Made by a program: the position numbers and the translations under genes. The notes below the pieces were generated by a model. It saw nothing but the letters and a program-made list of their open reading frames with translations, ran no database searches and was not told where the DNA came from. This document shows positions 1 to 64,000 of a DNA stretch of 64,000 nt, in pieces. Position 1 is the first letter of the stretch; the number at the start of each line of letters is the position of its first letter. Source of the stretch: Nitrospina sp. LS_NOB (GTDB lineage: Bacteria > Nitrospinota > Nitrospinia > Nitrospinales > VA-1); NCBI GenBank assembly GCA_001542995.1, contig LFLA01000003.1, positions 204,195-268,194 on the forward strand. The letters run 5' to 3'.

Positions 1-288
1 GGCTGCCCCGCCAGGACCGTATCCTTCATAGGTGTGCTCTTCATAGTGCACGCCTTCCAACTCGCCGGTGCCTTTTTTGATGGCGCGGGTGATGTTGTCC
101 ACCGGCATGTTCTTGCTTTTGGCGATCGAGATGGCGGTTCTAAGTCGTGGGTTGCCATCGGGGTCTCCACCACCGATGCGTGCGGCTACAGTGATTTCCT
201 TAATGAGCTTGGTGAAAATTTTTCCACGTTTGGCGTCGGCCGCGCCCTTTTTATGTTTTATACTGGCCCACTTAGAATGACCCGACAT
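1..288 (-). CDS. yebC: YebC/PmpR-family transcriptional regulator (partial, N-terminal part)
   Basis: The reverse strand carries the first 96 codons of a YebC-family protein; the gene runs off the left edge. The translation opens [16 protein letters not shown] and continues through [25 protein letters not shown] and [16 protein letters not shown], the family's highly conserved N-terminal half. Members are cytosolic DNA-binding or translation-associated proteins that influence expression of nearby genes such as ruvC. The ATG has an AGAGGA ribosome site about 6 nt upstream. It is divergent from the Fe-S/flavoprotein pair, with about 80 bp between the two starts that must hold both promoters. 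Confidence 0.95.
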
Positions 289-370
289 ATTCGTTCCTCT
301 ATTCAAAGAAATTATAAACTATGGGTAATTTAACATAATCTATGATCGTCTCTCAACTTCGTATGAGTTT

Positions 371-1027
371 ATGACCGAGAAAACCGTAAAATTAAAAATT
401 TCAGGAAAAACCATCCAGGCCAGGGTCGGAGAAACTCTCGTGCATGCCCTTTGGGCGGCGGGAATGGCCGAAAGTGTCAAGGTTGGTTGCGCCGGAGGGG
501 TCTGCGGGGCCTGCACCGTCACTTTGCGCTATTCTGATGGCCGAACAGGGGGCACGGAACTGGCCTGCATGAAACCGGTGGAGGCCGGGATGGAAGTCTT
601 CCCCTGTCCCGTTGAAGCTGATGCCCCTGTGACACCGGTGGCTCAGCCGGAACTTTCCCATCTGCAATCGGTGTTTCCCACGCTAGACCGGTGCACCAAA
701 TGCGGAAGCTGTACCACTGCCTGCCCTATGTCTATCCCAGTGATGGACTCGGTTTTACGCATGCAAAAGGGTGAGTTTCAAGCGGTGGCAGAAGATTTTA
801 CCACCTGCATCCATTGCGGGCTGTGCCGGTTCGTGTGTGAAGACAAAGTCAAACCGCATAATATGGGGCTCTGGATACGCCGTTCTCTCGGCATGAGCCG
901 GGATATTGCGATAGAAAAAACCGAGGTCAGTGTTGAACAGGAGTGGAAATATCTGCTGGATGAAAGCAGCGAACAGAGGCTTCAAAGAGCCCGACAATTT
1001 CGTAAGTCAGGGAGGATCGAGCCGTGA
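371..1027 (+). CDS. Iron-sulfur subunit of a fumarate reductase/succinate dehydrogenase-type enzyme
   Basis: This 218-residue electron-transfer subunit has an N-terminal [2Fe-2S] ferredoxin domain (Cys40, Cys45 and Cys48 in CAGGVCGAC, fourth Cys near residue 66 in LACMKP). It is followed by two [4Fe-4S] motifs, CTKCGSCTTACP near residue 108 and CIHCGLCRFVC near 146. Classical SdhB/FrdB has 2Fe-2S, 4Fe-4S and 3Fe-4S clusters, so two full CxxCxxC motifs make it closer to the HdrC-like or non-classical forms. It overlaps the flavoprotein gene by 4 nt, so the pair should be translationally coupled and form one complex. No membrane anchor gene follows, so the enzyme may be soluble or use another partner. 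In this autotrophic context fumarate reduction in the reductive TCA cycle is a likely role, but this is inferred. Confidence 0.8.
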   Translation: MTEKTVKLKISGKTIQARVGETLVHALWAAGMAESVKVGCAGGVCGACTVTLRYSDGRTGGTELACMKPVEAGMEVFPCPVEADAPVTPVAQPELSHLQSVFPTLDRCTKCGSCTTACPMSIPVMDSVLRMQKGEFQAVAEDFTTCIHCGLCRFVCEDKVKPHNMGLWIRRSLGMSRDIAIEKTEVSVEQEWKYLLDESSEQRLQRARQFRKSGRIEP

Positions 1028-2679
1028 TGGAATGGGCGAAAGAGTCTCTGGAAAAGCTTGAAAGTTCGCGTCCGGCCCGGCTCAATCAGTCCGCGCCCAT
1101 TCCTGACTCAGCCCAGGCAGAGGAACTTCTCAAACAATACCATCCGGATTACCTGGGCCACGAGAGGCAGGTGACCGTTGGCCCCAACGCCGGGGACCAG
1201 AAATTTCCTTTAGAGCTTGCCCAATTATTGGAGGGCGACAGTCCTGTCGAGTCGGACTACGTTCCCAACCCTGAGATAGAAACCGATGTTTTGATCATAG
1301 GCGGCGGCGGAGCCGGGGCGGCTGCGGCCCTGACCCTGGAAGGGTCGGGACTCACTGTTCATCTGGCCACCAAACTCAGGCTGGGCGATTCCAACACGGT
1401 GATGGCCGAAGGGGGTATTCAGTCTGCGCTCGGTCCTGACGACTCACCAAGGCGGCATTTTGCCGATGCCCTGGTCGGTGGGCACGGCAAAAATGATCCG
1501 GACCTGTTGCGGATTCTTTGTGAACAGGGTCCCGAAAGTATTCGTTGGCTCAGTCAGCTCGGTTGTCTGTTTGATCAGAATGAGGACGGACAGTTTCGCT
1601 TGCGCGGTGGTGGCGGGACTTCGGTACCGCGCGTTTTAGCTTGCCGGGATTATACGGGTCTTGAGATCATGCGCGTGTTGAAAGACGCGGTGCGCCTGAC
1701 CAGCACCCGGTTACTGGAAGAACATGTGGCAATGGAACTGGTCGATGACGGCAAGGGCCGGGTGACTGGTGCTATTTTGTTCGACCGCAATGCGGGAAGA
1801 CCGGTCTGCGTTTCGGCGCGGGCAGTGATTCTGGCTACCGGTGGCAGCGGACAGATTCGCTTACAGGGATTCCCCACCAGCAACCATGTCGGTGCGACCG
1901 GTGATGGTCTGGTGCTTGCTTACCGGCAGGGGTGCCGGCTCATTGATCTCGACAGTTATCAGTATCATCCTTCAGGCGCCTGCTACCCGGAAGCCCTGGC
2001 CGGGCAGTTGGTGACCGAGGCGATCCGGTCGACCGGAGCCCAGGTGGTCAATGCCGAAGGCGTACACTTTATTGACGAGATGGCTTATCGCGATGTGCTG
2101 GCCGGGGCAATCATCAAGGAAATTGCTGAAGGAAGAGGCGTGAAAACTCCGCATGGCAAATCAGGAGTGTGGCTCGATACCCCGATGGTTGATTTGAAAA
2201 AAGGGGAGGGTACGCTGGCCCGCCAGTTTCCCGGATTGATACACCGTTTTGAGCGTTATGATATTGACCCGGCGAAAAAGCCGATTCTGATTTATCCCAC
2301 ACTGCATTATCAGAACGGCGGCATTCGGGTGGATTCGGAATGCAGGACCGATATTGCCGGACTTTGGGCTGCGGGAGAAGTGACCGGTGGATTGCACGGT
2401 AAAAACCGCCTCATGGGGAATTCATTGCTCGATATCACCGTGTTCGGCCGAAGGTCGGCGCAATCGGTCCTCGACAATATTCCCGAACGGGGAGCTGTGA
2501 CTCTCACCAACCTGCAACGGTTTCGTGCAGAACGACGGAAGATAGAGAGTGAAACGGTATCTCCTAAATTTTTTCCGGATGCTTCCGGGATGAAACTGAC
2601 TACAGACAAAGTAGAAGAGAAACCGGAACAAGAAACCAACTCCAGTAATTTTGAGCCGCCGAATCCCTTTAACTTTTAA
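1024..2679 (+). CDS. FAD-binding flavoprotein subunit, fumarate reductase/succinate dehydrogenase/aspartate oxidase family
   Basis: Catalytic flavoprotein of 551 residues. An N-terminal extension of about 85 residues, absent from ordinary SdhA, precedes the FAD Rossmann motif IIGGGGAGAAAA. Family landmarks follow: MAEGGIQSALG, the QYHPSG substrate loop, TEAIRSTGA with the catalytic-region Arg, YPTLHYQNGGI, and GGLHGKNRLMGNSLLDI. The tail after about residue 500 is low-complexity. The GTG start at 1024 lies 8 nt after a GGAGG site; an ATG follows one codon later and could be used instead. With the overlapping Fe-S gene it makes a two-subunit enzyme distinct from the three-gene system at 20.6 kb. 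L-aspartate oxidase is an alternative, but the dedicated Fe-S partner argues for succinate/fumarate chemistry. Confidence 0.8.
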   Translation: MMEWAKESLEKLESSRPARLNQSAPIPDSAQAEELLKQYHPDYLGHERQVTVGPNAGDQKFPLELAQLLEGDSPVESDYVPNPEIETDVLIIGGGGAGAAAALTLEGSGLTVHLATKLRLGDSNTVMAEGGIQSALGPDDSPRRHFADALVGGHGKNDPDLLRILCEQGPESIRWLSQLGCLFDQNEDGQFRLRGGGGTSVPRVLACRDYTGLEIMRVLKDAVRLTSTRLLEEHVAMELVDDGKGRVTGAILFDRNAGRPVCVSARAVILATGGSGQIRLQGFPTSNHVGATGDGLVLAYRQGCRLIDLDSYQYHPSGACYPEALAGQLVTEAIRSTGAQVVNAEGVHFIDEMAYRDVLAGAIIKEIAEGRGVKTPHGKSGVWLDTPMVDLKKGEGTLARQFPGLIHRFERYDIDPAKKPILIYPTLHYQNGGIRVDSECRTDIAGLWAAGEVTGGLHGKNRLMGNSLLDITVFGRRSAQSVLDNIPERGAVTLTNLQRFRAERRKIESETVSPKFFPDASGMKLTTDKVEEKPEQETNSSNFEPPNPFNF

Positions 2680-2690
2680 CCGTTCTTACG

Positions 2691-3248
2691 ATGGATTTTC
2701 TTTTCACCGCAGATGGACTCAAAATTTTCGTCTTCCTGGCAATGGTACTCGCCGTGGTTTATGCCCGGCGAAGCAGGCAACATCGGCTAGCCGGAGACCC
2801 CAAGGTTGTGAAGGATCAGCTTGACCGGTTGGGAGCCGACTATACCGTTCTGTCCGATGTGGTGCTATCTGCTGAGTTGGGAATGATGGATGTGAGTCAT
2901 GTGGTGGTTTCGCCTTATGGGGTGTTTGTCCTGACCGTCAAAACCGAAGCGGGAAAAGTGACGGGGCGGGAAGGGGACCGGGAGTGGCACATCAAATCGG
3001 CCAGGGATATTTTATATAACCCGTTATGGGAAAACCGAAAGCATGTCAACGCACTGGAAAAGGTCATCGGTTCGGTCTACTTCGTCCCCATCGTGGTGTT
3101 TACCCGGGCAGTATTAAAGGGAGAGTTTGGCGCTTATGTTGTCCGACTCAAGGAATTGATCCCTTATATCGAGAAAAGCAAAACATCCCACTTGTCACCC
3201 GACAAGCAGGATGAAATAATACAAAAACTCACCACTCGGCCAGCTTGA
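2691..3248 (+). CDS. NERD-domain protein with N-terminal membrane anchor
   Basis: 185 residues. An N-terminal hydrophobic segment (about residues 8-25, IFVFLAMVLAVVYA) is followed by a NERD (nuclease-related) domain: AELGMMDVSHVVVSPYGVFVL, VKTEAGKVTG, then W and NPLWENRKHVNALEKVI. NERD domains resemble PD-(D/E)XK nucleases; here the usual EVK is TVK, so catalytic competence is doubtful. The function is unknown. It starts 11 nt after the flavoprotein gene and may be co-transcribed. Its last codons and stop (CGG CCA GCT TGA) lie inside a copy of the palindromic module CCAGCTTGACGCTGG, so the protein ends within an intergenic repeat. Confidence 0.75.
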   Translation: MDFLFTADGLKIFVFLAMVLAVVYARRSRQHRLAGDPKVVKDQLDRLGADYTVLSDVVLSAELGMMDVSHVVVSPYGVFVLTVKTEAGKVTGREGDREWHIKSARDILYNPLWENRKHVNALEKVIGSVYFVPIVVFTRAVLKGEFGAYVVRLKELIPYIEKSKTSHLSPDKQDEIIQKLTTRPA

Positions 3249-3340
3249 CGCTGGACTCAAAGGGTAAGGGCTCCTTGAGCCGAGAGAACGTTTGCCTGCA
3301 ATAAAAAGTCATTGCAAGTTCCCACCGGGCGTGGCCCGGT
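3239..3340. repeat. Dispersed intergenic repeat modules between NERD gene and motility-type gene
   Basis: Three modules recur here. CCAGCTTGACGCTGG (3239-3253) is a palindrome also found at 60244 and 42844. A stretch around 3271-3300 with CTTGAGCCGAGAGAACGTTTGCC matches the reverse of modules near 8765, 18890 and 58760. CCACCGGGCGTGGCCCGGT (3322-3340) is a palindrome found identically, reversed, at 42690-42708. Together they fill the space between two converging gene ends. Confidence 0.7.
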
Positions 3341-3530
3341 TAGGCGGTGACGTCTATATTGTTGCCTGTGCCTGAAGGTATAGAGTGTCTGTAGCCTCCA
3401 CAGCGGACTGAATGAGAGAAACGGCCGCTTCACCTTCCTGTTTTTGGACATCTTGCGCTGTTTTTAAGGCCGCAGCCTGAAACTGCGCGCTCACTCCTTG
3501 AGTTGCACCTGAAGTACTTGCTGGTGTCAT
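3340..3530 (-). pseudogene. Small YjfB-like putative motility protein, frameshifted near its C-terminus
   Basis: From the ATG at 3530 the reverse strand reads MTPASTSGATQGVSAQFQAA, then ALKTAQDVQKQEGEAAVSLI and QSAVEATDTLY, and reaches a TAG at 3354 with an atypical tail. In the neighbouring frame the DNA encodes SGTGNNIDVTA followed by TAA at 3340-3342. A C-terminal G-N-(I/V)-D-V motif is what I know from the short YjfB-like family linked to motility gene neighbourhoods. The simplest reading is a one-base indel between about 3375 and 3395. There is no long homopolymer at the site. Family assignment is moderate; the frame break itself is read directly. Confidence 0.55.
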
Positions 3531-3809
3531 AATGCGATTCCTTGCAAATAAGGTTATCCCTATAGGGCTTATCGGCAGAAACTTAAGAAACTTTAGTGAA
3601 AAATAAAATTTTTATTTGACGAAAAAACAAGGGTTTTGCGGTGCATTCCCCGATTGTATGGCGAATCTTATAAAGCTTTGCGCTTTTATAGACCCGTTTA
3701 AGTCAAAATATTCAAATGATAAGTTTAGGCAGGTATTTTTTCGAAAAATGGAATAAATGCATTACAATGGCGGTCATTCGTAGAATTAGAACTAGATGCA
3801 GGAGCAAAG

Positions 3810-4367
3810 ATGAAACGGTTAATGATTTTGGCTGTAGCTTTATTGGGATTTTCGGTTATGTTGATCGGGTCTTCTTTGGCGGTATCCAAAGAGTACCTGT
3901 TTCCGCCATCCACTTATAAACCCCCTTGTGATACTTCTAAAACAACGGTTTGTACGATAGAAATCTGGCTGGCCCACAAACATAAAAAGCAGAAGAAGGA
4001 GATCCGGGGTTTTTTGAAAGCCAAGACTATTAAAGTATTGAACCACACTGTCCAGTTCTGGAGGCGCAAAGGAGGGCACCCTCCAACAAATATTGCCATT
4101 GGCAGTGCTGTGAGCGCGGAAGACGCGCGCATGGTGATTGACTTCGCATTGAAATATAATGATCGCGTGGACCTTCTGGTTTTGCGTCCGCTTAATCCGC
4201 CGAATTATGTAGCGGTTGCCACCTCTGCTTGGGACGAGTTGTCGCAAATCCCCATCAATCCGGAGGACCTTAAAAAGTTGCGGGACCCCAAACTGACCAC
4301 CGAAGAGTTCCATTCCCTTTACTATGAACTCACCAACGAAGGGAATGTCCAGAATAAATTCTACTAA
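3810..4367 (+). CDS. Exported protein of unknown function
   Basis: 185 residues with a clear Sec signal peptide (MKRLMILAVALLGFSVMLIG, probable cleavage after SLA near residue 24). The mature part holds two Cys residues close together (PPCDTSKTTVC, about 38-46) and then a Lys/His-rich segment AHKHKKQKKEIRGFLKAK. I do not recognise a family. AGGAG lies about 6 nt before the ATG. The 270 bp upstream is AT-rich and probably carries its promoter. The stop codon is followed directly by a fragment of the inverted end of the ~200 bp repeat element seen at 8.8 and 62.7 kb. Confidence 0.7.
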   Translation: MKRLMILAVALLGFSVMLIGSSLAVSKEYLFPPSTYKPPCDTSKTTVCTIEIWLAHKHKKQKKEIRGFLKAKTIKVLNHTVQFWRRKGGHPPTNIAIGSAVSAEDARMVIDFALKYNDRVDLLVLRPLNPPNYVAVATSAWDELSQIPINPEDLKKLRDPKLTTEEFHSLYYELTNEGNVQNKFY

Positions 4368-4368
4368 C

Positions 4369-4385
4369 CCTCTACCGAGGGAGGC
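4369..4385. repeat. Solo fragment of the ~200 bp element's inverted end
   Basis: CCTCTACCGAGGGAGGC is the exact reverse complement of 8843-8859, the left end of the ~200 bp element there. It lies 1 nt after the stop codon of the upstream gene. It continues into GC-rich repeat-like DNA (4386-4460) containing GCTACGCCGGGGG, up to the yajC leader. Confidence 0.6.
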
Positions 4386-4531
4386 GATTGGCTCCACGCC
4401 TTCGGCGGTCGCGTTAGCGTCACCGCCCCATTGCCACCGGCAGCTACGCCGGGGGTTTGACAAACCGGGTGGGATTTGATAGAAGCTAAGCCTTTGAATT
4501 ATAAAAAATTTCACTTTTCAGGAACGTACTC

Positions 4532-4846
4532 ATGCTTGATTTAGCATTTGCCATGGCCCCGCCGCCAGATGGAGCGGACCCGGGGGGAGGAAGTTTGCTG
4601 GCGTTGTTGCCGCCGATGATCATGATGTTCATGATCTTCTACTTTGTGCTCATCCGTCCACAAAAGAAAAAACAGGATGAAGCACGTAAAATGATCGATG
4701 AATTGAAAGAAGGCGACACGGTTGTGACCTTGAGCGGCATTCATGGAACCGTTAAGAAACTGAAAGAAGATACGGTCATGCTGCAAATTGCCGACAATGT
4801 CCGGGTCAAGATCAACCGCTCTTCCATCGGCACTAAAAAAGATTAA
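4532..4846 (+). CDS. yajC: Sec translocase accessory subunit YajC
   Basis: 104 residues. One transmembrane helix (about residues 22-45, LLALLPPMIMMFMIFYFVLI) is followed by RPQKKKQDEARKMIDELKEGDTV and a small beta domain (GIHGTVKKL, VKINRSSI), the standard YajC layout. YajC associates with SecDF in the inner membrane and helps protein export. It starts the yajC-secD-secF operon, 23 nt before secD, the usual bacterial order. Confidence 0.95.
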   Translation: MLDLAFAMAPPPDGADPGGGSLLALLPPMIMMFMIFYFVLIRPQKKKQDEARKMIDELKEGDTVVTLSGIHGTVKKLKEDTVMLQIADNVRVKINRSSIGTKKD

Positions 4847-4869
4847 ATTGAGGCATGAAGTCTTAGACA

Positions 4870-6423
4870 ATGTATAGAGAACTTAAATGGAAATTTCCTT
4901 TGATACTCTTCGTAGTGTTGGGTGCGGTGTGGCTTGCCTATCCCCTGAAGGAAAAAATTTCCCTGGGGCTTGACCTGCAGGGAGGGATGCACCTCTTACT
5001 CGAGGTCAAGGTCGAAAAGGCGGTCGAAGCCAGCCTGGAAAGGTTAGAGGATGATATCAAACGGGGTATTGCCGAAGAAGATTTGGAAGTAGACCGCGTC
5101 AAAGCCACCTTTGCAAATCGACAGATTAATGTGCGGATGGTGGATAAACTGGATTTGCCGCCGGTGAAAGAGGTTATGCAAGGATATCCTTTTTTCAGTC
5201 TGGTCAGTGAGGACTCCGATGGGCTTGGGCTGGTCTATCAGATGAGCGCAGATCAGGTTAAGCAGATTGAACAAAACGCAGTGAGTCAGGGGTTGGAAAC
5301 GATCCGCAACCGGGTCGACCAGTTTGGGGTTTCGGAACCGACCATTCAGTCTCAGGGGGAAAAACGGATTCTGGTGCAGTTGCCTGGCGTGAAAGATCCG
5401 GAACGGGCCATCAATCTGATCGGGAAAACCGCACGCCTTGAATTCAAACTGTTGGATGAAGAAAACAGTCTGGAACAGGCGCTTCAAGGAAATGTTCCCG
5501 AAGAATCTGAAATTTTGTATCAAAGGGTAGAAAATAAGGAAACGGGTGGGGTTACCAAGGAGCCTTTCCTAATAAAGAAACGCACGGTTTTGACGGGCGA
5601 AACTTTGACGGGCGCAGAGATTCGATTTGATTCGGATTTTAATGAGCCTTATGTCTCTTTGACTTTCAACAGCATCGGCGCCATGATTTTTCAGCAGGTG
5701 ACGCGCGAAAACATCAAAAAACGTCTGGCTATTGTTTTGGACGGCAATGTGTACTCGGCTCCGGTTATTCAGGATGAGATCGCGGGCGGGCGGGCGCAGA
5801 TCACGGGCCAGTTCACTTCAGAAGACGCGAGAGATCTGGCCATTGTCCTCAGGGCTGGTGCGCTTCCTGCGCCGGTGGTCATTCTCGAAAACAGGACGGT
5901 AGGACCCTCGTTGGGCCAGGATTCCATTAACAAGGGAATCACTTCCATTATGTATGGGGGCATTCTTGTTGTGGTGTTCATCGTTATTTATTACAAGTTG
6001 TCCGGCGTTATCGCGGTGACGGCGTTGTTTCTCAATATTGTTCTTCTGGCAGGGGCGCTGGCTTATTTTGGCGCGGCTTTAACATTGCCGGGTATCGCGG
6101 GAATCATTCTCACTGTGGGTATGGCTATTGATGCCAATGTGCTGGTGTTTGAGAGAATCCGCGAGGAAATAAAAATTGGCAAAACGGTGAGGGCCGCGAT
6201 CGAAGCGGGTTTTTCCAAAGCCTTTCGCACCATTGTTGACGCGAATATCACCACCTTTATTGCTGCGGTGGTTCTGTTTCAGTTTGGTACAGGCCCGATT
6301 AAAGGGTTCGCCATTACTTTATGTATAGGGATTGTGGCCAGCATGTTCACCGCAGTTTTTGTGAGCCGGGCTATTTTTGACGGAACCATGAGCCAGGTAA
6401 AAATGGATAAACTAAGCATCTAA
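4870..6423 (+). CDS. secD: Protein translocase subunit SecD
   Basis: 517 residues. An N-terminal transmembrane helix leads into the periplasmic P1 domain, opening with LGLDLQGGMHLLLEV near residue 35. A C-terminal block of five helices follows, with the conserved GMAIDANVLVFERIREE motif near residue 418. SecD with SecF uses the proton-motive force to pull preproteins through SecYEG on the periplasmic side. Length and motifs are normal. The gene is 4 nt before secF. Confidence 0.97.
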   Translation: MYRELKWKFPLILFVVLGAVWLAYPLKEKISLGLDLQGGMHLLLEVKVEKAVEASLERLEDDIKRGIAEEDLEVDRVKATFANRQINVRMVDKLDLPPVKEVMQGYPFFSLVSEDSDGLGLVYQMSADQVKQIEQNAVSQGLETIRNRVDQFGVSEPTIQSQGEKRILVQLPGVKDPERAINLIGKTARLEFKLLDEENSLEQALQGNVPEESEILYQRVENKETGGVTKEPFLIKKRTVLTGETLTGAEIRFDSDFNEPYVSLTFNSIGAMIFQQVTRENIKKRLAIVLDGNVYSAPVIQDEIAGGRAQITGQFTSEDARDLAIVLRAGALPAPVVILENRTVGPSLGQDSINKGITSIMYGGILVVVFIVIYYKLSGVIAVTALFLNIVLLAGALAYFGAALTLPGIAGIILTVGMAIDANVLVFERIREEIKIGKTVRAAIEAGFSKAFRTIVDANITTFIAAVVLFQFGTGPIKGFAITLCIGIVASMFTAVFVSRAIFDGTMSQVKMDKLSI

Positions 6424-6427
6424 ATAT

Positions 6428-7324
6428 ATGAGAATCATTAGTAGCGACACCCATTTCGACTTCATGGGTAAAACCAAAATGACCCTGACCATTTCAGGGT
6501 TGATGATCCTGATCGGTTTGGGATCCATTGCCCTGTCCGGCGGGTTAAAGTTTGGCATCGACTTTTCCGGTGGAACCCTGATTCAATTGCAGTTTAAAAC
6601 CCCGCCGGATATAGAAGTGATTCGCGATGGATTGAAGACCATTGGCCTTGGCGAGAGCACGATTCAGGAGTTCGGAACGAAACGCGACATCCTCATTCGT
6701 GTACAACGTTCTGAGGAGAAGCTGGAGGAGGTAGGCTCTCAGGTTCGCAACAGTCTGGGTGGAAAATTTAATAAGGCGGATATCACCATCGAAAGGGTCG
6801 AAATGGTGGGGCCGAAGGTAGGCCGTGACTTGAGAGAAAAAGCCCTTCTTTCCATCTTGTACGCCATCATTGGTATTGTGATTTATATTTCCTGGCGCTT
6901 TGAGTTGCAGTATGCCATCGCCGCGATCATTGCCCTGATTCATGATGTGCTGGTCACCATAGGTGCGTTTTCGATTTTGGATAAAGAATTCACCCTCGTG
7001 ATTGTTGCGGCATTTTTAGCCATCATCGGTTACTCCCTGAACGATACCATTGTCGTTTTTGACCGCATCCGGGAAAACCTTCGCCGAAGAGGAAAAAACA
7101 CGCTTGTTCAAACTATCAATACCAGTATCAACCAGACATTGAGCCGTACACTGCTAACTTCCGGAACTACGTTGATGGTGGTTATCGCTCTTTTTTTCTT
7201 TGGTGGAGAGATCATTCATGATTTTTCTTTTGCCCTGCTGGTAGGCGTCCTGATCGGAACCTATTCATCCATTTTTATTGCCAGCGTGTTTCTGGTTTAC
7301 TGGGACTCCCGACGTCGAGCGTAA
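6428..7324 (+). CDS. secF: Protein translocase subunit SecF
   Basis: 298 residues with six predicted helices. The family signatures are visible: GIDFSGGTLIQLQF near residue 45 and GYSLNDTIVVFDRIRENLRR near residue 200. It forms the SecDF complex with the product of the gene just upstream. It ends the yajC-secD-secF operon. The 280 bp downstream contain no gene, only repeat modules. Confidence 0.97.
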   Translation: MRIISSDTHFDFMGKTKMTLTISGLMILIGLGSIALSGGLKFGIDFSGGTLIQLQFKTPPDIEVIRDGLKTIGLGESTIQEFGTKRDILIRVQRSEEKLEEVGSQVRNSLGGKFNKADITIERVEMVGPKVGRDLREKALLSILYAIIGIVIYISWRFELQYAIAAIIALIHDVLVTIGAFSILDKEFTLVIVAAFLAIIGYSLNDTIVVFDRIRENLRRRGKNTLVQTINTSINQTLSRTLLTSGTTLMVVIALFFFGGEIIHDFSFALLVGVLIGTYSSIFIASVFLVYWDSRRRA

Positions 7325-7408
7325 CCGTTAGCCGCCGGTGGCAAAGTGCGATAGCTCATAGAGCCCAGGGTATTGTTGCTAGCCATCGTGATTTTCTTCC
7401 CAAGCTTT

Positions 7409-7465
7409 TACCCTTTCAGGGCATGAAGGCAAATAAAGAAATATCACAAGTGCCCCACAGGGGTA
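7409..7465 (-). repeat. Copy 1 of the ~39 bp hairpin module, with an adjoining half copy
   Basis: Read on the reverse strand, 7409-7447 gives GTGATATTTCTTTATTTGCC, then TTCATGCCCTGAAAGGGTA. This is the family pattern: CGTGATAT, a variable stretch ending near CCTTAAACTTCATG, then a CCCC-GNA-GGGG hairpin and TA. A second hairpin on the forward strand (TGCCCCACAGGGGTA, 7451-7465) follows. The rest of 7325-7606 shows no gene; 7325-7380 looks like a diverged copy of the gene-end module. Confidence 0.7.
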
Positions 7466-7606
7466 AAACGATATACCCAGTTACCAACCGTTCAGCCTTA
7501 ATGAGTTTCCCGCCAGTCTGAATTCATCTGTCCGTTGGAATCATTTGCAATCTTCTTTGAGCCCGTGCTACATTCAGATTTAAGCCTGCTAAAGAGAGTT
7601 TAATTA

Positions 7607-8347
7607 ATGAGTGTTTCCCCAAAACTTCAACTTCAGCAACTGATCCGTTTGCAGAATCTGGATGATGAGATTGGCGAGCATAAAAAACTGCTCGCTGAAA
7701 TTCCTGTTCAGTTGGATGCTGGTCGCTCGGAGCTGGAGGCTAAAAAGAAAATCCTTTCAATTGCTAAAGAAGAAATAGACACATTACAAAAAAATCGTAA
7801 GGCTATTGAGTCGGAGGTTCAGGAGGGAAATGACCATATGGCGAAAGCCAAGACGAAACTAACAGCGGTAAAAACCAATAAGGAATACACTGCTATTCTT
7901 ACCGAGGTGGATGCGATTAAGAAAAAGGTTGCGGGACTGGAAGATCAAGAGCTGGAAATCATGGAAGTTCTTGAAGAAAAGCAAAAGGAGATTCCAGAAA
8001 TCGAAAAAAAATGCAAGGAAGAGGATGCCCACTTCCAGGAATATAAAACAAAAAAAGATGGCGAGTTGAGCAGGATGAAGCAGGAGTTGGATGTCTTTAT
8101 CGCCAAGCGTGAGGGTGTGATGGGTCAACTCGAAAAAGTGATAATACAACGCTATGAAAAAATAGCGCAATCCCGCGAGGGTAGGGCAGTGGCGTTGTTA
8201 CAGGAAAATATTTGCCAGGGATGTTTCCAGCAGATTCTACCGCAGATGGTGATAGACGTTAAAGTGGGTGAAAAAATCCAGCAATGCTCAAATTGCCTGT
8301 GTTTTTTATATTGGGAAGAAATTCCAGAAGCCGCAACGCCGAAGTAA
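7607..8347 (+). CDS. Coiled-coil protein with C4-type zinc ribbon (DUF164/CT398 family)
   Basis: 246 residues. A long antiparallel coiled coil (about residues 10-185, rich in Glu/Lys heptads) is followed by a C-terminal zinc ribbon with CQGCF near residue 204 and CSNC near residue 226. This architecture defines the DUF164/CT398-like family, which is widespread and of uncertain function; homologues have been linked to secretion and to RNA-related roles. The last codons (ACG CCG AAG TAA) form one arm of the P1 helix of the RNase P RNA downstream, so gene and RNA overlap and probably share a transcript. Confidence 0.85.
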   Translation: MSVSPKLQLQQLIRLQNLDDEIGEHKKLLAEIPVQLDAGRSELEAKKKILSIAKEEIDTLQKNRKAIESEVQEGNDHMAKAKTKLTAVKTNKEYTAILTEVDAIKKKVAGLEDQELEIMEVLEEKQKEIPEIEKKCKEEDAHFQEYKTKKDGELSRMKQELDVFIAKREGVMGQLEKVIIQRYEKIAQSREGRAVALLQENICQGCFQQILPQMVIDVKVGEKIQQCSNCLCFLYWEEIPEAATPK

Positions 8348-8711
8348 ACCGGGTGATCGCTGTTTCGGCTTTATGGCCGGGAGAGAGGAAAGTCCGGGCT
8401 CCACAGGGCAGGATACTCCGTAACGCGGAGTGAGGGCGACCTTAAGGAAAGTGCCACAGAAAATACACGGCCTACCCGGCTCATGCCGGCGGCAAAGGTG
8501 AAAAGGCGAGGTAAGAGCTCACCAGTACCGTTGGTGACAGCGGTAGCTTGGTAAACCCTATCCGGAGCAAGATCAAATAGGAAAGTGCTTGAGGGCGGCC
8601 CGTCCGATACTTTCGGGTTGATTGCTTGAGCCTGCTGGCAACAGCAGGCCTAGATTAATGGTCACCACTTCATGCTTCATGAAGTACAAAACCCGGCTTA
8701 TGGTTTACTTC
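8341..8711 (+). ncRNA. rnpB: RNase P RNA (bacterial class A)
   Basis: The catalytic RNA of RNase P, which trims tRNA 5' leaders. Landmarks are clear: GAGGAAAGTCCGGGCTCC near 8385 (P4 5' strand), ACAGAAAAT near 8456, GGTAAGAGCTCACCAG near 8510, GGAGCAAGATCAAATAGG near 8563, and ACAAAACCCGGCTTA near 8686 (P4 3' strand). The closing P1 helix pairs GAAGTAAACC (8341-8350) with GGTTTACTTC (8702-8711); complementarity extends to 13 bp (8338-8350 with 8702-8714). The upstream coding region ends at 8347, so the 5' arm contains its stop codon. The ends are placed by analogy with the E. coli RNA, so they may be off by a few bases. Confidence 0.95.
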
Positions 8712-8721
8712 GGCTACCCGG

Positions 8722-8841
8722 CCTGCTAGGCGCAGGGCCAAGATGCAATAGCTTTTGTTTGCTGGCAAAGAGTTGTCTCGGCTTGAAGAGTTATTGCCCA
8801 ATTTACCCCGTTGAGGCATGAAGTTAATGATGGGATATCAC
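8722..8841. repeat. Gene-end module, Cys-independent CGGCTT module and copy 2 of the hairpin module
   Basis: Right after rnpB comes CCTGCTAGGCGCAGGGCCAA with GATGCAATAG, a variant of the gene-end module (CCACTAGGCGTGGGGCCAG, then GCAATA). Next, 8762-8798 carries GGCAAAGAGTTGTCTCGGCT with a following GAGTTATTGCCC; related copies lie at 18886 and 58754. Finally, 8804-8841 is a reverse-strand copy of the hairpin module (TACCCCGTTGAGGCATGAAG, ending in GATATCAC). It abuts the ~200 bp element. Confidence 0.7.
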
Positions 8842-9039
8842 AGCCTCCCTCGGTAGAGGAGACCTTTGTATAACCCCGAGATTACCCCTGCGAAGCACGA
8901 AGTTTAAGGAAAAATATCACGTCTTCGTCACGTTGTTCCTCAGAATGACAAAACAGCCCTTTATTGTCATGCTGAGCTTGTCGAAGCATCTCGCTTTTCT
9001 GCTTTATCGACTTACGCAAAGGTTCCTCGGTAGGGGCTG
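8841..9039 (-). mobile_element. MITE-like ~200 bp element with terminal inverted repeats, copy 1
   Basis: Both ends carry related inverted repeats: forward CAGCCTCCCTCGGTAG, AGGAGACCTTTGTATAA at 8841-8873, and its counterpart TTACGCAAAGGTTCCTCGGT, AGGGGCTG at 9012-9039. Inside, on the reverse strand, lie two GTCAT repeats (GCTTCGACAAGCTCAGCATG; GTCATTCTGAGGAACAACG) joined directly to hairpin-module copy 3 (8883-8921) by GACGAAGACGTGATAT. The copy at 62749-62950 has the same parts in the same order and nearly the same length (199 vs 202 bp). It encodes no credible protein. No target-site duplication could be recognised. Confidence 0.6.
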
Positions 9040-9346
9040 GCAGGCAGAAATGCGAGTCGTTGCTATTTGCCTCCCCTGTTGTTAAGGGGCTGGATTTGTC
9101 ATGTGACTCCGAATTTGCCCCCCCCCCCAGAGGGTCCGGGAGTGCCACGCTGTGCAGGGTGTTGATAAGCAACACCATCATCGCAGCAGGGTGATCGGTA
9201 GAATGTAATGGGGAAACAGGTGGTCGGCGTAGCCGCCGAGGGCAAATAGCCATGACTTTCTATGCGCTCCAGAGTGCCTTACGGCTAGTAATAATATTCC
9301 TCCGTTTCCATGCCTCGGAGTGTGCTATAAAAGTCAAAAAGTCACG
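9040..9346. other. Gene-free repeat-rich stretch with an 11-C tract
   Basis: No credible gene. It holds further repeat-like sequence (CTCCCCTGTTGTTAAGGGG near 9072; GGTGTTGATAAGCAACACC near 9158) and a run of 11 C (9118-9128). The promoter of the following phosphatase gene may lie in the last 50 bp. Confidence 0.5.
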
Positions 9347-10317
9347 ATGAATCCTGACCTTTCCCTAAAACTTCGGTGGGTGATTGTTGTTGTTTTGGGA
9401 CTGCACCTTATGGCTCCTCCCGTCTTGGCTGACACGTCTCGCGTAACCGATTATTTTTCCACCAACTCGCTATTGAACGAAGACGAGTTCGTTTTCGAAA
9501 GCGCAGGCGATGAACCGCTTTCTGGCCGAAAACAGAATCTATTCCTCAGCTCTAAGAGAAAAACAGAGCGGAGTAGTTTGCGCGGCAAAATAAAACTGGA
9601 TAGCAACTACTTCAAAGGTATTTTCACGGATACCGGTTATGCCCTGACATCTCCTTGGCGCTGGGACAGTTTTGACTGGGCCACCGCTTCCATTGTGGCG
9701 GGTGTCACCGGAGTTTTTTTTGTTCTGGATGATGAGATCAAGGACGAGGTTCAAAATAGCCGAAGCTCTACCACCGATGACTTGTCGGAAATTTTTGAAC
9801 CGTTTGGCAATGGGGCTGTCACCATCCCCGTCCTGGCCGGACTTTATCTTTATGGCCGGTTTGGAGAGAATGATAAAATCGAACGAACCGCTTTGCTGGC
9901 CACTGAAAGTTTTCTGGTCAGGGATTGTTCGCTACGGTTTTAAAGGTGAGTATGGGACGGCACCGGCCTTCCAAGGGGAACCCCGCCGATACTTTTGATG
10001 GCCCCAGCACGAGCAATAAATCATTTCCTTCCGGTCATACCTCAACCGCCTTTGCTATTGCAACGGTGGTGGCCAGCGAATATGAATATGTCCCTTTTGT
10101 AGTTCCCATTTCCTATGGCATTGCTACCATGACGGGTTTTTCTCGAATGAATGATAATAAACATTGGGTGTCAGATGTTGTTCTTGGCGCGGCACTGGGC
10201 TACTTCACCTCGAAAACCATCCTCAGGCTCCACAGCAACAAAAAAGGCCGGCACTTCACCATCTATCCCCGTGCGGATCATAGAGACGGCGGTTTGGTCA
10301 TGTCGGCCCGATTTTAA
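9347..10317 (+). pseudogene. PAP2-family phosphatase, split by a frameshift
   Basis: The 5' part reads from MNPDLSLKLRW through a signal peptide (IVVVLGLHLMAPPVLADTS) into FFVLDDEIKDEVQNSR and LLATESF, then hits a stop at 9941. The 3' part, in the minus-one frame, gives LFATVLKVSMGRHRP (motif K-x5-RP), SFPSGHTS (PSGH) and SRMNDNKHWVSD (SR-x5-H-x3-D), the three catalytic motifs of type 2 phosphatidic acid phosphatases. The frame changes between about 9910 and 9930, where a TTTT run lies; one missing base would restore a protein of about 323 residues. No classical slippery heptamer sits in the correct frame, so programmed frameshifting is unlikely. The substrate is unknown; family members dephosphorylate lipids or undecaprenyl pyrophosphate outside the membrane. 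Confidence 0.75.
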
Positions 10318-10355
10318 GACAGGTCTGGAATGAAAGTTTTAGTGCGTGAAAAGTA

Positions 10356-11987
10356 TCACTGGCTTTCGGCCCAGGCGGCCAGTTTCTCGCGGAAGATTTT
10401 CGCGTTATGCCTGACATCCACCGGAAATTCCGGATAGAAAAGTATTTTTTTGATGGAGCGGGTGTGCGGAGAAGCGGCTGCGATTTCCAATAATTCCTTG
10501 ATGAAAGTTTCCCGGTCTTTAGAGACCCGATCCTTATTCTCCGATTCTATAATTATAACGGGTTCGCGATTGCGTCCTTTGCCCACCAGCGCAGAACGCC
10601 TGACATCAGGATGCTGGTTGAACAAGGCTTCGCAGGGAATGGTGAATAGAGTTTCCGAATTGGTGATGACACGATGGCTTTTTCTGCCGCAGAACCAAAG
10701 CCGGTTTTGTTCGTCCCATTTGCCAACATCGCCCATCCTGTGCCAGAAGGTTTCGCCGTCCGGGATTTTTGCCAGACGGGTGACGTCCTCTTGATTGAAA
10801 TAGGTTTTAGTGACCCAGGGAGCCTTCACGATAATTTCTCCTGTTTGACCCTTGGGGATTTCCAGATCCTCTCTCCATTTGAGAATAGGTTCCTCTGAAA
10901 TTCGTATGATTTTTATTTCAACTCCGGGTACCGGTTTGCCGACGCAGGTTCCTTCGCCTTTTTCTGACTGAGGCCATGTCTCATTGACTATCTCCTGTCT
11001 CTCTATGGAAGTGACGGGGAGAGCTTCGGTGGCTCCATAGGGAGTCAGGACTTTGCAGTCCGGTTGCAAAATGGGCTCGAAACGTTTGAGCAAGGTTCCA
11101 GAAACGGGAGCACCGGCAATAAGGATGCGCCGGAGGGAAGGAAGCTGTATTCCGTTTTTCTGACAATGGCGGCTGACCGTATCCCAAAGGGCCGGGGAAC
11201 CAAAACTGCTGGTGATGCCATAATTCCGGATGGGGTGGATAATGTTTTCAGGGTTCACCTTTGCCGGACGTGTGGAATCCATATCCGGAATCACGCTGGT
11301 CATTCCCATTCCTGTACTGAACAAACCAAACAGAGGGAACGTGGGTAAATCTTTTTCGCCGGGAAGAATACCGAAGTGCTCGCGTAAAATTCGGGTTTGC
11401 TGGTCGAACATGCCATGAGTGTAAAGCACCCCTTTTGCTGGGCCAGTACTGCCACTGGTGAATAAAACAGCCGCTGCCTGATCTTCAGGAGTTTCGCCCA
11501 TCTGGTAATCGGTTTGTCCGCTCCGTTTTACCTGATCTAATGTGGGGCCACGCCAGAACCATTTTTTTCCAACGGTTACTGAAAGTTGAATCGACTTGAA
11601 CGGAGTCGGCATCAGGGTTTTTATGGCATGCACTATTTTTATGGCATGCACTAAAGGAATGGCGATGATTCCCCGGGGCTCGGACTGCTTGATGCAATGC
11701 AGAACATTTTTTTTGCCCAGTCCCGGGTCAATCAGGACGGGAACCGCTCCGGCTTTAAACAATGCGAAGGTCAGTGTTACAAATTTCATTCCATAAGGAA
11801 CCATCACCAGAACCCGGTCTCCCTTTTTCATTCCGTAGTGAAGAAGGCCGGAAGCAATTAGATTGCTCTCCTCTTCCAACTGCTTGAAAGTGATTTGACT
11901 TTTGCTCCGCATTTCAATGATTGCAGATTGGTCTGGCATCTCTTTTGCCCAGTGCGCCAGACTCGCGGAGATATTGCAGGATTTCAT
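10356..11987 (-). CDS. AMP-dependent ligase, OleC (beta-lactone synthetase)-like
   Basis: 543 residues of the acyl-adenylate superfamily. The AMP-binding loop LFTSGSTGPAKGV lies near residue 191, and the C-terminal hinge region follows GDVGKWDEQNRLWFCGRKSH. Segments typical of OleC-type enzymes are GAVPVLIDPGLGKKNVLHCI, FGLFSTGMGMTSVIPDMD and SSFGSPALW. OleC converts a beta-hydroxy acid to a beta-lactone in long-chain olefin synthesis. No oleA, oleB or oleD is in the window, so a stand-alone role is equally possible. A tandem 18 bp duplication near 11620-11655 makes VHAIKIVHAIK. It lies 6 nt downstream of the DnaA-like gene, suggesting one transcript. Confidence 0.75.
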   Translation of the reverse strand: MKSCNISASLAHWAKEMPDQSAIIEMRSKSQITFKQLEEESNLIASGLLHYGMKKGDRVLVMVPYGMKFVTLTFALFKAGAVPVLIDPGLGKKNVLHCIKQSEPRGIIAIPLVHAIKIVHAIKTLMPTPFKSIQLSVTVGKKWFWRGPTLDQVKRSGQTDYQMGETPEDQAAAVLFTSGSTGPAKGVLYTHGMFDQQTRILREHFGILPGEKDLPTFPLFGLFSTGMGMTSVIPDMDSTRPAKVNPENIIHPIRNYGITSSFGSPALWDTVSRHCQKNGIQLPSLRRILIAGAPVSGTLLKRFEPILQPDCKVLTPYGATEALPVTSIERQEIVNETWPQSEKGEGTCVGKPVPGVEIKIIRISEEPILKWREDLEIPKGQTGEIIVKAPWVTKTYFNQEDVTRLAKIPDGETFWHRMGDVGKWDEQNRLWFCGRKSHRVITNSETLFTIPCEALFNQHPDVRRSALVGKGRNREPVIIIESENKDRVSKDRETFIKELLEIAAASPHTRSIKKILFYPEFPVDVRHNAKIFREKLAAWAESQ

Positions 11988-11993
11988 GGTGGG

Positions 11994-12734
11994 CTAGGGT
12001 AAGTCGAGAGCCGTCTTGACCAGAGGCAGGGTCACTTTTTTCTTTTTGATATAAGACTTCTGGTTGATGGTCGTGACCGCATTTTGAATGGAAATAAAAT
12101 CTCTGGGAATGCGGGACAGCAGAAAATGAATGATGGGTTCCGGCAAGGCCAGGTTGATATCTTTTGCCAGCTTCATAATAATTTTGGCGGTGGTGGCATC
12201 ATCAATCGGTTTGATTTCTGCCACCATTCCCCACTGAAACCGCGAGGTCAGGTAACTTTTCATTGCAGAATTTTTGTCAGGAGGCAGACTCGCGGTGAAC
12301 GCAAGTTTGCCACCCTTTTCCGTAATATGGTTGTAAATATAATAAAGCTTTTCCTGTGCTGTCGGGGAGTGAGCAATGCATTCGACATTATCAATGAGAA
12401 AAAAATCAACGTTCAAAAGTTGATCAAGAGACTGTTGGGCCTCGGGTGAGATGCCGTCTCCTATCTTGTCAGAGAAATCATTTCCTCGAATGCAGACAGC
12501 GCGCAACCCATTTTCTGCTGCTTGATTGCCTATGGACAGGAGTAAATGGGTTTTTCCCAGGTTTTTTTGACCGAAAAGATAGAGGACTTGAAAGGCAACC
12601 GGATTCCCGGAGCAGAATTCCTTCGCCGTCTCAAAAGCGATGTGCGAACCATCCGAAACCACAAAGTTGGAAAAATTATGCTCCGGATGAGAGGGAAAAT
12701 TTAAAATTAACTGTTGGCCGGGTTTGTCGGTCAT
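11994..12734 (-). CDS. DnaA/Hda-like AAA+ ATPase
   Basis: 246 residues, about the size of the DnaA ATPase core without its C-terminal DNA-binding domain. Walker A is FGQKNLGKTHLL (near residue 54), Walker B is FFLIDNVE (near 110), sensor I is LAFTASLPP, and a sensor II-type Arg lies in LLSRIPRDFISIQNAV. The N-terminus QLILNFPSHPEHNFSNFVV resembles Hda/DnaA-related proteins. Hda stimulates hydrolysis of DnaA-ATP at the replisome; whether this protein does so is inferred from the fold. It is first of a two-gene unit with the OleC-like ligase. Confidence 0.75.
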   Translation of the reverse strand: MTDKPGQQLILNFPSHPEHNFSNFVVSDGSHIAFETAKEFCSGNPVAFQVLYLFGQKNLGKTHLLLSIGNQAAENGLRAVCIRGNDFSDKIGDGISPEAQQSLDQLLNVDFFLIDNVECIAHSPTAQEKLYYIYNHITEKGGKLAFTASLPPDKNSAMKSYLTSRFQWGMVAEIKPIDDATTAKIIMKLAKDINLALPEPIIHFLLSRIPRDFISIQNAVTTINQKSYIKKKKVTLPLVKTALDLP

Positions 12735-12745
12735 AGCTTCCCTGA

Positions 12746-13165
12746 TTACTTCGGGCCGGCCTGAATTTCAATATAAGCTCTGCCCAAGGTGGTTTTTATC
12801 ATCAGGGCGCAAACCCAGCCTTCTTTTTCGTAGTTCAGGATTGTGGTTTCATACTTGATGGAATTGACCATGCTCCAGCCTTTGTTGATCATTTCGTCCT
12901 GGTAAAAGCTGACGACATCACCCAGGCTACTCCAGCCGGAATAGAAAAACCGACCCACCTTGACGGCCCCACTTCCCGACTCATAGACAAAAGATTTTGA
13001 ATGGTCCCGTTCAAACCCATTGGGGATGGGAATGTCCGAAAAAGGATAGACCATTTCAGGGGGAGGGGGTGGCGGTGGGGGTGTAGCGGTAGTCATTTCT
13101 TCCCACGTCGCGCATCCGGTCAACCAAACACCAAACAGAAAAAACAGGAACAGTCGTTTAACCAT
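12746..13165 (-). CDS. Lipoprotein of unknown function
   Basis: 139 residues. The signal ends in a lipobox LTGC (Cys18), followed by a linker with eight consecutive prolines (ATPPPPPPPPEM). A compact domain then follows with SDIPIPNGFERDHSKSF, GWSSLGDVVSFYQDEMINKG and a C-terminal AYIEIQAGP. Similar short lipoproteins occur in deltaproteobacteria-like genomes, and no function is known to me. It overlaps the DUF2065 gene by 8 nt and is 11 nt before the DnaA-like gene, so the four reverse-strand genes from 13352 to 10356 may be one operon. Confidence 0.75.
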   Translation of the reverse strand: MVKRLFLFFLFGVWLTGCATWEEMTTATPPPPPPPPEMVYPFSDIPIPNGFERDHSKSFVYESGSGAVKVGRFFYSGWSSLGDVVSFYQDEMINKGWSMVNSIKYETTILNYEKEGWVCALMIKTTLGRAYIEIQAGPK

Positions 13166-13352
13166 TTATACCTCCTCCAAAATAGACCACCAGTAGCCCT
13201 GCCATCATGAGGCAAAAGCCGATCACCCTCAGAGTGCCATCGGGTATTTCTGGAACTTTACGGGCAAAAGCTTTCACCTGCTCCGGAAAACAAAAATAAG
13301 GGATTCCTTCAAAGACCATCATTAAACCGATAGCGGACAGGAACAGGTTCAT
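13158..13352 (-). CDS. DUF2065 (YjeT-like) small membrane protein
   Basis: 64 residues: MNLFLSAIGLMMVFEGIPYF, CFPEQVKAFARKVPEIPDG, then a second helix VIGFCLMMAGLLVVYFGG. Two membrane segments around a central P-E-x-V loop match the DUF2065/YjeT family, often found near HflKC and ligand-biosynthesis genes. Its role is unknown. Confidence 0.85.
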   Translation of the reverse strand: MNLFLSAIGLMMVFEGIPYFCFPEQVKAFARKVPEIPDGTLRVIGFCLMMAGLLVVYFGGGING

Positions 13353-13868
13353 GTCCTGGACCGATTATAAACAGGGAAAAATATTCGCATAATTTTTATT
13401 TTGATATTCTCAAATCTCAGGCAGGCCGGAAGATGAGAAAACCCTTTCTGTACCGGTTAGCTCGGTTGGTCGGCTTGAGGAACAGGCCCATTGCCTGTTA
13501 CGATTATCTTTTATCTCATAAAGTGAGTCAATACATAATTGGCGGGAGAAAGGTGTGGAAAAGTTGTAAAGAACGGGGAAAGCATTATATAATTGCCAAG
13601 ATCACTTTTTCCTTACAAATGTCCATTTTTGGACTTGGTCCACTGGCCTTTTGTTGCGGAAACAATCATTCCGGTAAAAAAATGGTTGGATCTTTATGTT
13701 TCCGCAGATCGGGGTTGTAGATTAATTTTTTTTAACTGAAATATTTGTTGCTAAGGTATTAAGCTATATTTAATTTAACCGCTCTTTTATGAGAGCTTGG
13801 GTTGTATTGCCCGAGGCTCCTTTTGCGGAATTTTATTTTTGTTATTTGTTAAATGAGGATTAGAAAAC
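13353..13868. other. Intergenic region before the HtrA pair, with a perfect inverted repeat
   Basis: No convincing gene. A perfect 7 bp inverted repeat with a 5 nt loop (AACAGGC-CCATT-GCCTGTT, 13481-13499) could be an operator or small hairpin. The last 150 bp are AT-rich and likely hold the promoter of the first protease gene. A 95-codon open frame at 13433 has no recognisable features and was not called. Confidence 0.4.
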
Positions 13869-15335
13869 ATGTTTAGATTTTTTGTCCATCGTGCCCGTGT
13901 GACTTCATCGGTTTTTGTGTTTTTACTTGCATTTGGGCTGGTTGTTTCTCCAGAAACCCTTTTTGCGCTAAGCAGTAATACCCAGCCGCTTGCGAGTAAT
14001 ATTTTTGTGGAAATTGCAAAAAAGCAAAACCCTGCTGTGGTTAATGTGAGCACCAAGCCGAAGGCCGCACCGCAGAGAAATTTTCCAAGGCCCCGTCCTG
14101 GGCCAGGGCAGGGCCGGTCTCCCGATCCCTTCCGTGATTTTTATGACCGTTTTTTTAGCGAGCGTCCGAATCAGCGACCTAAACGGGGTATGGGTTCCGG
14201 ATTTGTGATCGACAAGGAGGGTCATATCCTGACCAACTATCATGTGATAGAAGGGGCCGATGAAATTGTGGTGATGCTTGAGGATAATGGAAGTGAAAAA
14301 GAATACACCGCTACCCTGATAGGGTCGGACTCAAAAACCGATATTGCCCTGATCAAAATCAACCGTGAACCGGGGGACAATAAGGAGTTCCCTTTTCTAA
14401 AACTGGGAAGTTCCGAAAACCTTGAGGTGGGGGAATGGGTGGTAGCCATTGGTAACCCTTTTGGTCTCAGCCACACCGTTACGGTGGGGGTAGTGAGTGC
14501 CTTGGGCCGGAGCATTGGTGCCGGCCCCTATGATGAATTCATTCAGACCGACGCTTCGATCAATCCGGGTAACAGCGGAGGGCCGCTGATTAATATCGAA
14601 GGGGAAGTGATTGGGATCAACACCGCCATCATTTCGGGAAATACTGGCGGAAATGTGGGGATCGGATTTGCCATTCCTATCAACATCGCCAAGGGAATTT
14701 TAAAAGACCTGAAAGAAACGGGATCGGTAACCCGTGGCTGGTTGGGGGTCATGATCCAGAAAATCACTCCCGAGTTGGCCAAATCTTTCGGCCTCAACCA
14801 AAGTGAGGGGGCTCTTGTTGGCGATGTCATTCCTGATGGTCCTGCCGCTAAGGCGGGAATACAACGCGGAGATGTTATTATCCGGTTTAACAATCAGCCG
14901 GTAAAGGAAATGGAAGATCTTCCCAAAATCGTTGCCGCGACAACTCCGGGTCTGATGGTCGATGTCGAGGTGATTCGTGACAGTTTCCGGAAAACACTCC
15001 AAGTAACCATAGAAGTATTGAAGGATTCGCAGGAAACGGTGGTGGCCAAGGTCGATCCTCTGGGCCTCCAGGTTCAGGATATTAACGAGGAGTTGGCGAA
15101 AAACCTGCAATTGCAGGGCATGGAAGGGGTTCTGGTTTCCGATGTGACCGCCGGGAACGCCGCCTCAGAAGCGGGTATCCGCCGGGGAGATGTGATTTCG
15201 GAAATGAACCGCGCGACAGTCAGAAATATGCAGGACTACCAGAATCTGTTGGCCGCCGTCGAAAAGGGCTCGTCCGTCCTGTTTCTGATCAAGCGGGGAG
15301 GAAGTACCATATATATTGCTGTCAAAGTTGAGTAG
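13869..15335 (+). CDS. Periplasmic serine protease, DegP/HtrA family
   Basis: 488 residues with a signal peptide (to about residue 36), a trypsin-like domain and two PDZ domains. The catalytic triad is visible as His in LTNYHVIEGA (near 120), Asp in SKTDIALIKI (near 156) and Ser in INPGNSGGPL (near 237). The PDZ domains begin at RGWLGVMIQ and DPLGLQVQDI. These proteases degrade misfolded envelope proteins. The Pro/Arg-rich loop after residue 68 (RNFPRPRPGPGQGR) resembles the LA loop region of MucD-type enzymes. A second HtrA gene follows after 51 bp. Confidence 0.9.
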   Translation: MFRFFVHRARVTSSVFVFLLAFGLVVSPETLFALSSNTQPLASNIFVEIAKKQNPAVVNVSTKPKAAPQRNFPRPRPGPGQGRSPDPFRDFYDRFFSERPNQRPKRGMGSGFVIDKEGHILTNYHVIEGADEIVVMLEDNGSEKEYTATLIGSDSKTDIALIKINREPGDNKEFPFLKLGSSENLEVGEWVVAIGNPFGLSHTVTVGVVSALGRSIGAGPYDEFIQTDASINPGNSGGPLINIEGEVIGINTAIISGNTGGNVGIGFAIPINIAKGILKDLKETGSVTRGWLGVMIQKITPELAKSFGLNQSEGALVGDVIPDGPAAKAGIQRGDVIIRFNNQPVKEMEDLPKIVAATTPGLMVDVEVIRDSFRKTLQVTIEVLKDSQETVVAKVDPLGLQVQDINEELAKNLQLQGMEGVLVSDVTAGNAASEAGIRRGDVISEMNRATVRNMQDYQNLLAAVEKGSSVLFLIKRGGSTIYIAVKVE

Positions 15336-15386
15336 AGCATTGTTTTACCTTCGATTAGTTTTTTCACTTTTTCACCCTGTCTAAGC

Positions 15387-18940
<3,554 letters not shown>

Positions 18941-18952
18941 GGGCTAGGCCCT

Positions 18953-20266
18953 TCAGCGGGCAGCAGAAGAGTGGGCTCGTCGGCGAATCGGCCGTTTCGC
19001 GGGTCTTCGACCGTCAGGCTTTCTGGCTCTCGGAGGGGGACCGCGCCGCTTTCGCATCGGAGGCTTGCCTTCCTTTTCTTCCAGAAATAATTCCTCTTCG
19101 GGCCAGGATACGGGAATTTTGTTTTTCAGGTAATCTTCGACCCGTTCCAAATGCTGGGCAAAGTCTTCACAACAAAGCGTGATGGCGGTGCCCTTGTTTC
19201 CTGCCCGTGCGGTTCTGCCTATGCGATGTACATAGTCTTCCGCGTCCTGCGGTAAATCATAATTAATGACATGCGTGATATTGTCGATGTGCAGTCCTCG
19301 TGATGCGACATCGGTGGCGATGAGGATATCGAGAGTGCCTTCCTGAAACTTTTCCAGTACCCGAATTCGGGCCTTCTGGTGAAGGTCACCGCTAATTTGT
19401 CCGGCGTTAAAGCCGTTGTGGTTCAATTTCCACTCAAGGATTTCGCATTCAATTTTAGTGTTGGAAAAGATCAGGACTTTTTCTCCAGCCTCTTTTTTCA
19501 TCAAACCTAAAAGGAGGTTGAATTTTTCATGTTGCCCGACGTGATAGAGTATCTGGGTGACCTCATCCACCACAGCTTTTTCCGGCTCGATAGCTACCCT
19601 GACCGGATTGTTCATGTGCTCGTAGCACAATTCCATAACCCGGTGATTGAGCGTTGCCGAAAACAGCATGGACTGGCGCTTGTCATAGGGCGAACAGTTG
19701 CGGAATAAATAACGCAGGTCGGCAATGAATCCCATATCAAACATGCGGTCAGCTTCGTCCACGACCAGAACTTCCACCTGTTTCAAGCTGAAGAATTTTT
19801 GTTTATAGAAATCGATCAACCGGCCCGGTGTGGCGATCAGGATGTCCACCCCATCCTTGATCTGGTTTCTCTGTTTGTCATAATCCACTCCGCCGATAAC
19901 GCAAACCGTACGGAACGAGCAATGCTTGCCCAAGAGTATGGCATCCCTTTCGATTTGCCTTGCCAGTTCGCGGGTCGGAGCGATGATCAATGCTCGCGGG
20001 CCGGCTTTTCCTTTAGGTACGAGTGGTGGAGTGTTTTCTAACAGCCGGGTGAACAGGGTGATCAAAAACGCTGCGGTTTTTCCCGTTCCGGTCTGTGCTT
20101 GCCCGGCCAGGTCCTTGCGCCCAAGAGTGATGGGCAGAGACTTGCTCTGGATCGGTGTGCAGGTTTCAAATTTCGCGTCGCGAATACCCTTTAAGACCAG
20201 TTCTGGCAAGGGCAGAGATTCAAAGGTCAGTAGTTCCAAAAGATGCTCCGGGTGGGCACTTCTCAC
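18953..20266 (-). CDS. DEAD-box RNA helicase, RhlB-like
   Basis: 437 residues. All helicase motifs are present: CTPIQ (Q motif), AQTGTGKT (I), APTREL (Ia), DEAD (II), FSAT (III), and HRIGRTAR (VI). The start resembles RhlB (FESLPLPELVLKGIRDAKFE, then TPIQSKSLPITLGRKDLAGQ). The C-terminus is a basic tail (RKRRGPPPRARKPDGRRPAK) likely to bind RNA. RhlB unwinds RNA for decay by RNase E or PNPase. The start is a GTG at 20266. The C-terminal codons border the repeat block after ligA. Confidence 0.88.
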   Translation of the reverse strand: MRSAHPEHLLELLTFESLPLPELVLKGIRDAKFETCTPIQSKSLPITLGRKDLAGQAQTGTGKTAAFLITLFTRLLENTPPLVPKGKAGPRALIIAPTRELARQIERDAILLGKHCSFRTVCVIGGVDYDKQRNQIKDGVDILIATPGRLIDFYKQKFFSLKQVEVLVVDEADRMFDMGFIADLRYLFRNCSPYDKRQSMLFSATLNHRVMELCYEHMNNPVRVAIEPEKAVVDEVTQILYHVGQHEKFNLLLGLMKKEAGEKVLIFSNTKIECEILEWKLNHNGFNAGQISGDLHQKARIRVLEKFQEGTLDILIATDVASRGLHIDNITHVINYDLPQDAEDYVHRIGRTARAGNKGTAITLCCEDFAQHLERVEDYLKNKIPVSWPEEELFLEEKEGKPPMRKRRGPPPRARKPDGRRPAKRPIRRRAHSSAAR

Positions 20267-20378
20267 AGGGACTCTTGAGAGTTAGAGCCTTGATTTTCAA
20301 GTGGTTAAAAATCTTTGTTGAAGACAAGGGCCATTATGAGGGGCTTACCTTTGATTTGCAACTCAAATTTCATTTTTC

Positions 20379-20407
20379 TTGACTTTGGAGGGGGGGGAAT
20401 GTTTAAA
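20379..20407 (+). promoter_or_regulatory. Possible sdh promoter with a G8 tract in the spacer
   Basis: The 371 bp between the helicase and sdhA starts holds no gene. TTGACT (20379-20384) and TTTAAA (20402-20407) are 17 bp apart, acceptable for a sigma-70 promoter, and the spacer contains eight G in a row (20390-20397). A length change there would alter the spacing. The call is by eye only. The rest of 20267-20637 is AT-rich leader sequence. Confidence 0.25.
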
Positions 20408-20637
20408 TTCCTCTTCAATTTTGATTCCGGTAGCTACCCCGATTCTAGGCCCGCCTGTACTTGATTTCAAAGAATTTTCCCTTTGATTTTCAATGGTTTT
20501 TGTTTCATAAGGGAGATGAACCGGAAAATTGGAGTAAGGCCGGAAAGTGGGGCAATTGTTATCGTTTTTTATCCGGCCTTTACCGGATAGACTCGTTTTG
20601 GATGAACCACGGGTTTTTCCCGTTTTGAGGTAAATTT

Positions 20638-22350
20638 GTGATTCAACATGATGTGTTGATTGTGGGTGCCGGTCTTGCCGGGATGCGTTGTGCTCTGGAA
20701 GCGTGTAAGGAGTTGGATGTCGCCGTGCTGACCAAGGTGTATCCTTCCAGATCCCATTCCGGTGCGGCGCAGGGGGGTATTGCCGCTTCTTTGGGAAACT
20801 CGGAGCCGGACAGTTGGGAAGAGCATATGTACGATACCGTCAAAGGTGGCGACTTTCTCAGCGACCAGGATGCGGTGGAAGAGTATGTCAAAGCCGCTCC
20901 CAGGATTATCTATGAATTAGAGCATATGGGTTGTGTTTTCAGCCGAACGCCGGATGGAAAAATTGCCCAGCGCAGTTTCGGCGGGCATTCCAAACCGCGC
21001 GCCTGTTTTTCTGCCGACCGCACCGGCCATGCTATTCTGCATGCGCTTCATGAACAACTCATGAAGAACGCGAAATCTGTGAAAATTTATAACGAGTGGT
21101 ACATGCACTCGCTGGTTGTTGATGGCGATCGTCGTTGTAACGGCGTGGTGGTCAGCAATATCCAGACTGGAGAAGTGGAAGTGATTCAGGCCAAGGCCGT
21201 GGTGTTTTGCACCGGGGGATATGGCAGGGTATATAAATTCACTTCCAACGCGTTTGCCAGTACGGCCGATGGAGTCATGGCCGCGTTCGATGTAGGGATT
21301 CCCTTGGAAGATTTGGAGTTTGTCCAATTTCATCCATCGGGTTTGTATCGTCAGGGAATTTTATTTTCTGAAGCGGCGCGGGGAGAAGGCGCTTATCTCC
21401 TGAATGGAAAAGGCGAACGCTTCATGGAACAGTATGCCCCGTCGCGTATGGAACTGGCTCCCCGCGACATCGTAGCTCGGGCTGAGCAGAGCGAAATGGA
21501 TGCCGGTCGTGGTGTGAACGGTGAAAACTGTATTCATCTTGACCTGCGCCATCTGGGTGAGGCGCGGATCATGGAACGCCTGCCACAAATCCGGCAACTG
21601 GGCATCGACTTTTTGGGTGTAGACTGCATCAAAGAATGTCTGCCCATTCAGCCTACTGCGCATTATTCAATGGGCGGTATCCCGACCGATAAATACTCCC
21701 ACGTAATTCTTGATGAAAAAGGCACCCGCATGAGCGGATTTTTTGCCGCCGGGGAATGTGCCTGTGTCTCCGTTCATGGTGGTAACCGGCTGGGTACAAA
21801 TTCCCTTCTGGAAGCAACGGTGTTTGGAGAACGTGCGGGTAAATCCGTGCTCGAATATACTGTGGGCATTGACTACGGAGACGTCAACGAAGGGCAGGAA
21901 AAAGCCCGGGTCCTGAAAAAGTTTGAGGATATTTTTCAAAGAGATGGCTCGGAAAGCTATAACGACATCCGTAATGAGATGAAGGAGATAATGATGAGCC
22001 ATTGCGGGGTTTTCCGCGATGAGGAAAAACTCAAAGTCTGTATTGAAACCTTGAAAGGACTGCAGGAAAGGTTCAAAAACGGTAGAGTGACCGATAAGGG
22101 CAAGCTGTTCAATACAGAAATTTATGAAATTCTGGAATTGGGAAACATGCTAGGAATTTCCCGGCTGATCGCCAACGGTGCCCTGCAAAGAAAGGAAAGC
22201 CGGGGCGGGCATTTCCGTACAGATTTCCCGAAACGTGATGACGAAAATTTTCTCCATCATTCAATGACCTACGATTCTCCAGATGGACTGGTAGTAAAAA
22301 AGAAATCGGTCGTGATCACCAAATATCAACCTGCAGAAAGAACTTATTAA
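20638..22350 (+). CDS. sdhA: Succinate dehydrogenase/fumarate reductase flavoprotein subunit
   Basis: 570 residues. The FAD motif [16 protein letters not shown] is at the N-terminus; the His for covalent FAD lies in [13 protein letters not shown] (near residue 41). The substrate loop QFHPSGLY and the catalytic Arg in [13 protein letters not shown] follow, then [18 protein letters not shown]. The start is a GTG. It is first in a three-gene operon whose genes overlap by 1-4 nt. In a reductive TCA organism the enzyme could run as fumarate reductase or succinate dehydrogenase; direction cannot be read from sequence. Confidence 0.93.
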
Positions 22351-23291
22351 TGGCGACTTTCAGGATCAAGCGCTTCAATCCGGAAAAACAACCAGAACCT
22401 TATTTCGAGGAATTCCAACTGGACATCCAACCGGGAGTTACCCTTCTGGATTGCATGAACCAGATCAAGTGGACATTGGATGGAAGTTTTACTTACCGGA
22501 TGTCCTGCCGCAGTGCCATTTGCGGGTCCTGCGCCGTCAAAGCCAACGGCCACGCCCTGCTGGCTTGCCAGCGTCAGGCCGAACACATTGTCGATAACGA
22601 CGAGACCATTACGCTCGAACCTTTGGGTAATATGAAACCGATCAAAGACCTGGTGGTCGACTTCACCCCGTTCTGGGACAAGGTCAACAAGATCAAACCT
22701 TATCTGGAACCCAAAGAAGCCCCGCCGGAAAAAGAACGACCCCAAAGTCAGGAAGAATTTTTGAGGATCGACGATTCAAGTACCTGCATCATGTGCGGGG
22801 CCTGCTATTCCGACTGCAATACCCTCGAGGTGGATGAGAACTTCCTCGGGCCGGCGGCTCTAGCCAAGGCGCAAAGATTTGTTGGCGATTCCCGCGACTC
22901 CCAAACCTTCGAGCGGGTCAAAGAACTCAGCGAACCGGGCGGCATCTGGGACTGCACCCACTGCGGCGAATGTGTCGAGCGTTGCCCGAAACCGGCGCGC
23001 CCGTTTGACCGCATCAAAGAAATCATGACCGTGGCCCTGGAGCAGGGCGTGCACAACAATAACGGAGCCCGGCACGCACTATCCTTTTTTAATTCCGTAA
23101 AAAGAAGCGGTAACCTGAATGAGAACAGGATTCCCGTTGAGTCGATGGGTTTTTTCAATATCTCCGGATTGTTGAGCCTGCTTCCTATCGGGTTGCGCAT
23201 GTTCTTTAAGGGCAAGGTTCCCCCGATCATTCATCACTCCATTGATGAAGTGGACGACGTTAAACGAATTTTCAAGGAGTTGGATCAATGA
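22350..23291 (+). CDS. sdhB: Succinate dehydrogenase/fumarate reductase iron-sulfur subunit
   Basis: 313 residues, longer than the usual 240-260. The [2Fe-2S] site is CRSAICGSC plus a Cys in LLACQRQ (about residues 52-75). Then come [11 protein letters not shown] (near 150) and [14 protein letters not shown] (near 213). The C-terminal extension of about 70 residues contains a hydrophobic stretch ([20 protein letters not shown]) that may touch the membrane. The ATG overlaps the sdhA stop (TAATG). The two complete CxxCxxC motifs fit the non-classical enzymes that use a CCG-domain partner. Confidence 0.92.
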
Positions 23292-24166
23292 AGTTTGCCT
23301 TGTTTACCGGATGTGTTGCCAAAGGGGCAACCCGGGAACTGATGCTTTCCACCACCAAGGCCGCCGAAGGCCTCGGGTTTGAATTCATAGAAATGAAAAG
23401 CGCTTCCTGCTGTGGTGCCGGGGTGGTTTCCGAAAAAAGCCCTCTGCTTGCCGATGCGCTGAACGCGCGTTCGTTTTCCATCGCCGAAAAACAAGGGCTC
23501 GATATCGTCACCATCTGTTCGACCTGCCAGGGCACCTTGAAAAAAACCGAAGCCCACCTCAATGAAGACGCCGAATATAAAAAGAAGGTCAACGACATCC
23601 TCAAGGAAGGCGGGCACCAATATAGCGGCAAGACACGGATCAAGCATTTTGCCAACATCCTCGCTACCGAAGAGGGTATGGCGAGGTTGAAGGAACGCAT
23701 CAAAAGACCTCTGACCGGATTAAAGGTTGCTGCGTTTTATGGTTGTTATGTCCTGCGCCCATCCGAAAACTCAGACTTTGAGAATCCGGATAACCCCACA
23801 GGTATGGAAGATATTTTTGCAGCACTGGGCGCAACACCGGTTTATTATCCCAGTCGCATCAAGTGTTGTGGGTTTCCCATTGTCATGATGAACAAACCGG
23901 CTTCTCTTGATATGTCGGGCAACGCCCTGCTGGATGCGATTGATCACGGTGCCGATGTTGTGGCGACCGGATGCCCGCTTTGTCATTTGAGCCTCGATTC
24001 CTATCAGCCGGAGATTGAAATCCTGCAAAAGAAAAATAATTCCATCCCCGTTTTACATCTTCCTCAATTGGTTGCCCTGGCCTTGGGCTATTCCCCCAGC
24101 GAACTCGGCATGGATAGACACATCGTCTCCACCCTCAAAATCAACGAAATCCTCGCTACCACCTAG
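23288..24166 (+). CDS. CCG-domain third subunit of non-classical succinate dehydrogenase (SdhE/HdrB-like)
   Basis: 292 residues with two cysteine-rich CCG domains: [19 protein letters not shown] and CSTCQG in the first half, then [19 protein letters not shown] and CPLCHLSL in the second. This is the layout of HdrB and of the third subunit of type E succinate:quinone reductases (Sulfolobus, Campylobacter type), where it replaces the haem b membrane anchors and holds an unusual Fe-S cluster. It overlaps sdhB by 4 nt. It ends ACC ACC TAG, with the stop again next to repeat sequence. Confidence 0.88.
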
Positions 24167-24313
24167 TCCCGGCGAACCGCCGGTGGCCGTGATATTTGTG
24201 ATATCCCCATCCTTAAACTCATGCCCCGAAGGGGTATGTGATAATTCAACAACTATTAAAATATTTTCTTCATACAAATCGGCACGATGAACCAAAAATG
24301 GTTGTAAAGTAAG
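24163..24313 (+). repeat. Repeat block with palindrome and hairpin module copy 5
   Basis: CCACCTAG at the stop codon is followed by CCCGGCGAACCGCCGG (palindromic; related to GGCGGTTCGCCGC at 55860 and 55958). At 24198-24236 is a full hairpin module: GTGATATCCCCATCCTTAAA, then CTCATGCCCCGAAGGGGTA. No gene lies between sdh and the pentapeptide gene. Confidence 0.7.
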
Positions 24314-25069
24314 ATGGAGGAAAGAAAATTAAGAATCAGTGTGAGCGATGAATCCGCTGAAATAATACTCTTAAAAATAAAAACTTTAAATAAAGTGGCG
24401 AACCGGGAACATATTACACTGCTCAGGAGTTCAGTAGAGAGGTGGAACATCTGGAGAGAAAGCAATCCAAGCATCGAGCCCGATCTGGATCGCGTCGACT
24501 TCAATGGCGTTAACCTGAGCAATGCCAACCTCAGAAAAGCTAATTTCTATATGACCCTACTCAACGGCGCCAATTTGCAGGGCGCGAACCTTACCAAAAC
24601 CTTCTTCGCCGGTTCGGATTTGCGAGGCGCCAACCTCAACGAAACCGATTGCTCTGGAGTGAAGTTCAATGGCGCGGATTTATGCGGATGCTCCTTCAAG
24701 AAAGCGAAACTGAGAAAAGTCGATTTCAGCGACCGCGATCTTCGCGACGTCGACTTCAGTGAAGCCGATCTAAGAAGAGCCGATCTACGAAAGTCTAATC
24801 TTGAAAAAGTAAACTTCTTTAAAGCCGATCTTCGTAAGACCTTGCTCACTGAAGCCAATCTCACAGAGGCGTATCTGTCTTCGGCGTGGTTGAAGGAGAC
24901 CGACTTACAATGGGCCAACCTCAGCAAGGCTATCTTGCGTTATTCCGTTAACCTGACCCCCGCCCAGGTTCAATCGGCGAAGATCGACCGCGAAACCAAA
25001 GTTCCCCACTACCTGAAGATCCACTGGATTTCTGAAACTGATTTCCGTTGCGAAAAAAAGACAGGGTAG
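24314..25069 (+). CDS. Pentapeptide-repeat protein
   Basis: 251 residues. An N-terminal region of about 60 residues is followed by about 30 pentapeptide repeats of the A-(N/D)-L-x-x type (NLSNANLRKAN, GANLQGANL, SDLRGANLNETD, EADLRRADL, KADLRKTLL). Such repeats fold as a right-handed quadrilateral beta-helix. Some members mimic DNA and protect gyrase, but most have no known role. There is no signal peptide, so it is probably cytosolic. It marks the beginning of a stretch that looks AT-richer and more accessory than its flanks. Confidence 0.9.
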   Translation: MEERKLRISVSDESAEIILLKIKTLNKVANREHITLLRSSVERWNIWRESNPSIEPDLDRVDFNGVNLSNANLRKANFYMTLLNGANLQGANLTKTFFAGSDLRGANLNETDCSGVKFNGADLCGCSFKKAKLRKVDFSDRDLRDVDFSEADLRRADLRKSNLEKVNFFKADLRKTLLTEANLTEAYLSSAWLKETDLQWANLSKAILRYSVNLTPAQVQSAKIDRETKVPHYLKIHWISETDFRCEKKTG

Positions 25070-25252
25070 ACAATCTGATGCCACGACCGGGTTCTTTAAC
25101 TTCCCTTTGCTAAACCTTAGTCAATAATTCAGAGTTGCTACCCAGCAAAAACTGCGGGACCATTGCGGGACTTTTTAATCCATGGAGAAGATCAACTTAT
25201 AAGGGGTAAGGAAAAGAATATTTTAGAATGAAGAGGATATAACATAGCTCAT

Positions 25253-26152
25253 CTATGGCAACTTATTTTGCAGCCCGTTTTTATATGCTAAAACCATAGA
25301 TTGTGTTCCCTTTAATCCCCCTTGACCTTGTGGGAAAGTAGTAATGGCAAGTTCGAATAATTTTTGGGCGAGATTGACTCCGGAAAAATTCTCTCGGCCT
25401 GAAAGCTCCTCATTGACTAATCTCAAATCTTTAAGCATGTCTTTTACTTTAAACCCTGCGGAAAAATCCGATTGAATCATTTTGGGACCTAAGTTGGACA
25501 AAGCCCATGATCCGGCTGCTCCAGTACTGCATATTTCAACTACCAAATTCGGGTCAATTTCCTGAATTTCAGCAAGTCGCATTGCTTCAGATAAAGCCAC
25601 CATGTTAATACCGCAAAGAATTTGGTTCACTAATTTAACGGCTTGTCCGCTCCCAACCGGACCACAATGATGAATATTTTTTCCTAGAACTTTCAGGAGG
25701 GTCAATGAATCTGAAAAATCTTTATCCGTCCCTCCCACCATAATGGTCAAAGACCCATTCCTTGCACCACTATCTCCTCCGGAAACGGGGGCATCCAAAA
25801 ATCTTAATCCAATTTCCTTTAACCTGAGTCCTAGAGATTTTGCCGCCTTGGTGCCAATTGTACTGAAATCGATTATTAAGGAGCCTTTTTTTGCATTCTC
25901 AACCACACCCTCTGAACTAAAAAGAACTTTTTCGACATCCGGCGCATCGGACACACAAATAAAAATGAAATCAACATTGTTAACGGCCTCCTCAATGCTT
26001 TTAGTTACGTTACAACCCGCCTTTTTGGCGATTTGAATACCGGGATTAGTAGTCGTTCTGTTCCAAACATTCGTTACCAATCCTGAGCGACCCAGGTTGG
26101 CAGCCATAGCCGCTCCCATAATTCCCATTCCCAAAAAAGCGTGTTTTGGCAT
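25253..26152 (-). CDS. NAD(P)-dependent oxidoreductase, beta-hydroxyacid dehydrogenase family
   Basis: 299 residues. The N-terminal Rossmann motif is FLGMGIMGAAMAANL, the substrate-binding signature is FLDAPVSGGDSGARNGSL, and the catalytic Lys lies in AVKLVNQILCGINM (near residue 172). This matches 3-hydroxyisobutyrate/tartronate semialdehyde/glyoxylate reductase-type enzymes; the exact substrate cannot be assigned. Codon use is visibly AT-richer than in the core genes, which could indicate acquisition. It stands alone, with about 180 bp on either side lacking genes. Confidence 0.85.
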   Translation of the reverse strand: MPKHAFLGMGIMGAAMAANLGRSGLVTNVWNRTTTNPGIQIAKKAGCNVTKSIEEAVNNVDFIFICVSDAPDVEKVLFSSEGVVENAKKGSLIIDFSTIGTKAAKSLGLRLKEIGLRFLDAPVSGGDSGARNGSLTIMVGGTDKDFSDSLTLLKVLGKNIHHCGPVGSGQAVKLVNQILCGINMVALSEAMRLAEIQEIDPNLVVEICSTGAAGSWALSNLGPKMIQSDFSAGFKVKDMLKDLRLVNEELSGRENFSGVNLAQKLFELAITTFPQGQGGLKGTQSMVLAYKNGLQNKLP

Positions 26153-26329
26153 GATCTACTTATCCTCCAATTTATTTAAAATTCCCAATTTGCGTTCAGT
26201 GTGAGCGTAGCATTCATGGGGTTTTCATCTGTCCCTCACGTCTATAAATTTTGACCAACTTGACAAAGCAATCTAAAACCCCAAGATTATAGTGGTCTTT
26301 AATTAAAATTACGGTAAGGAGTATCAGTC

Positions 26330-26524
26330 ATGAACAAAGATTCCTGGATTGCACTGATAATCGCCAGTGTCATCACTATTATAGCAGTAACACCGCTTTA
26401 CTATTCCCGCGACTATGCCCGTGGGCCGAAAGGTAAATTTTTGGAAGGGTCAGATACAAAACTGACGGAGCCAATGAAACGAACAGAAAGAAAAACCGAG
26501 CCACTATCAGAGGATACCGAATAA
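26330..26524 (+). CDS. Small single-pass membrane protein
   Basis: 64 residues: one transmembrane helix (WIALIIASVITIIAVTPLYY, about residues 5-24) and a charged tail rich in Lys/Glu/Thr. GTAAGGAG lies about 10 nt before the ATG, supporting translation. I know no family. It is 47 nt upstream of the repeat protein and could be co-transcribed with it. Confidence 0.6.
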   Translation: MNKDSWIALIIASVITIIAVTPLYYSRDYARGPKGKFLEGSDTKLTEPMKRTERKTEPLSEDTE

Positions 26525-26571
26525 TAGGGTCCTGAAACAGGATAATAACCAGCTTTTGTTAGTGATCAACT

Positions 26572-27090
26572 ATGAATGAAGAAGAAAAAGTAGTTTCAGA
26601 AAAAGAGCTGAAACAGGAAGGAGAAATCACCCTGCTGGAAGGAAAACCATTCAATGGTGTTTGTATTGATTTCTATGAAAATGGACAGAAATCTTTCGAA
26701 GGACATTTCAAAAATGGAAAAGAAGAGGGTCTTCATATTGAATGGTACGAAAACGGGCAGAAATCCTGCGAAGGACATTTCAACAAAGGAAAAGAAGAGG
26801 GTCTTCATACTCAATGGTTTGAAGATGGGAAGAAAGAATTGGAAGGACAATACAAAGATGGTACTGAAGAGGGTCTTCATACTAGTTGGTATGAAAACGG
26901 ACAGAAAGCAGGTGAAGAACATTATAAAAATGGAAAAGAAGAGGGTCTTACGGTGATCTGGTATAAAAATGGACAAAAAAATATTGAGAAATATTACAAA
27001 AACGGAAAAGAAGAAGGACTTTGGATTGAATGGTCAGAAGAAGGAAAGAAAATATATGAGGTGCATTTCCAAGATGGAAATGAATTATAG
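26572..27090 (+). CDS. MORN-like (YwqK-type) repeat protein
   Basis: 172 residues made almost entirely of six tandem repeats of about 23 residues with the core WYENGQKxxEGHFKNGKEEG (near residues 35, 58, 81, 104, 127, 150). This is the MORN-variant/YwqK repeat. No signal peptide is visible. YwqK is annotated as a toxin-antitoxin component in some databases, but no partner toxin is next to it. DNA repeats within the gene (GGAAAAGAAGAGGGTCTTCA in several units) mean the repeat number could vary by recombination. Confidence 0.8.
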   Translation: MNEEEKVVSEKELKQEGEITLLEGKPFNGVCIDFYENGQKSFEGHFKNGKEEGLHIEWYENGQKSCEGHFNKGKEEGLHTQWFEDGKKELEGQYKDGTEEGLHTSWYENGQKAGEEHYKNGKEEGLTVIWYKNGQKNIEKYYKNGKEEGLWIEWSEEGKKIYEVHFQDGNEL

Positions 27091-27102
27091 GAAGGGTTGG
27101 AT

Positions 27103-27290
27103 ACGTATGGTGACCTCTCGCCCAGCAGAATGATAAATTCTCCATCTTGGTAATTCAGTAGAACCCATCCCTACAAAAAAGTTCATGGACTTCTTCCTGG
27201 GTGAAGTCATCAAAAGCGGGAAATGTTTGTGTCACTTTTTTTACATCACGGCGGTTGGCTCTATAAAAAAGAATAGGCCAGCAACTAATG
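27103..27290 (-). pseudogene. Degraded gene remnant of unknown family
   Basis: The reverse strand encodes VKKVTQTFPAFDDFTQEE, then VHELFCRDGFY and a stop (TGA). One frame over it continues YQDGEFIILLGERSPYVSNPS without an ATG or a proper end, running into the repeat-protein gene. The two pieces look like parts of one protein domain broken by an indel. The family is not recognised. The remaining bases up to the receiver gene show nothing else. Confidence 0.3.
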
Positions 27291-27387
27291 CTGAATTAGG
27301 AGTTGTCAAAGCATTTACACCTTGTAAATTTTGAATGCAAATCTATAATTCATTAATAGGGTTGTTCAATAATTTGGAGATGTGAAA

Positions 27388-27759
27388 ATGGATGGGAAAC
27401 CTAAATACAAATTATTGGTTGTGGATGACGACGAGAAACACTGCCAGGTTGCGAAACGATGCCTAGAGGATTACTGTGAAATTGAAATAGCTCTTGGTGG
27501 CGAGGAAGCCATTTCCCAAATATATAATTTTAATCCTGCGGTGGTCCTTCTGGATGTCAAGATGCCAAGGTTGACCGGGGACGAATTGGTGAAAATGATT
27601 AAAGCCTGGAAACCCGAAATTTATGTCATCATGGTTTCCGCCCATCTGACCCCGGAAATCGAGAGAGATTGCATGCAGAACGGTGCATCCTATTGCTTTG
27701 GCAAACCAATAGATTTTGATTTGCTCCAGGAAACGATCCAGAAATTACTAACTCCTTAA
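27388..27759 (+). CDS. Orphan response-regulator receiver domain, copy 1
   Basis: 123 residues from the ATG at 27388, chosen because GGAGA lies 8 nt upstream; a GTG lies two codons earlier. It is a single CheY-like receiver: acidic pocket VVDDDE, phospho-acceptor Asp in VVLLDVKMPRLTG, Ser in MVSAH and Lys in GKPIDF. There is no output domain and no kinase nearby. It is very similar to the receiver at 51875 (both begin MDGKPKYKLLVVDD and share DVKMPRLTGDELVKMIKAW-type helices), so the two are recent paralogues. The upstream DNA is AT-rich. Confidence 0.88.
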   Translation: MDGKPKYKLLVVDDDEKHCQVAKRCLEDYCEIEIALGGEEAISQIYNFNPAVVLLDVKMPRLTGDELVKMIKAWKPEIYVIMVSAHLTPEIERDCMQNGASYCFGKPIDFDLLQETIQKLLTP

Positions 27760-27857
27760 TGAGGTAAATAACTTTTCGGAATAAAAATTCCTCCTTCCTC
27801 ATTGCCATACGGGTTAAGATCGTTCCGTTAATATTTTTAGGAGCGGTGTTTTCTTAG

Positions 27858-29399
27858 GTGGCGACTTCATTCAAAAAACAGGTGGTTGTTCTGGTTGTGG
27901 GTGGCGTCGTTTTTATGACACTTCTTGTCATGCCAACGCTTGAGGGTTTAACGCCTGAGGGACAACGCATGCTGGCGGTGACCGCCCTCATGGCGATCTG
28001 GTGGATCGGCGAGGGCACTTCCTTGGCAGTAACGGCTCTGTTACCGCTGGTTTTATTTCCGTTGTTGGGCATCCTGTCCAGCAAACAGGTGGCGCCTAAT
28101 TATGCCAATCATCTCATCTTTCTATTTCTCGGTGGATTCATGATCGCACTTGCCATGGAGAAATGGAATTTCCACAAACGTCTGGCGTTGTGGATTGTTT
28201 TCGCCATTGGCACCCGCCCCCAGCGTCTGGTTTTAGGATTCATGACCGCCACCGCTTTTTTATCGATGTGGATCTCCAACACCGCATCGACCATGATGAT
28301 GTTCCCGGTTGCCATGGCGGTAGTGCGGCAAATTGCTCTCAATGCGTCTTTGAACGGCGTGAGAAACTCTGAATCGCAAAAGACTATTGAACAGGGGTTA
28401 GGACTCGTCCTCATGCTGGGTCTGGCTTATTCTGCCAGTATTGGCGGGGTGGGCACCCTCATTGGCACTGCACCTAATATTGTTTTTGCCGGGTTTTATA
28501 AAACACTATTTCCAGAGAATCCTGAAATAACTTTTTTTAAGTGGATGGTGATGGCGGTTCCAGTGGTGATAGTTTTTATTCCGATCGTGTGGTTGTATCT
28601 ATGCCGATTCGTGTCTCCCATTCCGTTATCAAAAATTTCAGTCGGGAGCCATGCAATCATTCAACGGGAACTTAATGAACTAGGTCCCATTAACCGCGCT
28701 GAAAAAACTGTGGCGACTGTGTTTTGTCTCACCGCTTTTTTATGGATATTTCGTCAGCCCATTTCGTTGGGAGAATTTGTGATCCCCGGTTGGTCGGGAC
28801 TGTTTGCCAACCCAAAATACCTGCACGATTCTACCGTGGCTATGGCAATGGGAGTGCTTCTCATGATTCTACCGATTGATGGGACAAAAGGGCAGGACTT
28901 AAACGGCAAGCGGGAATACTTCGCACTCGACTGGAAAACCGTGCAGGAGAAAATCCCCTGGGGCATTTTGCTTTTGTTTGGGGGTGGGTTTGCATTGGCC
29001 GGAGGTTTTGGCGCGACCGGACTCGATACATGGATCGGTGGCAAGCTTACTGGTATTGCAGGGTGGCCTTTATGGTGTGTGGTGCTCGGTATTTGTCTTG
29101 CCATTACTTTTTTAACGGAGTTGACCTCAAACACCGCCACCACCACGATGATCCTTCCCATACTCGGTGTGTCGGCGGTGGCTGCAAATATTCATCCTCT
29201 CTTTTTTATGATGCCGGCAACGCTGGCGGCATCCTTCGCTTTCATGTTGCCGGTTGCCACCCCGCCGAATGCCATTGTGTTTGGCAGTGGCTGGGTGACG
29301 ATTCCTCAAATGTCACGTGCTGGTCTTGTTCTCAACTTTTTCGGGGCAGGCATCGTGACCACCGCTGTTCTACTTTTGGTTAACTTCCTGTTTCTCTAG
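27858..29399 (+). CDS. SLC13/DASS-family sodium:anion symporter
   Basis: 513 residues, about 12 hydrophobic segments. The two SNT signatures that bind sodium and anion are both present: SMWISNTASTMMM (near residue 139) and TELTSNTATTTMILP (near 421). The fold pairs two inverted repeats. Substrates in the family are dicarboxylates (succinate, malate), citrate or sulfate; sequence alone does not decide. The start is a GTG at 27858 in a poor context. It stands alone on its strand, followed by a 413 bp gap. Confidence 0.88.
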   Translation: MATSFKKQVVVLVVGGVVFMTLLVMPTLEGLTPEGQRMLAVTALMAIWWIGEGTSLAVTALLPLVLFPLLGILSSKQVAPNYANHLIFLFLGGFMIALAMEKWNFHKRLALWIVFAIGTRPQRLVLGFMTATAFLSMWISNTASTMMMFPVAMAVVRQIALNASLNGVRNSESQKTIEQGLGLVLMLGLAYSASIGGVGTLIGTAPNIVFAGFYKTLFPENPEITFFKWMVMAVPVVIVFIPIVWLYLCRFVSPIPLSKISVGSHAIIQRELNELGPINRAEKTVATVFCLTAFLWIFRQPISLGEFVIPGWSGLFANPKYLHDSTVAMAMGVLLMILPIDGTKGQDLNGKREYFALDWKTVQEKIPWGILLLFGGGFALAGGFGATGLDTWIGGKLTGIAGWPLWCVVLGICLAITFLTELTSNTATTTMILPILGVSAVAANIHPLFFMMPATLAASFAFMLPVATPPNAIVFGSGWVTIPQMSRAGLVLNFFGAGIVTTAVLLLVNFLFL

Positions 29400-29812
29400 C
29401 CACCTGTGACAACGTTTATGGGAAAAGCGACCCCGAATGGCCCCTGAGGCGGGAAATTGGGCTTGCTAAATGGTTTTATTTGTATATAGTAGAATTACCT
29501 TATGAGTTTATTAAAATATAATAGAGATTTGGCGGCAAAAAATGTGCTCTGTATTTTGATAAAGAGTTTTAGACGTTTAACAGAAAACCTTGATGGCAAT
29601 CGTTATTGAGATAAGAAGTTTTGGTTTGTCGGCCCCGCCTGTTTTTTTGTCGGTTATTTTCATTCTTAAATAGATATCAGCAAGCTGAACGGGCTTGTAA
29701 AGGTCTGATTCTTGGGCAGGAAACATCCTGCCGTAAAATAGTGAGCCGAGTAGATTTAATGCCCTTCACCGGAAGGTTGCTTTAAGGCAGGCAAACTGGT
29801 ATTTAGTGTGTC
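29400..29812. other. Intergenic region before dnaE
   Basis: AT-rich, with no repeat module recognised. A 35-codon open frame (29502-29609, MSLLKYNRDLAAKNVLCILI) follows a TATATAG sequence but has no detectable ribosome site or family, so it is mentioned only. The dnaE promoter is probably in the last 150 bp. Confidence 0.4.
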
Positions 29813-32800
29813 ATGAATCCTGCCAATTTTGTACATCTCCATCTCCATACTTCCTATAGCTTACTGGATTCTTCAATTCGCCATTCTGCCCTGTTTGAAA
29901 AGGCGGCGGAGTTTGGCATGCCTGCCGTGGCGATGACTGATCATGGCAATATGTTTGGGGCGGTGGAGTTTTATAATGCAGCCCGCAAACATGGCATCAA
30001 GCCGATCATCGGGTGTGAGGTCTATGTCGCACCTGAGAGCCGCCTAGAGAAAACCTCTAAAGACAATCTTCGCGATGCGTCTTATCACCTCATCCTTCTA
30101 TCCGAAAATGAGACGGGCTATAAGAACCTTTTAAAACTCGTGACCAAGGGATACCTGGAAGGGTTCTATTACAAGCCACGTATTGACAAAGAACTGCTTG
30201 CAGAATATTCGGAGGGACTGATCGCTCTGAGTTCTTGTGTTCGCGGTGAAGTCGCCCATAACGTGAACCGGGAGAATGTTCCCCGCGCTATCAAGGTGGC
30301 CAGCCAGTATGCGGAGATCATGGGCGAGGGCAACTTTTTTCTCGAACTGCAGAATCACCAACTGGAAAACCAGGACCGGATCAACAAGGAAATCATCGGT
30401 ATTGGTAAAAAATTGGACCTCCCGGTGGTGGCCACCAACAATTGTCATTATATTGACCGGGAAGATTTTCGAGCGCATGAAATTCTATTGTGCCTGCAAA
30501 CGGGAAAAACCATTACCGATCCTTACCGGATGCAGTATCCCAAGGCTGAATTCTATTTCAAATCACCTCAAGAGATGATCGCCCTGTTCAAAGAGACTCC
30601 CGAGGCGATTGATAACACTTTGAAAATTGCCGAGCGTTGTGAACTGGAACTGGAGTTTGACAAACTCAATTTGCCGGACTACCCGGTCCCGGAATCTTAT
30701 ACCCTTGAGACCTATCTTGAGGAGCGTTCTCGCGAAGGTTTAACAAAAAGGTTTGAAGAGCTGGAGAAACGCAAGATTGAGTTTGACCGGGAAGTCTATG
30801 AAAAAAGGCTGGACCGGGAACTGGGGATCATCAATAAGATGGGCTATCCCGGTTATTTTCTAATCGTGTGGGACTTCATCCAATACGCCAAGGAAAATGG
30901 GATCCCAGTCGGACCTGGTCGGGGTTCCGCTGCGGGCAGTGTTGTTGCCTACGCCCTGCAGATTACCGATATCGATCCTATGCAATACGGTTTGTTATTC
31001 GAGCGGTTCTTGAATCCTGAACGGGTGAGCATGCCGGATATTGATATCGACTTCTGCATGGACGGGCGCGATGACGTGATCAAATATGTCACCGAGAAAT
31101 ATGGCGGTAACCAGAACGTGACTCAGATTATTACATTCGGCAGCATGAACGCCAAGGGGGTCATCCGCGATGTCGGGCGGGTTCTGGATATGACCTATGG
31201 CGAGGTCGACAAGCTGGCGAAACTGGTTCCCAACAAGCTAAATGTCACGCTTAAGGACGCGTTCAAGGAAGAACCGCAATTTGAAAAACTGCGTAAGGAA
31301 AATCCGAAAGTTGCCGAACTATTGGATATCGCCAAAAACCTGGAAGGGCTGGCGCGCCACTGCTCAACCCACGCCGCCGGGGTGGTCATTTCATCGAAAG
31401 CTCTGACGGAGTTTTGTCCGCTTTATAAAGGCAGTAACGACGAGGTGGTGACTCAGTATGCCATGGGCAGTGTGGAAAAACTCGGACTACTGAAAATGGA
31501 TTTTCTCGGGTTGAGAACTCTGACGGTAATCAGTAATGCCCTGAAGATGATCAAACAATCGAAAAATATTGATCTGGATATCGGCGCCATTCCCTTGAAT
31601 GATCCTGCCACCTACCAGCTTCTTTGCGATGCGAGAACGCTTGGGATTTTCCAGTTGGAAAGTTCGGGAATGCGCGACCTGCTTAAAAAATTAAAGCCAG
31701 ACTGTTTTGAGGACATCATCGCTCTTTTAGCGATGTACCGACCGGGTCCTTTGGAAAGCGGCATGGTTGATGATTATGTTAAGCGCAAGCATGGCACGAT
31801 GGAGGAAAAATATGACCTGCCGCAGTTGGAGTCCATTCTTAAAGAAACTCACGGAGTCATTCTCTATCAGGAACAGGTGATGAAGATAGCCAGTGTGCTG
31901 GCCGGGTTCAGCCTGGGGGATGCCGACTTGTTGCGGAGAGCCATGGGTAAAAAGAAACCGGAAGAAATGGCTGCCCAGCGGGAAAAGTTTTTGAAGGGAT
32001 CACGGGATAAAAGTATTAATGAAAAAAAATCGGAAAAGATTTTTAACCTGATGGAAAAGTTTGCAGGCTATGGATTCAATAAATCGCACAGCGCGGCGTA
32101 CGCGCAAATTTCTTACCAGACTGCTTACTTGAAAACTCATTACCCGTTGGAATTTTTTGGTGCCTTGATCACCAGCGATATGGATAACACCGACAAGGTT
32201 TTGCGCTATATCCACGACTGCCGTGAAATGAAGATCACCGTGCAACCCCCGGATGTGAACCTGAGCCAGCGGGACTTTTCGGTCTGTGAAAATATACTGG
32301 TCTTTGGTCTTGGAGCTATTAAAAATGTCGGGAGTAAAGCCCTCGATAATATTATCGAAGCCAGGCAGGAGTTAGGACGGTTTACATCGTTGGAGCAGTT
32401 GTGCGAGAACGTGGATATGCAGTTGGCCAACAAGCGGGTGTTTGAAAGTTTGATTAAAAGTGGCGCCTGCGATTCTCTTGGGCAGAGCCGGGCTCAAATG
32501 ATGAATGAGTTGCAAGCTCATATGGAACAAGGGCAGGCCAAGCAAAGGGACCGGGAGTTAGGACAGTCCAGCATGTTTGATTCGTTTGCGGCCGATGCGG
32601 AGGAAGATAGGCCATCTGCCAGAAATGTGGAGGAGTGGAGCGATGCTGATCGGCTCAGGTTGGAAAAAGAAAGCATCGGGTTTTATATCACCGGTCACCC
32701 ACTGGATGGGTTTACCCGTGAGCTGTCCTGGTTCACGGATGCAACTTCGGCCTCCATCGCAGAAGCGGGAAACGAAAAAACTGTAAGCCTGGCAGGAATC

Positions 32801-33274
32801 CCGATCAAACATCTTCCCAAAACTACCCGCAAGGGTGACAAGATGGGGATCATCACCCTTGAGGATTTGCAGGGATCGATAGAGGTCATCCTCTGGCCTG
32901 AAATATACAGTAAGGCTCAGTCACTATTAATGGATGAAGTGCCGCTTTTGGTGAAAGGTAAGGTGGACGCCGAAGGTAACCTGCCAAAAGTTATCGCCAG
33001 CGAGGTCTTTCCGCTTGCCCAGGCGAATCAGCATTTTCAGGGTAAGGTCATGATCCATTTCAGGACATTGGGTTTAGAGCGCGAGACCCTGGTAGCGGTG
33101 AAGGATATTCTTGCTTCCCACAAAGGCAACAACGATACCTGCTTGCATTTTATCTTCCCGGATGAGAATGAACGTGTGGTCACGGTGGCGGATGAATTTC
33201 GTATTCAACCTTCCGATGATGTGATTGATAAGATTGAAGCCCTTCTAGGAGAAGATGCCATTTTATTTGAATAG
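29813..33274 (+). CDS. dnaE: DNA polymerase III alpha subunit DnaE
   Basis: 1153 residues, the normal size of DnaE1. The N-terminal PHP domain begins HLHLHTSYSLLDSS, the catalytic aspartates lie in MPDIDIDFCMDGR (near residue 407), and GPGRGSAAGS precedes them. The fingers/beta-binding region includes LYQEQVMKIASVLAGFSLGD and the C-terminal OB fold starts near residue 990. It is the replicative polymerase. The frame is open throughout, a useful contrast to the broken accessory genes elsewhere in the window. Confidence 0.98.
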   Translation: MNPANFVHLHLHTSYSLLDSSIRHSALFEKAAEFGMPAVAMTDHGNMFGAVEFYNAARKHGIKPIIGCEVYVAPESRLEKTSKDNLRDASYHLILLSENETGYKNLLKLVTKGYLEGFYYKPRIDKELLAEYSEGLIALSSCVRGEVAHNVNRENVPRAIKVASQYAEIMGEGNFFLELQNHQLENQDRINKEIIGIGKKLDLPVVATNNCHYIDREDFRAHEILLCLQTGKTITDPYRMQYPKAEFYFKSPQEMIALFKETPEAIDNTLKIAERCELELEFDKLNLPDYPVPESYTLETYLEERSREGLTKRFEELEKRKIEFDREVYEKRLDRELGIINKMGYPGYFLIVWDFIQYAKENGIPVGPGRGSAAGSVVAYALQITDIDPMQYGLLFERFLNPERVSMPDIDIDFCMDGRDDVIKYVTEKYGGNQNVTQIITFGSMNAKGVIRDVGRVLDMTYGEVDKLAKLVPNKLNVTLKDAFKEEPQFEKLRKENPKVAELLDIAKNLEGLARHCSTHAAGVVISSKALTEFCPLYKGSNDEVVTQYAMGSVEKLGLLKMDFLGLRTLTVISNALKMIKQSKNIDLDIGAIPLNDPATYQLLCDARTLGIFQLESSGMRDLLKKLKPDCFEDIIALLAMYRPGPLESGMVDDYVKRKHGTMEEKYDLPQLESILKETHGVILYQEQVMKIASVLAGFSLGDADLLRRAMGKKKPEEMAAQREKFLKGSRDKSINEKKSEKIFNLMEKFAGYGFNKSHSAAYAQISYQTAYLKTHYPLEFFGALITSDMDNTDKVLRYIHDCREMKITVQPPDVNLSQRDFSVCENILVFGLGAIKNVGSKALDNIIEARQELGRFTSLEQLCENVDMQLANKRVFESLIKSGACDSLGQSRAQMMNELQAHMEQGQAKQRDRELGQSSMFDSFAADAEEDRPSARNVEEWSDADRLRLEKESIGFYITGHPLDGFTRELSWFTDATSASIAEAGNEKTVSLAGIPIKHLPKTTRKGDKMGIITLEDLQGSIEVILWPEIYSKAQSLLMDEVPLLVKGKVDAEGNLPKVIASEVFPLAQANQHFQGKVMIHFRTLGLERETLVAVKDILASHKGNNDTCLHFIFPDENERVVTVADEFRIQPSDDVIDKIEALLGEDAILFE

Positions 33275-33389
33275 CGGGAATGAGCTACGAAATGGGCCTG
33301 AAACACATCGTGAGTTAGTCCCGGGTTTGTGCGATAATGCCATCTCATTTCAAACCCTGAAAATTTTGCGAAATTAGCTGAAAAAAAAT

Positions 33390-34700
33390 ATGGAAGTCAA
33401 AGAATTCGCCTTACGATATTTTAAGGATGTGCTGGCCAACGGCTTGACGGTGGTGACGGTGGAGATGCCGCATATTCACACCATGGAAGTGTCGATGTTT
33501 GTCCGGGCCGGCTTACGATTTGAAAATGAAAAGAATAATGGAATCTCCCATTTTCTGGAACATATGATGTTCCGGGGAAACCGAAAATACCCCAACTCGA
33601 TCTCCCTGAATATGGAATTCGAAAATATCGGTCGGGATCTTCGTGCCTCCACCCTTGGGGAATACACGCAATACGGGTTCAGTCCGCATACCTCGCAGTT
33701 GGATAAGGGAATGGAAATCTTCGCGGAGTTTTTTTATTCCCCGACGTTTCCTGAAATTGAACTGGAACGCGGAATCATTCTCGAGGAATACTATGAAGAA
33801 CTCAACGAAGAGGGCGTGAATGTAGACATTAACAACCAGGCGTGCAAACTGCTTTATCCTGAAACACCAATATCCTGGCCCACCATTGGGACGGAAGAGA
33901 CCATTAAGGCGATTACGGTGGGAATGTTGAAGGACTATTACAACGCCCATTATGTTCCTGGAAACATGGTTCTGGCAATCTCGGGACCGCTTGAGCATGA
34001 CCTTAATCTTTCGCTGGCAGAAAAATATTTTTCCGATTTTTCTAACGGGGTGGCTCCGATTACAAAAAATCATTTTATCGGAAGTATCTCCGACGAGCAG
34101 GCCCGGCCCCAGTTTCTTTTTCAGCAGGATTCTGACAGCCAGATTGAACTGCAAATATGTTTTCGTTCCTGTTCTTACAATCATGAAGATTTTCTGACAA
34201 TGGGGTTGATCAGCCGAATCTTTGACGATGGCTTTACCTCCCGGTTGCAGAGAGTGCTCAGAGAAGAACGAGGCCTGGTTTATTCAGTCGAATGCCGTGC
34301 AACGAGTATGTCGGACATTGGCACGATGGACTTTGATGTAACGGTGCGGCCGGAGAAACTCATTGAAGTGACCCAAGTCCTGCTTGAGGAAATTAAAACT
34401 TTTGCCAGCCAGGGGCCCACTGATTATGAAGTGGCGCATGTGAAAAAACGTTATATGTTTGACCTGGATTCGGAATTGGATGATCCTTACAAGCAGGTAG
34501 TGCGCTATGCTTTCCCACACCTTTACTCCGAAGAACTCTCCGTGGAAGAAGAACGAAACCAGGTTCAGATGATCTCGAAAGAAAAAATCATTGATGTTGC
34601 CAGAAAGACTTTTGTTCCGGAAGTGCTCAACCTGATTCTGGTCGGTCCTTATACCCCTGAATTAAAGGAAGACCTCGAAAAACTGATCCGTAATTATTGA
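33390..34700 (+). CDS. M16-family zinc metallopeptidase
   Basis: 436 residues. The inverted zinc motif HxxEH is HFLEHMMFRG (near residue 52), with the downstream Glu in the ELERGIILEEYYEE helix. Two M16 halves (N-terminal catalytic, C-terminal from about residue 220 with the R-Y-type pair in GFTSRLQRVLREERGLVYSV) are recognisable. Homologues include mitochondrial processing peptidase-like and PqqL/YmxG proteins. No signal peptide is visible. It is 4 nt upstream of the haem-binding-like lipoprotein gene, so the two are probably co-transcribed. Confidence 0.92.
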   Translation: MEVKEFALRYFKDVLANGLTVVTVEMPHIHTMEVSMFVRAGLRFENEKNNGISHFLEHMMFRGNRKYPNSISLNMEFENIGRDLRASTLGEYTQYGFSPHTSQLDKGMEIFAEFFYSPTFPEIELERGIILEEYYEELNEEGVNVDINNQACKLLYPETPISWPTIGTEETIKAITVGMLKDYYNAHYVPGNMVLAISGPLEHDLNLSLAEKYFSDFSNGVAPITKNHFIGSISDEQARPQFLFQQDSDSQIELQICFRSCSYNHEDFLTMGLISRIFDDGFTSRLQRVLREERGLVYSVECRATSMSDIGTMDFDVTVRPEKLIEVTQVLLEEIKTFASQGPTDYEVAHVKKRYMFDLDSELDDPYKQVVRYAFPHLYSEELSVEEERNQVQMISKEKIIDVARKTFVPEVLNLILVGPYTPELKEDLEKLIRNY

Positions 34701-34704
34701 CCCC

Positions 34705-35481
34705 ATGATCCAAAAAAGAATGAAGCCATTCGGCTTGTGGACTGTGCTATTGGCGTTATTGTTCTCGGCCTGCAGTTCAAATGTTGAGGATTGTTTGCAG
34801 GATGGAAGTTGTGGTCCCGCTATACAGATGGCCAGCCATGACGGGAGCTTGCCGGTGGACCCTTATGATCCTTTTTGGGATGCCGGGCCTGTTGCGGTCG
34901 AAGTGGAACTCGGGCCGCAAATGATCACCAATCCGAAATGGCCAAATCCTTCGACGAAGGAGGTCACCGTGCGTGCTGTTAAAAATTCCAGTGGCATAGC
35001 TATCATGCTGGAGTGGAGTGATCCAACTCGTGATAGCAACTTTGACCACTCGGCGTTGTATGTTGATCGGGCGGCGGTGATGTTTCCGGTCGCTGCTGGT
35101 GAGGAGGCACCATTGATCACCATGGGCGAATCGGGAAAGCCTGTCAACATTTGGCAATGGAAGGCAGTGGGTGGCGAGAGAGGGCAACCGGGAGTGAGGG
35201 ACAATCCCAATTCCGGGCTCACTTACCAGACCATTGAGGATTTAAACGCGGAGGGATACAGCACCCTGACCGATCAGAACCAGCAGGATGTAAAAGGCTT
35301 CGCGGTGTGGAAAAATAATAAATGGCGTCTTGTTTTCCATCGGTCGTTAACCAATGACAACGCCAATGACGTTCAGTTTAAGCAGTCGGTCTTAATGGCC
35401 ATCGCGGTTTGGAACGGTTCTAATAAAGAATTGAATGGGCAAAAGGGAATCGCCGGTTGGCTTCTCTTAAAACTGGGTTAG
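34705..35481 (+). CDS. Haem-binding gamma-subunit-like lipoprotein (NXR/EBDH gamma family)
   Basis: 258 residues with a lipoprotein signal (LLALLFSAC, Cys23). The mature part follows the ethylbenzene-dehydrogenase-type haem b domain: DPFWDAGPVAVEVEL, IAIMLEWSDPTRD, DRAAVMFPVA (about 121-130), ITMGESGKPVNIWQWKA (about 138-154), then GFAVWKNNKWRLVFHRSL. The gamma subunits of nitrite oxidoreductase, selenate, chlorate and ethylbenzene dehydrogenases share this pattern and bind haem b with a Met and a Lys. The lipid anchor and absence of alpha/beta subunits nearby make its exact complex uncertain; a nitrite-oxidiser context is inferred. Confidence 0.72.
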   Translation: MIQKRMKPFGLWTVLLALLFSACSSNVEDCLQDGSCGPAIQMASHDGSLPVDPYDPFWDAGPVAVEVELGPQMITNPKWPNPSTKEVTVRAVKNSSGIAIMLEWSDPTRDSNFDHSALYVDRAAVMFPVAAGEEAPLITMGESGKPVNIWQWKAVGGERGQPGVRDNPNSGLTYQTIEDLNAEGYSTLTDQNQQDVKGFAVWKNNKWRLVFHRSLTNDNANDVQFKQSVLMAIAVWNGSNKELNGQKGIAGWLLLKLG

Positions 35482-35485
35482 TGCG

Positions 35486-36433
35486 TTAGTGGTTAGCGAC
35501 TTCTGCGCCGGATTGTTTTTCCAGGTTGGTGTAAAATTTTTTCCAGGGAGCTTGCAAGGCGGGAACAAGCTTTTCCTTTAATTCATCTGGGACGTAGTTG
35601 ATTTTATCTACCGGCCAGTCTTCCACATTCCGCACATCCAGGTTTTCTTTTCCGTAAGGGATTTGCAGGGCCTCTTCGAATCCATAAACCAAAGCGCTTG
35701 AATAAACCTTGTGATATTGCTCTTCAATTTCTTCTTCTGAATGCATTCCCTTAACAAACTGCTCAAACAGCTCCTTGATGATGGGCGCGGAGTGTTCAAT
35801 GAAATCGGGGGTCAAGGCGGAGTGCAGGGTGAAGTAGGTGATGAGCACATCCTGCAGCAGAAACTTCAGCTCCGAACTCTCTTTTTTGGGTGGGCGGGTG
35901 TTGATATTCAAAAGTTCCTTGAGGACTTTAACATTACGGATCATGTCGTAGATGATCGACTCTTCCCAGGTTGCCTCATTCCACACGAAAAAGGCCCGCA
36001 CGAAATTGGCTTTTTTCCTGGTGTCCCACATTTGCAGGGCAGTGGTGGGGCGCTCCTTGTTGGAGTAGGGGATGGCCTCTCCCCAACGCGGGTCCACCAG
36101 GTTCAATCCATAGCGTTTAAAAGTAGTGCAAAATGTTTGCTGATAGATCTCCATCAAGCATTCAAAGTTTTCTACTCTGTTCAGAGGGCTGTTCTGCGGC
36201 AGGTTGACGATGGAATACAGGCGCACAACATTTGTTCTGGCTTGCCCGTCGTCCTGGGCGACCATATAGGAACCGCCCCACATGCCAGCTGTAATGGGGA
36301 CACTGATTTTATGCTGTTGCTTCATTTGTTGGGAAACAGAGTCTCCAATGACCTTTAAAAGATTATGAAAATAATAAAGGTTTATTCGATTGTCTTTGGG
36401 ATAAAGGTGCCCCGGAAGGATTTTATATTGCAT
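35486..36433 (-). CDS. Conserved-looking protein of unknown function
   Basis: 315 residues, soluble, no signal peptide or membrane segment. It opens MQYKILPGHLYPKDNRINLY and contains several aromatic-rich helices, for example KKANFVRAFFVWNEATWEES and YSSALVYGFEEALQIPYGKE. I do not recognise the family or any catalytic motif. It ends 4 nt from the stop of the convergent haem-protein gene. Codon use is like the core genes, so it is probably a real, resident gene. Confidence 0.65.
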   Translation of the reverse strand: MQYKILPGHLYPKDNRINLYYFHNLLKVIGDSVSQQMKQQHKISVPITAGMWGGSYMVAQDDGQARTNVVRLYSIVNLPQNSPLNRVENFECLMEIYQQTFCTTFKRYGLNLVDPRWGEAIPYSNKERPTTALQMWDTRKKANFVRAFFVWNEATWEESIIYDMIRNVKVLKELLNINTRPPKKESSELKFLLQDVLITYFTLHSALTPDFIEHSAPIIKELFEQFVKGMHSEEEIEEQYHKVYSSALVYGFEEALQIPYGKENLDVRNVEDWPVDKINYVPDELKEKLVPALQAPWKKFYTNLEKQSGAEVANH

Positions 36434-36484
36434 AAACTAACATCGTTTCGCTTTACTCGTACGAATATAGAAAGTCACTCTATT

Positions 36485-36566
36485 CGTCATCGCGAGCGAC
36501 TGTGAGGAGCGTGGCGATCCAGGCTTCTGGATTGCTTCGTGTCGCTGTTAGCTCCTCGCAATGACG
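36485..36566. repeat. GTCAT-type palindromic intergenic repeat
   Basis: CGTCATCGCGAG (36485-36496) pairs with CTCGCAATGACG (36555-36566), enclosing TGTGAGGAGCGTGGCGATCC and GGATTGCTTCGTGTCGCT. This inverted structure belongs to the common GTCATTGCGAGGAGC repeat class of many environmental bacterial genomes. It lies between two genes read on the reverse strand. Confidence 0.75.
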
Positions 36567-36602
36567 GGTTATATGCTCTTTGGCTGCGGTGGCTCTCCGT
36601 GT

Positions 36603-38279
36603 TCAATCTGTTACCGCACCTTTGCTGGCAGAGCCGACAAGTTTTGCGTATTTAGCCAATACACCCGATTGATATTTTATCTCTGGCGCGACGAACTCTT
36701 TTCTTCTTTGTTCAAGTTCTTCGTCGGACAATTTTACGTTTAGCTGGTTGTGTTCGATATCGATGATAATGGTATCGTTATCTTTGATGAGGGCCAGCGT
36801 TCCGCCCAGTTGAGCCTCGGGTGCGATATGTCCAACCACGATTCCATAGGTTCCTCCGGAAAACCGGCCATCGGTGATGAGTGCGACTTTATCACCCAGG
36901 TCTTTACCTACAATAGCAGAGGTGGGTGCCAGCATTTCTCGCATGCCGGGTCCGCCCTTCGGGCCTTCAAAACGAATGACCACGATATCGCCTTCCTGAA
37001 TGCTGTCGTCGAGAATGGCATCCAGGCATTCCTCTTCTGAATTGAAGACACGTGCCGGGCCGGTGAAGTTCTGGGTTTTAACACCCAAAATTTTTGCGAC
37101 CGACCCTTCCTGGCAAAGGTTGCCCCTGAGAATGACTAAATGGCCTTCTGTCGATTTTGGCCGATCCAGAGGTAGAATGACATCCTGATCTTTTCTGGGC
37201 TGATCGGGGACATCCTTCAGGTTTTCGGCGATGGTTTTCCCGGTTGCGGTCAGGCAGTCGCCATGCAGGAGCCCGGCGTTCAACATCATTTTCATCACTT
37301 GCGGAATGCCACCGGCATGGTGCAGGTCGATGGCAACATATTTTCCTGACGGTTTCATATCGCAAAAGACGGGAACCTTTTTCCGAATTACCTCAAAATC
37401 ATCTATGGACAACTGAACTCCAGCGGAGTGGGCGATGGCCAGAAGATGTAAAACTGCATTGGTGGAGCCGCCGACAGCCATAACGATCGCGATGGCATTT
37501 TCGAAGGCCTCCCGTGTCATGATTTCTCGGGGAAGGATATTTTTCTCGATCATATTTAAAAGAGCTTTCGCACTTTGCCCGGTGCTGATTTCCTTATCCT
37601 TGTCTTCATTGGCCATGGTGGAACTGTAGGGCAGGCTCATGCCCAACGCTTCAAAGGCGGAAGACATTGTGTTAGCGGTAAACATCCCCCCGCAAGAGCC
37701 AAAACCCGGGCAGGCATTTTTTTCGATATCAGTGAGTTTGTTCTGGTCAATGGTACCGGCGCCAAATTGTCCAACCGCTTCAAATACACTGACAACGGTC
37801 AGATCGCTGCCATCCAGGTGGCCGGGCTTGATAGTGCCGCCATAAACAAAGAGCCCGGGAATATTCAATCGTGCCATGGCGATCATGGCTCCCGGCATAT
37901 TTTTATCGCAACCGCCTATGCAAATGACCGCGTCCATGCTGGCGCCCCGGCATACGGTCTCTATGGAGTCGGCAATCACCTCGCGGCTAACCAGAGAGCA
38001 TTTCATGCCTTCTGTTCCCATGGAGATGCCGTCACTGACGGTGATGGTTCCGAACATCTGTGGCATGCCGCCACTTTTTCGGATTTGGGCCGAAGCGATG
38101 TCGGCCAGTTTGCCGAGTCCTGCGTTACAAGGAGTGATTTCGCTCTGCCCATTGGCGATTCCAATGATGGGTTTGTCGAAATCTTCATCCGTGAACCCTA
38201 ACGCTCTTAGCATGGCGCGGCTGGGGGCTCGCCGGTCCCCTTGAGTGATAGATCGGCTTTTTGAATTCAGAGGTGTCAT
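36603..38279 (-). CDS. ilvD: Dihydroxy-acid dehydratase
   Basis: 558 residues, full length. Conserved segments include [59 protein letters not shown] and [16 protein letters not shown]; the three Cys of the Fe-S cluster lie in these. It performs the third common step of valine, isoleucine and leucine synthesis, turning dihydroxy acids into keto acids. The C-terminus ends SASKGAVTD. It stands alone, 80 bp downstream of the radical SAM gene's stop. Confidence 0.97.
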
Positions 38280-38356
38280 CTTTATTTCCTGATTGCTGAG
38301 GTGTCTTTTGTTAAGAGAGCTTACAGCCCTGTTTTATTCAACGTTTATAGAGTGGG

Positions 38357-39988
38357 CTATATCTCCGGCGCTGAAATGGCATTGACGGTGGGGCGGCGAA
38401 AATAGCCGTCTCCATTCTGAGAATGCGCGATGGCGTAGTATACAGGATTTGCAGCCACTTTTAAAATGGCTTGCGAACCGGATATCTCAATTTCATGATC
38501 GAAGGGAATGACCGGTGTTTTGCGGTCTTTTTTCCAGGTTTTGCCTGGAGATTTTGAGGACAAAATTTCAGGTAGGCGAAACGACCTCTGGGCATAGAGA
38601 TAGTCGAGCTTCAAGAGATCCTTCTCCATAGAAGTGGGAACTGAATAAAACGTGTCCCGGAAAATGCGGTAATGCTCATCCAGAGAAACAGGGTTCATCA
38701 ATAGCCCGCGAGCATCATGATGTTCCAGCAAGCAGTTGAACAGGGTTACGGGTTCCATTTTTTCGAGCAGGTAGTGGATGGAAAAACGGAACCGTTTGGA
38801 ATTGTAATAGCGGTCGAAAATGTCTTCGAATTGTTTCAAATACAGAACCTCTTCGGCCGATAAGTTCCGGTGCGAGATCAGTTCATAAGGGGGAGTGGAT
38901 TGGTAACGGTAGTGTTCCTTCTCTATAAGGTTGTTGATGGGCGCGCCGGGAAGGAATTTCAGAAAACCCAATTGCAATTCGTGGGGTCTCAGCGCCATCA
39001 CCCGGGAGAAAGATTGCCGGATATCTTCCAGGGTTTCTCCGGGCAGCCCGAATATCAGGTCGCAGTGAAAATGAATGCGGTCTTGATCCACCAGCTGTTT
39101 GATGGTCTCAAAAAGTTTTTCGTTGTTCTGTTTTCTTTGGATGGTTTTCTGAACCGACTCTGTGGTTGTTTGAATGCCGATTTCAAATTGAAACATTCCC
39201 GGGGGCACTGTTTTCAGAAAATTCAGAACTTCGGCAGTTAAAATATCTCCCACTACCTCAAAATGAAATTCGTTGCCTTTGAATTGAGTCAACCACTGCA
39301 TCAGCTTTTTCATGCGTCCGGGTTTGAGGTTGAACGTACGGTCGACGAATTTAATTTTTTGAATGCCAGCGGTTACAAGTTCTTTAATCTGGCTCTGGAT
39401 GGTCTCTTCGTCGAAGTAGCGAACCGTTTTGTCCAATGCCGATAAACAGAACGAACAAAGGTAAGGGCAGCCTCTGGATGTTTCAAAATACACGATCCGG
39501 TTTTTCAGGTGCGGGAAATCTTCTTGCAGGTAAGCGGGGATGAGTTCCGGCGGGTCGGTGCCATAGGTCCGCCAGCGTGTAAGTACCTCCTCGGAGGGGG
39601 TCTTCTCTTGGCAGGTCAACTCCAGAAACTCCAGCCATTTCTTTTCTCCCTCGCCGGAAATTACCGGGAAGGGGAGGGAATTGTCTTTTTCAAACGATAC
39701 CTCCGGTCCTCCTAGGGCAATTTTTAGATGAGGCATTTGCTTTTGCAGGCGCTCGATCAACTCCAGGCTCTGGCTCCGGTTCCAGATATAAATACCAACG
39801 CCCAATACCTCAGGCTTAAGTTTCTGAATCTCTGCGGCAATTTTCCAGACCGGCTGGTTGATGACAAATTCTCGGATCCATACATTCTGATAGCCTGCAT
39901 TTCGACTGGCGTTTCTCAGATATCTCAAACTCAGCGAAGAGTGAATGAATTTTGCGTTGAGCGTTATGAGTCCAATAGAACGTTTCAC
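38357..39988 (-). CDS. B12-binding-domain radical SAM protein (DUF4080 type)
   Basis: 543 residues. An N-terminal cobalamin-binding-like Rossmann domain (LNAKFIHSSLSLRYLRNASR; VLGVGIYIWNRSQ; KIALGGPEVS) precedes a radical SAM core with the cluster motif SRGCPYLCSFCLS (near residue 174: Cys-x3-Cys-x2-Cys). The C-terminal 180 residues resemble DUF4080. The classical DxHxxG cobalamin motif is not obvious. Such enzymes carry out radical methylation or rearrangement; the substrate is unknown. It is a single gene on the reverse strand, 73 nt after the mutM stop. Confidence 0.82.
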   Translation of the reverse strand: MKRSIGLITLNAKFIHSSLSLRYLRNASRNAGYQNVWIREFVINQPVWKIAAEIQKLKPEVLGVGIYIWNRSQSLELIERLQKQMPHLKIALGGPEVSFEKDNSLPFPVISGEGEKKWLEFLELTCQEKTPSEEVLTRWRTYGTDPPELIPAYLQEDFPHLKNRIVYFETSRGCPYLCSFCLSALDKTVRYFDEETIQSQIKELVTAGIQKIKFVDRTFNLKPGRMKKLMQWLTQFKGNEFHFEVVGDILTAEVLNFLKTVPPGMFQFEIGIQTTTESVQKTIQRKQNNEKLFETIKQLVDQDRIHFHCDLIFGLPGETLEDIRQSFSRVMALRPHELQLGFLKFLPGAPINNLIEKEHYRYQSTPPYELISHRNLSAEEVLYLKQFEDIFDRYYNSKRFRFSIHYLLEKMEPVTLFNCLLEHHDARGLLMNPVSLDEHYRIFRDTFYSVPTSMEKDLLKLDYLYAQRSFRLPEILSSKSPGKTWKKDRKTPVIPFDHEIEISGSQAILKVAANPVYYAIAHSQNGDGYFRRPTVNAISAPEI

Positions 39989-40061
39989 GTCCAGTTCCTG
40001 TCTGTTGGTTTAGCAGTATTACACCATCATATAGGTTGCGGGTTGGACAAGACAAGCCCGA

Positions 40062-40880
40062 TTATTTCTTCTGGCAAGCAACACAGAAAAAAGTGGAGCG
40101 GCCTGAATGAATCAGGCGGGATATGGGGGTTTTGCATTTTGCACAAGGTTTGCCCTCTTTGCCGTAAACAGACAGTTTAACCGCATAATATCCTGCCGAA
40201 CCGTTGGGGTCGAAGAAATCGCGTAAGGTGGTTCCTCCTGCAGAAATGCTGTCTTTCAGAGTGGAACGTATGCAGGAGATGAGCCGGTCCCATTCTGTGA
40301 GGGTGATTCTCCCGGCTTTCCGTTTAGGGTTAATGCCCGCCAGATATAAGGATTCGCAGGCGTAAATGTTGCCGATTCCGGCGATGCGCCGCGCATCCAT
40401 GATGAAGGTTTTGATGGGTGACCGGCATTTTTTGGCGCGGTTTTTTAAGGCCGTGGCGTTGCTTTCTGGTGCGAAGGGATCCGGTCCCATTTTGTCCAGT
40501 AAAGGGTGTTTTCCGTTTTCTGGAACCCAGAGTATGCAGCCAAAGCGCCTCGGGTCGATAAAGTGTAGAAAGATTTCGGGTCCGAACTGGAAAATAGCGT
40601 GCGTGTGTTTTTCCCGTGGGTTCATCGAGGTCTGCAGGGCAACACGCCCGCTCATACCCAGGTGCCAGAGCATCGCCCCCTTGGGAACTTTCAGGAGCAG
40701 GTATTTTCCGTTGCGTTGGATTTGGGAAACTATCTGGTTCTCGAACTGCTTACGCAAAGTGGTCTGGGGAATGGGAAAGCGGATGTCTTTGCGGTAGAAC
40801 TTGAGGGCGGTGCAGGTTTTGTTGACGATAAGAGGAAGAAGTGCCCGTCTCAGGGTTTCGACTTCAGGAAGTTCGGGCAT
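40062..40880 (-). CDS. mutM: Formamidopyrimidine-DNA glycosylase (Fpg/MutM)
   Basis: 272 residues starting MPELPEVETLRRALL; this ATG (40880) is chosen over an upstream in-frame ATG at 40925 because the mature enzyme needs Pro at position 2 as nucleophile. The rest is typical: HLGMSGRV, DPRRFG, GIGNIYACESL and a C-terminal zinc finger CAKCKTPISR...CVACQKK with the R-x-T-F-x-C pattern. It removes oxidised purines such as 8-oxoguanine. It sits downstream of grpE, where dnaK is often found, and may be in the hrcA-grpE transcript. Confidence 0.96.
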   Translation of the reverse strand: MPELPEVETLRRALLPLIVNKTCTALKFYRKDIRFPIPQTTLRKQFENQIVSQIQRNGKYLLLKVPKGAMLWHLGMSGRVALQTSMNPREKHTHAIFQFGPEIFLHFIDPRRFGCILWVPENGKHPLLDKMGPDPFAPESNATALKNRAKKCRSPIKTFIMDARRIAGIGNIYACESLYLAGINPKRKAGRITLTEWDRLISCIRSTLKDSISAGGTTLRDFFDPNGSAGYYAVKLSVYGKEGKPCAKCKTPISRLIHSGRSTFFCVACQKK

Positions 40881-40930
40881 GGATGCAATTGAGAATGAAG
40901 GTCCTGCAAAAATAGCGCAGGGCAAACATA

Positions 40931-41545
40931 TTATTCCTCACCCTCAACATTTTCTTCTTTTGGAGTTGGCGTTTCTTTAGCGGATTTTTTGGCGGTCACT
41001 ACTTTTGCAGAACGAAGAATCCGTCCATTCAAAGTATAGCCTTTGGAATATTCCTGCATGACGGTGTTTTCGTCATGCTCTGCAGATTCCATCTGGGTCA
41101 TGACCTCATGCAGGCCTGGGTCAAAAGGTTTTCCCATGGCTTCAATCGGTTCCACCTTCTGGTTCTTGAGAAACGTGGTGAACTGTTTCTGAATCATTTC
41201 CACGCCGCCCTTTAAAGTTTGCAGGGAGGCATTGGGAGCGTTCAAGGCTCTCTCCAGGTTGTCGTCAATTTGCACCAACTCTTTCAGGAGTCGCTCGTTG
41301 GCAAACTGAACAGCATCCGCCTTTTCCTTGACCAACCTTTTGCGGAAATTTTCAAGATCGGCTTTTTCTCTCAGGAAATTATTTTTTTGTTCGGCAAGTT
41401 CCAGATCTTTTTTCTTTAATTGCTCCTGCAACTCTTCGATGGGGTCTTTGGCCTCTTCGGTAGGAGCATCTTCCTCGGGATCGAGAACTTCCGGGTCCAG
41501 AACTTCCGGATTTTCTTCTTGTGTTAATTTTTCTTTAGATGTCAC
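40931..41545 (-). CDS. grpE: Nucleotide exchange factor GrpE
   Basis: 204 residues. An acidic, low-complexity N-terminus (EENPEVLDPEVLDPEEDAP, with a short tandem repeat PEVLD) is followed by a long helix (EELQEQLKKKDLELAEQKNN...RLVKEKADAVQFANERLL) and the C-terminal beta domain (VEPIEAMGKPFDPGLHEVM; YSKGYTLNGRILRSAKV). It releases ADP from DnaK. The gene is 4 nt after hrcA; dnaK and dnaJ are not adjacent. Confidence 0.95.
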   Translation of the reverse strand: MTSKEKLTQEENPEVLDPEVLDPEEDAPTEEAKDPIEELQEQLKKKDLELAEQKNNFLREKADLENFRKRLVKEKADAVQFANERLLKELVQIDDNLERALNAPNASLQTLKGGVEMIQKQFTTFLKNQKVEPIEAMGKPFDPGLHEVMTQMESAEHDENTVMQEYSKGYTLNGRILRSAKVVTAKKSAKETPTPKEENVEGEE

Positions 41546-41549
41546 CTTT

Positions 41550-42611
41550 TTAAACTCCCTGATTTTCAGAAATTAACTTGGAAACCATTTTTGCAGTGTG
41601 GTTCACAATAGAAATTATACGTTTATAGTCCATCCTTTTGGAACCGAAAACAGCCAGTGTGCCAACATTATCTTGCCCCAACTGATAATTTTGCGCGATT
41701 AAACTGCAGTCCCCCATTTCTTCCTGCAGGTTTTCCTCGCCGATCAATATGGTCATTCCATCATGGTGCAGGCAAAGGTCGAGCAGGTTGATCAGTTTGG
41801 TTTTCTCTTCGAGCGTCACCAGAAGAGCTTTGATTTTGCTGATATCTTCGGTGAACTCAGGCTGGTCGAGAAAATTCAGGGCGCCTTCTACAATCAGTTC
41901 GCTACTTTCCTTTTCTTCCGCAAACAGGGCGGAGGAAAGGGCGTGGGCTTTCCGGGCAAGGTTATTATAGTGTTCCTTTTCAAGTTTCAACCGTTTCAGC
42001 AATTCCCGCCGGATCCACTGGATCGGTTTTCCACTGAACTCACTATTCAGGTAATTAGAAATAGAGGTCAGTTGATCCTGGGTCATATCAGGGTCAATGG
42101 GCAGTACTTTGTTTTGCAGGATGCCTTGTTCGGAGAAGAAGACGGCCAACGCCGCTTGAGAGCCCACTTTGGTAAATTCAATATGTTTGAAACAAGCGTT
42201 GGAGAAACCGGGCAGCATGACCAGCCCTGTTTGCTGGGAAACCGTGGAAAGGTTTGCGCAGGCTTTCTCAAGCAGTTCCTGAAGATTTTGTTTGCCGAGC
42301 GGGTATTCGAGCTCATGGGTGTCCGACAGCACTTCGGCCTTCATTAAAAAACTTTGCGGGCGCAGGAGGTGGTTCACATAAAACCGGTAGCCCTTATCCG
42401 TGGGAATGCGACCCGCTGACGTATGCGGTTGGCTCAGAAAACCCTTTTCCTCTAAGTCGGCCATCACGTTTCGGAGCGTGGCGGGACTGAGGTGTTCAGG
42501 GTGAATCTTGGCCACGGTGCGGGAACCCACCGGCTCTGCGGACTCGATATATTTATCGATGACTGCTAAAAGAACAACTTTGCTTCGTTCATCTAATAAA
42601 GATAAGTTCAT
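41550..42611 (-). CDS. hrcA: Heat-shock repressor HrcA
   Basis: 353 residues. The winged-helix N-terminus (LDERSKVVLLAVIDKYIESA, EPVGSRTVAKIHPEHLSPAT, NVMADLEEKGFLSQPHTSAG, then RIPTDKGYRFYVN) is characteristic. A GAF-like domain follows. HrcA normally represses groESL and dnaK operons by binding a CIRCE inverted repeat. I see no TTAGCACTC/GAGTGCTAA pair in the 270 bp upstream. hrcA-grpE is a common pair; here it is followed by mutM. Confidence 0.95.
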   Translation of the reverse strand: MNLSLLDERSKVVLLAVIDKYIESAEPVGSRTVAKIHPEHLSPATLRNVMADLEEKGFLSQPHTSAGRIPTDKGYRFYVNHLLRPQSFLMKAEVLSDTHELEYPLGKQNLQELLEKACANLSTVSQQTGLVMLPGFSNACFKHIEFTKVGSQAALAVFFSEQGILQNKVLPIDPDMTQDQLTSISNYLNSEFSGKPIQWIRRELLKRLKLEKEHYNNLARKAHALSSALFAEEKESSELIVEGALNFLDQPEFTEDISKIKALLVTLEEKTKLINLLDLCLHHDGMTILIGEENLQEEMGDCSLIAQNYQLGQDNVGTLAVFGSKRMDYKRIISIVNHTAKMVSKLISENQGV

Positions 42612-42689
42612 GGCATCAGGCGACGTTGAAAGGTTTTTGGAATCCTACCCACCCCAATTAAACTATCAATCAGCAAAAATTTTGTCAAT

Positions 42690-42873
42690 ACCGGGCCACG
42701 CCCGGTGGTGGTGAGCAATAGCTTGTGCGGCCTAGAAAACTCTTTTCCAACTGGGTATAGTCACCCCTCCTACCTCTTCGGGGTATGAAGTTTAAGGAAA
42801 AAGACTCATCATAGCTACGGAAGAACATCACGGCCACTGTGCCCAGCGTCACGCTGGCCGCGCCTAGTGGTGG
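42690..42873 (-). repeat. Repeat-filled spacer between hrcA and argB
   Basis: The whole gap is modules. ACCGGGCCACGCCCGGTGG (42690-42708) is the reverse complement of 3322-3340, followed by TGAGCAATAG. Hairpin-module copy 6 lies at 42771-42809 on the reverse strand (TACCTCTTCGGGGTATGAAG, TTTAAGGAAAAAG). CCCAGCGTCACGCTGGCC (42841-42858) and GCGCCTAGTGG (42859-42869) are the palindrome and the gene-end module, just after the argB stop. Confidence 0.75.
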
Positions 42874-43779
42874 CTACGCCGGTTTCAGGTCTTTGGCTTT
42901 TTCCACAATCTGAGTTCCAATACCTTCCTCAGTAAAAATTTCCAGCAACAGGGCGTGCCGAATACGACCGTCGATGATGTGGGTTTTGTGCACTCCGGAC
43001 TTGAGAGCTTCCAGGCAACAATTGACTTTTGGCAACATTCCATCGCGAATGACCTTGCTTCGGATCATATCGGAAGCCAGTTTTCGGGTAAGGCCGGATT
43101 GCAGTTTCCCGGCTTTATTTTTTACTCCTTCGGTATTGGTCATCAAAACCAGTTTTTTGGCTTTCAGAGCTGAGGCGATCTGGGCGGCGACAAAGTCGGC
43201 GTTGATATTGAGTGTTTCCCCATTTTCCCCTTTGCCGATCGGTGCGATAACGGGGATGAATTCATTCTGATCCAGGGTTTCCAGAATCCGCGGGTTCACT
43301 TTAGTGATCTCGCCGACCAGTCCCAGGTCAATAATTTCCGGGCGATCCGTCTCCGGCGAATGCTTCACCCTTTTATGTCGTTTTGCCAGAATCAGGTCGC
43401 CGTCTTTGCCAGTGATCCCTACCGCACTGCCCCCCTGATGGTTGATCAGGGCAACAATTTCCTTATTCACTTTCCCTCCAAGTACCATTTCTACCACGTC
43501 AATGGTTTCCTTGTTGGTGACCCGTTGCCCTTCGAAAAATTGCGATTTAATTCCCAGTGCCTTGAGGGTTTTGTCGATCTGCGGACCGCCCCCGTGAACC
43601 ACGACCGGGTTGATGCCGATGTATTTCATCATGACGATATCGAGGGCAAAGTTTTTCTTGAGATCGTCCGAAACCATGGCATTGCCGCCGTATTTGATGA
43701 CGATGGTTTTACCGTAGAAGCTCTTGATGTAAGGCAGAGCTTCTAAAAGGATTTCTGCTTTATGGATGAGTTTTTTCAT
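42874..43779 (-). CDS. argB: Acetylglutamate kinase
   Basis: 301 residues. Nucleotide and substrate loops are clear: IVIKYGGNAMVSDDLKK, NPVVVHGGGPQIDKTL, GKVNKEIVALINHQGGSAVG and a C-terminal regulatory-type segment (GMLPKVNCCLEALKSGVHKT, IIDGRIRHALLLEIFTEEGI). It phosphorylates N-acetylglutamate in arginine synthesis. The N-terminal helix fits the hexameric, arginine-inhibited type. It is last in the apparent xerC-hslV-hslU-argB unit, 27 nt after hslU. The stop TAG is followed by CCACCACTAGGCGC, a gene-end module. Confidence 0.96.
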   Translation of the reverse strand: MKKLIHKAEILLEALPYIKSFYGKTIVIKYGGNAMVSDDLKKNFALDIVMMKYIGINPVVVHGGGPQIDKTLKALGIKSQFFEGQRVTNKETIDVVEMVLGGKVNKEIVALINHQGGSAVGITGKDGDLILAKRHKRVKHSPETDRPEIIDLGLVGEITKVNPRILETLDQNEFIPVIAPIGKGENGETLNINADFVAAQIASALKAKKLVLMTNTEGVKNKAGKLQSGLTRKLASDMIRSKVIRDGMLPKVNCCLEALKSGVHKTHIIDGRIRHALLLEIFTEEGIGTQIVEKAKDLKPA

Positions 43780-43806
43780 GGATAGTTTGACTGCGGAGAT
43801 TCTCCG

Positions 43807-45219
43807 CTAAAGGATGTAGCGGCTCAGGTCTTCGTCTTGAATAATATCTTTCAGTTTTTCCTGGATATATTTCGCATCAATCGTTATATTTTTTTCTTCC
43901 ATATCTGGTGCATTGAAAGAGATTTCTTCGAGAAACTTTTCCATGATGGTTTGCAGTCGCCGGGCACCGATGTTTTCCATACGCTGGTTAACCAGGGCGG
44001 ACATTTCAGCAATCTGGTCGATGGCATCTTCCAGAAAACTCAGGTTGACCTGTTCCGTTTTCAGCAAGGCGGTGTATTGCTTGACCAAAGCATTGTCGGG
44101 CTCTGTGAGAATGCGGACAAAATCATCTTTAGTCAGGGAATCCAGTTCAACACGGATGGGAAAACGGCCCTGAAATTCCGGGATCAGGTCCGAGGGCTTG
44201 GCGGAGTGAAACGCTCCCGCCGCAATGAAAAGGATGTGGTCGGTTTTCACGATGCCATACTTGGTGTTCACCGACGAACCTTCAACGATAGGCAGAAGGT
44301 CACGTTGTACTCCTTCGCGGGAGACATCGGGCCCACTGGTTCCACCAGACTGGCGGCCGATGATTTTGTCTACTTCATCGATGAAAATGATTCCATTTTG
44401 CTCGACACGCTTTAAGGTTTCCTGAATCACTATGTCATGGTCCAGCAATTTTTCCGCTTCTTCCTGACAAAGAACCTTAAACGCATCTGGAACCTTCAAT
44501 TTTTTGTTTTTGGTTTTCTGCGGCATGAGGGAGCCGAGCATGTCCTTAATGTTATTGCCCATCTCCTCCATTCCGGCTCCAGAGTTCAGGTCAATGATTG
44601 AAGGCGTTTTATCCCGCACCTGGATTTCCACTTCACGATCATCGAGCTTGCCTTCCTTTAGCATCTGGGCAAACTTTTCACGAGTCTGCTCGTAATGCAG
44701 TTTGCCGTTTGTGTCGAGATTGAAGCCGGGTTTCCCCTGCAGTCCTGCAGGCGGAGGAAGGAGCAAGTCGAGAAGTTTTTCTATGGCTAGTTCACGGGCC
44801 TGTTCCCGAAAGGTGGTTTCCATTTCTTCTTTAACCATATTTTTTGACAATTCCACCAGATCCCGGACCATGGACTCGACATCGCGCCCGACATAACCCA
44901 CTTCGGTGTATTTGGAAGCCTCGACTTTGATGAAAGGAGACTTGGAAAGCTTTGCCAGCCGCCGGGCGATTTCTGTCTTACCCACTCCCGTCGGGCCGAT
45001 CATGAGAATATTTTTGGGGCCTACCTCATCGCGAAGAGAGTCGGGAAGCTGTAGCCGACGCCAGCGATTGCGCAGGGCAATACCCACCGCCCGCTTGGCG
45101 TTGGTTTGTCCGACGATAAACTTGTCCAGTTCCGCAACAATTTGTTTTGGAGTCAATGACGCCATAAACGTATCGCTAGTTTTCTGGGTTGTGGGTTCGG
45201 TTAATGCTGCATCATTCAT
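43807..45219 (-). CDS. hslU: HslUV protease ATPase subunit HslU
   Basis: 470 residues. Walker A is [16 protein letters not shown] (near residue 75), the Walker B/DEAD-like box is [14 protein letters not shown], the pore loop is Tyr/Val in [14 protein letters not shown], and the I domain lies between. The C-terminus ends LSRYIL, the tail that inserts into HslV. It unfolds substrates for the HslV peptidase. It overlaps nothing but is 3 nt after hslV. Confidence 0.97.
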
Positions 45220-45222
45220 GGA

Positions 45223-45750
45223 CTACAATTCCTCAATCGTTACATTAGAGTTGGTATAAATACAGATCGTCTCGGTGATCTTCATCGCTTCTTCGACGAT
45301 TTGCCTTGCCGAAAGATTGCTGTGCTGCACCAGTGCTTTGGCGGCGGCGGATGCGAACATGCCTCCTGAACCGATCGCCAAAACTCCGTCATCGGGTTCG
45401 ATCACGTCCCCCGTTCCAGAAAGCAGGAGCGAGTGTTCCTTATCGACCACAATCAGCATGGCCTCAAGCCGTCTCAGCATTTTATCAGTGCGCCAGTCTT
45501 TAGCTAGTTCCACTGCCGAGCGGGGCAGATTGCCTTGGAATTTTTCAAGTTTTTCCTCAAACCGGGCAAACAGTGCAAACGCGTCTGCGGTGGACCCTGC
45601 AAAACCGCCAACCACATTATCGTGGTACATACGCCGGACCTTGCTGGCGGAATGTTTCATGATAGTGTTGCCCAGAGTGACCTGCCCGTCACCGCCGATG
45701 ACGATCTGGCCCTTGTGGCGAACAGCGAGTATTGTGGTTGCGTGCATCAT
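45223..45750 (-). CDS. hslV: HslUV protease peptidase subunit HslV
   Basis: 175 residues. The N-terminal threonine nucleophile lies in [13 protein letters not shown]; maturation must remove the short leader. Other conserved parts are [50 protein letters not shown], and [14 protein letters not shown]. It forms a dodecameric peptidase with HslU. The start may be the first or second ATG (MMHATT). Its order xerC-hslV-hslU is the common codV-type arrangement. Confidence 0.97.
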
Positions 45751-45794
45751 ATCGAAGTATTGTACTGGTATCAGACAAAAAATGGAGGTTAATA

Positions 45795-46724
45795 TTATTC
45801 CAATGCGGGTTTTTCTTTAGCGCGGGGATGTGCCTTGTCATAGGTTTCGGACAAACGATCGAGCGTCAAATGCGTGTATTTCTGGGTGGTGGACAGGCTG
45901 GAGTGACCCAACAATTCCTGAATGGACCGCAAATCCGCCCCGCCCTCCAATAGATGGGTGGCAAAAGAATGCCGGATCGAATGCGGAGAAACTCCACCGG
46001 CGAAGTTCCCCTGCTTGATGTACTTTTCCACCACTTTGCGCACTCCTCTAACAGTGATAGAGGCTCCGCGATAATTCAAAAACAGTTGCTCCGTGCCGGG
46101 GACAAGTGTGCGAACTTTATCCATTCGGGCGTTGAGATAGCTTTTCAGCACCTCGACACAAGGGCGTCCCATTGGCAGGAGACGTTCCTTGCCGCCTTTT
46201 CCCAGCACTTTGACCATGCGGGAGCCCAGGTTGATGTCCTCAAGGGTCAGCCCAACCAGTTCGCTGATTCGCAGGCCGCAGCTGTAGAACAGTTCCAGCA
46301 GAGCCCGGTCACGGACCGGCAGGAACCCTTTGCCCTCGGGCAATTGCAAAAGGCGGAACATTTCATCAACGGAAAAATAGGACGGCAGTTTGTTCTGCAT
46401 CCGGGGAGCGGGCACGGTTTTGGCGACATTGGTCTTCAAATAGCCTTCGCGACACAGGAACCGGAAAAATGAGCTCAATGTGGAAAGCTTGCGCCGCATA
46501 GTGGTGCCTGAATAATTTTTCTCATAGAGATGACCCATGAATGAGCGAATCGCCAACCGGTCTATTTTTTCAATTTGAATGGAACGGGACTCAACGGCAT
46601 GGCCGGAGTGGGTCAAAAATTCCTGAAACTGGGCGATATCATGGAGATAACCGTCCAGCGTGTTGGGAGATGCATTTTTCTCCACCAGTAGGTAATTTTT
46701 GAATTCTGTTATGGCTTTTTCCAC
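45795..46724 (-). CDS. xerC: Site-specific tyrosine recombinase XerC
   Basis: 309 residues. A SAM-like N-terminal domain ([20 protein letters not shown]) is followed by the catalytic domain: Arg in [10 protein letters not shown], Lys in [41 protein letters not shown] with the Tyr nucleophile. It resolves chromosome dimers at dif with XerD. Its position upstream of hslVU is typical of a housekeeping Xer rather than a phage integrase. Confidence 0.93.
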
Positions 46725-46898
46725 CTAATAACCCTTTATTTATCAATAGTATCAAAATACCCGACCGCATGGGGGAAGTCAAGTTGCGCCAGGTGATGTT
46801 TACCATTTGAAACTGTAAGGAATTGAGTTCATAATCCTTATAAACACATTTTGTTAACCGCTGGCCCATAAACGGGTCGCTAAAAATAGATGGTCATT

Positions 46899-47465
46899 AT
46901 GTCTGATTTAACGAATCCGGAATTTGAAAGAGAAAGACAACAAGCCGGCGAGGGATTCCGAAAGGTGTCCGAAATCCGCCAGAAACTGGACATCCTTGCA
47001 GAACATGTGGAGTCCAGGAAAGAGGCACTGGAAGAAGAAATTCAGGAGTACCTGCACGAGTCGCTGGCCAATGCGCGGGACTCGATGGAACGCATCGAGG
47101 AAAACATTGCGCCGAAAGTGGAAAAAGCCATCCGAACAAAGATGGAAGAAATCGACCGCAAGATGGCGCGCTTGAATAAAGAGGGACTTGAGGCGGTGCG
47201 GCAGGAACTGGTGAAGGCCACCCCGGAGATCACCGAAAAAATATTGCAAGATCTCGACAAGCTGGTGGCGGAAAACACCCGTTTTGCGAAAATGGAAATT
47301 TTAAATGAGATTAGAGAAGAACTTAATAAATCTATTCAGTCAAAAATAGAGCCCATCAACAAAAAACTGGAAAAGGATTTGCCAGCGTCAAAAACTCTGG
47401 CAACTTCCGCGCTGGCCCTGGCGGGTGCGGCTTTATTGGGTGTGATCTGGTTGACGGTCAGGTGA
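46899..47465 (+). CDS. Coiled-coil protein with C-terminal tail anchor
   Basis: 188 residues from the ATG at 46899 (an ATG three codons earlier is possible). Almost the whole length is a charged coiled coil (for example MERIEENIAPKVEKAIRTKM), and it ends with one transmembrane helix, SALALAGAALLGVIWLTVR. This makes it a predicted tail-anchored inner-membrane protein of unknown function. It faces the opposite small gene; the two ends overlap by 8 bp. Confidence 0.7.
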   Translation: MSDLTNPEFERERQQAGEGFRKVSEIRQKLDILAEHVESRKEALEEEIQEYLHESLANARDSMERIEENIAPKVEKAIRTKMEEIDRKMARLNKEGLEAVRQELVKATPEITEKILQDLDKLVAENTRFAKMEILNEIREELNKSIQSKIEPINKKLEKDLPASKTLATSALALAGAALLGVIWLTVR

Positions 47466-47625
47466 CCAGCCAGAACAGGAAAAAGAAAAGAACGCTGGAA
47501 AGAATCACCTGCCAGACGAAATTGAACCCTGGTCCGGTAAAAAGGATCAACACAGAACAGACGCAGAGAATGACGAATGCCAGGATAAGCCGGGTGCGTT
47601 GTTTTAGGATCGGTTCCGGTTCCAT
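47458..47625 (-). CDS. Small membrane protein (55 residues)
   Basis: A short frame, MEPEPILKQRTRLILAFVIL, CVCSVLILFTGPGFNFVWQ, VILSSVLFFLFWLVT, with two hydrophobic helices separated by a G-P-G turn. It starts 6 nt after the stop of the upstream hypothetical gene and ends 8 bp inside the end of the convergent coiled-coil gene. Its ribosome site is weak, and translation may be coupled to the gene before. No family is known to me. Confidence 0.5.
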   Translation of the reverse strand: MEPEPILKQRTRLILAFVILCVCSVLILFTGPGFNFVWQVILSSVLFFFLFWLVT

Positions 47626-47631
47626 AAATTG

Positions 47632-48132
47632 TTAATCGCTTTTATCTTGCAGAAGCAGTTTTTTAATATCTTCAAGAGCCAGAATTTCTTCCGCCTCCAA
47701 TATCAGATCATCTGCCGAAAACTCGCTTTCCAATTCTGCAGGTTCCTTGGGATCAGAGTCAATGCCCAGCCCGGGTGAAGACTCAAGATAGCTTTTGATT
47801 TCGTCCTGGCTGAACGTGTTGAGGATGGTTTTGGAGAAATCGTCCAAGAGAGACTCCAGATGTTTGACCTGCTCCAAAGGTTTGCTGTAATGCTCCTGAA
47901 CCGTCAAGGCATAGCTCATCTTCAAGGCGCGTCCCCCTTGGTTCAGAGGATGATCTTCAGACGTATCATCGCTGGAATACAAAAATTGAAGTTTCCGCCT
48001 TGCTTTTCTGAGCAGGCTGAAATTTAATCCAAACTTTTCTCCAATCAGAAAAGAAAGGCCTGCATGCGTTCCCGCACGCTTGGCAATTTGTGATGCTTCT
48101 CTGCAATATTCCTGAACCTGTTCCAATTCCAT
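47632..48132 (-). CDS. Protein of unknown function
   Basis: 166 residues, acidic and helical, no signal or membrane segment. The first 80 residues (MELEQVQEYCREASQIAKRA; GLNFSLLRKARRKLQFLYSS) look like a helical bundle, and the rest is a Glu/Asp/Ser-rich region ending EDIKKLLLQDKSD. I do not recognise it. It is first in a probable two-gene unit with the small membrane protein. Confidence 0.55.
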   Translation of the reverse strand: MELEQVQEYCREASQIAKRAGTHAGLSFLIGEKFGLNFSLLRKARRKLQFLYSSDDTSEDHPLNQGGRALKMSYALTVQEHYSKPLEQVKHLESLLDDFSKTILNTFSQDEIKSYLESSPGLGIDSDPKEPAELESEFSADDLILEAEEILALEDIKKLLLQDKSD

Positions 48133-48255
48133 ATCCCGATTTTATGTGGTGATTGCCGAAGATGATTTTATAGTCATTAACTTTGACCATTATTCTTGTA
48201 ATGGCGGCAGAAGTAAACTCCTTAATGCGGGAATTTCCGGTTTTTGCTCAGAGTA

Positions 48256-48849
48256 TTATTTTGCAGTTTGCCGTCCATACATTTTGGCACACAGATAAGC
48301 CAGGAACCGGGTGGCGGAATGCAGGAAGGGTTCATTTCCTTTTACCGGCCGAACGTGGATAAAATGCATACCCGCATCAATGGCCCCGCCATCCGTTACA
48401 TAATTGTCCCCAATCATGCACACCTTGGCAGGATCCTCCAACTGCAGAAAATCGGTCATGGCGGTGTGGAATCCCTGCGGATCGGGTTTGGCGGGCACGT
48501 TGGTGACAACTTTGACCCCCATTTCCTGAAATGCTTGAAACCGGTCTTCCCATGCATTGGTATAAATGGCTATTTTAAATCCGTTATTTATCATGGCGCG
48601 CACATGGTCCAGGACCGACAGGCTGAATTCTCGGGCGTGATGAGGGGCAAGGGTGCCATCGGCATCGAGAAGAACCCCTTTCATACCTTGTTCCAGAAGC
48701 CGTTTGATGGGAACGTCCTCAAACCTTTTTACCTGCATGAAGGTGTCCAATCGGGAAGGACTGAAGGGTAGAGAAAGAAACCGGAAAACTTTGGCCCAGG
48801 TCAGGCGTTCGCGTGGCGGAGATTCCCCGCTCATAGGGGCATGAGACAT
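48256..48849 (-). CDS. HAD-superfamily phosphatase, YqeG-like
   Basis: 197 residues. HAD motif I is LLDADGTLAPHH (near residue 61), motif II is the Thr in AIYTNAW, the Lys is in KPDPQGF, and motif IV is MIGDNYVTDGGAID. The layout matches HAD-IIIA proteins such as YqeG and the phosphatidylglycerophosphatase GEP4. The substrate is uncertain. A second ATG five codons on is possible. Confidence 0.85.
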   Translation of the reverse strand: MSHAPMSGESPPRERLTWAKVFRFLSLPFSPSRLDTFMQVKRFEDVPIKRLLEQGMKGVLLDADGTLAPHHAREFSLSVLDHVRAMINNGFKIAIYTNAWEDRFQAFQEMGVKVVTNVPAKPDPQGFHTAMTDFLQLEDPAKVCMIGDNYVTDGGAIDAGMHFIHVRPVKGNEPFLHSATRFLAYLCAKMYGRQTAK

Positions 48850-48917
48850 TTAGGAAGAATACCACAGTTCAGCGCAAACCCGCTGGCCCGTTGGGATAAA
48901 GAAAAATAATGAGGTTG

Positions 48918-49774
48918 TTAAAGCACCGACTCCGAGGCAAGAAGACCGACCTGGGTCCAATCCACCAGTTCGCCCATTTCCTCCCGGGACATATTCAGAG
49001 CCTCTAAATAACTCTCATCGGCAGCCTTGTGTCCGGTTTCGAAAGGATGTCCCAGGTCATATTTATTAGCGATTCAGTTTGCGGTGCTGACCAGGCGGGT
49101 CAAGCCAGGGACTTGATCTTTTTCCAAGCCGAGTTCTCCATGTGCCTTCACGGCTTCCACAACTTTCTCAGAAACCGGCCACCACTCTTTCAGGTAAGCC
49201 GCGCCCAATTCTGAATGGCTTATGCCAAAGATATTTGTTTCCAGGGTTTCCAAAGGCTGGTCGGAGTTATGAAAATCGGTGGTTATGAGAAACTGATTGA
49301 ATTGTTCGGGAACAAGATAGTCATAAACCAGTAAACCAATGTCATGCACCAAGCCCGCCAAATAGCACGAGTCCAGTTCTTCTTTATCCGTTAAGACTTT
49401 GCTTCCCAGTTCACGGGAAAGGATGGCAACGGCTAGGCCATGCTTCCAAAACTTGGTTTACCCCATGGTTTGCGGCACTTTGATACAACCGGGTAGTTCC
49501 ACTGTATAACAGAGTTCCAGTACTGCCTCGACTCCCAGCCGGACAATGGCATCCTCAATATCTGCTGCCAAATCGCGCCCACCCCCGAACAATGCGCTGT
49601 TGGCCATGGTGATTATTCTGGAAGACAAAACAGGATCGGAGGCAATAAGCCGCTGAACATCATCGACATCACAATCGGGATCGTTCATCAGCTTCTGTAA
49701 AGCAATGAGTACGTCGGGAAGGGGGGGGCAGGTAGCTTACTCGTCTTAAGCTTTTCCAGAATAAGTTCTCTCAT
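48918..49774 (-). pseudogene. HDOD-domain protein, broken by one frameshift and two stops
   Basis: Reading down from 49774: MRELILEKLKTSKLPAPP, then a run of eight C (reverse strand) where one missing base breaks the frame; the next frame gives PDVLIALQKLMNDPDCDVDD, LIASDPVLSSRIITMANSA, VRLGVEAVLELCYTVELPG. An in-frame TAA (49458-49460) interrupts VPQTMG and TKFWKHGLAVAIL, and an in-frame TGA (49074-49076) interrupts LVSTAN and IANKYDLGHPFETG. The W-K-H-x-L-A and AGLVHDIG segments are the HDOD core. Such proteins act in regulation and motility signalling. Three lesions in one gene make genuine decay likely. Confidence 0.8.
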
Positions 49775-49962
49775 GACGAGGCGCCTAAAAGTGTTAATCT
49801 GACATATTAATGTAATTCTTTTTATGCGGTAACACTATAAGAAAATTCCACACCCGTGGGGGTGGGGAGGTGGGCGGAACCCTACGGGGAGTGCTGATGA
49901 GCTACCGGAGGCAGGTGGCAATGGCATGTTGAGCCGAGAAAACGTTTTGTTAGCAGATACGA

Positions 49963-50361
49963 TTATTGCTGGTAGAGTCCAAGGTCACGCTGGGCATATT
50001 TGTAGCCACACTCCTTCTGATTGGAAATCGCAACCATGCCATTGGAGCGATCTTTCAAAGCTTCGGTTTCCGCTAAATCGGCCACATGGGAATCAGACAC
50101 GGTTAATATTGCATTCAATATTCCGAGAGGGGGAAACGCAAACCCCGCCACCGAAAGAGCGGCATCTCTCAGGTCCCTCATGGTGTGATCGGTATCTTCC
50201 AAAGTTTTTATTTTTCTTTGAGCCCCTTCCAACTCGTTTTCAAGCGTCGAACAGGAGGCCTGGTCATCCGTGGACTGGGCAATATATACCTTTCCCGCAG
50301 CACACCCCGAAACCAAAAAACATAAAACACCAGCAACAAACAAACGTGTACAACGACGCAT
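49963..50361 (-). CDS. Small lipoprotein of unknown function
   Basis: 132 residues from the ATG at 50361, chosen because TGGGAG lies about 6 nt upstream. The signal ends in a lipobox VSGC (near residue 19). The mature part has a coiled-coil stretch (CSTLENELEGAQRKIKTLED) and a hydrophobic segment (SVAGFAFPPLGILNAIL). No family is recognised. Its end abuts repeat sequence (49929-49951, TTGAGCCGAGAAAACGTTTT). Confidence 0.6.
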   Translation of the reverse strand: MRRCTRLFVAGVLCFLVSGCAAGKVYIAQSTDDQASCSTLENELEGAQRKIKTLEDTDHTMRDLRDAALSVAGFAFPPLGILNAILTVSDSHVADLAETEALKDRSNGMVAISNQKECGYKYAQRDLGLYQQ

Positions 50362-50817
50362 TTCTACTCCCAACAACTTAATGTCGATAAGTTTTTATAA
50401 AGAATTTGCCCTGAGAAGCAAACCAACTCAAAAGAACTGAGATTTAGGGCCCTAAAAACGAAGAGGTGTGAAAATAACGGAGAAACTAAGGGGGCTTTAA
50501 ATAACTGATCCTGGCTAATAGGTATAACTCATTTCTCCTGAATAAGATACAAAAACCCACTAGGCGTACCCCTTCGAGGCATGAAGTACCCGTGCCCGGC
50601 ATGAAGGTTAAGGGAGAGGACATCACAACTGATGAAGGATCATAACATGCTGCCGACTAGCAGTGGCCCTTACTGGATTGCGAAAAGTTACCTCGGCCTG
50701 ATGATCGGTGTGTTTTGGTAGGGCTGGAGAAGAACAAGGGTGTGGTGACATGGTTGCACAATGCAACCACGATCCTTATATTTAAATAAACCCGCATTTT
50801 CAATACAGGGGGTCGTC
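50362..50817. repeat. Gene-free stretch with repeat modules
   Basis: No gene is apparent. CCCACTAGGCGTACC (50557-50570) is a partial gene-end module joined to a half hairpin module (TACCCCTTCGAGGCATGAAG, 50567-50586). Hairpin-module copy 7 follows on the reverse strand at 50587-50626 (TACCCGTGCCCGGCATGAAG, ending GGACATCAC). CGACTAGCAGTGGCCC (50652-50667) and GTTACCTCGGCCTGATG (50688-50704) are further module fragments. The promoter of the kinase-like gene must be after 50705. Confidence 0.6.
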
Positions 50818-51513
50818 ATGCCTACCACAATGCCAGAATCTATTGCCGACCAGATCATTGCCGACAAAATCAAAGAATGGGAACAGAAAAAACAAGAGCT
50901 GAAAGCTAAGAAAGATATCAAGGAAATACAACTCCATCCATTTCTGACCATTGCCCGAGATTTCGGGTGTAGGGAAGAGGAAATTATTCCCGACCTTGAA
51001 AAGTCTCTGGGATGGAAAGTGTATGGGCGCAACATGCTTGACTACTTGGCGCGAAAGGAGAACCTCAGCCGCAGTTTCCTTGAAACCCTGGATGAACATC
51101 GGCAGAGTCTCATCGAAAACTGGATCAATTTTTTGATTCATTCCGGGTCTATCATGCAAGATGATTACGTGGTAAAGATTTCCCGCCTGGTCAAGGTGAT
51201 CGTCGCTCAAGAGAACGCCATTTTTCTGGGCCGGGGCATCAATTTCATCCTCGCAGACAAAAGGGAAGGTCTGCGTATCCGGTTGACGGCTCCGCTCATA
51301 CAGAGGGTCAAAAATATTTCCCAGCTCAGGAAAATCTCCGAGAAAGAAGCAGAGGATCTGATTCAAAAAACGGATCAGGAACGGCGGAGTTTTACCAAAC
51401 AAAATTTCAACAGAGATTTTGATTCTTACGATGGCTATGATCTGGTGTTCAATACAATGAACTTTCCCAGCGAGAAAATAATCAAAACCATCTCTCTGTT
51501 TCTTAATGCCTGA
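50818..51513 (+). CDS. Cytidylate kinase-like protein
   Basis: 231 residues from the ATG at 50818 (MPTTMPESIADQIIADK), preceded by GGGGGT; an ATG at 50761 is less well placed. It resembles the PF13189-type cytidylate kinase-like family: FLTIARDFGCREEEI, GWKVYGRNMLDYLARK, NAIFLGRGINFIL, RIRLTAPLIQRVKNI and the C-terminal YDLVFNTMNF. The glycine-rich P-loop (usually G-S-G-G) is replaced by FGCREEE, so nucleotide binding may be altered. Function is unknown. A strongly expressed-looking Cys-rich gene follows after 18 nt. Confidence 0.75.
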   Translation: MPTTMPESIADQIIADKIKEWEQKKQELKAKKDIKEIQLHPFLTIARDFGCREEEIIPDLEKSLGWKVYGRNMLDYLARKENLSRSFLETLDEHRQSLIENWINFLIHSGSIMQDDYVVKISRLVKVIVAQENAIFLGRGINFILADKREGLRIRLTAPLIQRVKNISQLRKISEKEAEDLIQKTDQERRSFTKQNFNRDFDSYDGYDLVFNTMNFPSEKIIKTISLFLNA

Positions 51514-51531
51514 TGAAAGGAGGTGAACAGC

Positions 51532-51669
51532 ATGACAATCTGCCCCGTCGCCCTTGCGGTCGGATGTGAGAAATGCCCCATGTTTAAATTCTGTCCACTC
51601 ACTACCGTGCTTGGTGATCAGAAAAAAGAACCGGAAGAAAATAAAAAAGAAGAGCCCAAAAAAGAATAA
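51532..51669 (+). CDS. 45-residue Cys-rich protein
   Basis: MTICPVALAVGCEKCPMFKF, CPLTTVLGDQ, then a Lys/Glu-rich tail (KKEPEENKKEEPKKE). Four Cys at positions 4, 12, 15 and 21 form C-x7-C-x2-C-x5-C, suggesting metal or Fe-S binding. AAAGGAGGTGA lies 5 nt upstream of the ATG, the best ribosome site in this part of the window, so translation is credible. It follows the cytidylate kinase-like gene at 18 nt and is probably its operon partner. I have the impression of similar short proteins in other genomes but cannot verify it. Confidence 0.7.
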   Translation: MTICPVALAVGCEKCPMFKFCPLTTVLGDQKKEPEENKKEEPKKE

Positions 51670-51874
51670 CTGCACCAAAATTGATACCAGTAGTTTACAA
51701 AACTCTTGTTCATTAGAATGGCTTCGGCTCGCCAATAAAGCGGGAACTTAGGTATTTAATGCAGGACAACCTCACCGAATCGGTAAATTCGTAACAAACT
51801 CTTAACGTGAGCTTCATTCGATTGATTTTAAGTAATGCGAATCTCTGGTTTTAATTTTAATTCGGTGTTTGGAA

Positions 51875-52243
51875 ATGGATGGAAAACCAAAATACAAATT
51901 GTTGGTTGTAGATGACAACAAGAGCAACTGTGAACTTGCGCAACGGTTGTTAGAAGATTGCTACGATATTGAAATAGCCTTTGGGGGTGAAGAAGCCATT
52001 TCCAAAATTTATGATTTTAGCCCTGTGGTGATTCTTTTGGACATCAAGATGCCACGGTTGACAGGGGACGAACTGGTAAAAATGATAAAAGCCTGGAGGC
52101 CGGAAATTCATATCATCATGGTTTCCGCCCATTTCAGCCCTGAAATCGAGAAAGAATGCATGGAGAATGGTGCATTCGATTGCATTTCCAAACCACTGGA
52201 TTTTGAACATCTCAAGAAAACGATTCAAAAAGCATTGAACTAA
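51875..52243 (+). CDS. Orphan response-regulator receiver domain, copy 2
   Basis: 122 residues from the ATG at 51875. Receiver landmarks are VVDDNK, the phospho-acceptor Asp in VVILLDIKMPRLTG, MVSAH, and KPLDF. It is closely related to the receiver at 27388. The N-terminal bases (ATGGATGG, AAACC, AAATACAAATT) are almost the same in both genes, whereas Asn replaces the third acidic residue of the first motif here. It has no output domain and no kinase nearby. Confidence 0.88.
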   Translation: MDGKPKYKLLVVDDNKSNCELAQRLLEDCYDIEIAFGGEEAISKIYDFSPVVILLDIKMPRLTGDELVKMIKAWRPEIHIIMVSAHFSPEIEKECMENGAFDCISKPLDFEHLKKTIQKALN

Positions 52244-52363
52244 TTTAGTTCTAATTTCCATCCAACTCTATCTTATAAAACACCTCCGCCTCTTTAACAC
52301 CCGAACCAGTATCACATTACTCAAATCGTGAGGTGTAAATCTTTAGATTCCTTCTTGGGGACT

Positions 52364-52390
52364 ATTGCTACCTGGCCCCGCGCCTAGTGG
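52364..52390 (-). repeat. Gene-end module after comM
   Basis: On the reverse strand the comM stop TAA is followed at once by CCACTAGGCGCGGGGCCAGG, then TAGCAATAG. This is a nearly complete copy of the module also found after ligA, aclB and aclA. Confidence 0.75.
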
Positions 52391-53926
52391 TTAGAACCAA
52401 CTTTCTCTATCTAAAGAACGATATTGGATGGTTTCAGCGACGTGTTCGGACTGCACCGATCCGCACTCTGCCAGGTCGGCGATGGTGCGGGCGACTTTTA
52501 AGATGCGATCGTGCGCCCGGGCACTGAGTCCCAGTTTATCAATAGCCATGGACATAATCTTCTTTGACGCCTCATCGAGTTGGCAATGGGATTTCAGTTG
52601 ATGTGCATTCATGTTGGCGTTGAAATTGTTTTCTTCACTTTGGTGAAAACGTTTTAACTGGACACTGCGTGCCTTTTCAACTCTGATCGAAATGGTTTTT
52701 GATCGTTCCCCTCCGGATTCGGATGAAAGGTCTTTGTACTCCAATGCCGGCACTTCGATATGGAGATCGATGCGGTCGAGCAGGGGACCCGAAATCTTCC
52801 CGACATATTTTTTGATCATCATCGGCGTGCAACCACATTCGCGTTTCGGGTCGAACCGGTATCCGCAGGGGCAGGGGTTCATCGCCGCTACCAACATGAG
52901 GTTCGCCGGGTAGGTGATGGAACCGGCGGCGCGTGAGATGGAGACTTCCCCTTCTTCCAGAGGTTGGCGAAGGACTTCGAGGACATTTCTTTTGAACTCG
53001 GGAAGCTCATCGAGAAACAACACGCCGTTATGCGCCATCGACACTTCACCCGGCATAGGCACTCGTCCACCGCCGATCAACCCGGCATCGGAGATGGTGT
53101 GATGCGGGGACCGAAAAGGGCGTTGCTTTAAGAGTCCGCGCCCGTTTTTTAATTGACCGAGCACACTATGGATTTTTGTACTGGTGATGGCTTCTCCCTG
53201 GGTCATGGAAGGTAGGATGGTCGGGATGCGTTTTGCCAGCATGGATTTTCCGGAACCGGGGGGTCCGATAAGCAAAATATTATGCCCGCCTGAGGCGGCG
53301 ATCTCCAATGCGCGTTTGACGTGGTGCTGGCCCTTGACATCGGTGAAATCCAATTCATATTCGTTCGAGTTGGAATTTTCAGTTTGGGGCACGGGGGTCG
53401 CTGGCTGAAGCTCAAGTTTCCCGCACAAAAACTCCAGAGCCTGAGGCAAAGTTTCTATCGGGTAAATGGGAATGCCTTCGATCACAGAAACTTCGGCAGC
53501 GTTTTGTGCTGGCAAAAGAACACCTTCCATCCCGTTTTCACGAGCCATGGCGGTGATGGAGAGTCCGCCACGAATGGGTTTGACCCTGCCGTCGAGAGAG
53601 AGTTCGCCGAGAATCACCAGTTTTTTCAGCCGGTCGTTTTCGATCATTCCGCTGGCCGAAAGAATTCCCAAGGCGATGGGAAGGTCGAATGCTGAACCTT
53701 CTTTACGGATATCGGCGGGAGCCAGGTTGACGATGATTTTTCGTACCGGCAGGGCTAACTGGGTGTTGCGAATGGCAGCGCTGACCCGGTCACTGCTTTC
53801 CTTGACTGCCGCATCGGGCAGGCCAACGATGGACATGCCCGGCAGGCCCTGTGAAAGATTGACTTCGACCTCGACAGGGTAACCGTCTATGCCCAGAACC
53901 GCCCCACTGTGAACGAGTGCAACCAA
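52391..53926 (-). CDS. comM: YifB/ComM-family Mg-chelatase-like AAA+ ATPase
   Basis: 511 residues. An N-terminal Lon-protease-like domain (GIDGYPVEVEVNLSQGLPGM; LPIALGILSASGM) is followed by AAA+ motifs: Walker A GPPGSGKSMLAKR (near residue 220), Walker B VLFLDELPEF, and a C-terminal Mg-chelatase domain with AAMNPCPCGYR...ECGC. ComM is a helicase for branch migration during natural transformation. The start is TTG with GGAGG 6 nt upstream, the best-supported option. It is the only gene on this strand between the receiver and the acl leader. Confidence 0.93.
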   Translation of the reverse strand: MVALVHSGAVLGIDGYPVEVEVNLSQGLPGMSIVGLPDAAVKESSDRVSAAIRNTQLALPVRKIIVNLAPADIRKEGSAFDLPIALGILSASGMIENDRLKKLVILGELSLDGRVKPIRGGLSITAMARENGMEGVLLPAQNAAEVSVIEGIPIYPIETLPQALEFLCGKLELQPATPVPQTENSNSNEYELDFTDVKGQHHVKRALEIAASGGHNILLIGPPGSGKSMLAKRIPTILPSMTQGEAITSTKIHSVLGQLKNGRGLLKQRPFRSPHHTISDAGLIGGGRVPMPGEVSMAHNGVLFLDELPEFKRNVLEVLRQPLEEGEVSISRAAGSITYPANLMLVAAMNPCPCGYRFDPKRECGCTPMMIKKYVGKISGPLLDRIDLHIEVPALEYKDLSSESGGERSKTISIRVEKARSVQLKRFHQSEENNFNANMNAHQLKSHCQLDEASKKIMSMAIDKLGLSARAHDRILKVARTIADLAECGSVQSEHVAETIQYRSLDRESWF

Positions 53927-54132
53927 ATTCCCTCCAACCCGATTTGATGGTTTGTCGCGGCTATCACCCCGTTTGGTTTGCCGATTAAGGGCTCAACCTA
54001 CACGAGTAGTCCGATTCGGTCAAGTCTGCAAGTAATGGGTTGCTTTTTGGAGGTTCATGAGTTCCGAGGATGGAGTTTAAGAACCCTCAATGTCTTTGGC
54101 TTTCTTAAAATGGTGGGTGGCTTTCTTCTAAC

Positions 54133-54390
54133 CTACCTAATTACAGACAAGGCGGTGCCCAGATTGAAATGCGCATCGGCGTAACCGGGTTTAAGCTGCA
54201 AAGCTTTTTTGTAATAGCCAATGGCCTTTTCAATCTCCCTTTTGTTATAAAACGCGCTTGAAATAAGCTTTTTCAAAGCTCTAAACCCCAAAAATTCCCC
54301 AGCCCATTCTGCCGGCAAGTATTCATTCAGGATATTATTGACAAAATACTGAAATGTCTTACAATACTGCCTCGCACTACCCTGAACTTA
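54133..54390 (-). pseudogene. Remnant of a TPR-containing gene
   Basis: An open stretch without a good start codon reads QYCKTFQYFVNNILNEYLPA, FLGFRALKKLISSAFYNK, then one complete TPR unit, REIEKAIGYYKKALQLKPGY, ADAHFNLGTAL, and stops. A single TPR and no start suggest the 3' end of a larger gene. The 200 bp between it and comM contain no gene. Confidence 0.4.
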
Positions 54391-54507
54391 TGTAAATATA
54401 TGGATTTAGCCGGATTCCAGCCGATGGAATTCATTAAATTATTGATTATTTTAGACTCTCACACCCAAAACCCATTTTAATTTTTATTTGGAAGGCAGGA
54501 GAAAACA

Positions 54508-55776
54508 ATGCAGTTAACTGGCATGCTTTGGGGGCGTAAATTGTTGGACCTCGTAGAATACCCCCACTCGGAAGTCCGGGGTCCTGAACTAAGTGTCGAT
54601 GAAATCAAAGAAATGATAAAACGGCACGGTCAGGTTTTTATCAAGCCTTTGTTTAAAGGCGGGGTCGGTAAAAAAGGCAAGGCCGGTTTGCTGGGCCGGG
54701 TCGACAACATCACCGATGCCCTGAAAGAAAAAGAACGTCTTTATTTTGTAGAACACGTGGATGGATTCCACAAGGCAAAGTCTGACGGCGTTACCTATGA
54801 AGGAGCGGTGCCTGCTGAATACGAGATCTATTTTTCTATTTCCGAAAGCACAGAGCATCGTTGTCCTGTGATGACCATCACCCATCATGGTGGGGTCGAA
54901 ATCGAAGAACTGGGTGAGGATAAACTTAAAGTGGTGCCGTTTGATGCCTTGACCGGACTGAAAGCTTTTCATGTTTCCAACGCGCTGATGGAACTGGGAG
55001 CACCCCCTGCGGTGATCAGCCCGCTGGTGCAGAACCTTCCCAAGCTTTGGGACCTTTATAACAACTACGGTATGTTGATGCTGGAGCTCAATCCCATCCG
55101 CATGCAACCGGGTAAAGGCGGACGTCTGGCTCCGATCGCTTGTGATTTTAAATGTGCCTTTGATCTCGATGACCCGGCTTGGAAACGTCTACACCTTCCG
55201 GCGCATTTGTTCGCTTCCGACTACTCCGAATTTGAACAGGAGATCAACCAGCTTCGGACCTATCAGGGCCAAAGTGACGTATTTGTCATGAATGATAAGG
55301 GGACCATCACTGCGCCGACGTTCGGCGGCGGTGCCAACGCTATGGTCACAGAACTTCTGGGTGAAGACGCAACGATCTCTTCCGACTTTGGTGGTAACCC
55401 TCCTTATGAAAAAATGCATGATATTTCCAGGATCAGTTTCAAATACTGGTTGCCGCAATCCAATGTGCTGTTCATCATCGGCGGCAAGGCGAATAACACG
55501 GATATTTATGAAACCTTCCGGGCCATGGGTGACGGATTGCGTGATTTCTTCCAGACCCACGGGCCTATTCCTCTGTTTGTCGTAGTAGGTCGGGGCGGGC
55601 CCAATGTCATTCGTGGGATGAACTATTTGCAGGAAATTCTGGACTCTTTAAGTATCCCCTACCGTTTCTTCGGGCACGACAGTGCCATGTCCGAAGTGAT
55701 CAATTACACTCTGGCGATCAATGAGTGGATGAAAAACGGTGGCAAGGATGAAATCAAAGCAATGATGAAAATATAG
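54508..55776 (+). CDS. aclB: ATP-citrate lyase, small (beta) subunit
   Basis: 422 residues. It corresponds to the succinyl-CoA-synthetase beta-like part of ATP-citrate lyase: an ATP-grasp region (GRKLLDLVEYPHSEVRGPEL; VFIKPLFKGGVGKKGKAGLL; MLELNPIRM) and the CoA-ligase-like domain (TAPTFGGGANAMVTELLGED; IIGGKANNTDIYETFRAMGD; VVVGRGGPNVIRGMNY). With AclA it cleaves citrate to acetyl-CoA and oxaloacetate using ATP, the key step of the reductive TCA cycle. GGCAGGAG lies 7 nt upstream of the ATG. The stop TAG is the first of two tandem repeat units before aclA. Confidence 0.95.
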   Translation: MQLTGMLWGRKLLDLVEYPHSEVRGPELSVDEIKEMIKRHGQVFIKPLFKGGVGKKGKAGLLGRVDNITDALKEKERLYFVEHVDGFHKAKSDGVTYEGAVPAEYEIYFSISESTEHRCPVMTITHHGGVEIEELGEDKLKVVPFDALTGLKAFHVSNALMELGAPPAVISPLVQNLPKLWDLYNNYGMLMLELNPIRMQPGKGGRLAPIACDFKCAFDLDDPAWKRLHLPAHLFASDYSEFEQEINQLRTYQGQSDVFVMNDKGTITAPTFGGGANAMVTELLGEDATISSDFGGNPPYEKMHDISRISFKYWLPQSNVLFIIGGKANNTDIYETFRAMGDGLRDFFQTHGPIPLFVVVGRGGPNVIRGMNYLQEILDSLSIPYRFFGHDSAMSEVINYTLAINEWMKNGGKDEIKAMMKI

Positions 55777-55970
55777 TGCTCTGCCGGAGCGCAGGGCAAT
55801 GGCTCAATGGGTCGAGATAAACCCTTTGAGTACTAAAAACACATTACTCATTACCAGCGGCGGTTCGCCGCCCACTAGGCGTGGGGCCAGCGTGCAATAA
55901 CTCGTCAAGCCGCGAGAATGTTTGCCCGCGAGTTAAAAACATTACTTAATACCAGCGGCGGTTCGCCGCT
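55777..55970 (+). repeat. Two tandem copies of the gene-end element between aclB and aclA
   Basis: Unit 1 begins at the aclB stop (TAGTGCTCTGCCGGAGCGCA, GGGCAATGG) and ends with TTACCAGCGGCGGTTCGCCG C at 55871. Unit 2 begins CCACTAGGCGTGGGGCCAGC (55872-55891), GTGCAATAACTCG, and ends with the same ACCAGCGGCGGTTCGCCGC at 55969. Both contain TAAAAAC-ATTACT before that. The two are about 98 bp apart, diverged in the middle. The palindrome GGCGGTTCGCC can form a hairpin that could affect aclA expression. Confidence 0.75.
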
Positions 55971-55998
55971 AAAACCGTTTTTCGTTTTGGAGGTTTGA

Positions 55999-58713
55999 AT
56001 GCATAAGCAAGGCGTGGGAGATTTCCCCTTTTACTGTGGCATCAACTCCTTGTCTGAACTGGCTGTCAAAGAAGACAGGGTTGTTGTCTTAAACATTCTG
56101 GGCAAAGAAAGTTCAGGAGTAACCCCTGTCAGCAACGATTATTCCGGTGGCAATATTGTGTTCGGCACCGGACCGGGTAAATCTGGTAAATCCTTGACAA
56201 CCAAATCGGGGAAAATCCCGGTTTACAACTCTATTAGAGAAGGTCTTGATGCGGGACATAAATTCAATACGGTAGTAGTCTATTTGCCACCTTCGGGTGT
56301 AAAAGATGGGATCGCCGAAGCGGTGCGCGAAAATCCGGATTTAACAAAAGCCATCATTCTAACCGAGAAAGTGTCGGTCAAAGATTCCCGTATTATGCGC
56401 GCTATTTGTCAAGCCAACGGCGTTGACTTGTTTGGCGGCAATTGCCTCGGGCTTGCAGATGCCTGGAACCACATTCGCCTCGGTGGTGCGCTGGGAGGCA
56501 ACGCTCCCGAAGAGTCTCTGGTCAAGGGAACGGTGGCTCTGTTCTCCAATTCCGGTAACTTCACCACCACTATCGCAGTTTATCTGACCACGGAGGGGTG
56601 GGGCACCACCACTTCTGTTTCCAGCGGTAAGGATGTTTATATCCAGTATGGCGCGAAAGAGTTTTTGCATGCCTTTGATAATGATGATCGCTCAAAAGTG
56701 GCAGTTATGTACAGTGAGCCGGGTGGATATTATGAATACGGTCTCAAATCAAAAAAACCCATTGTCGCCTGTGTGGTTGGGCGCTGGAAAGCCAGATTGA
56801 CCAAAGCCTGTGGTCACGCTGGATCGCTGGCGGGTTCCGGAGATGATGCCTTGGCCAAGGAACAGTGGTTCATGGATTATTTTGGCGTGGATGGGATTTA
56901 CACCCCACAAAAACCTATCCTCTCCAAAAAAGGTGCATTGGTGACCAATATTGCGCATATTCCTGAGGCCGTAAGCAAAGTCATGGAGCTTAACGGGCAA
57001 AAGCCTGACTTTGAGCCTAAAGGAAGCCTGGACTTGAAAAGTTGGTTTGGCAATAATCAGGGCCTGTCGTTACCGCCTGAACTGGATGTTCCGGTTGTTG
57101 AGGCAGCCGAGCCTTATAACCAGCAGATTGAAGCTCTGAACAAAATGGTCGGCGCCCAGCATCGGCGGGAAACCCTCAAGGATGCCAGTGGCGCTTCCAT
57201 GATGGACCCGAAAACCCAGGTTTCAAAAATCCACGGCACATCTATTCTCGATGCTTCGGTGAAAACCTTTGAAGCTAATCTGGTGTTCGCATTGACCCGG
57301 GTTTATACCTGTGATTATGGTGAAAAAATTGCCAACATTGTATTGAACATGTATGTCAACCAACACGGGCAGGCCACCTTGGCCGCAGCAGAAGCTTCAA
57401 GAGAAATGGGCAACTCACCGAATACAGTGGTGTCCTCGGCGGTTGCCATCTGCGGTAAAAAAATGGTGCAAAAAGCCATGGATACTTCTGCAGCACTGAC
57501 AGAATTGTTCCAGTTTACCAAGATGAACGATGTGCGCGAGAAGTTTGATTATGCCACCCAATTGAAAGAAGCTGATAAGTATAAAGACGCGCTCCTCGCT
57601 GATGGGGATGATCCCTGTGCTAAAAAGCTGGCCGATTGTCTCAACAAAGCCGGTTACTCTGTCCTTGTCCAGTTTGTGCAGGATTTTGCAGAAGCCAATG
57701 GTGGCAAGCTGTCAACCGATGCGCTTTTTGGCGCCGTGTGGACCACTCTGGGGTGGGAAGCCTTGAGAAGCAAAAAGATTTCCAAAGTCACGCTGTCGCG
57801 TTTACCTTGGTACTCGCGCATCTACAGCACCATTGTCGGTGTTTCTGCGCCAGCATCCCGACACGGCGAAGACAGCATCGCTGGAGTGAAACTGGAAGAG
57901 TTGATTCCCAACTACAGTTTCACCAAAACGGCGTTCGTCACGCTTCTGGGTCGTCAGCCTTCCGAATCGGAACTCTATGAGTTCCAGGTTTTGCTCGGGC
58001 TCATCATCACCAATGGACCGGGTACCATCTCGGCGCAGGGTTCCAAGGGCGCGGTCAGTGCAGATGGACCGGAACAACCGCAACGGGTTCAGATTAACAA
58101 AGCCTTCATTGGTTTCCTCACCCATACCGGATTTGCCCATGGCGGAAACGGTTACGAGGCCGCGGCCTTCCTGCTTGAAAATTTTAAAGGCAAAGGTCTT
58201 AAAAGTGCTGCCGACACCGAGCATGGACTCGACCTCGATGCCATGGCCATGGAAGTGGCGAACAACTACGCAGATTATAAAAAGAAACAGAAAGCCATTG
58301 GCAATCTCGATTATGCCAAATTGCCCTGTATCAACCATCCGATCTTCAAGGGGAAAGATGTGAACTACGATCCCCGCGAAGTTTTTGTGCGGGACCTCTT
58401 TAAAGAAAAGGGCATCAATAATATCTTTCTTGATTTCTACCACAGTCTTGTTGAGTCTCTCTTCAAGACCAAGGTCAGTAAAAATGTTTACTGCGTTAAT
58501 ATTGATGCGGTCATCGCTGTTATCCTGCTCAAGGTTGTCTGGGCTGATTTCAATGAAGGCAAGATGAAAGAAGAGGATATCGAGTCCGCCAGCTTCGCCA
58601 CCTTCCTGTTCGGCAGGATGATCGGTTGCGCTGCGGAAATTGATGACCACACTTCACGCGGTAAAAATATGGATACCCGCACCCCGGCCAGTAAATGCAG
58701 TTACGTAGGTTAA
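55999..58713 (+). CDS. aclA: ATP-citrate lyase, large (alpha) subunit
   Basis: 904 residues, far longer than the roughly 610 of Chlorobium AclA. The N-terminal part is succinyl-CoA-synthetase alpha-like, with the phospho-histidine His273 in ACGHAGSLAGSGD. The C-terminal half has the citrate-synthase-like fold, for example ITNGPGTISAQGSKGAVSAD, FLTHTGFAHGGNGYEAAAFL and IDDHTSRG. The long version resembles the second type of two-subunit ACL of Nitrospira/Leptospirillum-like organisms, as far as I recall. GGAGG lies 6 nt upstream of the ATG. It is followed by a gene-end module and a strong terminator. Confidence 0.93.
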   Translation: MHKQGVGDFPFYCGINSLSELAVKEDRVVVLNILGKESSGVTPVSNDYSGGNIVFGTGPGKSGKSLTTKSGKIPVYNSIREGLDAGHKFNTVVVYLPPSGVKDGIAEAVRENPDLTKAIILTEKVSVKDSRIMRAICQANGVDLFGGNCLGLADAWNHIRLGGALGGNAPEESLVKGTVALFSNSGNFTTTIAVYLTTEGWGTTTSVSSGKDVYIQYGAKEFLHAFDNDDRSKVAVMYSEPGGYYEYGLKSKKPIVACVVGRWKARLTKACGHAGSLAGSGDDALAKEQWFMDYFGVDGIYTPQKPILSKKGALVTNIAHIPEAVSKVMELNGQKPDFEPKGSLDLKSWFGNNQGLSLPPELDVPVVEAAEPYNQQIEALNKMVGAQHRRETLKDASGASMMDPKTQVSKIHGTSILDASVKTFEANLVFALTRVYTCDYGEKIANIVLNMYVNQHGQATLAAAEASREMGNSPNTVVSSAVAICGKKMVQKAMDTSAALTELFQFTKMNDVREKFDYATQLKEADKYKDALLADGDDPCAKKLADCLNKAGYSVLVQFVQDFAEANGGKLSTDALFGAVWTTLGWEALRSKKISKVTLSRLPWYSRIYSTIVGVSAPASRHGEDSIAGVKLEELIPNYSFTKTAFVTLLGRQPSESELYEFQVLLGLIITNGPGTISAQGSKGAVSADGPEQPQRVQINKAFIGFLTHTGFAHGGNGYEAAAFLLENFKGKGLKSAADTEHGLDLDAMAMEVANNYADYKKKQKAIGNLDYAKLPCINHPIFKGKDVNYDPREVFVRDLFKEKGINNIFLDFYHSLVESLFKTKVSKNVYCVNIDAVIAVILLKVVWADFNEGKMKEEDIESASFATFLFGRMIGCAAEIDDHTSRGKNMDTRTPASKCSYVG

Positions 58714-58890
58714 CCACTAGGCGTGGGGCCAGCGTGGAATAGATTTCGCTGGCGAGCAAAGAGTTATCTAGGCTTTACGAGTTGTTGTCCAGTTGCAACC
58801 CCTGCTAAGGGGCTAAGAGCCGGAGCAATTGTGTGGCAAACGCTCGCTTGTGATGCCTGGCCTTTGCTTTCATGCCCCGTAAGGGTACAC
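58714..58890 (+). repeat. Composite repeat after aclA: gene-end, CGGCT-type and hairpin modules
   Basis: ACCACTAGGCGTGGGGCCAG (58714-58733) follows the aclA stop, then CGTGGAATAG. At 58752-58791 is GGCGAGCAAAGAGTTATCTA, GGCTTTACGAGTTG. Hairpin-module copy 8 is at 58849-58887 (TTGTGATGCCTGG, CATGCCCCGTAAGGGTA). AACCCCTGCTAAGGGGC (58797-58813) is another hairpin. The order of modules is the same as after ligA except that the last two are exchanged. Confidence 0.72.
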
Positions 58891-58923
58891 GAGCCACTGG
58901 ACATAAATATAGTTTGGATTATC

Positions 58924-58962
58924 AAGGCCTTTACCCTAAGCAGGGTAAGGGCCTTTTGCTTT
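58924..58962 (+). terminator. Rho-independent terminator of the aclBA operon
   Basis: AAGGCC-T-TTACCCT, loop AAGC, AGGGTAA-G-GGCCTT forms a 13 bp stem with one T-G mismatch, followed by TTGCTTTTT. It lies about 210 bp past the aclA stop, beyond the repeat block, which is therefore transcribed as the operon's 3' end. Confidence 0.8.
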
Positions 58963-59040
58963 TTATAAAAGCTGTGGTAAATTTTACGACGTGATGATCG
59001 AACTACCTGACTTGCAGACGAATCAAGGGGAGAATGCGAT

Positions 59041-59391
59041 ATGGGAAGTGATCAGAAAGGTTTTCCGCGTTCGCTCGCGGATAGGGTAGTTAAAGCCCGA
59101 GTCAAAGACCAATGGGTGGATTGCAAGGTTATTGATCTGTCGGTAGAAGGGGTTTCGCTGGAAGTACCACAACCACTTGAAATGGGTGAGTTGGCCACTA
59201 TTGAAATGGAACATAGCAAATGGATGAAGAAAAATCAGGTGCAGGCCGAGGTACTGCGTTGTGATAGTAATCCTGAAGAAACGGAACCTGGAATATTTCG
59301 TGTGGTGGCGCGACTGATCGAACCTAACGACGAATACCGGATGGGTGCTCAGAACCTGGTTCAAGGTGATGGGCCGAAGAAAGACAGCTGA
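59041..59391 (+). CDS. PilZ-domain protein
   Basis: 116 residues. A single PilZ-like domain: RSLADRVVKARVKDQWVDCK, then the conserved DLSVEGVSLEVPQPLEMGEL (D-x-S-x-x-G), and the final strands FRVVARLIEPND. PilZ domains bind cyclic di-GMP through R-x3-R and D-x-S-x-x-G; the Arg motif here is imperfect (FPRSLADR). AAGGGGAG lies 8 nt before the ATG. It lies after the acl terminator, so it has its own promoter. Confidence 0.75.
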   Translation: MGSDQKGFPRSLADRVVKARVKDQWVDCKVIDLSVEGVSLEVPQPLEMGELATIEMEHSKWMKKNQVQAEVLRCDSNPEETEPGIFRVVARLIEPNDEYRMGAQNLVQGDGPKKDS

Positions 59392-59508
59392 TAGTCCGGC
59401 TATGGAAATGGATAATACCCTAGACTTTACCAACACTCCTGTAAATTCTTTTTGCAGATTTTATATTCCGCAGATATAGTTATCGCTAATTCCCCATAGA
59501 GGAAATCC

Positions 59509-60243
59509 ATGCAAGCGCAACCGGGGGTGTTGAGTCCCCCAAAAAAACATTCGCTGATTCAGGTTTATAATTTTGAAGACCTGCCGTTGATCACCATGAA
59601 CGTGGCGCGGATCGGTGCCCAGACTCCCGGCATGGCCTCCGAAATTGCGGGTAAGGAAAAGCATTTTGCCGTGGTCGGATTCGGGCCCATGGCCTGGATC
59701 TGGCTTACGCCGGATAAACCAGTGCCCGGCGGGTTTCGTGTTTTTGATGAAACCGAAATAGGTGGGGAAGACGTCCCCGAAACCGAAGGCGATATCCTGC
59801 TTTATTTTTCTTCCGACCGGACAGATTTAAATCGGGAAATAGCCAATCAGGTCTGCGAACTATTTGGCAACGATGGGGAACTCGTTGAAGAAGTTTCGCT
59901 GGAAAATTTTGATCGGACGAATGACACACAAAACATTCTCATAGGTAGATCTACCAATCTTGATACCGAGAAGAGCAGTTTTGTTTTCACCCAGCGGTTT
60001 CAGGGTGAGGAGGACATTCCTTCAAAACACTTTCAAAACAGTTTTGCCTGCAAGACCGACCGCTACACCATGACCTACAGCAATAATCCGTCCGAGTTGG
60101 AAGCGCATGGGGAGTCCATCTCCCGTCCTCCGATTTCGCGCAGGGTATTTTTCATTCCCTCCCTCGATTTGTTGACCAGCCTACGAATGGGCGGCATCCG
60201 CATGGGTTCCCTCGCCATCAACGCCAAATGGAAAGGCCACTAG
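59509..60243 (+). CDS. DyP-type peroxidase-like protein, shortened
   Basis: 244 residues; usual DyP peroxidases are about 300 or more. The ferredoxin-like N-terminal half fits: QPGVLSPPKKHSLIQVYNF, FAVVGFGPMAWIWLTPDKP, DVPETEGDILLYFSSDRTDL. The catalytic GxxDG motif and haem-ligand His are not convincingly visible (FDRTNDTQNILIGRSTN is the corresponding area), so it may be a haem-free or inactive relative. It ends with Lys-Gly-His-TAG, and GGC CAC TAG is part of the dispersed gene-end module, the same ending as LigA and GcvPB. Confidence 0.6.
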   Translation: MQAQPGVLSPPKKHSLIQVYNFEDLPLITMNVARIGAQTPGMASEIAGKEKHFAVVGFGPMAWIWLTPDKPVPGGFRVFDETEIGGEDVPETEGDILLYFSSDRTDLNREIANQVCELFGNDGELVEEVSLENFDRTNDTQNILIGRSTNLDTEKSSFVFTQRFQGEEDIPSKHFQNSFACKTDRYTMTYSNNPSELEAHGESISRPPISRRVFFIPSLDLLTSLRMGGIRMGSLAINAKWKGH

Positions 60244-60270
60244 CCAGCGTAACGCTGGACCCCGTAATGA
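60235..60270 (+). repeat. Gene-end module carrying the DyP-like stop codon
   Basis: GGCCACTAG (60235-60243) contains the stop and is followed by the palindrome CCAGCGTAACGCTGG (60244-60258) and ACCCCG. This is the combination seen in reverse beside argB (42841-42869). Confidence 0.75.
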
Positions 60271-60297
60271 GCACCAAGCATGCGGACAAGTAACAAA

Positions 60298-61392
60298 TTA
60301 ATAGTTTGAGAAATTTCTAATATGAAATGAATTTAATATTTCCAAATCTTCTTGTTTTAGATTTGTGATATCAAACTCGCCAACAAACATTTCTTGGTAA
60401 CTTAATCCCTTTTCCCGGTCGTAAAAAATATAGCGATCCCCATTGGTAAGCGTTACATACCTTGTTCCTACTTCGTTGGAGTGATTAAATGCTTGGCGAA
60501 CATGGTTAATGTTTTGTGAAGATAAACTCCAGCTTTTTTTACTTCAATGGTATTTACTGGTTTGTTGTTTGCTGTAATTAAAATGTCAATTCTTCCACGT
60601 TGAAACCTGATTTCTTCTTGAGGTCTATACCCCAGTTTTTCGAAAAGTTGTCGAACCAAGTCTTCATGGTCTCTTTCTGTGTGGTTAGAAGAATTCCGCA
60701 AATATTGATTTGATTTGCTATTGGTTCTAACTATTCCGGGGTTGAAAATGTTGAGACGTATGGTTCCATTTCCTCTGATACTGTTGCTTGATGGGAATTC
60801 GTGGTTACAGCAATACTATTTTTGAAGGTTAGAAATGCCTAAGAACTCCTCTATAGGAGTTTGATGATTTTCTCTTTATTGCGTTAGAAACTTGAGAAGT
60901 GCTAAACCATTTTTGCCCCACTAACCAATTTCGGTTAGAGTTTTGGTCAAAAGCGTCTTGGAAATAAGATTTTTGTCTTTGGTCAGACCTTGGAACCATT
61001 TGGGGTTTTTTTTAAGAAAAATACGTAACGATAAGGTCTTCTTTCATTAAAAGGCTTTTCCTCATCCCAGCCAATATAGTTTTGTAGCTTGGTGTCTTTA
61101 TGTGTGTCTATGTAGAAACAAAATTTGAATATTTGATCAACTACTGGATTTTTCACATCAACAGCATATTCACCCCTCGATACATTGCTCAATTGCTTAA
61201 ATGACCTCCCTTCATTTGCCCCCCCCCCCAAACGTAGATCCCTCTTCCATTTGGAAAATGTTCTTCCAGCTTTGTGCAAATGTCATTCGGAAGATACTCT
61301 TTGAGGTCCACCGAGAAAAAACTTTTGTCCAGGCTCTTTTCCCTATTTTTGGGACCTTTGTTAATTCCAGCTGCTATAAAATAAATTCCCAT
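60298..61392 (-). pseudogene. Restriction-type nuclease gene broken by several frameshifts
   Basis: From 61392 the pieces read MGIYFIAAGINKGPKNREKS...HFPNGRGIYVWGG, an 11-G tract (61219-61229), then in the next frame ANEGRSFKQLSNVSRGEYAV...RRPYRYVFFLKK, an A8 run, then SYFQDAFDQNSNRNWLVGQK, then RDHEDLVRQLFEKLGYRPQE, FQRGRIDILITANNKPVNTI, EVKK, an A7 run, and SWSLSSQNINHVRQAFNHSN...TNGDRYIFYDREKGLSYQE. The GRIDILI...EVKK part is a PD-(D/E)XK nuclease core as in type I/IIG restriction subunits. At least four frame breaks separate well-preserved stretches. Nine or twelve G would restore the first junction. Assignment to a specific restriction family is tentative. Confidence 0.65.
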
Positions 61393-61634
61393 TACGTTTT
61401 TCTGTCCTACTGGGGGAGATAATTTAAAAAAACAAGAGCTTAAAAATTTGCTGGTCGGATTGTATCTAGGTTTGGAAAAAATTGGCAAAGTAAGGTATTA
61501 AATCACTCCAGCCTCTCTTTTAAGGGCGGTTTGTTGAAGAGGATTCAGAGGCGGGCCATTTAGAACTGAAGGTTGTTTCAGGGGGTGATTTAGAATAAAA
61601 TAAGGAGACTAAGTTTTTGAAGGGGAAAGGCCTT

Positions 61635-61850
61635 ATGCGCAACGAATTCACCGCTATATTTGAAAAAGAAGAAGATGGGTTCATTGCCTATTGCCCTGAG
61701 GTTCCGGGGGCGAATGGGCAAGGGAAAACCATGGAGGACTGCCGACAGAGCTTGGCGGATGCCATTTCCCTGATTCTTGAAGACCGGCGCGAAGAAGGTT
61801 TGCGGGGAGTTCCTGATGATGCCATTCGTGACATTGTCAGTATTCCATGA
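61635..61850 (+). CDS. hicB: HicB-family antitoxin
   Basis: 71 residues from the ATG at 61635 (MRNEFTAIFEKEEDGFIAYC), then PEVPGANGQGKTMEDCRQSL. This is the partial RNase H-fold typical of HicB; the usual C-terminal DNA-binding domain is absent, as in short HicB forms. It neutralises HicA and may repress the operon. It overlaps hicA by 4 nt (ATGA). It lies beside a decayed restriction gene, in an accessory region. Confidence 0.85.
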   Translation: MRNEFTAIFEKEEDGFIAYCPEVPGANGQGKTMEDCRQSLADAISLILEDRREEGLRGVPDDAIRDIVSIP

Positions 61851-62032
61851 AGCGGAACCAGCTTCTGAAACATTTACGCAGACAAGGTTGCCATCTTAAA
61901 AGGGAAGGTGCTTCTCATTCTCTTTGGATAAATCCCCAAACGGGTCAGATCGAAACCGTTCCAAGACACACCGAAATTCCTAATCGTCTAGCCAAAAAAA
62001 TCTGCAAGGGCTTAGGCGTTCCTGAGATTTAA
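61847..62032 (+). CDS. hicA: HicA-family mRNA interferase toxin
   Basis: 61 residues of the double-stranded RNA-binding fold: MKRNQLLKHLRRQGCHLKRE, GASHSLWINPQTGQIETVPR, HTEIPNRLAKKICKGLGV. The catalytic His lies in GASHSLW. HicA cleaves mRNA and tmRNA under stress. Order here is hicB-hicA, the opposite of the most common order. The frame is intact. Confidence 0.85.
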   Translation: MKRNQLLKHLRRQGCHLKREGASHSLWINPQTGQIETVPRHTEIPNRLAKKICKGLGVPEI

Positions 62033-62149
62033 GTCCCCAAAATCTAAAATCTATTAGGGCGGGCTCGCGGAGCGTCTGTTGTTCACTGGCCCTGTTATCC
62101 CCTCTTTAGATTTCGTGCTGCGGACGGGTACACGCCTGGTGGTTGCGCA

Positions 62150-62586
62150 TTATCGGGTGGCTTGTTCGTTCATGGTTTCGAGCCGGTTCACCAGGATCTC
62201 GATCAACCTGTCTTTTAATTTGGTGGGAATTGCTGGCTTGAGTTCGTCTATATTTTTGGTATCGATTTTTAGTGCGATGACGTCTCCATCGGCAATGACG
62301 CTGGTGGTCCGGGTCCGTTTGGCAGTGTAGGCGATCTTCCCGAATATGGCACCCGCCTTGAGTCTGGTGATGGTCACTTCTTTTGGATTATTTTTGACAA
62401 TAGCGACCACCCTCTTGAGGAGTACGAAAAAAGAATAATCCGTATCCCCCTCCCTGATGATCACATCGGAAGGCAGGTATTTATAAATCTGGCTATCCAG
62501 CGTACTGAGAAAACGTTTTTCTTCATGGGTAAACCCGGGGAAAAAGAAAGTCGGTCAATCAGTTCAAATGCTTGTTCTTCGTCCAT
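62150..62586 (-). pseudogene. Cyclic nucleotide-binding-domain protein, frameshifted
   Basis: From 62586 the frame reads MDEEQAFELIDRLSFSPG and is lost; the next frame gives FFPGFTHEEKRFLSTLDSQI, YKYLPSDVIIREGDTDYSFF, VLLKRVVAIVKNNPKEVTIT, RLKAGAIFGKIAY, a cyclic nucleotide-binding-like barrel with the G-x-x-F-G-K-x-A turn. The Arg of the phosphate cassette is replaced. One T added to a T5 run (about 62546-62550, AAAAA on the forward strand) would rejoin the frames. It ends ATR-TAA, followed by ACCACCAGGCGTG, a gene-end module variant. Confidence 0.65.
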
Positions 62587-62748
62587 ATTGGTGGGGCTAA
62601 AAGTGAAAGGTTGGTCTCTAGTGTAATGGAAATCAGGTGTTTAAGCAAAATGATTGATGGTTTTATCCTTTTAGGGCTTGTGAGAAAAGGTAGAAAATTG
62701 CAAAGGGAATAATGCCGTCACGGCAAATTAGGATCAATGAACCTCCCC

Positions 62749-62950
62749 CAGCCCCTCCCTGTCAGGGAGACCTTTGCGTAAGTCGAAAAAGGATAAAGAC
62801 GAGATTCTTCACTGCGTTCAGCATGACAGGAAACGCCGGTTTGTCATCCTTGAGGAGCCGGAGGCGACGAAGACGTGATATTGTTCCAAAGCCCTCGTGC
62901 CCCGCAGGGGTAATCTCGGGTTATGCAAAGCTCGCCTTGTCAGGAGGGGA
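62749..62950 (+). mobile_element. MITE-like ~200 bp element with terminal inverted repeats, copy 2
   Basis: Left end CAGCCCCTCCCTGTCAGGGA, GACCTTTGCGTAA (62749-62782); right end TTATGCAAAGCTCGCCTTGT, CAGGAGGGG (62921-62949), its imperfect inverse. Inside are GAGATTCTTCACTGCGTTCA, GCATGACAGG, GTCATCCTTGAGGAGCCGG and the junction GACGAAGACGTGATAT into hairpin-module copy 9 (62874-62912). Organisation and length match 8841-9039. No coding potential. The rest of 62587-63006 shows no gene. Confidence 0.6.
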
Positions 62951-62984
62951 GTTATTTTTAGCGGCTCGTGAGCACAGCGAGCGT

Positions 62985-63015
62985 CTGTCGCCCATTGCCC
63001 GCCACGCTAGTGGCC
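62985..63015 (-). repeat. Gene-end module carrying the gcvPB stop codon
   Basis: On the reverse strand GGGCCACTAG (63007-63016 region) contains the gcvPB stop and runs on as CGTGGCGGGCAATGGGCGAC. The GGCCACTAG-CGTGG core is the same as at ligA. Confidence 0.72.
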
Positions 63016-64000
63016 CGGCCAGCGGAGTTTGGGGTTGCGGGCGGCCTGGGCTTCGTCTGGACGCGACACTTTTGACAGCCTTGGCGAGGCATGAAAGCTT
63101 TCAGGATCTTCCTTGCCTTTTTTGGCGATGGACTTCATGGCCTCGATGAAGTCGTCGAGGGTCTCTTTCGATTCTGTTTCGGTTGGCTCGATCATCAACG
63201 CCCCTTTAACGATCAGCGGGAAATAAACCGTTGGCGGGTGAAAGCCGTGGTCGATGAGCGCCTTGGCAAAATCCATTGTTGTGATGCCTTGTCCTTTATC
63301 GTTGAAAACGCATTCATGCAGGCTGGCTCCGGTGAAGGGCAGGTGGAACGTGTCCTTCAGTCGGGCGCGAATATAGTTGGCGTTCAGCACAGCGGATTGC
63401 GCCGCTTGCCGGATGCCTTCGGGTCCAAGTGTGCGGATGTAGGCATAGGCGCGTAACAACATGCCGAAATTACCGTTGAACGATTTCAGTCTTCCGACGC
63501 TTTCGGGTCGGTCCGCATTAAGCCGATATTTTGATCCGACTTTCTCCACCACTGGCACGGGCAGGTAGGGTTCGAGAATATCTTTGATGCAAACGGGACC
63601 GGCGCCCGGTCCGCCACCGCCATGCGGAGTCGAGAAAGTTTTGTGCAGGTTGATGTGCAGCACATCGATTCCCATATCTCCCATTTTAGCGATACCCATG
63701 ATGGCGTTGAGATTGGCGCCATCGCAATAGACCAAGCCGCCTTTTTTGTGGACGATCTCCGTAATTTTTAAAATATCTTTCTCGAACATCCCCAGTGTGT
63801 TGGGATTGGTCAGCATGATCGCCGCTGTTTCTTCATCCATCGCCGCTTCGAGTTTTGCGACATCAATCGTTCCTTCGGCGTTGGATGGCAGTTGAATGGA
63901 CTTGTATCCACATAACGTAGCACTGGCCGGATTGGTGCCGTGGGCCGAGTCGGGCAATAACACTTTTTTTCTGGGGTTGCCTTTTGCCGAATGATAGGCG
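63007..64000 (-). CDS. gcvPB: Glycine dehydrogenase (decarboxylating) subunit 2, partial
   Basis: The C-terminal 330 codons; the start lies beyond the right edge. The PLP-binding Lys is in INLHKTFSTPHGGGGPGAGP, and other conserved parts are DSAHGTNPASATLCGY, GLVYCDGANLNAIMG, and FHPPTVYFPLIVKGALMIEP. It is the P-protein of the glycine cleavage system, split-type beta subunit. It ends KLRWPGH; its GGC CAC TAG end lies in the dispersed module, so the last residues come from the repeat. Confidence 0.93.
   Translation of the reverse strand, partial: AYHSAKGNPRKKVLLPDSAHGTNPASATLCGYKSIQLPSNAEGTIDVAKLEAAMDEETAAIMLTNPNTLGMFEKDILKITEIVHKKGGLVYCDGANLNAIMGIAKMGDMGIDVLHINLHKTFSTPHGGGGPGAGPVCIKDILEPYLPVPVVEKVGSKYRLNADRPESVGRLKSFNGNFGMLLRAYAYIRTLGPEGIRQAAQSAVLNANYIRARLKDTFHLPFTGASLHECVFNDKGQGITTMDFAKALIDHGFHPPTVYFPLIVKGALMIEPTETESKETLDDFIEAMKSIAKKGKEDPESFHASPRLSKVSRPDEAQAARNPKLRWPGH

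Follow-up and report, generated by a model that had tools for sequence, protein, structure and literature searches.

What kind of element is the repeat of which two long copies lie in inverse orientation in a stretch of 64,000 nucleotides from Nitrospina sp. LS_NOB, where does it end, and by which enzyme was it moved? The whole stretch (G000:C5:204195-268194, hereafter the window) belongs to a genome of 2.65 Mb in 26 contigs. A preliminary description had read the two copies as a MITE-like, possibly composite element of 202 and 199 bp with CAGCC-type ends, and had proposed checking for further copies, empty sites in relatives, target duplications and a transposase with similar ends; all these checks were run. 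Very probably, the element represents a non-autonomous IS5-type MITE family with a REP dimer as its body, moved in trans, into which a hairpin module (module M) was nested later. Comparison of the sequences bore out the inverse orientation and the identical order of the internal parts, including the common junction GACGAAGACGTGATAT and the hairpin module.

A total of 107 genome matches to the copy at 62.7 kb were identified by BLAST. By comparing the copies by eye, the conserved terminal inverted repeat (TIR) was recognized as the 15-bp sequence GAGACCTTTGC(A/G)TAA, for which 155 genome matches were detected with up to two mismatches, as against 10 for a reversed-pattern control. These matches yielded 54 candidate TIR pairs, of which 51 were retained; the pairs were gathered by search and in limited stretches of the genome, and the pair table is not guaranteed to be complete. 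The genome thus contains about 50 paired copies of a short, non-coding element with 114-382 bp between the paired TIRs, mostly 127-132 and 165-170 bp. The commonest form genome-wide is the shorter one of about 129 bp without the hairpin module, while the two copies in the window are long forms of 169 and 168 bp (Table 1).

Table 1. Features of the MITE copies, their target sites and module M in the window
Feature	Position	Strand	Evidence or remark
MITE copy 1, long form, 169 bp	62767..62935	+	TIR pair and target duplication; G013 and G004 empty, G003 short form
Left TIR of copy 1, GAGACCTTTGCGTAA	62767..62781	+	
Right TIR of copy 1, TTATGCAAAGCTCGC	62921..62935	-	2 mismatches
Left target duplication of copy 1, CCTGTCAGG	62758..62766		
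Right target duplication of copy 1, CTTGTCAGG	62936..62944		single CTTGTCAGG at empty site in G013
Target DNA, left palindrome arm	62749..62757		outer end in the preliminary description; kept in relatives without element
REP-like arm 1, TGTC tag inward	62802..62828	-	sequence; TGTC/CGTC motif in most copies
REP-like arm 2, TGTCATCC...GACGAAGA/ATCTCG, split by module	62842..62918	+	unbroken in short copies L004, L019, L021
Nested module M in copy 1, CGTGATAT...GCCCCGCAGGGGTA	62874..62912	+	model R1, 52.8 bits; orthologous G003 MITE without it
MITE copy 2, long form, 168 bp, downstream of rnpB	8859..9026	-	TIR pair and duplication
Target duplication of copy 2, TCGGTAGAG	8850..8858		
Target duplication of copy 2, TCGGTAGGG	9027..9035		
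Nested module M in copy 2	8883..8921	-	50.4 bits
Stand-alone module M in another dispersed repeat	18851..18889	+	55.3 bits
Stand-alone module M	7408..7446	-	46.8 bits
Stand-alone module M, directly outside MITE copy 2	8803..8842	-	43.7 bits
Stand-alone module M	24199..24237	+	42.2 bits
Stand-alone module M	58849..58888	+	34.7 bits
Stand-alone module M	50586..50625	-	33.7 bits
Unoccupied target-type palindrome CCCTC-TACC-GAGGG, outside element	4369..4385		no TIR

The sequences directly outside the TIRs were then compared within each pair. Exact 9-bp target duplications were found in 11 of the 51 pairs (null expectation from re-paired flanks, 0.24), and in 19 of the 51 when one mismatch was allowed (null 0.46). 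Exact duplications of 6 bp (eight pairs; null 0.34) and of 5 bp (three pairs; null 0.20) add up to 11 (null 0.5), and those of 7, 8 or 10-12 bp were found in none of the 51 pairs. The duplications are thus far more frequent than in shuffled pairings, and their lengths fall into two sharply separated classes, 9 bp and 5-6 bp, for elements with an identical TIR. About a third of the paired copies lack a clear duplication, perhaps as a result of recombination between copies. The targets are often palindromic: the mean stem in the set with clear duplications is 5.27 as against 4.10 for re-paired flanks, with a maximum of 4.67 in 500 re-pairings. The preference for palindromes is well supported as real, though not precisely measured because the pair list is mismatch-limited and a clear duplication is present in 30 of the 51 pairs. 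Chloroflexi elements with the same TIR were observed with duplications of 5-6 bp, many of which lie in hairpin loops, for example CCCGCCTTCGCGGG.

The insertion site of copy 1 could be followed in relatives, its neighboring gene at 63007-63963 being present with 90-97% identity in most genomes of the genus. At the orthologous site (62767), G013 carries CCCCTCCTTGTCAGGAGGGG, with a single copy of the 9-mer and without the element, and G004 is likewise empty. G003 carries the same insertion in the short form, without module M. One orthologous locus within one genus thus displays stepwise nesting, from empty site to MITE to MITE plus module M, in which the module was presumably gained in the lineage of the LS_NOB genome and not lost in G003. 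For copy 2, next to rnpB, a TIR pair was found in none of the relatives examined, and the intergenic DNA there is too diverged among them to define a precise empty site.

Module M is a hairpin repeat of 38-40 nt with the arrangement (X)GTGATAT...TTC(Y)TGCCCC-GCA-GGGGTA. The base X is the complement of Y in 65 of the 73 instances (C-G, 47; T-A, 10; A-T, 8), a count that represents few independent changes because the X/Y pairs follow three subfamilies. By a covariance model, at least 155 matches were detected in the genome, part of the candidates having been scored, and ten matches above 20 bits in the window. Stand-alone copies confirm the early suggestion that the hairpin is independent of the larger element. 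The site of its insertion in the MITE is GAAGA^ATC: ATC follows on the right in 27 of the 32 copies having GAAGA or GAAGG on the left, and MITE copies without the module are unbroken at this site. The term "composite" was therefore correct, in that an independent repeat was secondarily inserted at GAAGA^ATC. The repeat hosting the module at 18851 likewise exists in an unbroken version, at 58750 of the window and in G015; no target duplication is evident at module M insertions. A dispersed repeat, GGCGTGGGGCCAGCGTGCAATAGC...GGCGAGCAAAGAGTTATCTCGGCT, which is a frequent host of module M, was observed at 8723-8750, 18807-18834, 55872-55899 and 58714-58741 of the window, and at loci L264 and L272.

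The transposase was looked for through the TIRs. Pairs of TIRs 105-135 bp apart were found in 24 stretches of other genomes, the hosts of which are Chloroflexi, Syntrophales/Syntrophaceae, Desulfobacterales, Pseudomonadales, Ca. Spongiihabitans and Bacteroidales; no TIR pair was found on viral contigs. In a Chloroflexi bin/MAG (L138), the same ends flank an IS5-family transposase in an element of 1190 bp with a 6-bp duplication, CCTTCG. With this transposase as a query, complete IS5 elements with the same TIRs were identified in the genus (L162, 1165 bp), the family (L164, 1154 bp) and the order (L163, 1212 bp) of the LS_NOB genome. Perfect 9-bp duplications, of the length seen for the MITE, flank L163 and L164 (GTTCTAAAA and CTTCGTAAG); no clear target duplication was found at L162. 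All four transposases exceed the IS5_4 cut-off (NF033581) and belong by this measure to the IS5 family, and these autonomous partners are all in other genomes. In 44 of the 51 MITE copies one TIR is followed by GTC, as at the left ends of L162 and L163. In the LS_NOB genome itself, a PF01609 search detected no DDE_Tnp_1 transposase; the query transposase matched a fragment, 53% identical, which abuts and is cut by a MITE. Genomes related at the level of genus, family and order thus contain the predicted transposase with similar ends, of which the own genome retains this fragment only. A TIR pair of 2.2 kb on contig C1 was considered as an autonomous copy and rejected; as read from its translation, it encloses a methionine sulfoxide reductase-like gene and no transposase. 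Between the MITE body and the IS interior, no obvious similarity was found past about 18 bp at one end, and therefore the MITE is no simple internal deletion of the known IS relatives.

The many copies, the target duplications, the orthologous empty site and the same-ended transposase in related genomes agree with the original designation as a MITE. Membership in the IS5 class of MITEs, as judged from the sequence, is well supported because related genomes hold complete IS5 elements with the same ends and 9-bp duplications. In the proposed mechanism, an IS5-family DDE transposase (NCBIfam NF033581 group) would recognize in trans the 15-bp ends and move the unit of 129-170 bp, inserting it preferably in short palindromes, for instance CCCTCCC-TTCATA-GGGAGGG, with duplication of 9 (or 5-6) bp. 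The body would be a head-to-head pair of TGTC/CGTC-type REP palindromes, and the long form would arise when the separate module M of about 39 bp inserts at GAAGA^ATC of one REP arm. The ends, the duplications, the empty site, the autonomous relatives whose ends and duplication length are the same, and the nesting are the parts of this scheme that can be read from the sequence. An IS5-type transposase presumably moved the copies of the LS_NOB genome, where mobility would be past or would depend on an IS5 copy that is unassembled or lost.

Three other explanations were weighed against the IS5-type MITE. The REP-like body and the presence in the own genome of one RAYT-like gene (328 aa) fit a REP/REPIN-type element whose active ends would be the REP arms and the hairpin and whose mobility would come from a Y1 tyrosine transposase (RAYT), but precise TIRs and 9-bp duplications are traits of DDE transposons. 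Moreover, the RAYT-like gene (L031, G000:C1:64057-64395) is flanked by an inverted repeat of its own, GGGTCAAGTCCACTATTG, unrelated to the MITE ends, so that the association of a RAYT gene with the repeats expected for a REPIN was not found; Y1_Tnp is present in just 4 of 16 genomes of the genus, whereas parts of the element were matched in 13 of 16, many via the module part. This explanation is very unlikely. A link of module M itself to RAYT was also considered and is unsupported, given the different repeats flanking RAYT and the same restricted occurrence of Y1_Tnp.

Spread of a non-mobile mosaic repeat by recombination and gene conversion alone would agree with the common arrays and mosaic combinations of body and module, and with copies devoid of duplications, but it is highly improbable, and refuted as the main mechanism, in the face of unique palindromic targets with duplications and of the orthologous empty site; recombination probably reshuffles the MITE bodies after insertion. 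The larger CAGCC-ended element of 199-202 bp has next to no likelihood. It is suggested by the mutual inversion of the outer flanks at each copy, but these flanks differ between the copies, are palindromic target DNA containing the duplication, and persist in element-free relatives, the empty sites of which refute the larger element. On either side, the end had been set some 15 bp beyond its true position; the outer sequence is target DNA of which the inner 9 bp are duplicated. The supposed solo end at 4369-4385 is not part of the element: it matches, over 17 bases, the outer flank of the copy at 8.9 kb only.

With respect to its body, the IS5-type MITE resembles the CGTC-tagged REPs (PMC3733652) in the TGTC/CGTC tag, the AT at the stem start and the head-to-head dimer, the orientation being read from the sequence. 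The motif (T/C)GTCAT is present in 46-49 of 52 copies, usually in both arms and facing inward; by eye, the arms pair imperfectly, the reference for CGTC-type REPs being a stem of 8-9 bp and a loop of 4-5 nt. CGTC/TGTC-tagged REPs are mostly head-to-head dimers for which no dedicated transposase was found, and their spread is stated as open (PMC3733652). Unlike these, the REP dimer described here sits between IS5-type TIRs. It offers a clear example of REP-like palindromes moved by IS5-type ends, complete with the ends themselves, target duplications, an empty site and a partner transposase. In the foreign MITEs, the density of (T/C)GTCAT in the bodies (15 in 2.2 kb) is 35 times that in the flanks (33 in 166 kb). 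Because several of these MITEs are members of a single family within one genome, the independent cases number about four; the remaining bodies contain other palindromes or none recognized. This suggests that MITEs with the same TIR in other phyla often carry CGTC-type REPs too. A wider reading, rather doubtful at present, would make IS5-type MITEs the general carriers of CGTC/TGTC-type REPs, with the same 15-bp TIR around lineage-local REP palindromes (in the LS_NOB genome, two Chloroflexi bins and two Syntrophales-group genomes), and module M an independent mobile element of about 39 bp that enters REPs and other repeats at fixed positions and leaves no target duplication. If such MITEs were general carriers of REPs, bodies between GAGACCTTTGCRTAA pairs should be enriched in REPs relative to matched intergenic DNA.

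This kind of element is already known, while the MITE family itself is new; what merits further attention is its REP cargo, together with the nested module. The BrickBuilt MITE of Porphyromonas gingivalis (PMC4596501) similarly has IS5-family-like ends (GAGACCTTTGCA in the best-preserved copies, Table 2 of that paper), no internal transposase and a repeat as its body; it differs in that the body is a 23-nt minisatellite instead of a REP dimer and that the target duplications are irregular. The TIR core GAGACCTTTGC and an IS5-family transposase are shared with ISNme1 (TIR, GAGACCTTTGCAAAA; PMC4596501) and with a copy annotated as ISAba23 on CP119201, one end of which has one mismatch to the core. 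These IS are, however, autonomous (about 1.2 kb for the IS relatives identified in this analysis), and their ends continue with AAAA or ACGAA instead of (A/G)TAA. MITECca01 of Cardinium (PMC9769881) is a MITE of about 240 bp having the TIR and adjacent bases in common with its parental IS, but the parent is IS982 and intact parental copies are present in the same genome.

In an Rfam search of the window, RNase P alone was matched, and a bacterial class A RNase P RNA gene was located at 8341-8715. The fold of the whole element was unremarkable (z = -1.7). At locus L061 (about 620-1000), a MITE-like left end was observed of which the right TIR is lost, and the array at this locus is bounded by a direct duplication of about 25 bp, TCATTTAAATAC(T/C)CCTGCTGAATA. 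A tandem 72-nt repeat lies inside an open frame at 26656-27087 of the window, with five overlapping 144-nt copies at a spacing of 72 nt.
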